Source: Tubiluchus corallicola (lineage: Eukaryota > Priapulida > Priapulimorpha > Priapulimorphida > Tubiluchidae). From it: a stretch of DNA of 64,000 nucleotides. A model generated the notes under the pieces. It saw only the letters and a list, made by a program, of their open reading frames with translations. It did not search any database and was not told the DNA's origin. Every line of letters starts with the position of its first letter. The first letter of the stretch is position 1. Positions 1 to 64,000 of this stretch are shown piece by piece. Position numbers and translations under genes: made by a program. The stretch spans positions 238,501 through 302,500 of the forward strand of contig JAQGDQ010000141.1 of NCBI GenBank assembly GCA_030141605.1, in the 5' to 3' direction.

Positions 1-379
1 TTTTGGTCACTTTGACAGAGTGATTTCTATCGGAGTATTGACTATTTAGTAAGTAAATAAGTATCTGTATTAACACCGTTTTACAGAAAAAACACGGTGC
101 ATAAAACAATAATATGATGCAATGTAACAATATTATTATGATGATTACTTTATCTGAAATATGATGTTAAACTGATTGGTGAAAGGGTGGCGAAGAAGTA
201 AAAGTTATCAAGACCAGCCACCCTGTAAGTAATGTTGCTATTAGTAATTAATTATGTGCGCAATTATCAGGAAGAAACTTTCAGAATTAAGTGTGATAGA
301 AATTTACGAATGAAGCATTACTAAGTTACTTAAGCAAATAAGTGATTGGTTAGTGTACTAAGATTGAACTTATGAAATA

Positions 380-759
380 AGCCTTTTCACAGTTCCAGCG
401 ATTGATGATGATCCTTAAAAGGTCAGAGGTTAAGTGTACCAGACAACGCATTTGTATACACTTGATAACGTCTCGCAGCCCATGCTGTTGTAATTGAAAC
501 AGTTTTAATGTTTTAGCAGCTAACTAGAACCTTACCTAGTTCACTTTTTCTTGTTCCCAATCAAGAATCTGCAAGTAAATCAGTCTACGCACATACTAAA
601 GCATAATTAAGTAAACTCCACATAAAACAACTGAAGTTACTGAACTAATGCTTTACCCACATGTCACGTGATGCTTGTAGTTAAGACGCGTTGCTGTGGT
701 ACACTTAACCTTTGACCAACAGCAACTGCGCGTGCGCACAACGAAACTATGAAAAGGCT
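380..759 (+). mobile_element. MITE family M, copy 1
   Basis: A 380-bp non-coding element has inverted ends AGCCTTTTCACAG (left) and its near complement CTATGAAAAGGCT (right). Inside each end is a second inverted motif, GGTTAAGTGTACCA. Two more copies occur at 14234-14568 and 25349-27750, and the three copies share the block containing the TCACGTGA-like site and the GTGCGCAC palindromes. It has no coding capacity. Ends and internal structure are seen directly. The superfamily is not assigned because no clear target-site duplication is visible. Confidence 0.8.
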
Positions 760-2292
760 ATGTTAGGTTTAAATTTTAACATACGTAATAAGCACCTACT
801 ATCTGCATACACACATACGTATACAAGCGTAAGATCTTCATACACACACACACACAACTGAATATACACACGCACACTATTTAGAGTACTCAGAAACTGG
901 TGCAAGATAGCCAAATTGATTTTTAATAAATGTTGCTGCTGCTACCTTTAGTCTAAATCGAACCGAATTAGAAACTCCCGTCTTAAAGCGGCTGCTGCCT
1001 GTTGGGTAAATGATACTCTAGTGAGGGCAACTAGACACCTTCGCAGAGTCGGATTCATTCCGAAAAAAACCGCGAGCAGTGAACTTTCTTTTACGTGACG
1101 TTGTGGTGTTTGAACTGTTTGGCGCCATCTTGCAGAATACTGAGGAAACTTAGTACTGTAAATCATGCGGGAAATGTTTTTATCCAAATCTTGCCTTGCA
1201 CACTATACTGCTGGTATAGAAATTGTTTAAACTACGTGTGTAATTTCTTGTTTTCAAGGTTATCACTAATTCAAAGCCCTCGCGGTTTTATTGAACTCTA
1301 CTAAAACTGCTGCTCATTGCTCTATTAAAAATGTGTCGTTGTTTTACCTTGGCCTTGTGTACGTATGCGGAAATATACGTCGTCATTAAAATCTATCAGT
1401 TGTTGGTTTATAAATCATTAAACCTAGCACACGTGTCATTGTTTTACCTTGGCCTAGTATACGTTTGTGAAGAAATTTCACACTATAATACTATCAAATA
1501 ATAATCACTACTGTCTCAATTGTTGTCTTATTCGTTCAATGTCTGTGAAAGTGTAATTCAAATTGTGTGCTTTATGGCATTGGGGGCCAACCTCACGTTT
1601 ATTTTCACGGCCTGGGGTGAGAAGATTAATACGACAAGTATCATATTAACGCTTGTTCACATTTACCCAGACTTGCCGACGGTAAAAGGTGTCGTATGAT
1701 GCGATGAAGAGTTCATATTTGTATGGTAATAATCTGTTGATAATGAATTGAATAGGAGTTTTATGTCAGAGTCTGGATGCCCATTTATCCGTTACCGTTA
1801 GTGCAAGTAAACGAGTAAATGTGAACACTTCCAGGTGCATGTTTAACAGTTCAAATCAATTTTGCTGTCATGTATATCGATATTGTTAACTACTTAATGT
1901 GAAAACTGTATCGCCCAGTGATTGGTAGCCATTAGTAACCTCCAAGCTTTCCAACTTTCAGAGCTTGTTTTAAACTTATTCACAAGTCGAATACGTTTTC
2001 GAACACACGTATTTCTGATTTTTAATTAGCTAGTTCTTTTGAAATGATTAGCGTAGTAGTTATTGTTGTGCACTGAGTTCTTAATGCAAGCATCTAACAA
2101 TATACTTGGGATTGTATAGGCAAGACAATAGGGAGGCCACACGATCATGCTATAAATATGCGTAGGGTTTACTCAACCTCGACATGTTTTCCTTTAAGGG
2201 TTTGTTTATTGTCAGTCTTTGTTTACTGGTTTTATGCTTCGGTTTACAAAAACATTGAAAACCTTTCAGCGATGTTTTTATTCCGCGCACGG

Positions 2293-2300
2293 TGACGTCA
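2293..2300. promoter_or_regulatory. Perfect CRE-type palindrome TGACGTCA
   Basis: The full 8-bp cAMP-response-element palindrome TGACGTCA lies in a locally GC-richer stretch (GTGACGTCACTGCACGTC). It is about 2 kb upstream of the first recognised AMPK gamma exon. An 8-mer can occur by chance, so a promoter role is only a guess. Confidence 0.25.
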
Positions 2301-2884
2301 CTGCACGTCTTCCCTTTGATGACTTATATTTGCAATCGTAAACAAATCGCGCACATTGTGTAAAATATGGCTTCCTTAACATGCTGTTGAAGGTGCTGCT
2401 TTCAAGCGTGTTTTCTGTTTTCATCGCTAAATGTTCACTGACAACAACTTCCATTTTTCAAAGGAATTCAAACTAGACGGCGCCTGTTACGGGTTATCAA
2501 AGTTTCTACGCGCAGATCGGCATGGCTTCAGTCACGAAGCCTAGGCGTAATTGAAGTCTGTAAAGTTACTATGTACTAATAATCCTCACAGGTGGGTAAT
2601 AGACTGAAGCTTGTGGCAAGGCTTCGATTTTCATTAGCGTTGTGGCAATCATGTTGGTCCTGCTGGTGGCAGCTGAACTGATATTACGGGAAAATTAATA
2701 GTTATTACGATCGAGTGTGAGTACATGTTGACGCTCGTTTCACGGCAGCTTTAGAAGAATTAATAAAGTCGAACGGAAGACTCTAGCTTCGTGTCTTAAA
2801 TGCGCACTTGATGAATTTTAGTAACATTAATTGAGTCCGTATTGATTCAAGAAGCGTTTCTGTGATAGACGTTAGCTTAAGTAA

Positions 2885-3135
2885 GCGAGAGAGTGGGGGG
2901 AGGAAGGGAGAGAGCAGGGGCAGGGACAGAGAGACACAGGGACGTAGAGAGACGCAGACACAGGGAGACAGAGGCGCAGAGAGACAAAGCCAGACACACA
3001 CACACACACACACACTCACTCACTCACTCACTCACTCACTCACACACACAGAGAGAGAGAGAGAGAGACGGGGGAGGGGAAGGACGGACGGAGGAGTGTG
3101 AAAGCAGGCGGAGAGAAAGAAGGAGGCAGAAAGAG
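2885..3135. repeat. Compound purine-rich and CA/CT/GA microsatellite
   Basis: A G/A-rich stretch runs into (CA)n, then (CACT)n, then (CA)n and (GA)n near 2995-3070, followed by more GGA/GAA-rich sequence. The overlapping open frames here are low-complexity translations of the repeat and are not called as genes. Confidence 0.85.
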
Positions 3136-3837
3136 AGATAGCCGAGATTCAATGCTCATTGCACTCACCATAACCACGTTTTGGCGTGCTTTACAAGAGG
3201 AGGTGCAGCGAGCGCTTGTTGAGCTTTAGGGAGGCACAGTGTTGAAACGTATTACGAATAACGATAAATTACGAGTAAAAATGATAAATTCCAGACAGAT
3301 GTAACCCAATTGCTTTTAAACAAATGTGCTTGAAGCAGTAACTAGTTAATGGCTATAAGTAACAGCTGTGCTGTTCCTATATTACAAGATTCTTTGAAGC
3401 AGGAACTCCCGAGGATGGGGCCCGAAATGCCCACTGCCCTAACAACTCTCCATCCTTTTGGACACACTGTCTTGTGGCGTTGTGCATCATATTGCTAACC
3501 CAGTTCTGTTTTTAATGTTGTTGCTGCAAAAATAATCGAAATGGGTCGATAACAATCAAAGACTGTGCTAGCGTGGTAGTAAACACATCTATTATTAACC
3601 AGTGACAGTTAACAGCGAACTATCGTTGAACCCTAGCGGCTGTCAATAACGCATTCTGCAGTTTAAATTGACAGAGCGCACTCTAGTCTCTCTCGTCGTA
3701 AACAACCCATTTTGGCGTTATTGACTAACGTTTCTGGTTTCCCTCCACACAGTCACGTGATCGTTCGTCTTTCAAAAGTTTTGCTTTCCTTTTCGATTAA
3801 CGTTTTTTTTTCCTTATGACTTGCTTTAATAGCGTTG

Positions 3838-4047
3838 TACAAATACGAATCACTACAAAAATTGACTGTAAAACGCTACGATTATATTAATTCAAGTTGG
3901 AAAACATAAGGAGTAACTAAGACTTGAGTAATCGTAATTTTGTACATATATGAATAACTTTATCAAAATTGACTGTAAAACGCTATGACTATAGTAATTC
4001 TAGTTAGAAAACATAAACAGCAACTAAGAACTTGTGTAATCGTAATT
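3838..4047. repeat. Two-copy tandem duplication, about 110-bp unit
   Basis: Two adjacent similar blocks share AAAATTGACTGTAAAACGCT, then a TAATTC(A/T)AGTT segment, GAAAACATAA and a TGTAATCGTAAT-like ending. The copies start near 3838 and 3950 and have diverged by scattered substitutions. No coding content was seen. Confidence 0.75.
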
Positions 4048-4310
4048 ATAAAATAATGACTTTGCGTCTGACTAGAGTCTTTGTTTTTTGTGTTGAAAAA
4101 ATTGTTTAGATTTTGTAGTTTGTTAGAACATTAGCACAACTGCTTTAAGTCAGAAGACACTCCTATAAAAAGAGCAGAAATGAAATATTGCACTTATTTG
4201 AAAATTATCATACAATTGTGGGATTTGGTTGTTAGTGTGTGTTGTGGTCAGTGTTAGTTGTCGAACTACACTAGATTTTTCTCATAACAATTAGTTTTTT
4301 TTTGTTTCAG

Positions 4311-6940
4311 TTATCGATTGACTCACAGTCGGACGTTTTTGAAACTCTTAAAATTCAAGATTTCAGTAAGTTTATTACAGTTTTTCTTGTTTGATTTACG
4401 ATTAAATTTCTACATTGTAGCTCGTTAGTCAGTAGATTTATGGATTATTTCTCCAAATAATCCCTGTGGAAATTAATGCAAATTCTTATCACACACAATT
4501 TCCGAAATGGTTTCAGTTTTCCCCGAGTTTGAGTAAAATATCTGTGACTGGCGAATCTTTATCCGAATACAAACAATAAAATAAATTATTTATGAGCGCA
4601 GGCATTATTTCATAAAATTTTATCCACACGTTTCAGTCGCTTCCATGAATATCATTTTTAGTCATTGGAAGTCATTTTTTTCCAAAATTAAAATCAAAAT
4701 ACTGTTTTGTAAAAATAATCATTACACAAATGCGATGCTTTCTTTAAAAACGTGACTAAAAACTGACTATACTCTACAGTTATCTCGAGAATTTTTTTCA
4801 GTTTTTTTTTTTTTGGTAAAACCTGTGAAGATGAAAGTTGAAAACCTTAAGAAAATTTAAAAATTTAATTCTGAGGCAGTTTTGAATACCTTGTACAAAG
4901 CTGCTGCATTCAGGAGAACAGTATTAAGATACCTATTGTACTTAAGTTGACTATCAAAACAGATATTAAACTAGTTTTATATCTCCAGTTAATCTCTCTT
5001 TAATAGGTTAACATCTTATCTAATAGCTCAGTTTCACATCTCTTTTGGTTGTCACCTGATGTCTTAGTATTGTTCTCTTGAATACTGGAACTTGTATAGT
5101 GTGTTCAGCTGTTTCAAGGTTTAATTTTTAAATATTCTCTAAATTTTTAACCTTTAAAACTCTACAACTTTTAAAAAATCTGAAAAAAATTATGCTTACT
5201 ATAAACACTAAAATGGCCACTGATATGATGGTTCAGAACAACATTCTGAAGTACAGGCAACCTGCAGCATGATTTATGTATGCAATCTTGATATCAGTGT
5301 TTGTTAGTTTGTGTGAAAAGTTTGCAATGTATAGACTAATTATGTTCACCGACTTGCACATTTTTGCTCTCAATCTTTTATTTATATAGTATGCAATTAT
5401 CACATTTTAAAAGCAGTGTATGAAATAAAAAAATATTTTTTTACTATTTTTTCTTTTTGGAGTAATATTTTATTTTAAGTTAATGTTATACTTGCAAATA
5501 TCAAAGCTAATTAGTATGAAATATTTGCAAATACTGGAGTTTTTAATTAATAAACTGGCTAAACCTTGCACCATCATAAGTAGCTAATTTAGCTCCCTTG
5601 GTATGCAGACCTATATTCCTAGATGTTTTGATTAAAGCTTAATAAGAAATGTTTATTGTTTTAGCCGATGAAGACATAGACAAAGTTTATAGTCGGTTTT
5701 TGCAAGCACACACCTGTTATGACCTGGTTCCAATCAGTTCTAAACTTGTCGTTTTTGATACGTCACTACATGTGAAAAAGGCCTTTTTTGCTCTCGTGTA
5801 TAATGGTAAGTTATTTCTGGCATATTGTGTAATTGTAGTGTAGTATATAGCATGTATTCCCAACCTTGGGGTCGCAACCCCGATTTGGGTTGCCAGTTAG
5901 TCCAAAAACTATTTTTAAAAAATGCTGTTTTCATGAAAAGTATGTAAGTCAGTCTTGTTTCCTCAGTCTCTCATTGCATTATTTAGTTCTAGAAAGTGAA
6001 ACTGGGTTTTCCCGCTCTAAATGTGGCATACCAGTGCTTGATTTTCCGGGAAAATCAAAATGCACATTGTTCCGTACTGTACACTTGCGTACAGTGTACA
6101 CTGCCCGAAGCAGTGCTGCTATTCATTTTACGTCGGATCTCCTTAAATACCTATTGCATTGCAAAACTGGTCACTGAGAAACAGGCACAGCCATCACATG
6201 AATGAATTAATGAAACAATCACTCATTGTTCAAAAATTTGTGGAACAGTAAATTAAAATTATTAAATGAGAAAGATAATTATGCATAATAGTATAACACG
6301 TGATTATGTTCTTCGTGGGTCATGATGTGATCCAGGATTCTGGAAACTGGTCACCGTCAACAAAAGATTGGGAACCACTGGTATATAGTGTATTGTAGTA
6401 TGTACTATGCTGCTTATGTTTGTAATTTCTTCAGCTAAAGTGCTGTAAACTTTTTGTTATATAAATTTTGATGTTGAACTTCGTAGAGCATTGGTCATCA
6501 GGGTTCGGCATGAGGGTTTTGAGAAAAAACTTCAAAAGTTATTTTGAAAAAAATTGTTAATGTGAAAGATGTGAATTGGCAGTGCTGTCAGACAACACTG
6601 CTTCGATAATGCAGGAGAGAAATTTTGCCATAAAATAATGATTAGAATCGATTGCAATAAATGGTTTCATTAAAATTTGTTTTGAATTCATTGCTGTTTT
6701 TCACTAAACTTGATCCATACACTTTTAAGTGCGGCTTAGGTGGAAAAAGGTTTCAAACCATTGTTGTAGAGCAAAAACAAAGAGCTTCAATCACTTGTAT
6801 CTGCAGTTAATAGTATTTTATGTTTATTTTCAGGTGTACGGGCAGCTCCATTGTGGGATAATACAGCGCAGGATTTTATTGGCATGCTAACGATTACAGA
6901 TTTTATAAAAATACTGCACAAGTATTATAAAGCACCACTG
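4311..6940 (+). CDS. PRKAG: PRKAG exons 1-3: N-terminal leader and CBS motif 1
   Basis: Exon 4311-4365 follows a strong polypyrimidine tract and TTTCAG and ends before GTAAGT. Its last nucleotide completes a codon with exon 5665-5805. Together they give an acidic leader ([12 protein letters not shown]) running into [18 protein letters not shown], which closely matches the start of the conserved gamma core. Exon 6834-6940 carries GVRAAPLWD and [15 protein letters not shown], completing CBS motif 1. A 530-bp hAT-like element sits in the intron between exons 2 and 3, starting 46 nt after the donor. Confidence 0.93.
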
Positions 6941-9900
6941 GTGAGTGTAGGATAGTAATAAGTTATAATAGTGCATGGTCTTATTCAATTTGAATGGATT
7001 TTGATAAAAATGTGGGCTACACCAAATGCTATCACTTACTGCTTGCACAATAGAGTTGAGGAACATTAATATTCAACAATTGGGGAAAGTACAGTGGGTT
7101 GAAACCAAACTTGATTCGTTTCTCAGTGCAAAACCAAATTTAAGTACTTGTTATATGAGGTTCTGGTCATAAAGATCTGCAGCCAGAGTTGAAAGAAACA
7201 GAGCATTCTATTTAAGCTATTATTATTTTATATGTGTAATGATATTCGTTTGCTCAAAGATGACCAACATTTGTGGCAGAAACACTGCAAAGCTGTGAAT
7301 TTACTGTAAATTTGAATAAAACAGTCTTTATAGAATACTTCTAAGACATTTAAATTATATAGTTATTTGCGTTATGACCTAAGGATTTGTAATAACACGT
7401 CTTGCAGTGCGTTATATTTATTAGTATTTTAACGTAAACAATGCCAGCGTACAATAGACAAACTAATCTGATTTTGTTGGCAAATAAGCATTTTGTTGAT
7501 ACGGTAAAACAAGCAGATTTGCTTTCAGTTTTGCTTTTTTGTCGAAGCTGCATGAAATTATTGATTTGCCAGAATCTTGTGACGACATTCTGTATATTAT
7601 TTGTCATATTCCATATTTTGTGTTTAGGAAAAAATCGCTGAGGTTGAGGAGCATAAAATTCAGACATGGCGACAAAAATTGCCAAACAGCATGCGAAGTC
7701 TTGTTAGCATCGACGTAGAAGAAAGGTAATTTATGTTGAAAATTTTATTTTTTTTCATTTACATTTTGATCAGATTATGTTTTTCACCCAGAAAGTTTAC
7801 ATTAGACGAATTCTTTTTACAAATAGTTCATTCTTGTTTGCAGTTTATTTGATGCGGTTCGATTGTTATCGGAGATGACGGTTCACAGGTTGCCTGTGAT
7901 TGATCGGTCAAACGGCAACTGCCTACACATCTTGACCCACAAAAGGATTCTCCGTTTTCTCTACCTCTATGTAAGCTCATTTGTATTGTCACGGGTTTCA
8001 CTGAAATATTTGATCGTTTTAGTTTAATTTCACTGTTAGCATTAACCCTTTTTGCACTTTTGTTTTTACTTCATTACTACCTGATATTGTAAACCATGTT
8101 GTATACTTGTGTTTGTAGATGCAAGATTTGCCTGAACCGTCCTTTATGGGAAAAACACTGGAGGAACTTGGTGTTGGAACTTTTGAAAACATGGCCACTG
8201 TAAGTGATAAGCAGGCTTCAAAAACTTGACAACTTTAAGACATACTGTTATTCAGAGTAATTTATTGTAGTACAGGTAGTGGTCTACTTGTGCCCTGTAA
8301 TTGGTTCTGGTGACTGTAAAATGAATTGAACATAAGACAGACCAGTATATTCAAGTCATGCGCCCGTACACACAGGACACTGGGTGTGCGCACTAAGTAT
8401 AGCGGCGCCTGTGATTAATTTATCGAAACAGATAGCAATTTAAAGTTAATTTGTTTCAAAAATAGATGGAAATGTGAGTGATAGGTGATTTTGCATGGTT
8501 AATAGAATTACGGTCGGGTCGTAAAGTCAAACAGTCTTAAGTCGCGTAGGCTGTAAGTCGGATGACCACCTGTACTGACACTTCATTCATTTTCTGTTTC
8601 TTCATCTGTTGAATTTGTTAATTGTACATTCTTATCACAATACATATGCTTTCGTGTATTCTTTTTCAGGCCACCTATGATACGACCGTAATTGAGGCAT
8701 TGCAAAAATTTGTTGAGAGGCGAGTTTCTGCGCTGCCGGTAGTCGATTCCGATGGGCGTGTAATTGATGTTTATGCCAAATTTGATGTAATAGTAAGTCT
8801 TAAAATGCAATAGCTAGTAACATTTTTAATGTATGAGAAAGAATAATTTGCAACTTAATTTGTAAATCGTCTATAAGTAGCTTAAAATTTGTTTATAAGA
8901 TGTCAATTTTAATGAATATATTTACTTTTTTCTAGAACTTGGCAGCTGAAAAAAGTTACAGCAATTTAGACGTGACAATTAGAGAAGCTCTAGAGAGACG
9001 ACTGAGCAAACAAGAAGGTGTCCACACATGTCAAAAGACGGACCCCTTTAAACATATCATCGAAACTATTGTAAAAGCTGAGGTAATTTTAATATGGAAG
9101 TAAATACATTCCTGTTGTATTGTATTGTATTGTATTGTATTGTATTGTATTGTATTGTATTGTATTGTATTGTATTGTATTGTATTGTATTGTATTGTAT
9201 TGTATTGTATTGTATTGTATTGTATTGTATTGTATTGTATTGTATTGTATTGTATTGTATTGTATTGTATTGTATTGTATTGTATTGTATTGTATTGTAT
9301 TGTATTGTATTGTATTGTATTGTATTGTATTGTATTGTATTGTATTGTATTGTATTGTATTGTATTATATTATATTATATTATATTATATTATATTATAT
9401 TATATTATATTATATTATATTATATTATATTATATTATATTATATTATATTATATTATATTATATTATATTATATTATATTATATTATATTATATTATAT
9501 TATATTATATTATATTATATTATATTATATTATATTATATTATATTATATTATATTATATTATATTATATTATATTATATTATATTATATTATATTATAT
9601 TATATTGCTGTGAAGGCATGACTATAAAAATTTACACCTAGAAAATTGGATGTGCCATACACACTTATTGCAGGTCTTGTTTCAATATTTACATGTGCCA
9701 GTCTAATGGACAACATTTGTTACAGGTACACAGGCTAATTATTGTTGACAAAGAAGGCCATCTTCAAGGAGTGTTGTCACTTTCTGACATACTGCGGCAA
9801 CTCATCCTAAAACCCATGGATGATGAGGCAAAGAAAGGTAACACAGACACTGGCTAATCGTCATGGCAACAGCATGCCCTCAATAGCAACTTAGTTTCTT

Positions 9901-10651
9901 CATCTCTCGGTGATGGCGTGACGATCGACAGACATTTGACTGAACTGCCTCTTTTGCATGTCTGCTATTTTATTCTAACCCTTAGAGCTTCTTGTGCAAA
10001 CATAGCATCATGTGTGGCATTTATGTTAGGTTAATTGTGCAAGTAGTTTGGTGCTGATGTGTTTTCAACATGGTGCCAAACCAACAAACTGTCGTCACAA
10101 TCGTGCTAGCTTTTTTCAGTATATGTACTAACAAGTTCTGACCGGTGGTTACCATTTCGTCAGCAACGAGAATGTTTGTATTAGCTTTACTACGCAACTA
10201 GTAAATGCTGCCGGAATACACGTCTCATAAAGCATCGCATTTCCAGCTTTTTTGGCTTTATGAAATCATGCTCTGTTGCTTTTTGTTCACCTAGTTTATT
10301 GAACTACTCTGCATTTCTTCATAATATCTTCTATTAACATTTTTCCTTCATGGTGATGGCTTTTTAATTAGATTTTTTTCTAGTAGTTAGCATTCTTTGG
10401 CTTTGATTTTCCCGTTACTACTTTGCCTACCCGTTATGGTTTTATTTGGCTTTGTATTTGTAACACATTTTGTACTTCCAGCAACATGAATTTAGCGTAA
10501 ATCGTGTTTGATTTTATTTGCGATTGCGGTGGCGTTCTCATCAACTATTTGTTATAGTCTGCCTTTCCTCTTAGATATAAGCGATGAGCAGAGCTTTGTA
10601 ATGGACATTGACGAAATTGCTGATGAAGTTGAAGAAATGCAGGTGTGTTAG
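4311..10651 (+). CDS. PRKAG: AMP-activated protein kinase gamma subunit (5' end missing)
   Basis: Regulatory gamma subunit of AMPK, the heterotrimeric cellular energy sensor. It binds AMP, ADP and ATP in its four CBS motifs and controls the catalytic alpha subunit. Ten exons join with matching phases: 4311-4365, 5665-5805, 6834-6940, 7628-7725, 7844-7970, 8119-8199, 8670-8792, 8936-9082, 9726-9837 and 10575-10651 (1068 nt, 355 residues plus stop). The human gamma1 protein has 331 residues. Nucleotide-contact residues known from gamma1 are all visible: Arg in [10 protein letters not shown], Asp in TITDF, His-Arg in VHRLPVID, Lys in LTHKRIL, Asp in AKFDVI, His-Arg in EVHRLIIVD and Asp in SLSDIL. 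The start codon is not identified. The 4311-4365 exon opens in phase 0 and must be preceded by another exon. The C terminus is a short acidic extension after the fourth CBS motif. Confidence 0.95.
5851..6380. mobile_element. hAT-like non-autonomous DNA transposon with perfect 8-bp TSD
   Basis: The flanking octamer GTATATAG is present at 5843-5850 and again at 6381-6388. The right end reads TTGGGAACCACTG, the inverse of the CAGTGGTTCCCAA terminus typical of hAT (Charlie-type) elements. The left end reads CATGTATTCCCAACCTTGGG, a diverged partner. No transposase is visible. The element is 530 bp and lies in a PRKAG intron. The open frames inside it are incidental. Confidence 0.88.
7628..8199 (+). 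CDS. PRKAG: PRKAG exons 4-6: CBS motif 2
   Basis: Exons 7628-7725, 7844-7970 and 8119-8199. They encode [10 protein letters not shown], then [20 protein letters not shown], then [13 protein letters not shown] and the linker [18 protein letters not shown]. The His-Arg pair in VHRLPVID and the Lys in THKR correspond to phosphate-binding residues of gamma1. Splice phases are 0/2, 2/0 and 0/0. The small 118-nt intron at 7726-7843 is the shortest in the gene. Confidence 0.94.
8670..10651 (+). CDS. PRKAG: PRKAG exons 7-10: CBS motifs 3 and 4 and acidic tail
   Basis: Exons 8670-8792 ([20 protein letters not shown]), 8936-9082 ([13 protein letters not shown] and onward), 9726-9837 ([20 protein letters not shown]) and 10575-10651 (acidic tail ending MQVC and TAG). 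The last exon adds about 25 residues rich in Asp and Glu beyond the usual gamma1 end. This resembles lineage-specific C-terminal extensions and could also reflect an alternative last exon. An AATAAA follows at 10666. The intron after exon 9082 is largely a pentanucleotide array. Confidence 0.93.
9112..9607 (+). repeat. Long two-phase pentanucleotide array (TGTAT)50-(TATAT)48
   Basis: TGTAT is repeated 50 times without interruption from 9116 to 9365, then TATAT 48 times from 9366 to 9605. The switch is a single G to A change in the unit. The array fills most of a PRKAG intron, starting about 30 nt after the donor at 9083 and ending about 120 nt before the acceptor at 9725. The long open frames across it are translations of the repeat and are not genes. 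Confidence 0.97.
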
Positions 10652-10665
10652 CAACAAGGTGTGTA

Positions 10666-10671
10666 AATAAA
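10666..10671 (+). terminator. Candidate PRKAG poly(A) signal AATAAA
   Basis: A canonical AATAAA hexamer begins 15 nt after the TAG stop of PRKAG. If used it would give a very short 3' UTR. Other AATAAA-like hexamers lie further on, so a longer UTR is possible. Confidence 0.4.
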
Positions 10672-13600
10672 GCCTACACCTCTGTCACCCACAGGTCAAG
10701 AGTGCGTAACAACCTCCTTGCTTTTATACTAGAAGAAATTAAAAGTCTGGAAATATGATTAGCTTTGTTTTTAACTCGTACAAACCCAACAATGCTTGAT
10801 GTAGAGGGATTTTTGGTCAGCTAATTTTTGTCGCTTTCTAGCACTTCCTGTGTGCTAATTTCTAATTACACCTGTTAAGTTGTCATGTTTGTTCTATTAA
10901 CTATGCTATTATATGCTGTGTTCATTGTATGGCATTTGTTACTACAATATTGACCTGTTTCGAAACGTTTTGTCATTGCCTCCATGCAATAAATCACAGA
11001 TGGAAGCAAAAGTTTTACAAAGGGTTTGAGTAGTAAAAATCTGATGCAATTTTCTTGGTTGTCACTGTGGTTCAGTAACTCTGTTGTTTCTTTGATTGTT
11101 AAAACTGCAATTGCTAACATGTATTTTATTCTCTGCCACGTGGAGCTTATAAAATTTCTACTTTTTCCACCAGTTTGACCTTTGCAACAGCTCCTTTGCT
11201 GCTACTCCGTATTTACAAAACATTTTGAAATAAAACTTGTGCATTGATATTTGATACTGCTGTGTTCGAACTAAAATAACAATTGCTTATACTGTACTAC
11301 ATTTGTATTTTGATAAATATACTACTAGCGTTCTGTTTTCACCCTTTTGTAGATACATTCTATGTTGTATAGCCTTGCAAGTTGTATGACATTGTACAAA
11401 GTTTATCCCACATATTTTGCATTTATACGTAACCGTATAAGAACGTCATGAAAAACCTGAGGAATTGAATTGTAAATACGGGTTGAGGTTTTCGATTTTG
11501 AATAGTTTAGTTTTAACAAACCCCAGAAGATGGCGAAACACGTCTCGCAGAATTGTACATACACGAGTGTTATATGTAATAATAATTATTTAGTTACCCC
11601 GAGTTGTTATGTACTATTACTTTGGCAGTTTTGTGCATAAAATTGATGAAGGATAAGTTTTGACCTGTGTATACTTGGCTATTCCCATGAAATTGGACTT
11701 GTATAGAAATAATGGGGCTATGTATAGTATATATAACTATATATAAACTACATTCTATAGCATATTTATGAATTCCAACATAGTTAAGGTCTCTTGTTTA
11801 CAATGTTGTACAATATACTAAAGCCTAAAATATGATAGACCTGCAATTGGCAGGTTGTAGCCTCACTAGCCTGTTTCAACATTGTTGTAGAGCATTTTTG
11901 TAAATTTTGACACTGACTTTTTCAGAAATTTTATTTTTATTGAAAGTTAATTATCTGGCTAGTCATGTATAATTGTTTTCTCTATTTTCACTGTTGTCTT
12001 CCCTGTACTTTTGTTGATAATAATATTTGTAGTTTGAAAAGATTTGATTAGCTTGGATTTTTTGCGTCTGTTGGTATTTTCTTACTCTATGCATGTTCGG
12101 TTAGCATTGTAAAAACAACTGTAGGGTGCTCTGCAATAGTCTACATCAACCCTCTAGAGAAATTAAGAAAATTTATTCCTTTCTTAAAATGTTTTCTGTA
12201 AGTTTTAGGCATTCTGGTTAGTTTCTTGATCATGCTATTAATGCCTTGGTGGTGATTTACCAGCTTAAATGATTTTAATTTTGCTTATTTTTTCGCTTTG
12301 TATTGCACTAAAAACTCCATGAAGACGTGTAGAAGTATGCCATTTATAGATACTTATGTAAGAAATTATTTTCTAGCTGTCTTATACATACTTGTACAGT
12401 AATACGATTACATTTACTTGATATGAATTACCAATATTTGTATTAAATGGTTTTGGTTCAGATAAAACTGTATTACGTTTGCGTTTTGTACCTTACTAAC
12501 ATGAAATGAATAAAGTCGTAAGTACAAGTCGATGTGCGCACTAGTTTTTTCTTTATTTTGTACGAGAGAGAATTGGAAAACATTTGTGACATTTTTATCG
12601 CACAAAAACGCACCTATCTTCACTAGCAGGGGCAGCACACATACAAAGAATTTGTTACAATATGCCGATTTGCATACAATATCTTTGAAATAGCACCCAC
12701 TGTATTCCAACTGTCAATGAATCTGAGTTCATTAGCCAAACAAAAGAGAAAGTTACTAATTGTTCAACTGGCTGTGTGAACTGAACAATGTATACATAAA
12801 ATGGAACAAGTTTCACTTGGTGGTGGTTTGCACAAAACTGCTTTCTATAATGCTACATACTACATGTTTATCGGTAACCTGGAAATAAATTTCACTGTTA
12901 AACTTGATTACCTCCACCAAGCAAGAAAGTTGTTTCTATCCACCAATCTTTGATGTAAAAAAACAACAGTATCTTCATGAGGAACCTTGGCTGCTTTTTA
13001 TTGTGCCACGAATTCATATTGTAGCTCGTTTTTTTTGCTTTGTTGCATATTTTGTGATGTAACAAGAAACAACACATACAAAAACGAATAGAATTAAATT
13101 GTGTAGTATTGTCAAAGACAATTTATATACAATTGCGACAAAAACATTTATCATGATTACCGTACACACAATCACAGTACACAGTTACATTGTCGAAATA
13201 CACACAATTCTTGAAAAAGTGAGTGTCACAGATTTAAATGCCCACAGCACGATGCCCACAGTTTGCCATACAGCAGACTATAGAATTGCAATTAGAACAT
13301 ATCGTCCATTGTTACCTCGCTTTTTGCCCAAGTTCAGCTATTTCTCTCTGAATACTCTCTCTCTCTGTACAAGAATGGAATTTAAGAATTCACAATATAA
13401 AATCACTGTTGAAATAACCAATAATTAGCGATCTCTAGTAATAGCTTCTGATGAGAGTGCACACTGTTTTCTTCAATCTTCATTAGCGCTTTGAGAAGCA
13501 AGATATGTAAGCATGTATGTGGTCATAGTCGAATTTTGATATAAGTTATAATGTACTAATTACAGACTCATACAATCTCAACAGCACTGAAGGATTACAT

Positions 13601-14233
13601 TATTAATTAGTATCAGGCAAACTAATAATGATCATTAGTACATTTTAATTAAAATTTTGCTGCAGGTACAAATTTTGCACAGCGCACATTAACAATAATA
13701 TTATCACGTGATAGCACAGGTGGTTACATAAATTTAGTTGTTTCAATAGCTTATTAATATTTACAACTCATGAAGAAAATCGTAGTTATAGTATGCACAC
13801 TTGGTAGCAGTGATACATCACTGTGCTAAAATATTACTACCAACATCTGATTATTGACACCTTACTACTGGCATGCATGGTGATGCTATCAAATAATTAT
13901 ATAATACTTTTCTATCTTGATAAGTTTATAAAAGAAAAACAAATGCACTCAATTATTCTAACCAATAATAACAAGATTTGAACTCAAGTACAATATAACA
14001 ATATCGACACTAGGCTACATCAAAACTGCCACAGACTTACTAAATAAATGCTATAGGTGTATCACAAATTGGAAGGAAGACATTGAACATCTGAACTGAA
14101 TCTTTAATGAAATAATGCACCAGAGAGAACTCAAGCTTCACTATTGACTGCTGATCAAAGCTTTATGTCATATAACATGAAGACAACTGTGAGTAAATGC
14201 ATAATTCATTAATAAACTGAGTCAATGTAATAA
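10672..14233. other. Intergenic region and possible PRKAG 3' UTR
   Basis: AT-rich sequence between two genes that converge on it. Open frames of 80-110 codons exist on both strands (10875-11120, 12414-12710, 13099-13428). They show no domain, no splice context and a composition typical of chance frames in AT-rich DNA. No recognisable repeat was found apart from the MITE that begins at 14234. Confidence 0.5.
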
Positions 14234-14568
14234 AGCCTTTTCACATTTCCAGTGATTGATGACGATTGTGAAAAAGTCAAAGGTTAAGTGTACCAGACAA
14301 CACATGTACCAGACAATGCCTTGCAGCCTTCTAACCTGTTTTAACAGCTAGCTAGAACCTTAGCTACTTCAATTTTTCTTGTTCCCAAGCAAAATCCTGC
14401 TAGTAAATCATCATACGCACAGTAAGTTCATGTAACTTATATGGCACATGGCTTTTGCTTTACCCAAAAGTCACGTGAGGGTTGTAATTAAGACGCGTTG
14501 CTGTAGTACACTTAACCTTTGACTTACAATAACTGTGTGTGCGCACGTAGCGAAACTGTGAAAAGGTT
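14234..14568 (+). mobile_element. MITE family M, copy 2
   Basis: A 335-bp copy in the same orientation as copy 1. It starts AGCCTTTTCACATTTCC and ends CGAAACTGTGAAAAGGTT. It shares the internal GGTTAAGTGTACCAGACAAC and its inverse near the right end (GTACACTTAACCTTTGAC). It is non-coding and diverged. Confidence 0.8.
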
Positions 14569-14941
14569 TATTAATGAATAATGAAAAACAGGAATTGCTA
14601 TCGTCTAACCATATTTTAGTTATTGCAATCTGGTAAAGTGATACTCAGGTTGCGCACAAGTCTCTACCTGAGACTGAAGCTGCTTCACTACGCGCACAAT
14701 TGACACATATATACGTGGCTTAGATTCATTATCTAGGCTTCTCATCTGAAGATGATGAGAAAGTAGAAAAGCAGATGTGGAGCCTGAGGATGGCGCGGTA
14801 GCTTGAATTTAGCACAACCCACAATACATTTAAATTGTTATATACAGCTAAGGCGGACTGTTTAATTACCACAGTCAGTCGCTGGTTCTAATAAAACAAT
14901 TAACACAGTGCAGCAAATGTCTAGATAGATAAGGGATGCTG

Positions 14942-14947
14942 TTTATT
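14942..14947 (-). terminator. Candidate TBK1 poly(A) signal
   Basis: On the minus strand AATAAA lies about 405 nt beyond the TBK1 stop codon, giving a plausible 3' UTR of about 420 nt. It is the first canonical hexamer I noticed on that strand after the stop. Confidence 0.4.
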
Positions 14948-14976
14948 GCAGAAAATAAGCCCACTGACGGTAGTTA

Positions 14977-15385
14977 TTAAAGCTGGGCAGGATCATGGAT
15001 CATTTCCTTGCAGCACTCTACCTCCGCCTTTGCTGTCACACCACATGCAATGGCATGTTCGTACATGTCGCACACTGCAGTTACGTACAAAGTAATGTTG
15101 TCAGACAGCGCCAGTAGCCATAAACAGGTTTCCTGATTTTGCAAAGCCATAATCCAGCATTGCAGTGCTAAGCTAAATTTCCCATCTTTACACGACAAAT
15201 GGGACGCTTGATTATACTTCATTTGCTATCAAAAGGGAGGGCGCAATCCCCCCTGGATCACCTTCTACAAGTCGTAATGATTCTAGAACTGTTGAGTCCC
15301 CTAGCAAACGTTCAAAAATTTTTCCCTGATCATGCAAACCGTCCAGCAGTTTTATGAACAACCAGAGACTTGTACGTCTTCTAAG
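14977..15385 (-). pseudogene. Unidentified coding-like segment in two frames, overlapping the TBK1 3' end
   Basis: Two minus-strand frames abut. One is open 15385-15212 (57 codons, including LHDQGKIFERLLGDSTVLES). The other is open 15225-14977 (about 82 codons, including DGKFSLALQCWIMALQNQ and CDMYEHAIACGVTAKAEV). They overlap by only 14 nt, and a one-base shift would make a single run of about 137 residues. The composition (Leu, Ala, Cys, Trp, amphipathic spacing) looks like real protein, unlike chance frames nearby. I do not recognise the family. It could be a decayed gene fragment, an alternative TBK1 3' end, or an unusual 3' UTR. Confidence 0.35.
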
Positions 15386-18300
15386 TCATCTGAACAGTTG
15401 TCTGATGAGTTCACAGACGATAATAACTCCGTCATTCTGAAACACAAAAATGTTTGTTAAAACCACAATCTATTAAGTTGGTTGCAGTTGCAGAGGTCTG
15501 CATGAGGTAGAAATTGGCGGTAAATTCACATTCGGCCTTTGCAACGGGCCATGTATGAGCGGGTTTATAGAGTGGCAACACGGCTATTATGAGCAAAATT
15601 TTTACGCTAGCTCTGGTTAAGTATGCTTTGCAGCACTCTCAACTTATCCAGTTTATAAAACAGATTACTTGCTATTCTAGCAGACAATGTAAATAAAAGC
15701 AGGGACCGACTGACAACGGCTGAATACTTTCTTCTACAAAACTATTGAGTATTTTTATTTGAAACGAATTTCTTAATGTCCACCTGATGTGTATTTTGTA
15801 CATTTTGTAAATCTCTTTGCTATTTGTAATCATATATATTTTTAATTTAATTCTGAATGTTTACATTGTATGTAACTAATAAATACTTAGTTACAAAATA
15901 ATTAATTAGTATGTAAATAAAGAATACTAATAAAATAGCGAACAACAGTGGACTTTCACATGTTCCTATGGGGATTTTTCGCCACAGGCGGGCTACGCAG
16001 TGGCTTTAAAATTATTGAATTTGATGGACAGTGCCAGCCGAGTGCCATGAAAATGCACTTTATAGATCACTGTACGCGTTAAATTATACTAATATTGCAA
16101 ATTTATTTGACGGAGAACTAATGTCAATTGGAAATTTCATTTACGACTGTATGCATAGATTTTTGAATTAAATAGTACAGCTTTGTTAGCGGACATATAA
16201 AAGCATCACTATGATTATCATATAGGTAAAATATTTGTTTATCACATGTGTACAAATGCTTAGTAAATAGTTTTTTTCACTTCATGGAGTTTACAACTAA
16301 ATTTGTATATCTGTGTATATACCTTGTGCAGCTATGTTGAGTCAAATTGTTAGTATGATGTGGAAATCATTACCCGAGCTCTGCCCGCTGATAAAACCAT
16401 CGGGTATGCGTCGAGTTTGTAAGTTTCGTGTTGGAAATTTGATTTTCAGAAATAAAATATCTATCTATTAACTACTTCATAAGCAGGTATTGGGCCGGGC
16501 CTCAAAAAAACAGGCACGGGTACACCTCTACCTGTGCTTACCAATAATTCCATTACTCGGTACAAATGACTTCTTGACAACAAGCATTACTATAAAATAA
16601 CATACAATATAATAACTGTTGCTTTATTGTGGCTTTACAGAAAAGCTAGCTAGTAGATAAAAAAGACTGGTATTCCTTGGTCAGCAAGCCTCTTATTTAT
16701 ATTTACCACAGTCACCACTCAATTATGCAGAGAATTAAGCACTAACTACTACGGGTAAGCATTCTCTACCAGAAAGCGAATTCGAATCGAAACAAACTTC
16801 AGTGTTTCGAAATCGAACTGAATTCGAATTGAGATCGAAAAATTTTCGAACAAGTTTTCGAACCACCAGCAAAAATTAGTCTTACAAAGATCATGCATAT
16901 CACTAGATTTTGTTCTGCAATAAAACGACTAGTAATTTGTTTAAAATTGTGCACAGAAATCACAGCAAAATTATGCTAATTGCATGGTGTTTCAAACGTT
17001 TTAATGATAAAGAACGCATGTGGTTGAAGTGCTGAATTATTTGAATCTATAGTTTTAGGTTCGAAACGAGTTCGAACTAAAAAAACTCGTTCGATGCTCA
17101 CCCCTGCTAAATACTCTACAGAAAATTTTTAATACCTAATAAATATCATGCTAATATTAAGCTTTGCACACTTACTCTTGTAGCACTGAGCTGTTTTCCA
17201 ATAATCCATTTCGCAACTCTGAGTTACTCAATGCAATTTGATTTAACCTACAAAATAGACGATTTGTTACCAGGTAAGTCAAAATTATTTTATTCAAACA
17301 CACAATGTTTTCATCAACTGGATAATTCTCAAATAGACCTGCAATTACAAGCAAAAGTTAAGCTAGATTAGATTTTGAAAACAATACTAACTGAAATAAT
17401 AAACAACACTGCATTCACTGAATGGTAACAACTATTCTATCAAAAGACAACATACACCAAAACAACTACAAAAACTGCCAACAATTGCCACACTCAGCCA
17501 AGAACTAATACACAGTTAAGCTAACAAAGATACTGTGACATTTCTCATTGATATTTCTAAAAAAGTGTCAAATCCAATTTTTTATGGTTAACTTTCTTAA
17601 GTGAGAGTTCTTTGGTCTAAAAAAAGTATCCTTGTTAACTCAATTGCACATTAGTTATTGACTAGCTATTGTAAGTTTGGTAGTATTTCATAATTGTTGT
17701 GGTTTGGTATATGTTGTGTTCTGTTTCTCTCGGAAGGCTCGTAGAGAAAATCAGAAAACACGTCGTCAAATTAAACTAGTTTATTATACGAGAATTCTAC
17801 AACACAAAAGTATGAAGGAACGCAAAATGTTTACAGTAAATGTGATAAACTGGAAACGTGAAAGCGAGAAAGCGAATGTGAGAATCTGAGGATACAAGAG
17901 AATAAACGCGAGCAGCCAGCTCTGCCTTATATATATCAGTGCAAATCAACCATCTTGAAAGTACTGCACGCATCGCGTATAGAAAGTTTTCGAATCTTCT
18001 ACAAGGTAAGAAGATTGTCCTACTGTACTATAAAATATTCTACAATATTCTATTTAATTCTAGTGAGTCTCCATAACAGTATATGACATCTCTTGGTGGA
18101 ATAGTCGTTACTACAGTAAACTCCGAATAACTCAAATCCAACCGGACCGAAAAAACTTTGAGTTAGGCGATATTTTGAGTGATGTTGACAATTTTCCAGT
18201 ATAGAAACACTAAACCCTTCCTCCAGATGCCGAGCTAAACAGAAGAGTGAAGGTCAACCCTTCTATATGTAAACGATGAGATTTGATGACTATTACATAA

Positions 18301-21300
18301 AAATAACAAATTATGTAGTGAAACACAATTTTTTTATGTTAGAAAGAGACACGTTCTCAACACTATTAAACAATATGACAGTGGGGCTACCAATGTCTTG
18401 TAAGGTGCAACTTGTAAGACATCAGAATTTTCGCAACATAAGACACTGTTTTTGAGTTGTAGGAAAACTTTTTATTTTTCTAGAGTATAAATTGCATTTT
18501 TTGAGTTAGGCGAAGTAAATAACATGTATTTTGATTCAACGGTCCATAATTTTAATTTGAGTTCGGCGAAATTTTGAGTTAAGCGATGTTCTTTGTGGAA
18601 AAAGCGAAGTATTTCATCCGTTCCGCTGAAATTCTTTGAGTTAAGTGAAAATTTGAGTTATGCGAATTTGAGTAACGTGGAGTTTACTGTATCCAATGTG
18701 TAGAAACACAGATGTTTATATCCTCTTTCTATTTCAGTTAATATCATTTTTAAAATCTAGCTTACCTTTGGTCTATAATTACAGGTGAACACAAGAATGA
18801 TCCAGCGGATTGAAACATCATGTCTCATTATTTACCATTATTGAAAAGTGTTTGAATAAAATAATTAAGATTTAATGGAAAGTTTTAAATTATATAAACC
18901 AGAACATAACGTCCAACTGGCACGTCTCTTTCTCCTCTACTCTTTTTCCTACTCTTCACCACCCATTCATTCATTCTCTCATTCTTTTTCATTGAGATGC
19001 CCATTTAGTGGTCTCCCACTGTGAATGCAGCAAAATGCATTATCTGCTTATTTTAAAATTAAATTTTACAGACAAATATTTTTGCTGGGTTCACAAAAAT
19101 ATGATACAGATCACACAAGATGAAGTTACTATTAACAGTTTGGGTAAACTACTACATCAAGCGTTACACTTAAATTTCCACTAACCCTTTGCTGATATTC
19201 CTGCGGAACTGCTTTTCCTGGATGCGTTGTTTGCCTGGAGAACCGTTGTGTTGGCAAATCAACGGAAGTACAGTTTGAAAGTTCTCGTTGTACGTTTCAA
19301 TGGCCTGCACAAAAGCAAAAAATTCCTAAATAACTTAATTAAATCCAGAGGTAGTTGAAAATGAAAGAGGTTGAGAATGGAATGGGTTTCTAATTAAATC
19401 CAGTGGCAGTTGAAAATGAAAGAGGTTGAGAATGGAATGGGTTTCTTATTTAACAATGTGTTTCTGAGAATCGACAATTCAACAAGTTTATCACAACATA
19501 GATAACACATATAATTATTACACACATACGTACAAACAATTACTGAGAATGAAGTCATATATAATATGAAATGATAATAAGAAATTAAAGTTAACAAAAT
19601 ATATTCTAAGTAGAAATAATTGTATCTATGTTAGCTTCTAGAAATGAAGATATTTATAGCATTTGTAACAACAACAAAAAACATAACTCAGTCTTTTCCA
19701 AGAATTTCAATAACTCGCAAGTTCAATTAGTGTCAAATAACTTGCAATTTCTTGCCAACAGTAACTTGCACAGTAGTTCAAGAAAATTTGTGACAGAAAA
19801 CATGCTAGTCTGTGCACCAGCAAAATAACATCATCAAGTATTTTGTGCAATTTATTTGCTACTTATCTTCGCTAATTAATGAATAATTAATGACAGCATC
19901 AATTAAATAAATCTTAAGACTTGAAGTTGTGCAAAATCTTACCTGATCCAAGGACGAGTCATTAACTTTAAAAACGTCGTCCAGCGTTGAAATCTCTAGT
20001 AGTAATTTGTCAATCTGGAGACGATAATTTATTGCTTGCCTGCAAAAAAATGCACGATTTATATGATAATAGAATCATATACATGGCAGGATGTAACCAT
20101 GAACTGATTAATGTTGCTTAATGTTTCTTACTTGGTGAAACAAAGTCAAAATCAAACTAGACCAACACTATAAGAAGAGTTCAGTGACAAAGCGGTTTGC
20201 TTTAATTTTGGCTACTAACTTGGAACTTTCATAGACTCCAATTTCCAAAAAATACTTAATGTACATCTACGCCACAGGACCCAAATACCTGTGAAAAAAA
20301 TTTGAATTTAACTCAAGCCGCAGAAGGGTAGTTGAGCGACAAAGGGAAAACTGACCGATGTTCACTGTCCTTGACCTTTTGACCCAAGGTGACTCTAGGT
20401 ACCATCGTTTTGGAGTTATTCACCATCGTAGCACCGAAATAATAATAATAAGCGGTTGATTTCCAATAAGATTCTGCTATATGCAGAATCTTAAATATGA
20501 TACTAACCTGTACCAGGCCGGGAATTTGCTGTAGAGAGACTGCATTGAACTGTTACAATATGCAGAATCTTAAATATGATACTAACCTGTACCAGGCCGT
20601 GAACTTCCTGTAGAGAGACTGCGTTGAACTGTTACAATATGCTGAATCTTAAATATGATACTAACCTGTACCAGGCCGTGAATTTGCTGTAGAGAGACTG
20701 CATTGAACTGTTAGGACATGCAGAATCTTAAATATGATACTAACCTGTACCAGGCCGTGAACTTCCTGTAGAGAGACTGCGTTGAACTGTTACAATATGC
20801 AGAATCTTAAATATGATACTAACCTGTACCAGGCCGTGAACTTGCTGTAGAGAGACTGCATTGAACTGTTACGACATGCAGAATCTTAAATATGATACTA
20901 ACCTGTACCAGGCCGTGAACTTGCTGTAGAGAGACTACGTTGAACTGTTACAATATGCAGAATCTTAAATATGATACTAACCTGTACCAGGCCGTGAACT
21001 TGCTGTAGAGAGACTGTGTTGAACTATTACAATATGCAGAATCTTAAATATGATACTAACCTGTACCAGGCCGTGAACTTGCTGTAGAGAGACTGTGTTG
21101 AACTATTACAATATGCAGAATCTTAAATATGATACTAACCTGTACCAGGCCGTGAACTTGCTGTAGAGAGACTGCGTTGAACTGTTACAATATGGAGAAT
21201 CTTAAATATGATACTAACCTGTACCAGGCCGTGAACTTGCAGTAGAGAGACTGCGTTGAACTGTTACAATATGCAGAATCTTAAATATGATACTAACCTG

Positions 21301-24300
21301 TACCAGGTCGTGAACTTGCAGTAGAGAGACTGCGTTGAACTGTTACAATATGGAGAATCTTAAATATGATACTAACCTGTACCAGGCCGTGAACTTGCTG
21401 TAGAGAGACTGCGTTGAACTGTTACATACGTTCTCCAAAATCACCGGTATGTCTTTAGCAAACTTGACGATTCGATTTCTGCACAAACAGAATCAAGCAA
21501 TACATCATCACTCATTTTACAGATATTTTGAAACATATTAATTGCATTCAAAATTAATTTGTTTTCATGACCTAAAAATTGACATGAAAAGGATGTAACA
21601 ACAAATTCTCGAGAAATCATTAAAATCAAAATAAGTAAAATAACAAACAAACAAACAAACATGTTAAGTCAAGTACTGTATCCATACCGCACACCATACA
21701 CAGCCAAAAGTCAACAGAAGCAACAAAGAAAAAACAAAGCAAGAAATTGACAAAAGTTCAAAGAAATTACCATGGATTCACTATGAAAAATGAATAAGTT
21801 TACACATAAGTTTAAAAAATGAGAGACCCACATTGGTTTTTGTATCTCTCTTCCAGTTTCTGTAATTGTGGTCAGTGATTCTATTTTCTATTTCTGTGTT
21901 TTTTCTTGTGTTCATTTGCTGAGCCTCAATACGTCATTATTTGCTTCAATACATGATTGTACCTCTTTAAAGTGTGCTATTTTTATTGTAAATAAAATAA
22001 AAAATAGAACTAATGTCCTTGTGCGATTTTCCCCCTTTCTCTATTTTGTGACCTACGATAAACAGCAGTAGCGGCTGGAAACAATGTCCTTTTCAATGTT
22101 TTAACTATAGATTCTTTAATATAGTTTAGCTTAGTTTGCACATAGCAACAGAAATTCACGTACACAGTGTCTTATATAACTTCTTCATGCCTCATTGTAC
22201 GTGCTTCTTTAAACGAAGCCGAAGGCTAAGTGACGATTGTATGTGCTTAGCAACAGGACTGATTAGTAAGCTGAGAGACCATCAGGAAAATCACTTCTGG
22301 GCATATTCAAGTACAATATTAACCTGTGTATTTATCCTGAGAGGTGTACTACATATACGTGTACAGATGCATTACCGATGTAGTTACTTATTGGTTCATC
22401 ATATTATTTTGAGGCATTATCTTTAATAATCTGCCACAAGCTTTAATACAATAAGTAGGTTCTGCTAATCAGCTTAATGGCTACCAGGAGTCGGTGTTTT
22501 TATGTTTGCGTACAACACGACTTTAAATAAGCTTTGATTTGACTTCTGTTCTGGGCAGATGACAATAAAACAGCAACTAGCCAAAAACGCACAGCGAAAT
22601 TTCAATGAAATCTGTATCATAAAATAAAGTACACAATAATAATAAAATTGGACAGGACACATATTTTTACACTTTGGCTGTACCAGGACCAATAAAAAAA
22701 TTAACCTGTCTTTGCACCTACGCAGCTTCAACTAAATCTGCTGCTAATAATATTAACAAAGGTTTTGTTACAAGAAGGTTTTGAAGAAACGGTCGCAGAC
22801 TTACTTTTCATATTGGTGAATACATTCTTTTGCATGCGAAATATCTGCAAAAACAGATTTATGTAAAAAGCATGTCACGCATGTCATACAAAAGTACCTA
22901 AGAGCTACAAATTTTAATTACTAGTGAAGAAAACTACAGATTACTGACATCGGTGTATCAATAATGCAGCAAAAAATACATGATTCTAATAAATCAATCA
23001 AATGAGGGGAAGAAACAAAATAAAGTTACTGTCACCCTACTGTCAAGTGTACAGGCAGCGCTGCCACCCTACTGTCATCATGTGTACAGGTGGTACTGTC
23101 ACCCTACTGTCATCATGTGTACAGGTGGTACTGTCACCCTACTGTCATGTGTACAGGTGGTACTGTCACCCTACTGTCATCATGTGTACAGGTGGTACTG
23201 TCACCCTACTGTCATCATGTGTACAGGTGGTACTGTCACCCTACTGTCATCATGTGTACAGGTGGTACTGCCACCCTACTGTCATCATGTGTACAGGTGG
23301 TACTGTCACCCTACTGTCATCATGTGTACAGGCAGCGCTGCCACCCTACTGTCATCATGTGTACAGGCAGCGCTGCCACCCTACTGTCATCATGTGTACA
23401 GGTGGTACTGTCACCCTACTGTCATCATGTGTACAGGTGGTACTGTCACCCTACTGTCATCATGTGTACAGGCAGCGCTGCCACCCTACTGTCATCATGT
23501 GTACAGGTGGTACTGCCACCCTACTGTCATCATGTGTACAGGTGGTACTGTCACCCTACTGTCATCATGTGTACAGGCAGCGCTGCCACCCTACTGTCAT
23601 CATGTGTACAGGTGGTACTGTCACCCTACTGTCATCATGTGTACATGCAGCGCTGCCACCCTACTGTCATGTGTACATGCAGCGCTGCCACCCTACTGTC
23701 ATGTGTACATGCAGCGCTGCCACCCTACTGTCATCATGTGTACAGGTGGTGCTGGGATAGCAGCTTACGTGATGAAGCATGAGAGTACTATTCCCAAGAC
23801 TTGGGTTCAAATCCACAACTAGTCAACAATTTTCCAGTGTTTATTTTCTCCAAATAATTATCCGCAATAGGCAATAATTGGTAAAATAAACTGCAATGGT
23901 TTATAAAATTCCTGATAATCACGGTCCTAATTAATTAACAAAATAAAGTTATCTTACTGATCCTCGCATGATGTTCTAAAAAACGTTCATGAAAGTTCTT
24001 TGTCAATTCCTTTGATTCCCGCAACATGATATCCAATTCTGATACGCTAAAATAAAATAGAAAAATAAGCACCATCCTCAGATACACTCTTTTACCACTA
24101 ATGAGCCAAGTATTCTGAGAAACACAATGCGGAATAAAGTTGATTTTCAACAAAAAAGTTTGTATCGGTTATATAAAGTGTATTATTTTAAAAAAAATTA
24201 TAATTTTGGCACTGTAACAAGATTTATTCACCATCCTGAGACACATTCTTTTAACACTAATGAGCCAAGTATTGTGAGAAACACAATGTGGAATGAAGTT

Positions 24301-27300
24301 ATTAGTGCACAACTATTACGGCACAATACTAATACTACTGCAGTTCACTAGTCATTGTTAATGCTGAATGTTGCTTTACTTTAACACTGACGTGAATAGT
24401 CTATTTCAAATGGTTTTCTAGACACAATGACACCTCAAGTTAACACAAATAAAACCGAACAACTACATATGTGATGTAAAATTTTTTAATCGTTATATTT
24501 CAGCTTTTCTTGCGGGAAGCCTCCATAAGATGTAAAAAACTTTTTAATAACCCATAATGTATCATTTAAAATATAAATGTTGATTGTGATATACAATCTA
24601 TACAATAGTCTATTTGTCTATTTCAGCAATAATAATCTAAGGTCTGCCTGAATGCACCTCTTATGAAACTGCACTACACCTTCTCCATTTCAAAGTCAAA
24701 TCAAACTGCGGCTCAATTTGACTTGATTACAGCTCAATTTAATTTAATTATGGCTCAATTTGACTTCATTACAGCTCAATTTGACTTGATTATGGCTCAA
24801 TTTTATTTGACTAGGACTCAACTTCATTTGACTATGGCCCAATTTGATTTGACCATGGCTCAACTGGAAATGGAAATGGTTTCATTATGTGCACAGAAAA
24901 ACCCAAGAATACTGAACCACTATACTCAACAATATTCTAATATTTTTAATAAAATAAAATTATACGAGCAAAACGCATTTCCTACAACAAGCATTGAATA
25001 TCAACACAATTGGTACATTTAAACTATGGCCACTGACACCTTACAATCTAAAGTACTTGCAAATTTAAAAGCTCACCTTGTCCTAACTGCTGATGGCACC
25101 TCCTGTCCTATCCAGTTCTCTTCCAATACATTCCTCTCTAACACAGCATTCTTAACCCGGCTCACTTTGTTATTTATCTCTTTCACCATTTTCACTAGCT
25201 GAAGAAGGAACATGAAGAAATGATAAATTTTAAAACACAAAAACTTTTACTAGAATGCAAAAACATTTATAAATCCGCTCACTTTGAATGTGTACATCAC
25301 TGTGAAGATCACCATGTTTCGCATCTTTAGGACGAGTGCACAAGAATAAGCCTTTTCACAGGCTATGCACACGCACAGTTGCTGTAAGTCAGAGGCAAGG
25401 ACTACTATACAACAGGACGTGCACGCTTAGATCTCTGATTCGGCTAGCGGAGGCGATCAATACTTGTATGAACGTAATCTATAAATAGTGCGCTTTAGAG
25501 AGTAGTGATCTTGGAAATGAAAGAATGGGTGGATCGGTAGATAGCGAGTATTATTTTTCATTTAATTGGTTCTTTACATTACGGGAGAAAAGTACCAATT
25601 GTTTATTTTATGTATCAAAGGAAATTAGTGTTCATTTTTACTTCTTAAATAGCGCACTACTTTAGGCGTAAGTGTGTTTTACCGGAAGTAGTGCTTTGTC
25701 ATTGTTAATGTGTCATTGTTCAAAGTCAAGTGAAGCGTTGTTTTCGTGCTTGCGTTTGTTTCTTTGTGGATTATTTTCAAAATTTCTCGTGGATTTTATA
25801 CATCTGTGCTCAGCAGCATGCCTAACAAGGTAACTATGACACGGAGAACAAGTGTCGTGTGTTCAGACTGCCAAGAGATCATGTAGAAAAACAGAAATGG
25901 CTAAGTGTTCTTCCCCCACGCGAAGGCTTTGTTGTTGAACCAACGAAATTTTTCATTTGCGAAAAGCATTGGCCATCGGATACTCAAATAGTCAAAATTC
26001 CAGGTGGTCACACCAGGCCAGTGGATCCACCCAGTATTTTCAACGTTCCAACATCATGCTTGCCCACTCCAAAGCCACCACGTCGCCATCCAAAAACTGA
26101 GGACCAGCAGCTGAATTATTTCTTTAAAAAGGATAAAATAACTTCTCTCAATGAATTCACTCCTGAGAAAGACCAGCATAAGACATATCAGAACCTCATT
26201 ATGTCTCGCACACAAGACAAATTTGTGTGCATGTTCATGGAAGAGGACCACAGTCAATGTTATATGTCAATTATTGTTCACAATAAGCCTACCTTGTGTT
26301 CCCCTCTTACTCTGTATGCTTTCAAAAACGGGATCAGTGTGCCATTAAGTAAAATCCTCAGTCCAAACAATGGGCTGTCCTCTTACTCACAATTTTTTGC
26401 GGTTGTGAATTCTGTTGTCAACCACATTCATCATGTTGATGATATTGTCAACAAAGTGACAAAGTCTCTTGAACTTGAACTAGCTCAAAATCGAGAACAA
26501 TCTCCTAGTGTTAATGCTAAAGCCAAGAAGCTCAAATTTCTAACACGACAGCTTCGACTATTATGTGATGGACACAGACACATCATCCGAAATCCAGTTG
26601 CACACATGCAATGGGATTGATTTCGAGGATGCCAAAATTATGGAGATTTGTGTTGACGAGACTCTTTCCAAAACTGAACTGAACGCGTGTGCATATGTCG
26701 CAGGTTGGTTGGAGAGTAAGCGCCAAAATGACATTTCTTTTCCCGAGGATGAGCCTCTCCTTTCTGAGGAAATGAAAATGTTCATTGAAGAAGTGTCTAG
26801 GGGAGGTCTTACAGTGCCCCACACATTCACGTTCGAATTCGTAACAACTGGCTTGTGTTTTGTGAAGAAGTCAACTCACACAGTCTGCTGCCGCAACAAG
26901 CTCATGAACATCCTCTCCATAATCAATGCCTACTTTGATTTTGGAGAATTTTCAAGAAATGCTCTGAGACGCCTGGCGAATGTACTGCGAAGGATCACCA
27001 GCAGAACTCAGCCCTTTACCAGACCACCATTAAGAAGGCGCGACTAGCCGACTAATTGTCGCAAACGTCTCTGCAAAATGGTGAGTGCAATAATTTCATG
27101 TATTCTAATTTACACAGAGGAACCTATGAATGAGTTTATATAGTCCTGACAAAATGGTGCAGTCTGTTTATTCTCTATAGAAAGTGACAGGTAATCTTCG
27201 GGACACAATGAGTTGCAGATATGGTGTGTTTTTTTAGGAGGAGGGGATATCATAGGTACCACTGTTTTTAAATTACTAGACGAATGAGAAATATGTTCTA

Positions 27301-30300
27301 TGTGTATTGTGGCATGCTATATGTCACCATGGGGGGTAAATATGTCCAAATTATTAGCACTAAATGTTAAAAATAGATCGCCTCCGCTAGCCGAATCAGA
27401 GATCTGACCTTGCACGTCCTGTTGTATAGTAGTCCTTGGTCAGAGGTTAAGTGTACCACAGTGACGCATCTTAATTACAACCGTCACGTGTGGGTAAAGC
27501 AAAGCCATCTGCCACGTTAATTCAGTAATGTCAGTTGTTTTATATGGACTTTAATTAATTATGCATTAGTGATTTACTAGTAGGATCTTGCTTGGGAACA
27601 AGAAAAAATAAGTTGTTGTTAGCTGTATAACATGTTAAAACTGTTACTATTACAAAAGCATGAGCTGTGAGGCAATGTCAAGTGTACACAAATGCATTGT
27701 CTGGTACACTTAACCTTTTCACAATCAATCACTGGAACTGCGAAAAGGCTTATTATGTATAATCTGTCCACAAAACCTTAGGTATGAAGTGAAAGTCTAA
27801 TCACGATTAGTATAAAATAAATCACTTCTCACTTTCAAATTGTGGACACTTTGGGGCAGCAAAATTGCCAAATGCTTTTACTTCTGTATATTATTTCAGT
27901 TTAAAACAAGATGCAGCTACTGGACAGATTTTTAACCACACATCATCTCGCAAATAGTGTCAAAAAAGTGAGTGTGGCATGCAGTTCAACAACAAATTCA
28001 TTTCAGCACTTGAGATACAAACGTTCAGAGATTATGAGACTATATACACTTGCCATACCCAACAAAGTGAACATCAGTTCATGGGCGCCGCCAGAGCTTA
28101 AAAATTTTGATGCACAAGCAGCTAGGGATCTCCCCCAGTGGTCCAGGGTGGAACCCCAGCCGTCAATGCATTTTCCTTTAAGCACATTTTGGAGAAACTC
28201 AAATGAGATCTAAATTCTGGTCATTAACTTCCTCAAATGTGAAAAATTCTGCTTTAATAAATATATTTTACCTATATTTACCTAGGTAATATTCATTGTA
28301 TTCTATTGTAGTAGTCATACATCTTAAAAGCAAGTTCATAATACACTGCTGCGGATGACCCATTACTTAAGCTTAATTTATTGAGTGTCAAGATTATCTA
28401 CCCAGCAAAATGTGGATAGTCAGACATAAAAAAATTTCAGACTATTAATTTTACATCCCACCCACTGTTCATACAAAATTTAGTAAGTTTGCATGCACGT
28501 ATTAATTTTCCTCAGACACAGCTAAACGGTAGAATGTCTCGGCCACACATGCATTTTACTTCATTTTAGACAATTTTGCGGTTGCTAAAACTATTTTCTC
28601 AGGCAAATTCACTAGTTTAAAACTCATTATTGTGCAAACAAACAAGTGTTGATATGTTTCTTGGTTTACTGCTAAAATTTTTTATTTAATTTAAGTTTTT
28701 AGTTTAAGAAATGCTGTGGATGCATGTACATCAGCTAGTCATTGTTCAACATACTGCTGTTTAGTTGGCGGGAATATGTTGCCACACTCTGTACAAATGA
28801 AAATAATCAAATGCATAAACTGCAAAGTTCGTTTCATAATTACATTTATATTCATAAATTACTGCTCACCGTTCCAGCGCACTGCTTCTTCCCACCAACT
28901 ATTCCCGTTAACCTGTTCCTGATTTCCAGAACATTCTCGTTAGAATTAAATTTGTTCAAAAGCTGCATATTTTGCTCGTGACTGAAAGTAAGTTCAAACC
29001 TTTAGTAACAAATTTGTCAAAATAGTTTCGCTGATATCCCTTTGTAACCTATTTAGCTCCTACTACAAAGTAACTATGATTAACGACATAAAAAATTATA
29101 GCAATAGTAAAGCAACGAACTAATAATAATTCTCCTGACTGAAGTTGTCAAGAGATAACATTGCTCCATTATTTTAACAGTACGCTGGACTAGCCTGCTT
29201 CTACCTCATTCAGATAATATCAACTACACTATCGGAAAGGTTCTCTAATCCAATTTGTAATTTAGTCACTAAGGTCCCTTTGGGTTCTGCTACCAAAATT
29301 AAAATCTGCACACAACTAAAAACATTTTTTCACTTCAAGCAATGCGTGATTGTAAGTAACTGCTAAGCAGTATAAACTTTTTAATTCACCTGTATAATTA
29401 CTGCTACAAATTTTCTCATTTTTCTATGATTAGACATATCATCTTACAGTTATTCGCTGCACTTAAGCAGCCTGGCACTTAAAATAAGAGGCTACTGTAT
29501 TACACTTAATGGCATAGGTTAGTTTCTCGGTAAGGACAGTAGACTGTAACCCAGGAGCAACCGAGAGCAGTTTGTTGTGCTAACAGGAATGACGTCACCA
29601 CAAGTTAAACCAAAGAATCACTTCTTCGCTCTTGAAACTGTACTAAACAGAAGAGAGAACAGTCCAGGGGTTAAGAGAGTCAGCATTCTAAACAGTGGCG
29701 GTTCGTAGCTAAAATTACTGGGGGTGCTGATTAAGAAAATTTTTAACCCTTGCTTTAATATTGTGTAAAACGAAGCAAACGTGTATAATTTTAATGTTAT
29801 AATTTGTAATTGTAATTACAAAAAAACATACAAAAATTTATACATAAACTTGAAATCCTAAACAAAAAAATATTTTTGCTTACAAATAGCATAAATTCTC
29901 ACAGTTCAAGAATATGCCAGTACACAGTTTTTAAGCATGTGACAACTGACAACACATTGCGTTGAGTGATAGTACACTTTTTACCTAAAGTGCAGTGTCT
30001 TATCTCAGACATGCCCACATATGCACAACAGCAAACACCACGTTGCTGGACCTAAGAAATACACAGTGTTGGACCTATGAACCGCACAGTTCTATCACAT
30101 GCTCTGGTTCCATACAAGCAAAAAGAAAGGATTAAGGAAAAAAGACTCATTATATTGAATCTTATTGATAATATTGAGTGAAAATCGGGGATGCCGCAGT
30201 TCCACAGTGCCTTTACACGAGCCGCCGCTGAGTCTAAAGAATGGCTAAGCACAAGCTGTCCTAACCTCAATCACTGGAACAAAATTTCTTGTCTGATTCA

Positions 30301-30413
30301 CAAATACATACCTTGCAGTAAAAAGCTGGATCCTCTTCTCTAAGCAGTCACACAATTCAGTGTAGTAAGAAACCTTTTCTAACAGCTCTCTCAGCACAGA
30401 TTTCAACACCACC
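15352..30413 (-). CDS. TBK1: TBK1 exons 11-20: scaffold/dimerisation coil and C-terminal domain
   Basis: Exons 30413-30312, 28981-28870, 25198-25077, 24046-23958, 22844-22805 (40 nt), 21478-21377, 20039-19943, 19304-19186, 17247-17176 and 15436-15352. The protein is helical and poorly conserved here. Recognisable points are [17 protein letters not shown], which aligns with human MTHFTDECVKKYEAFLN, and the C-terminal [17 protein letters not shown], which aligns with the human ELAENNHILERFGSL adaptor-binding coil. The tail is acidic and ends SGCS. Every junction keeps phase, which supports these small exons despite low similarity. Transcript data would be needed to confirm the 40-nt exon and the last two. 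Confidence 0.85.
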
Positions 30414-33400
30414 CTACATTGACAAATTGTGTGGAAAAAAGAAACATTATTAATACAGCTACATTTCTTTTCTTCGTAATAATAGTTTTCTTTAGACACC
30501 ACAGGTTTATTGTTGCAAAAATGGCAGCATACTGAAAGTAACTTTTTATTCTTTTTGTTAGGCTCTTAGTCTATTGGAATAGGCAGATAAAAAAATCTGA
30601 CTGTACCCACAAAATTTTTTTCAGTGTGAAAAGAATCCTAAAAAGGCTTAATTATGTGCAGTAATTTGACAACATTACATAGCAAAGTTTTCCTGCCCAA
30701 TCTGTATACTTAATAGTAAATACATCATTCTAGTCATTTACATAAAAAGAAACTCTCAAACGTCACTCTTTTTATTTTTCAGCTGTTATTTTGTGAGTAC
30801 CACAAACATCAAATTACATCATAAGAAGCAAATGCAACAAAGCTTTTAAAAGCAAAAATCAATCTCCTTGCTGAATTTTGTGTAAAAGATAATGGAATAT
30901 TAAAAGCATAGATTTTAGTCAAATATGTTTGCATTCTGTCTGTTTAGTTTCCTTTTGCCTTTTCAGATAGTTTGTTTCATAAGCAAGTAAGCAGAATGGT
31001 TCAAATCCAGCATGCATAGGTGAGAATGTCATTAGCATGGCCGACATCCTCGTTGTAACAGGCGAGTGAATCATTATGATGCTTCTTAGAGAATCAGATT
31101 AATTTAAAAGTACACTGTAAACATTACAATTTTGTGTAAATGAGGTATCACTAACTGTATACGTTGACTCAAAAGGCTTCATTAATATGGAGACGTAGTA
31201 AACATTGAGAGCTTAGTTTACCGGTCACAGGAATTGGTGTACAGATGACTACACTGCCAGTTCTTGAACAGATTTACCAAAATTTCTGGGAGGATCATCA
31301 TTAAATTTGTGCCCTGCTAAACTACAGCGGATATAAAGAAGTAGATGCAGGAAAAATGTGAACAAAACCGCATCGTTAATGGGTTGTTTCGGTCATTTGA
31401 GAGACATTTCCTGCTACTATCGGTCTGCCACTATCTTGACAGCAAAACACAAATCGCTTTTCAGCTCACGAGCACAAACTATTACACGGACTTACATAAA
31501 CATTACAGTCGAACCCAGAATCATTTTTTGTTGCCGTATGTGACGTGCGGCTGCATTACGCACAAAGTAGCCCATGTTGCACAACTCTTTGGCTCCTTTC
31601 CAATCGTAATCAAACGATATCTCATGACGAAAGTGCGGGTAACAAGCTAAAAGAAAAAACTTGATAGCTGGATATTGTCCTGGCCAAACATTTTCAATCA
31701 CATTGGATAAAATAAACAGCACAGAGGCGATTTAAGGATGAAATTTTATCAGAATATTTCGAATCCCTTTACAGAAATCGTCATCAGATGCATGAACATT
31801 AGTTTTTTTTAAAAACCATAATTGATAGTTTAGTATATAAAAAAAGTTGCAAGATATAAAAAAGTAAAAAAACTTAAAAAACTGTAAAAAAACAAAATTC
31901 TGAAGTTGCTTTAGATATTACATTTCAGATCTATTCCTAAATTTTTAGTTTTTGTTTGTTTTTTAAAAAAAGTTCAAAAATTTGTAAACAAACAAAATTC
32001 TTCTGTTACTTCAGATATTACTTTTCACATCTACTCCTACGTTTTTAATTTTTTTACTTTAATTTTTGATTCAAATTTTTAAATTTTTTTAAATTCTCAG
32101 AGCACATAACTGCCATTATATTTTGTTCTAACTTTTTGTTATTTACTATTGCATGTCATAATCAACATTTTAATATTTTAAATTATAGATTATGGTTTTT
32201 AACAACTTCTTTTCGATACATCTGATAATGACTACCGCAAGAGGAGCTAAAATATCATAATTACGTTTCAGCTATATCACTATACCCATTAAAATATTTT
32301 AAAAAACAGAGTAACATGCATTTAAAAATACAGCAGGAATGGTTTACACATATTCCTTAACACTAGGTCTACTAAATTGATTACTTAAACAAGAAATTAC
32401 AGTCACATCACAAAATTTGTTCAACTTCCCTTTGACTTTCATAAACCGACACAAACGAAGTGTCACCTTACTGTACGGCAATTTAAATCATAAACATTAA
32501 AAAGAGCTTTGTAATTTATAAAGAATTTCAGTGTCGTCATTACGTATTTTTGGATTCTGGATTACATCCTTGATGTCCAAGTCAGTAAGCGAATAGACCA
32601 CAATGGGGTCATCCGGACAAGTTGCCGGAAAAGCTGCCACAGAAGACGACGTGCTAACAAGTTCAAAAAGTGGACGATTGTCGTGCAAGAGGCACTGACT
32701 GCTTGCCTGTATGTCCAACTGGCTCGCCAGATTTTCTTGAAACAAGCTCATGCTGAAAGGGTGAATAATAGAAGTATAAGAAAAATATTGTTTATCACAC
32801 AATACAGGGTGTCTCATAAGTCACCGCACACCTTACATTTTCTATTTTTTTTGACAAATGAAGCAAAATGTTTGAAAATTGGTACAGATGAACTAAAATA
32901 TTGGGCAATACTTTAGTCAAATTAGAACTACTGCGCTAGCAGACTTTGCTGTTTTCGCTATTTTCTACGGAGACTTCGAGAGCTTCACAGACCAATTCAA
33001 GGGCAAATCACACATGTCACATTGAGAAGATCTCTCACACCTCACGAGTAGTGAGAAAGGACTGCACTTTGTTGAAAAACTTCATTCTTAATAGTGAAAG
33101 AATAGTGTGGTTTCATATGATGCTCTAAAATTCCACTGAACTTCAGTTGGCAATTGAAGAATCTCGTACTAGACTGATTTCGCACTTTATTTCCAACGTT
33201 ACTGTCGTCATCGTCATGGTGACCGAGTTCCAGTCAAAAATGAATCAAAGGCAAAGTTTATTCGTGTAAGAACTTGCTGAGATTAATGAGAAATTTAAAA
33301 AGGGAATTAGAAATCAAAGTGTGTAGTGACTTATGAGACACCCTGTACACGGATGATTTGGACAGTCTCCCAGAAAATTTCATTAATGAAGCATGAGAAC

Positions 33401-35504
33401 CTTAAATGTAAACAGCAAATTTGGCCACGTTTGGCAACAAAATCTGTCACACTGCTCAAACAATACTACGTAAATTTTTGCAAAGTTTACAGTAACTTTA
33501 GAGTAATTCTCATTGAAGACTAATTCTGTGAAAGTTTTATTGCTCAATAATTTTTGGCAACATCAGTAGACGGCAGTTTAGGAAATACAGGTATGAGCTA
33601 AAGATTCTTTGCTTCGGTTAAGAAGTGTCATCTATCACAAGCTTTCTTTAGCTATGCCAGTGCTTATGCCTTAAACACATGATATGAATTTGATGTGCAC
33701 AGAGGCAAACAGACCTAAAACATTTGCAGTATAATTATGATTCTTGTGTTCCACTAAACTTTTAGTTCTAATTTTAGTTCTATGTAGTTCTACTAAGCTT
33801 TCAGTTCTACATAGGTCTACTAAGCTTTGAGTTCTACTTTTAGTTCTATGTAGTTCTATTAAGCTTTTAGGTCTACTTTTAATACTACTAAACTTTTAGT
33901 TCTAGTTTTAGTTGTATGTAGTTCTATTAAGCTTTCAGTTCTACATAGCTCTACTAAACTTTTAGTTCTATATACTTCTACTAAGCTTTCAGTTCTACAT
34001 AGTTCTACTAAGTTTTTACTTCTACTTTTAGTTCTATGTAGTTCTACTAAGCTTTCAGTTCTACATAGTTCTACCAAGCTTTTAGTTTTATGTGGTTCTA
34101 CTAAGCTTTACTTCTACTTTTAGTTCTATGTAGTTCTACTAAGCTTTTACTTCTACTTTTAGTTCTATGTAGTTCACTAAGATTTTACTTCTACTTTTAG
34201 TTCTATGTAGTTCTACTAAGCTTTCAGTTCTACATAGTTCTACTAAGCTTTTAGTTCTATGTAGTTCTACTAAGCTTTCAGTTCTACATAGTTCTACTAA
34301 GTTTTTACTTCTACTTTTAGTTCTATGTAGTTCTACTAAGCTAAGATTTTTTTTACAGATGCAGGTCAGCATTTTAAGTCATTTTACTTACCCATCTTCC
34401 TTATCACAGTAAGCTTTGATAAATACGCCCGATGATGCACAGAAAACATCGATTGGTGTCTTTTTAATTATATCATTGACCTCATTAAAAAAGCGATCAA
34501 ACCTCCAACAACTTTTAGGATCGCTTTCTAGCAGACCAGCAAGAAGAGGTATCATCATTTTTTTCAAACCACTATAAAAAGTAATAAAGTTATAGGTAAG
34601 CAATACTTATTACCAGCTCTAAAAAGGTGATAATGATAATATTTATTTTGCATAGCATCTAAATCTACAGACAGCACAAATGAAAATATTCAAAGATGCT
34701 TCAAAAGGATATCTAAAATCACCAGGACAGACTTAAAAAAAGGTTTACAAGATTAAACAGTAATTCTACTAAATTTCATAAAATTACAATAAGTAAATAC
34801 ATAAAAACACACAGATTCACAAAATACAGGCATATAACGACAAATCAAAATTACTTCAAAGATTGTATGCTATCTTAAATAAGTATGTTTTAAACTGTAT
34901 TTCAAAAGTGTTAGTGTTCGAGACTGTGGATAGGCAGGCTGTCTCATAAATTTGGTCCTGCAACAGCAAATGACCTGTCATCCACAGTGGAACAATCGGT
35001 GACAGGAACAAGGTATTATTAAGTTTAATGAAAAATTTGTTTTCACATATATCTTGCTGCTGTACATATAAACGTCCTATTAAAAAGGAAAGAATCTTAA
35101 TTTGCAAACTATAATTGTCAATCTCCATTCTTTTGACATATTATTTCACGTTGTGCAAGGAATAAGAATATAAATTCAATTCAACTTTATTTTCTCAATA
35201 ATAACATAAATTTGACATGATTATTTGACAATTTCAATATAACTCAGAAGGAGCAGCAAAAGACCTGTTGATCACTTGAACAGCTGCCCCTTATTAAAAA
35301 TACAAGTTCACTTAAAGGTAAAGAAATTTTTTAGATGATTATTATAGAAAAAACGTTACAGTATTAAAAATGAATTTGGTATTAGATTATATAATGAGTA
35401 GCAGAAATGGTATTGTGTATAACGAATATTAGTAACGATGATGACGATGGTAGTAGCGATGACGAAAAAATGATGATAATGAGGTAATGATAATCATAAC
35501 AGTA

Positions 35505-35537
<33 letters not shown>

Positions 35538-38500
35538 ATAATAATAATAATAGTAATAAATTAATAATAATAATAATAAAATAATAATAATAATAAATTA
35601 ATAATAATATAGAAATCATAGTTAATAGAAATCATAATAAAAATTATAGCAATTATTGTAATGGCAAAATATTTCTAGTCTAGTCAGATTTTATAGTAGT
35701 ATGGAAAAATAGTAAACGACAATTACTTGAAAATTGAATACAAGGTTACATTTTGATAATGATATTATTTAAATTATTCGTGTAAATTTATAATAAAAAC
35801 AGAAACAGTAGTGGAGCATAAATCATAAATCTATGATAAAAACAGAAACACAAAAAATAAAGCCATCACAGAATATATTTGATTTGAAATTTGCTGGAAA
35901 GAATAGTTAAACAGCTCTTTCACAGGCAAGCAAACAGTCCGTATTTCGGTCTGTATTTCGACATTTCAATTATCTTTGAAATGTCTTAATGCGTGTTAAA
36001 ATATTAAGACGTGTTGTGACTTTACCATAACATGTAAAATCGTTTACACTGGTTATCTTGCGTTTAATTCAACTATAAAAAATTTTGTTTAAAAATCATT
36101 TGTTTTAATCTATTATGACACTAGCACCTTAAATGGTAAAAAAGTGAATGCTGTCAAATATGCAAGTGATTTACCAATTTTAACTAACTGTACCAATTTG
36201 ACACAATGTGAAAGTGCAACTAAATCAGTCCAAAGTTCATCAAATTTATAATCTACACAAAGCTTATCTTAAGTAAACAAGTTCTACTTGTAGAAAAATC
36301 CAACCTACCAAGATCAATCTACGGTGTTATACACGATAATAAAGACGCGGCAAAACAACGATACTCACTCAGATAACTGGATAAAAGTTGGCAAATTTTT
36401 ACTCCAAATTATCTCTCCATCGTCTACCTCTTGAATGCCACTTATTACACCACTTTTCTTTTTACTGGTAATGTGATGCCTGTAGAAAAAGAGAGGCTGT
36501 AACAACCACATATTTACGGGGCATTCAACAAACAAGTTTTCTCGCCAAGTAACTCGCAAGTATGGTCAGACTAGAGAGTAAAAACTGCTGTGAGTTACTC
36601 TCCAACAATAAGTGCGAATTGACACTCCCTTCTCTATTTGCTACAAGAAAAATCGAGAGCAACTCGCCGAGGCATTCAAACTAGGGAGCAACTCGTAACA
36701 ACTGCTGGAAAGCTTGCAATAACTTGCAACTTGCAAAGTAGTTCACACTTGCGGCTTTGCTGCTAGACTGAAAACTCACAACAGAAAACTCGCTAGTCTA
36801 AACTGTTAGTGATAAACTGAAAACGTTCTAATAAACTAAATTAAAAAGTCATTAAAAAAAATTCTGATCTGCCATCACTGTCACAGCTAGAATCCAAACA
36901 GAGAATCCAGCAAAATATTTTAAACATCAATGCTCACTACAAAAAAAATCCACATATAAAAAATCCATATTTATACTTATAATTGCATTTTATATACTAT
37001 CATAGCATGTGATGGGTTTCAAAACAGAACCTTAACACATAATAAACACTGCACATTTTCGTTATTCAATTATTAACACACACTATCTAGAAAACGCTTA
37101 CATGGTCAGTTTATCAGCATACACTATCTAGAAAGCACTTACATGGCCAGTTTATTAACAAACACTATCTAGAAAGCACTTACATGGTCAGTTTATTAAC
37201 AAACACTATCTAGAAAGCACTTACATGGCCAGTTTATCAGTATACACTATCTAGAAAGCACTTACATGGCCAGTTTATTAACAAACACTATCTAGAAAGC
37301 ACTTACATGATCAGTTTATTAACAAACACTATCTAGAAAGCACTTACATGATCAGTTTATTAACAAACACTATCTAGAAAGCAGTTACATGGTCAGTTTA
37401 TCAGCACACACTATCTAGAAAGCACTTACATGATCAGTTTATTAACAAACACTATCTAGAAAGCACTTACATGGCCAGTTTATCAGCATACACTATCTAG
37501 AAAGCACTTACATGATCAGTTTATTAACAAACACTATCTAGAAAGCACTTACAAGGTCAGTTTATTAACAAACACTATCTAGAAAACACTTACAAGGTCA
37601 GTTTATTAACAAACACTATCTAGAAAACACTTACATGGTCAGTTTATTAGCACGACCACCAAACGGACGAAATGGAAGATGGCCAGTAGCAGCATGATAC
37701 AAGGTCACTCCGATACTCCACAAATCCACTTCCACTCCAAACGCCTTCTCCACGGAACCTCTGAACAAAACTCGCTCATACATGTCAGGGTGCTAAAAAT
37801 TATTTTAATTATTCAACAGCACATTACGTTTAAAGGAAGACAAGATGATTTTTCATATACTAACCTATTTTCAAGTCCGATAAAAAGTATACATTTTAAC
37901 ACAATTAATACTGCAAAAGCATTTCTCATAATTAAATTATACATTAAAAACCTAATTAACGGCGAGCGAGCCGAACTATTGATGATATCACAAACTAATC
38001 TAGTTTTCAACAGCAAAAATATTCCATAAGCATGTTGCACGTGTTTGCGAAAGCGAAAATTGAAGTACATTGCTACTGTAAGACATCCAGTGTGTTGTAC
38101 TAAAACTAGGCAAGTTTAAGATAAAAATTCAAATTTCGAACTTACTGCTGTTCTCAAGCATGAGCTCACGTGTGCAGTTCGTCACAAGAGGTACAGCACT
38201 TGTTTTTTGTGCAATGCGTTTTTGAAGTGCATGCACTAGTTTCTAACTATCGAATGGCGAAATGTAGGTAACAGGGAAGAACTAATGGCGTGAATGCGAA
38301 ATTGTGTTTGTGTGGTAATAATTCATTCGAGTCAGTCATTCTTTGAAAAAATAGTACGTTTTGTTTCAATAATTTAACAAGTAGTTTGTTTTGACCTACT
38401 GTTTGAGATTGGGCCCAGTTTTGCTTTAACTACTGTACAATTTTTCGCATACTTATGTTTCTGGCCACCTAACTGTACTTGCTAATTAGTGAACAACACT

Positions 38501-41500
38501 AATTAGCTGACAGAATAAAGAAATAATCAGATATATTTGAGAAATATCATCCAATTACTTTCATTGCAGCTAAGTTAAGTGGTCTGTCTCGATAAGGCAA
38601 GTGTAGTTTTTCAGTATATTATTAACATCATTTTATTTCGAATATACATTACATAAGTAATTCACAAAAAAGTATTATCAGTCGAGATTACTTGCACGAT
38701 TAGTAATAAAACAACATAGCAATAGTAAAAAGGATTAATGGGCCTAGTAGTTCTCACAAAATCTATAAACAGTACAATTTCTTGCAAATTAACATGTAAC
38801 AAGGTAATCTATAATTGATCACAGCAGTTACGCTGCAATCGCGATCAATTACTAAAACGTTTTAATAATTATGTTTAAAAAATTAAAATCATAACATTCT
38901 AAGCATTCGATGCAATCTGTAGCCATATTAACAATTACCTGTCGGTTTCCTATCAAAGCCTATTTCTTCACTGATCTCCTTGTATTATATTGAATATGAA
39001 TATTATATGGTCCTTCACTGAATATTATATGGTCCATTTTCTAACTAATAACTACTACAGCTCAAAGTGCAACACGTATGTCATTGCTGACTTAATAGTA
39101 AACAAAGCTTAGTGTGTCACAAACTTAACAATAGTGTTACTACTTTGTCATATCAAGTAATGAAGTAGGAGTTTTGTTGTCCCGCAAAATCATTCTGACA
39201 CATTCGCGGACATGAAATTCAGGACATCATTGTAACTTACCAGGTATTCCTCGGTGCCGTGTAAACTCTCAAACCTCTCTTCATCTTGTAACTCTCTTGC
39301 AGTGCCGAAATCTGTCAGCTTGTACGTAGAACTACATAAACACAACTGACAGTTAGCGTTGACTAACAAAACAAGTAAATAAAACAAAAATAACAAATAA
39401 ATTCTCAAAACCTGCTTCTGGTTCCAGCAAAGTTTGCAAAGATTGGATGATAATTAGAAAAGGATGACTGGCATCAATGTACAGTGGATTTCAGAACACC
39501 CAGGCCGGCCACAAAAAAAATTTGTTTCTGTCTTACCACATGAACTCAAAAGATGTTAGTAAGGAGGGATGAAATTTTTTTTAACATTTTGTGAATGTTT
39601 AAAGCTGAATCCCGGAACATTTAAAATCAGTTGAAAACAAAGTTGTTTCCCACCGGTTAGCAGTAATTTGTTTTTTAGTTTTTTGTTTCGCCTTACTAAT
39701 TTATCGTACAATTATCTAATGTATAGGTTCTTTTTTGTACATTATAGATATTAATAGTATATTAAAACCACATTGAAGACATTTGATTTTGACCTTACGG
39801 CAGCAAAAAACATTTAAAAATATCACTTGAATATTCTCAACAAACCTGCCATCATGGTTGACAAAGCGTAAAATATTTCCCGGTTTCAGGTCCCTGTGAA
39901 CTATGCCTTTATCGCGTAAATGTTTCATTCCTGCAGCTGTAATAAAAAACATTTACAAACTTTTATTACGATGAATAAACTAAGACTAAAAAATGACAAT
40001 AAATATACAGTGTTCCCTCACTTATCCTGGGTGTTCGTTCCAAACCCACCCGCGATAAGTGAATTTCCACGAAGTAGGGACGCTATACTTGTTTAACACT
40101 TACATGTTTGTGTTGCATCGTAGGGCTTGAATAAATTCAGTTTCTAACGAAAATTTCACAAATAGCGTACAAGAAAACAAATTGCACGGTACCTGAGCCA
40201 ATCAGCGACTGAGATACAGAGCAGCGTTCTCTGGTTGGTCGCTTTAAATCAATCAACCAATCGTGTGTTGTGTACAATCTCACGTCGGCAAGTAGCATCT
40301 CAAGCGGGCACACGTACTAAATTTCGTTTTTGGTGTGTATTCACCCGCCGAATAAAGTCACTATTTACTGTAAATGGTATTTTTTTATGTTTTATAATAT
40401 TCTTTGAAAACCCGCGAAACAGCGAGTCCACGATAAACAAACTGTGAAGTAGCGAGGGAACACTGTATGCAAGAGCCAACCTCTAAAAATTAACAAGTTG
40501 TTTATTAATGTTGTAAATCTCACATGTTATATATAAGGCTATATATACTTTATAAATGGTAGACTGGTAGAACGTAGATTGGTGCAAGATGATTCAGAGT
40601 TTGAACATTGTCTAGAAGAAGCAAACGCATTTCAGATGCCTTGACAATAAGACTCTTATTTGCATTCTTATGTGCGCTGTCGCAACCAACAAACCAGCCA
40701 GAACTTTGAGAAAAAATTAACGTTAGCCATTTTGAGGATTTTCTAAAAAAACAATAGCTCACAAATTTCTGAAAAAAATGGCACTAAATGAAAACAGAAA
40801 AACTATTTAACAACATTCTGCACAAAATTCTAGTACTGAGGATTTCAAATGCCTGTAACTTGAGTTGATAGAATGCTCAGTCTTGAACAAATATGCAAAA
40901 CTTTAAAGGAAACGACAGTTCAATTAGCACGTTAAAGTAACTGGTGGACTTTGTGGCTTTCATAATGTATATACATTATATTACATTATTCAATATACAT
41001 TATGAAGCACTGCCCAGTTCTCAATACCTAACAATCATCGGTAACACCATGCAGCACTCTGTCGATTTCTGTGTTCTAAGTTAACGTGACTCTGAGCTCC
41101 ATTAATTGGGTCCTGTAGTGGTCCAAGTGACTTACTGAGTCTCTGTGCTGTTTGGAAGGTTTTAGGTTTCTCATATTGTGTTCCCTCTTGTGGTTGTGGA
41201 AAATGCAAAATTGTGTATAAAATGTGTATTACTCTTCTCACACATATTACACTGGTTTATTGTCCTAGTATGTAGAATTTGCTTGGTGCCAAAGTAATTG
41301 TTTGCTTATATTATTGGTACCTTTGCTTTAGTCTGATATATAAGGTACAATTTTAATGTTTTCTTTACATGAGAACTGCTTTCTACATTATTTCTAGTTG
41401 TAATCTGACAATTTGAATTTCGCTCTTGTGATTGCTTAACGATACAATTTATTTTATGCCTTGGGTAGTGGTGTCACAATTGTACTGATTGTTTGTTTTG

Positions 41501-44298
41501 GCTTGATTTATAGGATTGAAAGTGATGATTGCTGTCGAAATGACCGTCTCCACTAATAAACAACACGTTAATAATAATAAAATTGCAATGAAGCGAGACA
41601 CTAACTTAAACACTAAATTTGAAACCGTAAAAATTAAATGTCTAGCCTGCAATGTGACAAACTCTAGAAAAACATTACACGTTACAGCAATTCCATTTAC
41701 TTCCTTTTTCTTAAGAGAAAGTTTGCATGGTAATATGCAGATGTTGTGCTCTATCAATAACAATTATTAATTAATTTAAATCAGTTAATTAAATTGTTGC
41801 TAATTTGTCACCTACTCACTTAGATGTTCGAGAACAAGAAGAAACTCGCTTTCCTCCATTCCAAAAGCATTTTCTGGTTCTCGCAATAAATCACATAAGC
41901 TACCTCCAGTACAAAGTTCCATGACAATGATTTTCTCATGTGTAGCATGCTGAAAGTACAATGCCATAATGTAAAACAGCTGTTAGACCAAGAATGGAAA
42001 TATGTTTGTTTTAATATCAAAGTGCAGTTTATTTTGTATGACAAAAATGTGCATGAGTTACTAAATGTGCAACATTCTTAGCAATTAAAACAGTAGTCAC
42101 TACTGGGCGATGAAGCACTACACCAATCAGTGGCACAGTATAGATGTACGGATGGTAAACACTGCAGTTTCCGGAAATCTGCCAAATTGGATGAAGGCTA
42201 GCATTATGGTACAGTACAGTTCAAAATACAGTATGGTACAACTGATATTTAGTTCAGAATTACTAGTGCGAAGAACTTTCCTTGGGATACGGTACAATAA
42301 ATGTATGAAAAATTAGAAAAATTTCGTACTAAAGCCGTTTCTAATCTTTACGTCAAAGGTTAGTGGTGAACCTACTTGGGAAAAGGGCTTCTAATACGGC
42401 TACCGCACCAGGCTAGGTGTGGCAGCGGCAGCCAAAATCCAAGCTATATCACTCGTACTGAATAATGACATATATTGTTATAAAATATATGCATCGATAG
42501 GCCAACTGCGACATTTTGCATCTGTAAAAAACTATGGAAGCCCCTGAATAATATGCATGGCAGTACGTCAACAAAGGATTTCAAACTTTCTAGGAAACTA
42601 TTTGAAGAAACTTATTAAATTTAATTTATTTATTTGTTATATATAAATATTAAATATTTTTTAATTGTGAGTTTTAACTATGTTTTGGTTATTATTCTAT
42701 GTACTGAAATGTACTGAAATAAATGTAACACAATAAAATAATAATAATATAGTTGGATCATTCAAACTACACCTGTGTATGACTATTTTTAAAAAGAGTT
42801 TGTGTCGCCATGAAATGGATCATTGGCCTTATGTAATATTAATAATAATAATAATAATTTCATTCAGGACATAGTCGAGGGATAACACCTCAAGTAACTC
42901 AACACTTATTTCCAAGGCAGTCCCGATTATTAATGCCCAAACAATTACCTGATTATGGTCGAAGAACAATATTCAAAATCATCCGCAACAAATTACAACA
43001 ATAAATACAACAAACAACTGGTACATGTTTATGTTGTATCTTACTAAACATACTAATATGCAGAAATTTAATATATGTCTAAAACGAACTTACATCCTCT
43101 TCAATAGCCAGCAGTTTCACTATGTTTTCATGGCTGACTTTCTGCAAAACCTGAAACTCGCGCATCTGCGCCTCCACAGAGCGCATGTGGTTTCTTTCAT
43201 TAAACACTTTAATTGCAACAGGATCACCAGTTACCTACAAATAATGAATAAAAGTTACAATTGAATAATATCTTATCATTAACATCTTATCAAATGACTT
43301 AATACAAAAATGGCCAATGTATCAACTCAGGTTAAATGAAACAAACACTATCTTCAAGACAGATGATTTCTTTGGTCACAAAAAAACCTAGTCATCTCTT
43401 ATTTGTTAATGGTGATTGTCCCCCAATTTTAGTTTAGATTTTACAAGCTTATCCTTGAGCCCACATAAACTCAAAAATGTTCTTACATTACAAGTCAGTT
43501 GGTCTAGTTTACTAAAGTGAAAACTTGGTAGAAAAATAAGACGGTAAATGTACTGAAACAGTTATACTTGGAACTAAGACATTGTATCAAAGTAAAAAAA
43601 CATTCATTAGAGCAAACCAAATGGTGTATTTTAGAACATGATAAAAAACTGCCTGATAATCCAGAGGATCACTTCTCAATCAATTTCTTATCAATGCCAC
43701 ACTGCAGTAATATGCGCCTAATTACACTGCTTACACATGGAAAGATGCAATAATCATAGATGTGGATCATAAGGTACATCCAGTGTATGTAGCTCTCAAA
43801 ACCTATATTCACAGCAAGCACATGGTGTCCTGTTATTCATGTATTGCTGTCAACTAACGACCCACATTACAAGAATTGAACCTATCGATACAATCCTTGA
43901 ATCATTCCTCATAAACCAATGTAAGCACTTGTAAAAAGGCTAGATAATATATTTAGCATAGCTGCCAGAAAAGCAAACCATCTTGGGTTCAAATCTCATT
44001 GGAAGCGTAAAATTTTTCAAACTTTCTAATTTAGAATTACATTCATGTATTTATATGACTAAAAATAAAACATCCTAAAGACTAAATCATGATAAAATGC
44101 AAAATTATAATTATAACAATAGAAAAATTCACCACCTACCTTGTGATAACCCTTTATTACACTACAGGTAGCACCAGAACCAAAATAATAGCCCTTCATT
44201 ATGCTACGAGTAGAACCATAACCCGGCACATCGCCTTTCTGCTTCACATTTCTCCATGGATAAACATAATTCATAGAACCTCTTAACTGAACATCCAT
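15352..44298 (-). CDS. TBK1: TBK1 / IKK-epsilon-type serine/threonine kinase, 20 coding exons
   Basis: Non-canonical IKK kinase. In vertebrates this family phosphorylates IRF3 and autophagy adaptors downstream of STING, RIG-I and TLR adaptors. All 20 coding exons were placed with GT-AG borders and matching phases. They total 2361 nt, exactly 787 codons, against 729 residues in human TBK1. The order is kinase domain, ubiquitin-like domain, long helical scaffold/dimerisation domain and short C-terminal adaptor-binding coil. Key residues are Lys62 (VAIK), Asp159 (HRD), Asp181 (DFG) and activation-loop Ser196 ([10 protein letters not shown]). Each is offset by exactly 24 from human Lys38, Asp135, Asp157 and Ser172, so the kinase core has no indels and the extra length is N-terminal. 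Start chosen: the ATG at 44298. The frame stays open upstream to a possible acceptor (TTTAG), so a further 5' exon may exist. Introns carry five tandem arrays and several transposons. Confidence 0.95.
16749..17106. mobile_element. Probable MITE with GGGTGAGCATCGAACG-type end
   Basis: The right end reads inward as CAGGGGTGAGCATCGAACG. The left end at about 16751 reads ACGGGTAAGCATTC. Between them are TTCGAA-rich stretches at both sides. A related fragment occurs at 55754-55860. It lies in the last TBK1 intron. No clear target duplication was seen, so the boundaries are approximate. Confidence 0.45.
18114..18689. mobile_element. pogo/Tigger-like non-autonomous DNA transposon
   Basis: A 576-bp element is flanked by TA on both sides (18112-18113 and 18690-18691). 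Its inverted ends are CAGTAAACTCCGAATAACTC and, inverted, CAGTAAACTCCACGTTACTC. Internally it repeats the motif TTTGAGTTAnGCGA several times. No transposase was seen. It lies in the TBK1 intron between exons 18 and 19. Confidence 0.85.
20481..21430 (-). repeat. 79-bp x 12 minisatellite built from a TBK1 exon end and its splice donor
   Basis: Twelve head-to-tail copies with an exact 79-bp period (unit starts at 20511, 20590, 20669 and so on to 21380). On the minus strand the first copy is the true 3' end of TBK1 exon 16 plus its donor GTTAGT. The eleven further copies repeat the last 42 nt of that exon, GTTAGT, and an intronic segment ending ...GTAACAG or ...GTAATAG. All copies keep the donor. 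Read in the exon's phase, ten of the eleven extra copies stay open. The one near 20938 has an in-frame TAG. Substitutions between copies are few, so the expansion looks recent or homogenised. Confidence 0.95.
23034..23750. repeat. About 35-bp minisatellite with two alternating variants, TBK1 intron
   Basis: About 20 units of roughly 35 bp share CCCTACTGTCATCATGTGTA. The variable part is either CAGGTGGTACTGTCA or CAGGCAGCGCTGCCA; the second contains the palindrome GGCAGCGCTGCC. A few 32-bp units lack one CAT. Because 35 is not a multiple of three and the unit lacks stops on the plus strand, all three plus frames are open for more than 230 codons. These frames are not called as genes. The array fills most of the intron between TBK1 exons 14 and 15. 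Confidence 0.95.
23744..23822 (+). repeat. Possible tRNA-derived SINE-like fragment
   Basis: At the end of the 35-bp array the sequence becomes GCTGGGATAGCAGCTTACGT and then CTTGGGTTCAAATCCACAAC. The second part fits a tRNA box B (GGTTCAAATCC) and the first part loosely a box A. A similar box B with preceding TTAGCATAGCTGCCAG occurs near 43957-44005. No A-rich tail or full cloverleaf was recognised. Confidence 0.3.
24706..24870 (+). repeat. 24-bp tandem repeat giving an AQFDLI(T/M) octapeptide frame
   Basis: About eight degenerate 24-bp units of the form GCTCAATTTGACTTGATTA. The plus-strand frame through it repeats eight residues (AQFDLITA-like), giving a 119-codon open frame. It lies antisense in the TBK1 intron between exons 13 and 14, has no supporting domain, and is taken as a repeat artefact. 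Confidence 0.8.
25396..27438 (+). mobile_element. P-element-like THAP transposon, non-autonomous, with 8-bp TSD
   Basis: Long inverted ends of about 63 bp start CAAGGACTACTATACAACAG on both sides and continue through a shared GATTCGGCTAGCGGAGGCGA. The target octamer GTCAGAGG is duplicated exactly at 25388-25395 and 27439-27446. An 8-bp duplication, CA-starting ends and a THAP-domain protein together fit the P superfamily. The interior encodes a disrupted THAP protein, with no RNase-H-like transposase core that I can recognise. It lies in a TBK1 intron with its coding strand opposite to TBK1. Confidence 0.9.
25818..27047 (+). pseudogene. Broken THAP-domain transposase-related gene inside the P-like element
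   Basis: The ATG at 25818 opens MPNK, but that frame stops after about 22 codons. The frame that continues the family reads [20 protein letters not shown] and then FFICEKHWP, the second half of a THAP zinc finger with its C-x2-H. The expected first cysteine pair is absent, so the zinc site cannot form as written. The frame runs to 26620. A second frame, 26565-27047, continues with [15 protein letters not shown] and [18 protein letters not shown], a P-type C-terminal region. So there is one break near the N terminus and another near 26570. The first might be an intron instead of a deletion. No catalytic core is seen. Confidence 0.75.
27911..28213 (+). other. Unassigned 100-codon open frame
   Basis: A plus-strand frame just beyond the MITE, antisense within a TBK1 intron. 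Part of it ([20 protein letters not shown]) has a less AT-biased composition than its surroundings and is also open on the opposite strand (28003-28185). No domain was recognised. It may be a relic of a mobile element or a chance frame. Confidence 0.2.
29693..30230. mobile_element. hAT-like non-autonomous DNA transposon
   Basis: A 538-bp element with ends CAGTGGCGGTTCGTAG and, inverted from the right, CAGCGGCGGCTCGTGT. The flanking octamers ATTCTAAA (29685-29692) and AGTCTAAA (30231-30238) differ at one base, fitting an aged 8-bp hAT target duplication. It has no transposase. It sits in a TBK1 intron, its end 74 nt beyond the exon 11 donor. Confidence 0.82.
31496..34571 (-). CDS. TBK1: TBK1 exons 8-10: kinase C-lobe end and ubiquitin-like domain
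   Basis: Exons 34571-34392, 32752-32544 and 31646-31496. Exon 8 ends the kinase lobe ([20 protein letters not shown], matching the human ANILEADQEKCWGFDQFF region) and opens the ubiquitin-like domain ([15 protein letters not shown]). Exon 9 completes it ([11 protein letters not shown] ... DDPIVVYSL, matching the human LIYEGRRLVLE and NPIFVVS region). Exon 10 ([20 protein letters not shown]) begins the helical scaffold domain. A mariner-like element lies only 53 nt from the exon 9 edge, and a large minisatellite begins about 50 nt after the exon 8 donor. Confidence 0.92.
32805..33345. mobile_element. Tc1/mariner-like MITE
   Basis: A 541-bp element flanked by TA on both sides, with long near-perfect inverted ends CAGGGTGTCTCATAAGTCAC and its inverse at 33325-33345. 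The ends and TA target fit the IS630/Tc1/mariner group. Short internal frames show no intact transposase. It sits in the TBK1 intron between exons 8 and 9, 53 nt from the exon 9 edge. Confidence 0.88.
33745..34345 (-). repeat. Minisatellite of AGTTCTACTAAGCTTT-type units, TBK1 intron
   Basis: About 600 bp of degenerate short units alternate AGTTCTACTAAGCTTTCAG, AGTTCTACATAG and TTTTAGTTCTATGT. The minus frames read [18 protein letters not shown] repeats and are not genes. Read on the TBK1 strand, the array begins about 50 nt after the exon 8 donor. Confidence 0.92.
34856..35150 (-). mobile_element. LINE (CR1/Jockey-like) reverse-transcriptase C-terminal relic
   Basis: A minus-strand frame reads [16 protein letters not shown], then a stop where this family usually has Trp, followed in a shifted frame by a Phe-x-x-x-Phe-Lys-Thr-Tyr-Leu-Phe ending. 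This fits the conserved end of CR1/Jockey-type non-LTR polymerases (RSFxVAxPxLWNxLP ... SFKxxLKTYLF). It is interrupted and 5'-truncated, in the same orientation as TBK1, in the intron between exons 7 and 8. Confidence 0.7.
35496..35610. repeat. (AAT)n/(ATT)n inverted microsatellite
   Basis: Runs of AAT followed by ATT and then AAT again form a near-perfect hairpin-capable trinucleotide repeat, with flanking GATGAT/GATAAT degenerate repeats from about 35440. It is intronic in TBK1. Confidence 0.85.
36369..44298 (-). CDS. TBK1: TBK1 exons 1-7: kinase domain
   Basis: Exons 44298-44140, 43234-43094, 41949-41820, 39936-39846, 39331-39241, 37792-37635 and 36479-36369. Exon 1 carries the glycine-rich loop GSGATCSV. 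Exon 2 has [11 protein letters not shown] with the ATP-binding lysine. Exon 3 has the hinge [12 protein letters not shown]. Exon 4 has [13 protein letters not shown]. Exon 5 has [12 protein letters not shown] and the activation serine in SLHGTEEYL. Exon 6 has HPDMYERV (APE-equivalent region), [16 protein letters not shown] and LPFRPF. Exon 7 matches the human stretch after MYKIITGKPSGAISGVQ. Exon 1 shows a second, upstream glycine loop (residues 26-38) that looks like a 14-residue tandem duplication. Confidence 0.95.
37075..37648 (-). repeat. 41-bp x 14 minisatellite built from the TBK1 exon 6 end and donor
   Basis: Fourteen copies with an exact 41-bp period (CACTATCTAG at 37081, 37122, 37163 and so on to 37614). 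On the minus strand the first copy contains the true end of exon 6 (AATAAACTGACCAT) and donor GTAAGTG. The thirteen further copies repeat this exon end and a GTAAG-type donor into the intron. Variants are ACCAT, GCCAT, ATCAT and ACCTT before the donor. Using a downstream donor copy would read straight into an in-frame TAA, so extra donors would truncate the kinase. Confidence 0.95.
37995..38360. repeat. Dispersed repeat family A, copy 1
   Basis: About 360 bp similar to 59845-60205 in the same orientation. Shared blocks include TTTTCAACAG, GTGAAAATTGAAGTA-type sequence, GTTACAGCAC/GGTACAGCAC, TAACTAxCGAATGG and TGTGGTAATA. The family is unknown and no ends were defined. Confidence 0.7.
40008..40465. 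mobile_element. Tigger/pogo-like MITE
   Basis: A 458-bp element flanked by TA on both sides, with inverted ends CAGTGTTCCCTCACTTATCC and, inverted from the right, CAGTGTTCCCTCGCTACTTC. The internal sub-terminal CGCGATAAGTGAATTTCCAC motif recalls Tigger elements. It has no transposase. It lies in the TBK1 intron between exons 3 and 4. Confidence 0.88.
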
Positions 44299-47200
44299 TG
44301 GTGAATGGTGGGTAAACAATGCCTAAACAAAGACAAATAAACAAGTGTAACTAGCACAAGCAAGCTAGGGTATGATTAGAAATACAATTAATTGTGATTA
44401 CAAATGATTACAGTCTCACAAGTTCTGTTGCATTTCACTCTGCTCTGTGACTTGGGTCAGGGGTTTTCTGTGACTGTGTTTTTCCCTAGTGATTTTTACT
44501 TTCTTTGCTTCTGCATTTTTCCCAGGTTACTGTGTCCTTTTTAAATGCTACATCTTTACATACTAATATATAATCTTTGTCCTTTTTCTCTTTCACCTGA
44601 ATATAAACTACTTCATTGTTTTTTCCTTTAAGTGTGGGATTTTATCATTAAGTGACGTTAGTCTTCTCATTAAGAATCAAATGTTGGGTTAAATAGCCTG
44701 CTAAGCTTTTCATTAAGCTTTCATCTACTACCAAAGTAAATTCATATGAAATCTAAAACATGTGAACTAGAAACAACTTTATGTGCTCTGATAATTAACC
44801 AACAATAAACACAATAAATGTGGGCAAACTAATTTAGCTGGTGTCTCAGAATACTAAGTGGGATGTTCACAGTTGAAGGACATACCCATGTACTGCGACT
44901 CCACGTAACGCCTCACCTTGTAACCCTCGCCATGTATTGTGGTACCAATTACCACCTCACCATGTACTATGGTGCTATGCACCAAGGCAGCACACAATGA
45001 GGTGCCACATAGCACTGCAGTGCAGAGCGGCATAAGGCGAGGCAGTATACGGGATATCGAGCAAACCTCTTCTGAGCCCTATGATAAGTCTATGAGTATG
45101 AGCACCCTACGTAGTGTAACAGGCTAATAGCTAGTTTTCTGGATCTGGCGGTGTAATCAGCAAGCTCAAACTATGAATATCATGCAAATGCATACCTTCG
45201 TCAATCTACTTCAACAAAACATTATCCGTCTAAAGTACGGTGTGGGTAGCTTTAAGCGATTTTGTGATTTGGATTTCGGAGGACATTAAGTAAATTTAAG
45301 TAAATTATAAGTAAATAAGTTCAAAAGTAATTTTAAAAATGCACTGAGAGTGGCGTGCCCAATGCCAACCATGCGCCAACGTAAGTAAACCATTCCATGG
45401 CATAGATTCAATGATACAAAAGCAAATTGTAAATAAACGCAAAACTGTCAATAAAAATAAAGTAGACTTACAAATAACAGATGGGAAAAACGTATGCTCA
45501 CCTAGAAAAGACGAAAATCACAGGAAATAACTGAAATAATTCATCCAATTCAACGTCATGGCACACACAAACAACAACATATACACTATAGATTGGACTT
45601 GAGTCTGGAAAGTTGCCAACTTAATATTTCAATATGCGAAATCTTCAGTGCACTAAATATACTTGGTATCAAAAAGGCTATGTCAAAGCGCCCAGGACGC
45701 CAGCGTTATTCACAAGTTCGACTTTGACATTTTGGCCGATAACACCAGCCATATAAATTTTATAAATGTTGTATAGTTAACAATATTTATCCTTTCACTT
45801 TGCTATTTTTCCACAATCCTGGCAAATTGTTTTTCTTATTAGCTTATTAGACAACTTTTATTTAAATAGCTGCAATTGCTCATTGCTTGCAGTTTATAAT
45901 ATCTAACTGTGATTTCTTGTATCTACCACATTATAACAGAGAATGTAGTACTGCTACACTTAAAATTAGATATCCAAAATAATTACGTTAAAATAACAGC
46001 CAGAAAGAGTGCTGTTCTCATTATACTATCAGCAGTTTAATCCCTGTTTATTAATGTTAACGAATAAAATTAATTTAATTATATGATCCTACATTATGGA
46101 GGCCAGAAAAAACAGTATTCTTATACCCATAATGGTACATGCTGTAATCCTTTCCTGAAATAAGCCTATATCAGTTTCACTGGGCTATTGAAAACAGTTT
46201 CAGATGAAGACACGATCATGTGTGAAAAAATATGCAAAATTTCATCTCAGACCTAACTTAGGTTTAGTTGAAAGGTTTCCTGATACGTTATTTCAGCAAA
46301 ATAAAGATAAACACCAAAGATGAAGATAATAAAGATAACTAAGTAAGATTTTATTTGACTTGCAAAAATGAACAAAATGTGCACCTACATCTTTTAAATG
46401 TATTATCTACAATACAAAATGATTTTTACAGCTTTATATATACAGCTTAAACTTCTTATAAGATTAATATTAGTTAAGGACATTCAACTAAAACTACAAA
46501 AAATATAGCATTTTCAGGCAATGCGTATCATAAACTGCGGGAATTTTAAGTTTGAAAAAATGTTTTTGTAGATTTGTAAAGGATCTATAAATTTTTTGGT
46601 ATCACACATGGCTCAACAAATCTACCTAAACATTTTTCAAACATAAAATATGAAAAACACAAATTATTAAATTTTTGAACTTTACACTGATTAAAGGAAA
46701 AAAGTCATGATTAATTTCAGTAATCATTAAAATAACAAAATGCATCAACTATTAGTTACCTTAATTATCATTCCTGAGTCTGTCTATTTTACCTAATTCA
46801 TAATACTATAAACTAGAATGCAATAATACATAGCCTATATAATTACAATTGAGTTCATCAAAATAAATCCATTATAAAACCACCATGATATTATCCTATA
46901 GCACTAACACTCAGCCTGCACTCATGTATCAGGGAAGTCTTTTGAAATACATCTGTATTTTAATGCATCACCAACATTGTCGCAATTGACGTAAATTGAT
47001 CGTCATGGCCATGATCGATTTAAACAGTTTAATGATTATTTATTGTCGAATGGAAAACTGGTGCAATTAAATAATTAAACTTTTTTGCAATAAACAGACA
47101 ATGAATTACTGATAATAAACAAGAAAAGTGCAAAAAAAACTATTAATATAATAGATGGCTAATGTACAATAGATGTGAGAAATGCCATGCAATCCACACA

Positions 47201-47359
47201 ACTCCATTACACAAACTTTACCAGATAAATCAAAGTAACTAATAGTGCAGAGTTACAAGTTAAAAAGAATAAAAAAAACAAATATAATATTTAAAGCACA
47301 AAAAACCGTCCACTTAAATAAGGCTTAAAAAATTTATCTTGAAATTTTATACCACCTAA

Positions 47360-47680
47360 ATACTGCCTTTTTGCATGCAGGGCTTGCATTGGCAATAACA
47401 CTGTGTAAAACCTGTAAATCTAAACTCCCGCAATGACCATTAGACACAGCCATTTCAACTGTAAATCATTTGAAACGAGTTTAGATAACATTGTGTGAAG
47501 TTTGAAAAAATAATCAGAGCATTTATGGCACACATGCTATTAACTATGTAAAATGTTAAATTATTGTATCTTGTCAATAAAATAAAAAATATGTTTTTGG
47601 TTAGTGGCATCCTGCAACATTTTACCAATTGGCAAAGACATTTAAATTATTATTTCTAGTTACATAGTAGTACATTCCAG
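47360..47680. repeat. Dispersed repeat family B, copy 1
   Basis: About 320 bp similar to 54470-54780 in the same orientation. Shared features are GCATGCAGGGCTTGCATTGG/GCATACAGAGCTTGCGTTAG, AGCCATTTnAA, TTTGAAACxAGTTTA, TAGATAACATTG, TTGTCAATAA and TTTTACCAATTG. The family is unrecognised. Confidence 0.75.
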
Positions 47681-48048
47681 TAGCTAAGTGAAATTTTAAG
47701 TAATGTAGATTTGCATGGAGTTTTTTGGGGCATAATTTAACATTCACGTAACATTTTCCACTGATTACATTTGTGTAGGTGATGTCATGTACATTGTAAC
47801 TGCGCGGTCGGGAATAGTATTGTGGGAAATTTAAAATGAAGACAAACAAAAATTCCTTTCAACACAAGTACGATATGCTGTAAACTAATATAACTTTGCT
47901 GTTAAGTAATATATTTTTTCTGAAACCTACTTCATGTACCCTTTAACAAAATGGTGCTAGGATGTGCCAAAATTTGTTCTTCAACCTCCGATCTTATAAC
48001 ATTTAGAGATTAAAAGAAAAATAACTTCCAGCAGCCACTAAAGCGTAA

Positions 48049-48566
48049 ACATAGCTATTTATTCCAACACAGTCATCTGCAACATTTCAACCATAGTGTG
48101 GTCATGATCATGAAACAAGCCACTTAATAAAAATATAATGTATAAAAATGAATTTTGAGGTCCAAAAAGTCCACATTGTGAAAGCAAACATAACAAAAAT
48201 TAACAAACATAACAAATATAGCAAAACATAACAAACATAACAAAACAATTACCAAACTGTAATCTTACAAATTATGTAGAAAATTGTCAAAAAACAGAAA
48301 ATATAAAGTTATATCTACAAAACAAAAATCATAGATGAATTCATGGACGTCTATGAGTCGGTCTTCTATGAATCTGTCTATGATTTTTGTTGTGTTGAGA
48401 TCAATAATGGATTCCAAATCGTTTAAAATATAAAGTTATGTTACCCCAACACAATTCATTCGCTGACTAATGCTCGTGCATGGCAATTTAAGAGAAACCC
48501 AACCATAACCATGTTAACGTGAAAACGTTGCAGATGACTGTGTTTGAATAGAAGCCATGTCTTGCT
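48049..48566. mobile_element. Inverted-repeat element, probable MITE
   Basis: Left arm AACACAGTCATCTGCAAC (about 48066) is matched by the inverse GTTGCAGATGACTGTGTT (about 48526). The similarity extends outward through ACATAGCTATTTATTC versus ACATGGCTTCTATTC. The span is about 520 bp and non-coding. No target duplication was defined. Confidence 0.65.
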
Positions 48567-48738
48567 TAGTGGATGCTGTCAGTTATTTTCATTTTGAGAA
48601 TTCATTTTCCCCATCACCAATCGATTTTAAGATTATAATATCCAAAATATATTTCGTACAAATTTTTGCAACAAAAATATAGAAAAAAAATACGAATGAG
48701 ATCATTTGTTTGGATACCATAATTTACATGATCTAACA

Positions 48739-48743
48739 TTTAT

Positions 48744-48744
<1 letters not shown>
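48739..48744 (-). terminator. Poly(A) hexamer overlapping the GPCR stop codon
   Basis: On the minus strand the stop TGA and AATAAA share their A (TGAATAAA). If used, the 3' UTR would be only about 20 nt. Further AATAAA sites exist downstream, for example near 48055, so usage is uncertain. Confidence 0.35.
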
Positions 48745-63204
<14,460 letters not shown>

Positions 63205-64000
63205 CTGAAATAATTATAGAAACCACTTCTTACGTCCAAGTATTAACTGAACATTATTTAAAAGCCTAAAAACGTAGTACCCTTTATAGTTTCGATAATT
63301 ATATATATATTAGTTCAGCTACACTTTTTATGTTAAAGATGACAAGGCTCAGGAGAGTCTATCGCATATCATTTAAAAGCAACAAATCTAGAACTGTTTT
63401 TATCAGAATAATTACAGGCCCAACATGTACAGAAACTATAACAACAAAAGACATGTAGTTTCATTTTAAAGTGACAACCTACAACTGTGTTTATAAAAAG
63501 CACCTATCGCGAGAACTGTACATTTTCAGGTAGTTTTTTAATTGAAATTGGACGTAATTAGAAAAATTTTATCGAAAATGAATTTATTCTGGAACATGCA
63601 ACATTTTTATTTACGCATTTGTCGTTTCATTTTTTGTTCATGGTATTTCAATTCAGACACCATAAACCTGAACATAAGTATCGACATAATGGATTATACG
63701 AGTTCCACTTGTAAGCATAGTTAATACAGTAAACTCTTTTCGTAACATAATAGAATAGCAGTAACCGTTTGTATGATTTCCTCAGTTTCAAAAACCATCT
63801 GTATTTTTCTAGACGTGACAAAAAATTACGTTGGGATATTCTAGTTATCCTGGAGGCATTTTTGTGTAATATCATGCACTTTTTACTTTGAAAACTTACG
63901 TAATAAAACCTAACTAATAACTTTTACTTTGTTTTGTCTAAAACAAAATGTCCATTTTCATTTTCTGAGTAATGTCGTAAGTAAAATGACATAAGACAAG
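63205..64000. other. GPCR upstream intron, nothing further recognised
   Basis: The next upstream GPCR exon should lie here or beyond the window. I found no candidate with acceptable donor and phase. Open frames of 60-75 codons (63542-63724, 63648-63875) show no domain. A TATATATAT run is present near 63300. Confidence 0.4.

What the first reader, a model, noticed from the sequence alone, without database searches (positions are those of the whole stretch)
20481..21478. TBK1 minisatellite in which every 79-bp unit is a potential in-frame 14-codon micro-exon
The twelve-copy 79-bp array starts at the real end of exon 16 and repeats its last 42 nt with donor GTTAGT and an intronic segment ending AACAG or AATAG. 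Splicing from such an AACAG to the next GTTAGT would add 42 nt, keeping phase 2 at both sides: 14 residues like [14 protein letters not shown] per unit. Ten of eleven extra units stay open; one has a TAG. Several differences are silent (AGC/AGC, AAG/AAA). Directly adjacent units leave only 37 nt of intron, so at most spaced units could be used together. This could be a length-variable cassette in the TBK1 dimerisation coil, or just a neutral expansion.
Basis: partly seen in the sequence, partly recalled or inferred. Interest (0 to 1): 0.85.

Follow-up and report, generated by a model that had tools for sequence, protein, structure and literature searches.

The report
Minisatellite repeating a TBK1 splice donor
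In an animal immune-kinase gene (TBK1 type), the DNA across the end of one exon and its splice donor has been copied twelve times in a row; the copies look like neutral intronic passengers rather than extra mini-exons, but similar donor-spanning repeats recur elsewhere in this genome.

Summary
The array is real: 12 copies of 79 bp at 20479-21426 (minus strand), starting 50 nt before the end of an exon of a TBK1/IKK-epsilon-type gene. Each copy repeats the donor TACAG|GTTAGT; ten of eleven extra units read as 14 in-phase codons. I find no support for use as micro-exons. The exon-like part varies as much as the intron-like part (8/42 versus 6/37 columns), and 2 of 8 changes are silent, as under neutrality. 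Being in phase is what chance gives (2 of 7 AG spacings). Adjacent units leave 37-nt introns; the smallest of 41 myosin gaps is 88 nt. The same gene has a second donor-spanning minisatellite (14 x 41 bp, 37070-37649) with no open in-phase unit. Of 119 domain exons chosen without regard to repeats, 3 carry such an array and none an acceptor-spanning one (placement P=0.017; small sample). Most likely the first donor is used and the rest is inert intron. The closest precedent, a minisatellite providing multiple splice donors, is known to me by title and recall only. No transcripts were available. The interest lies in the recurrence of donor-seeded arrays and the natural test of donor choice.

The parts
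21377..21478 (-).
   Evidence: ORF with acceptor and donor; end of Pfam TBK1_CCD1, below cut-off
20479..21426 (-). 79-bp minisatellite, 12 copies, each with donor TACAG|GTTAGT
   Evidence: TRF, anchored units, matches in the own genome only at this locus
21298..21339 (-). unit 2, 42-nt exon-like segment, [14 protein letters not shown]
21219..21260 (-). unit 3, [14 protein letters not shown]
21140..21181 (-). unit 4, [14 protein letters not shown]
21061..21102 (-). unit 5, same peptide with ACA; AATAG acceptor-like end
20982..21023 (-). unit 6, same peptide with ACA; AATAG acceptor-like end
20903..20944 (-). unit 7, interrupted by TAG ([13 protein letters not shown])
20824..20865 (-). unit 8, [14 protein letters not shown]
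20745..20786 (-). unit 9, [14 protein letters not shown]
20666..20707 (-). unit 10, [14 protein letters not shown] with AAA
20587..20628 (-). unit 11, [14 protein letters not shown]
20508..20549 (-). unit 12, [14 protein letters not shown]; followed by the divergent array end
20467..20493 (.). perfect hairpin, 11-bp arms and 5-nt loop; the intronic end of the array lies in its loop
   Evidence: 0 of 3000 random positions reach 11 bp, but only 1 of 36 array ends has it
19943..20039 (-). next exon, joined to 21377 in the constitutive model ([32 protein letters not shown])
37635..37792 (-). kinase-domain exon of the same gene, ..GRANKLT AT|GTAAGT, the seed of the second array
37070..37649 (-). 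second donor-spanning minisatellite, 14 x 41 bp; GTAAGT intact in 12 of 14 copies; no open in-phase unit

Best explanation
A minisatellite was born by tandem duplication of a 79-bp segment that crosses the 3' end of a TBK1-type exon and its splice donor, and it grew to twelve copies by slippage or unequal exchange. The exon's own donor at 21377 stays the first donor that the transcription and splicing machinery meets, so exon definition joins it to 20039 and the other copies leave as intron. This is why the array is tolerated: the protein is unchanged as long as the first donor wins, whereas choosing a later donor without removing the piece between adds a stop after 11 codons. Shown: the array, donors, frames, unit variation and array 2. 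Inferred: use of the first donor and neutrality of the rest.
For: Array and donors. Variable columns 8/42 exon-like versus 6/37 intron-like, Fisher P=0.78; 2 of 8 changes silent against 0.21-0.27 expected. In-phase AG spacings 2 of 7. Shared variants (units 5/6, 9/11, 10/12) fit recent local duplications. Read-through beyond 21377 stops after [11 protein letters not shown]. Same gene: 14 x 41 bp array at 37070-37649 spanning another donor; read-through past its first donor stops at once and 0 of 12 in-phase AG-to-donor segments are open. Elsewhere: 3 of 119 domain exons (L038, L057, L070) with donor-spanning arrays, 0 acceptor-spanning. Smallest of 41 gaps between neighbouring myosin domain matches is 88 nt.
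Against: A 32-nt run across the donor is invariant in all 12 copies (P=0.007 under random column placement, chosen after looking), which could mean constraint on the donor; array 2 does not repeat this (2 of 14 donors altered). The unit acceptors score within the range of weak real ones (0.3-2.1 against 0.1-6.8), so splicing into a unit is not ruled out by sequence. Eight changes give little power to see selection. No transcript was seen.
Confidence: 0.78

Rival explanations
1. Micro-exon cassette: units are spliced in as 42-nt (14 residues) or 21-nt (7 residues) in-phase micro-exons, so that the TBK1 coil varies in length by two or one heptads.
For: In phase and open in 10 of 11 extra units (42 nt) and in the 9 of 11 that keep the CTCTCTACAG site (21 nt). 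Donors score in the top 1% of 1458 GTs and the 42-nt acceptors at the 82nd-94th percentile of 1298 AGs in the gene region outside both arrays (generic recalled matrix; the background includes some exon sequence). Location at the coil end. 14 = 2 heptads and 7 = 1 heptad (arithmetic).
Against: No sign of selection on the peptide; being in phase is at chance level; adjacent 42-nt units leave 37-nt introns and 21-nt units 58-nt, against 88 nt as the smallest of 41 gaps; array 2 repeats a donor with no open in-phase unit.
Confidence: 0.06
2. Regulatory decoy: extra donors sometimes capture U1 or are used, giving stop-containing mRNAs that tune TBK1 level, with strength depending on copy number.
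For: All 12 donors intact and equal in score; invariant 32-nt run across the donor; read-through past the first donor meets a stop.
Against: In array 2 donors are not specially preserved, 2 of 14 altered; no transcripts; passive intron explains the same facts.
Confidence: 0.1
3. Assembly or collapse artefact: the array is wrongly built or its copy number is wrong.
For: Long tandem arrays are error-prone in assemblies (general knowledge).
Against: Units carry distinct ordered variants, contig C1933 is 512,740 bases long, the query matched this locus only, and similar arrays occur at other exons.
Confidence: 0.03

Closest known systems
[quoted passage not shown] title seen in the reference list of PMC2915984; text not held; that it is the human 6-16/IFI6 gene and begins at an exon donor is recalled)
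   Same: A minisatellite whose units carry splice donors, in a gene of the interferon system
   Different: Here the unit is 79 bp, includes 50 nt of exon and an acceptor-like AG in phase; use of several donors in transcripts is claimed by that title, untested here
[quoted passage not shown] it cites a 24-bp AGGT repeat in fission yeast genes spanned by an intron)
   Same: Duplication of a segment carrying splice signals, one case crossing an intron-exon boundary
   Different: No new intron is shown here; the copies lie inside an existing intron on its donor side
About 150-bp repeated block at the 5' end of myostatin-2 intron 1 in Sparus aurata (PMC3045353, abstract and passages read)
   Same: Tandem block at the 5' end of an intron, one or two copies by allele, with an extra predicted acceptor in the two-copy allele
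   Different: One or two copies only; not described as including exon sequence in the parts I read
Tandem duplicated exon substitution events (PMC9741552, start of abstract in a listing and two passages)
   Same: Neighbouring exon-like copies in one gene
   Different: Those are exons chosen one for another, with expressed isoforms; here only an exon end is copied

Membership tests
Minisatellite | Head-to-tail units of tens of bp, many copies | tested here: met
   79 bp x 12, 95% matches
Minisatellite | Copy number varies between individuals | not testable with these tools
   one assembly only
Donor-repeating minisatellite | Every unit carries a consensus-like donor | tested here: met
   12 of 12 ACAGGTTAGT, score 4.9 each
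Donor-repeating minisatellite | Array begins in an exon and spans its own donor | tested here: met
   starts 50 nt before the exon end; the donor is inferred from frame and site, not from transcripts
Donor-repeating minisatellite | More than one donor copy used in transcripts | not testable with these tools
   no RNA data
Alternatively spliced micro-exon cassette | AG and GT flanks, length a multiple of 3, no stop | tested here: met
   10 of 11 extra units; but 2 of 7 AG spacings are in phase, as chance gives
Alternatively spliced micro-exon cassette | Flanking introns long enough to splice | tested here: inconclusive
   37 or 58 nt between neighbours, 116 nt if one unit is skipped (arithmetic); smallest of 41 myosin gaps 88 nt
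Alternatively spliced micro-exon cassette | Selection on the encoded peptide | tested here: not met
   8/42 versus 6/37 variable columns, 2 of 8 silent, one stop; low power
Alternatively spliced micro-exon cassette | Inclusion in mRNA | not testable with these tools
   no RNA data
TBK1/IKK-epsilon kinase gene | Kinase, ubiquitin-like and coiled-coil domains in order on one strand | tested here: met
   ULD and CCD1 matches lie below Pfam cut-offs; TBK1 and IKK-epsilon not told apart
Intron gain by tandem duplication | A new intron between two expressed copies | not tested
   needs transcripts

The most novel reading that the evidence does not exclude
In this genome splice donors are birthplaces of minisatellites: segments across exon-donor junctions duplicate and expand more often than other intronic DNA, giving a genome-wide class of arrays in which 5 to 30 copies of a donor follow the real one. 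Splicing must then keep choosing the first, with occasional use of copies (in TBK1, in steps of 7 or 14 coil residues).
Probability: 0.3. Interest if true: 0.75.

Novelty: new member of a known kind. Interest (0 to 1): 0.48.

Why it matters
A row of 12 (and, at another exon of the same gene, 14) near-identical donors behind the real one is a natural experiment on how splicing picks the first donor. If donor-spanning minisatellites form a class, as 3 of 119 sampled exons plus two in TBK1 suggest, they would be a source of copy-number variation at splice sites and of raw material for new exons and introns. For TBK1 itself nothing I saw shows a changed protein.

Tried and rejected
Micro-exon cassette as the main reading: set aside on variation, phase at chance, spacing and array 2. 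A hairpin as the general seed of arrays: the 11-bp hairpin at 20467-20493 is unusual, but only 1 of 36 array ends has one. A donor motif as proof of a class: CAGGTAAGT three times at 21-51 bp gives 365 matches against 29 for the reversed string, and those 29 lie on 5 contigs. But single copies already differ 5468 to 2250, the listing of the 365 was cut (about 100 rows, 11 contigs), three of those contigs (C507, C557, C676) share one unit family, and of 11 edges fetched only 2 (L077, L078) sit at an evident exon end by eye. AAGGTAAGT gives 85 against 37, on 9 contigs (its single-copy ratio was not measured); the acceptor motif TTTTTGCAG 84 against 80, on 4 contigs. So the motif evidence is suggestive only. 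CAGGTGAGT was asked six times and never answered. The 27 second-batch kinase exons and 50 myosin exons had no donor-spanning array; they are counted in the 119. Domain matches not fetched: 71 of 140 kinase rows (those I took were mainly short, exon-like ones), 43 of 93 myosin rows and all 52 DEAD-box rows. The 30 loci L007-L036 that came (mostly long uninterrupted frames) were not analysed for arrays. PDB search of the coil fragments gave no TBK1 match, only hits I take for chance. Rfam gave no match at gathering score in the window. No structure prediction was run. The organism was not identified. The ten paper searches listed nothing that I recognised from titles and abstract starts as a genome-wide class of donor-spanning minisatellites; the closest precedent came from a reference list. 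An earthworm metallothionein paper with intronic minisatellites (PMC12783039, passages only) did not describe donor-spanning units in those passages.
Full report
What is there. On the minus strand the gene reads as a TBK1/IKK-epsilon-type kinase. Exon-sized matches to the TBK1 kinase domain run from about 43.2 to 34.4 kb, a TBK1 ubiquitin-like match lies near 32.7 kb, and the exons at 21478-21377 and 20039-19943 match the end of Pfam TBK1_CCD1 (E=0.017 for the pair alone, 0.004 with two more exons). The two Pfam matches are below the curated cut-offs, but they are collinear. TRF finds 12.0 copies of 79 bp at 20479-21426. Anchored on ACAGGTTAGT, the 12 donors are exactly 79 bp apart. The first copy is the real exon end: the array begins 50 nt upstream of the donor, at TGTAACAG.

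Is it a row of micro-exons? Geometrically it can be: 42 nt from AACAG/AATAG to the next donor, in phase, open in 10 of 11 extra units. A second AG, CTCTCTACAG, gives 21 nt, also in phase and open, in 9 of 11 extra units, with 58 nt instead of 37 nt of intron. These would add 14 or 7 residues, two or one heptads of a coil (arithmetic). But the units hold AGs at seven distances from the donor (one of them in one unit only) and two of the seven are multiples of three, which is what chance gives. Variation is as dense in the exon-like as in the intron-like part (8/42 versus 6/37 columns, Fisher P=0.78; the divergent tail of unit 12 was left out). Two of eight exon-like changes are silent against 21-27% expected, and one is a stop. 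That is neutral behaviour, though eight changes give little power. One result points the other way: 32 consecutive columns across the donor never vary (P=0.007 under random column placement, chosen after looking).

Could neighbours be spliced together? In nine myosin loci of the same genome the smallest of 41 gaps between consecutive domain matches is 88 nt (these are gaps of domain matches, so true introns may be somewhat shorter, or longer exons may be missed). Introns of 37 nt look implausible and 58 nt doubtful; skipping one unit gives 116 nt. Reading through the first donor adds [11 protein letters not shown] and a stop. So later-donor use without internal splicing is damaging, and tolerance requires that the first donor nearly always wins. 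By a generic recalled matrix all 12 donors score alike (4.9, top 1% of 1458 GTs of the gene region outside both arrays) and the 42-nt unit acceptors score 0.3-2.1, against 0.1-6.8 for nine exons of the gene. Sequence alone does not exclude leaky use.

The second array. At 37070-37649 the same gene has 14 copies of 41 bp that begin in the last 15 nt of a kinase-domain exon and repeat its donor GTAAGT (intact in 12 of 14). AG-to-donor spacings there are 36, 26 and 22 nt; only 36 is in phase (12 units) and 0 of 12 are open. Going past the first donor meets a stop at once. A gene with two arrays that share the donor but not the cassette argues that the donor junction, not the peptide, is the common factor.

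Is this a class in this genome? In the own genome (343.5 Mb, 2344 contigs) a 220-base query from array 1 matched this locus only. I took exons by domain match, without regard to repeats: 69 of 140 kinase rows (mainly the short exon-like ones) and 50 of 93 myosin rows, in 151 kb. They contain 13 arrays (period 16 or more, 3.5 copies or more, 70% matches or more). Three begin inside an exon end and run over its donor: L038 (71 bp x 5), L057 (25 bp, about 30 copies within the stretch held) and L070 (45 bp, about 21 copies within the stretch held). None spans an acceptor. Random placement of the same arrays, allowing up to 50 nt of exon, gives 0.53 donor-spanning arrays on average and 3 or more in 1.65% of 4000 trials; the same null expects 0.54 acceptor-spanning arrays, so their absence means little. 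All three came from the first 42 exons; the other 77 gave none. Donor positions in these loci are inferred, not transcript-supported. Two further examples found by motif sit at evident exon ends (L077, L078).

Motif counts. CAGGTAAGT three times at 21-51 bp: 365 matches against 29 for the reversed string, the latter on 5 contigs. Single copies: 5468 against 2250. AAGGTAAGT: 85 against 37, on 9 contigs, single-copy ratio not measured. Acceptor-like TTTTTGCAG: 84 against 80, on 4 contigs. So the strongest donor string is over-represented in arrays beyond its single-copy excess, and the acceptor string is not over-represented. However, counts of matches overweight large arrays, the list of 365 was cut at about 100 rows (11 contigs), and 9 of 11 fetched edges showed no evident coding exon at the array start (by eye; non-coding exons cannot be seen this way, and L086 has a possible exon end about 100 nt upstream). 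I treat this as suggestive.

Origin. The intronic end of array 1 lies in the loop of a perfect 11-bp hairpin (20467-20493), reached by 0 of 3000 random positions, but no other of 36 array ends has one. It may have helped this duplication start; it is not general. Shared variants (5/6, 9/11, 10/12) point to recent local re-duplication, partly in two-unit steps.

Comparison. The ten paper searches listed nothing I recognised as a genome-wide class of such arrays (titles and abstract starts). [quoted passage not shown] paper not held; further details are recall). Boundary-crossing tandem duplication is also known as a route to new introns (PMC4974935, abstract and Introduction). The TBK1 array works like these in anatomy; whether more than one donor is used here is untested.

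Verdict. The cassette reading is possible in geometry and not supported by the tests of function I could run, with the donor invariance as the one result that leans towards some constraint. Best reading: a donor-spanning minisatellite carried passively in the intron, one of several in this genome.

Noticed in passing
window 37070-37649: Second donor-spanning minisatellite of the same gene, 14 x 41 bp, at the end of a kinase-domain exon; not reported in this finding.
   Followed up: yes
L038 1118-1469, L057 1086-2025, L070 1087-2007 (gene-strand coordinates): Donor-spanning minisatellites at three other kinase-domain exons of the same genome, two with an inferred donor GTACGT.
   Followed up: partly
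window 33748-34342 and exon end 34392: An array (best period 66 bp) starts 50 nt downstream of another TBK1 donor without including it; arrays may favour the 5' ends of introns.
   Followed up: partly
window 20467-20493 and 38481-38507: Two perfect 11-bp hairpins with 5-nt loops; the first sits exactly at the intronic end of array 1.
   Followed up: partly
window 25826-27047 (+): Two overlapping ORFs (264 and 167 aa) inside the TBK1 gene region on the other strand that look by eye like a THAP/P-element-type transposase; not tested.
   Followed up: no
window 48744-49532 (-): 262-aa ORF that looks by eye like the membrane part of an adhesion-type receptor; not tested.
   Followed up: no
window 9115-9607, 52994-53209, 58175-58803: Long TTGTA array (98.6 copies), pure (TG)108, and a 40-bp array with about 16 copies.
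   Followed up: no
G000: 34 of 52 DEAD-box matches and many of the best kinase matches lie in long uninterrupted frames, and six kinase matches have the same score and one inner TAG each; intronless or transposed copies seem common in this genome, or the assembly holds foreign contigs.
   Followed up: no
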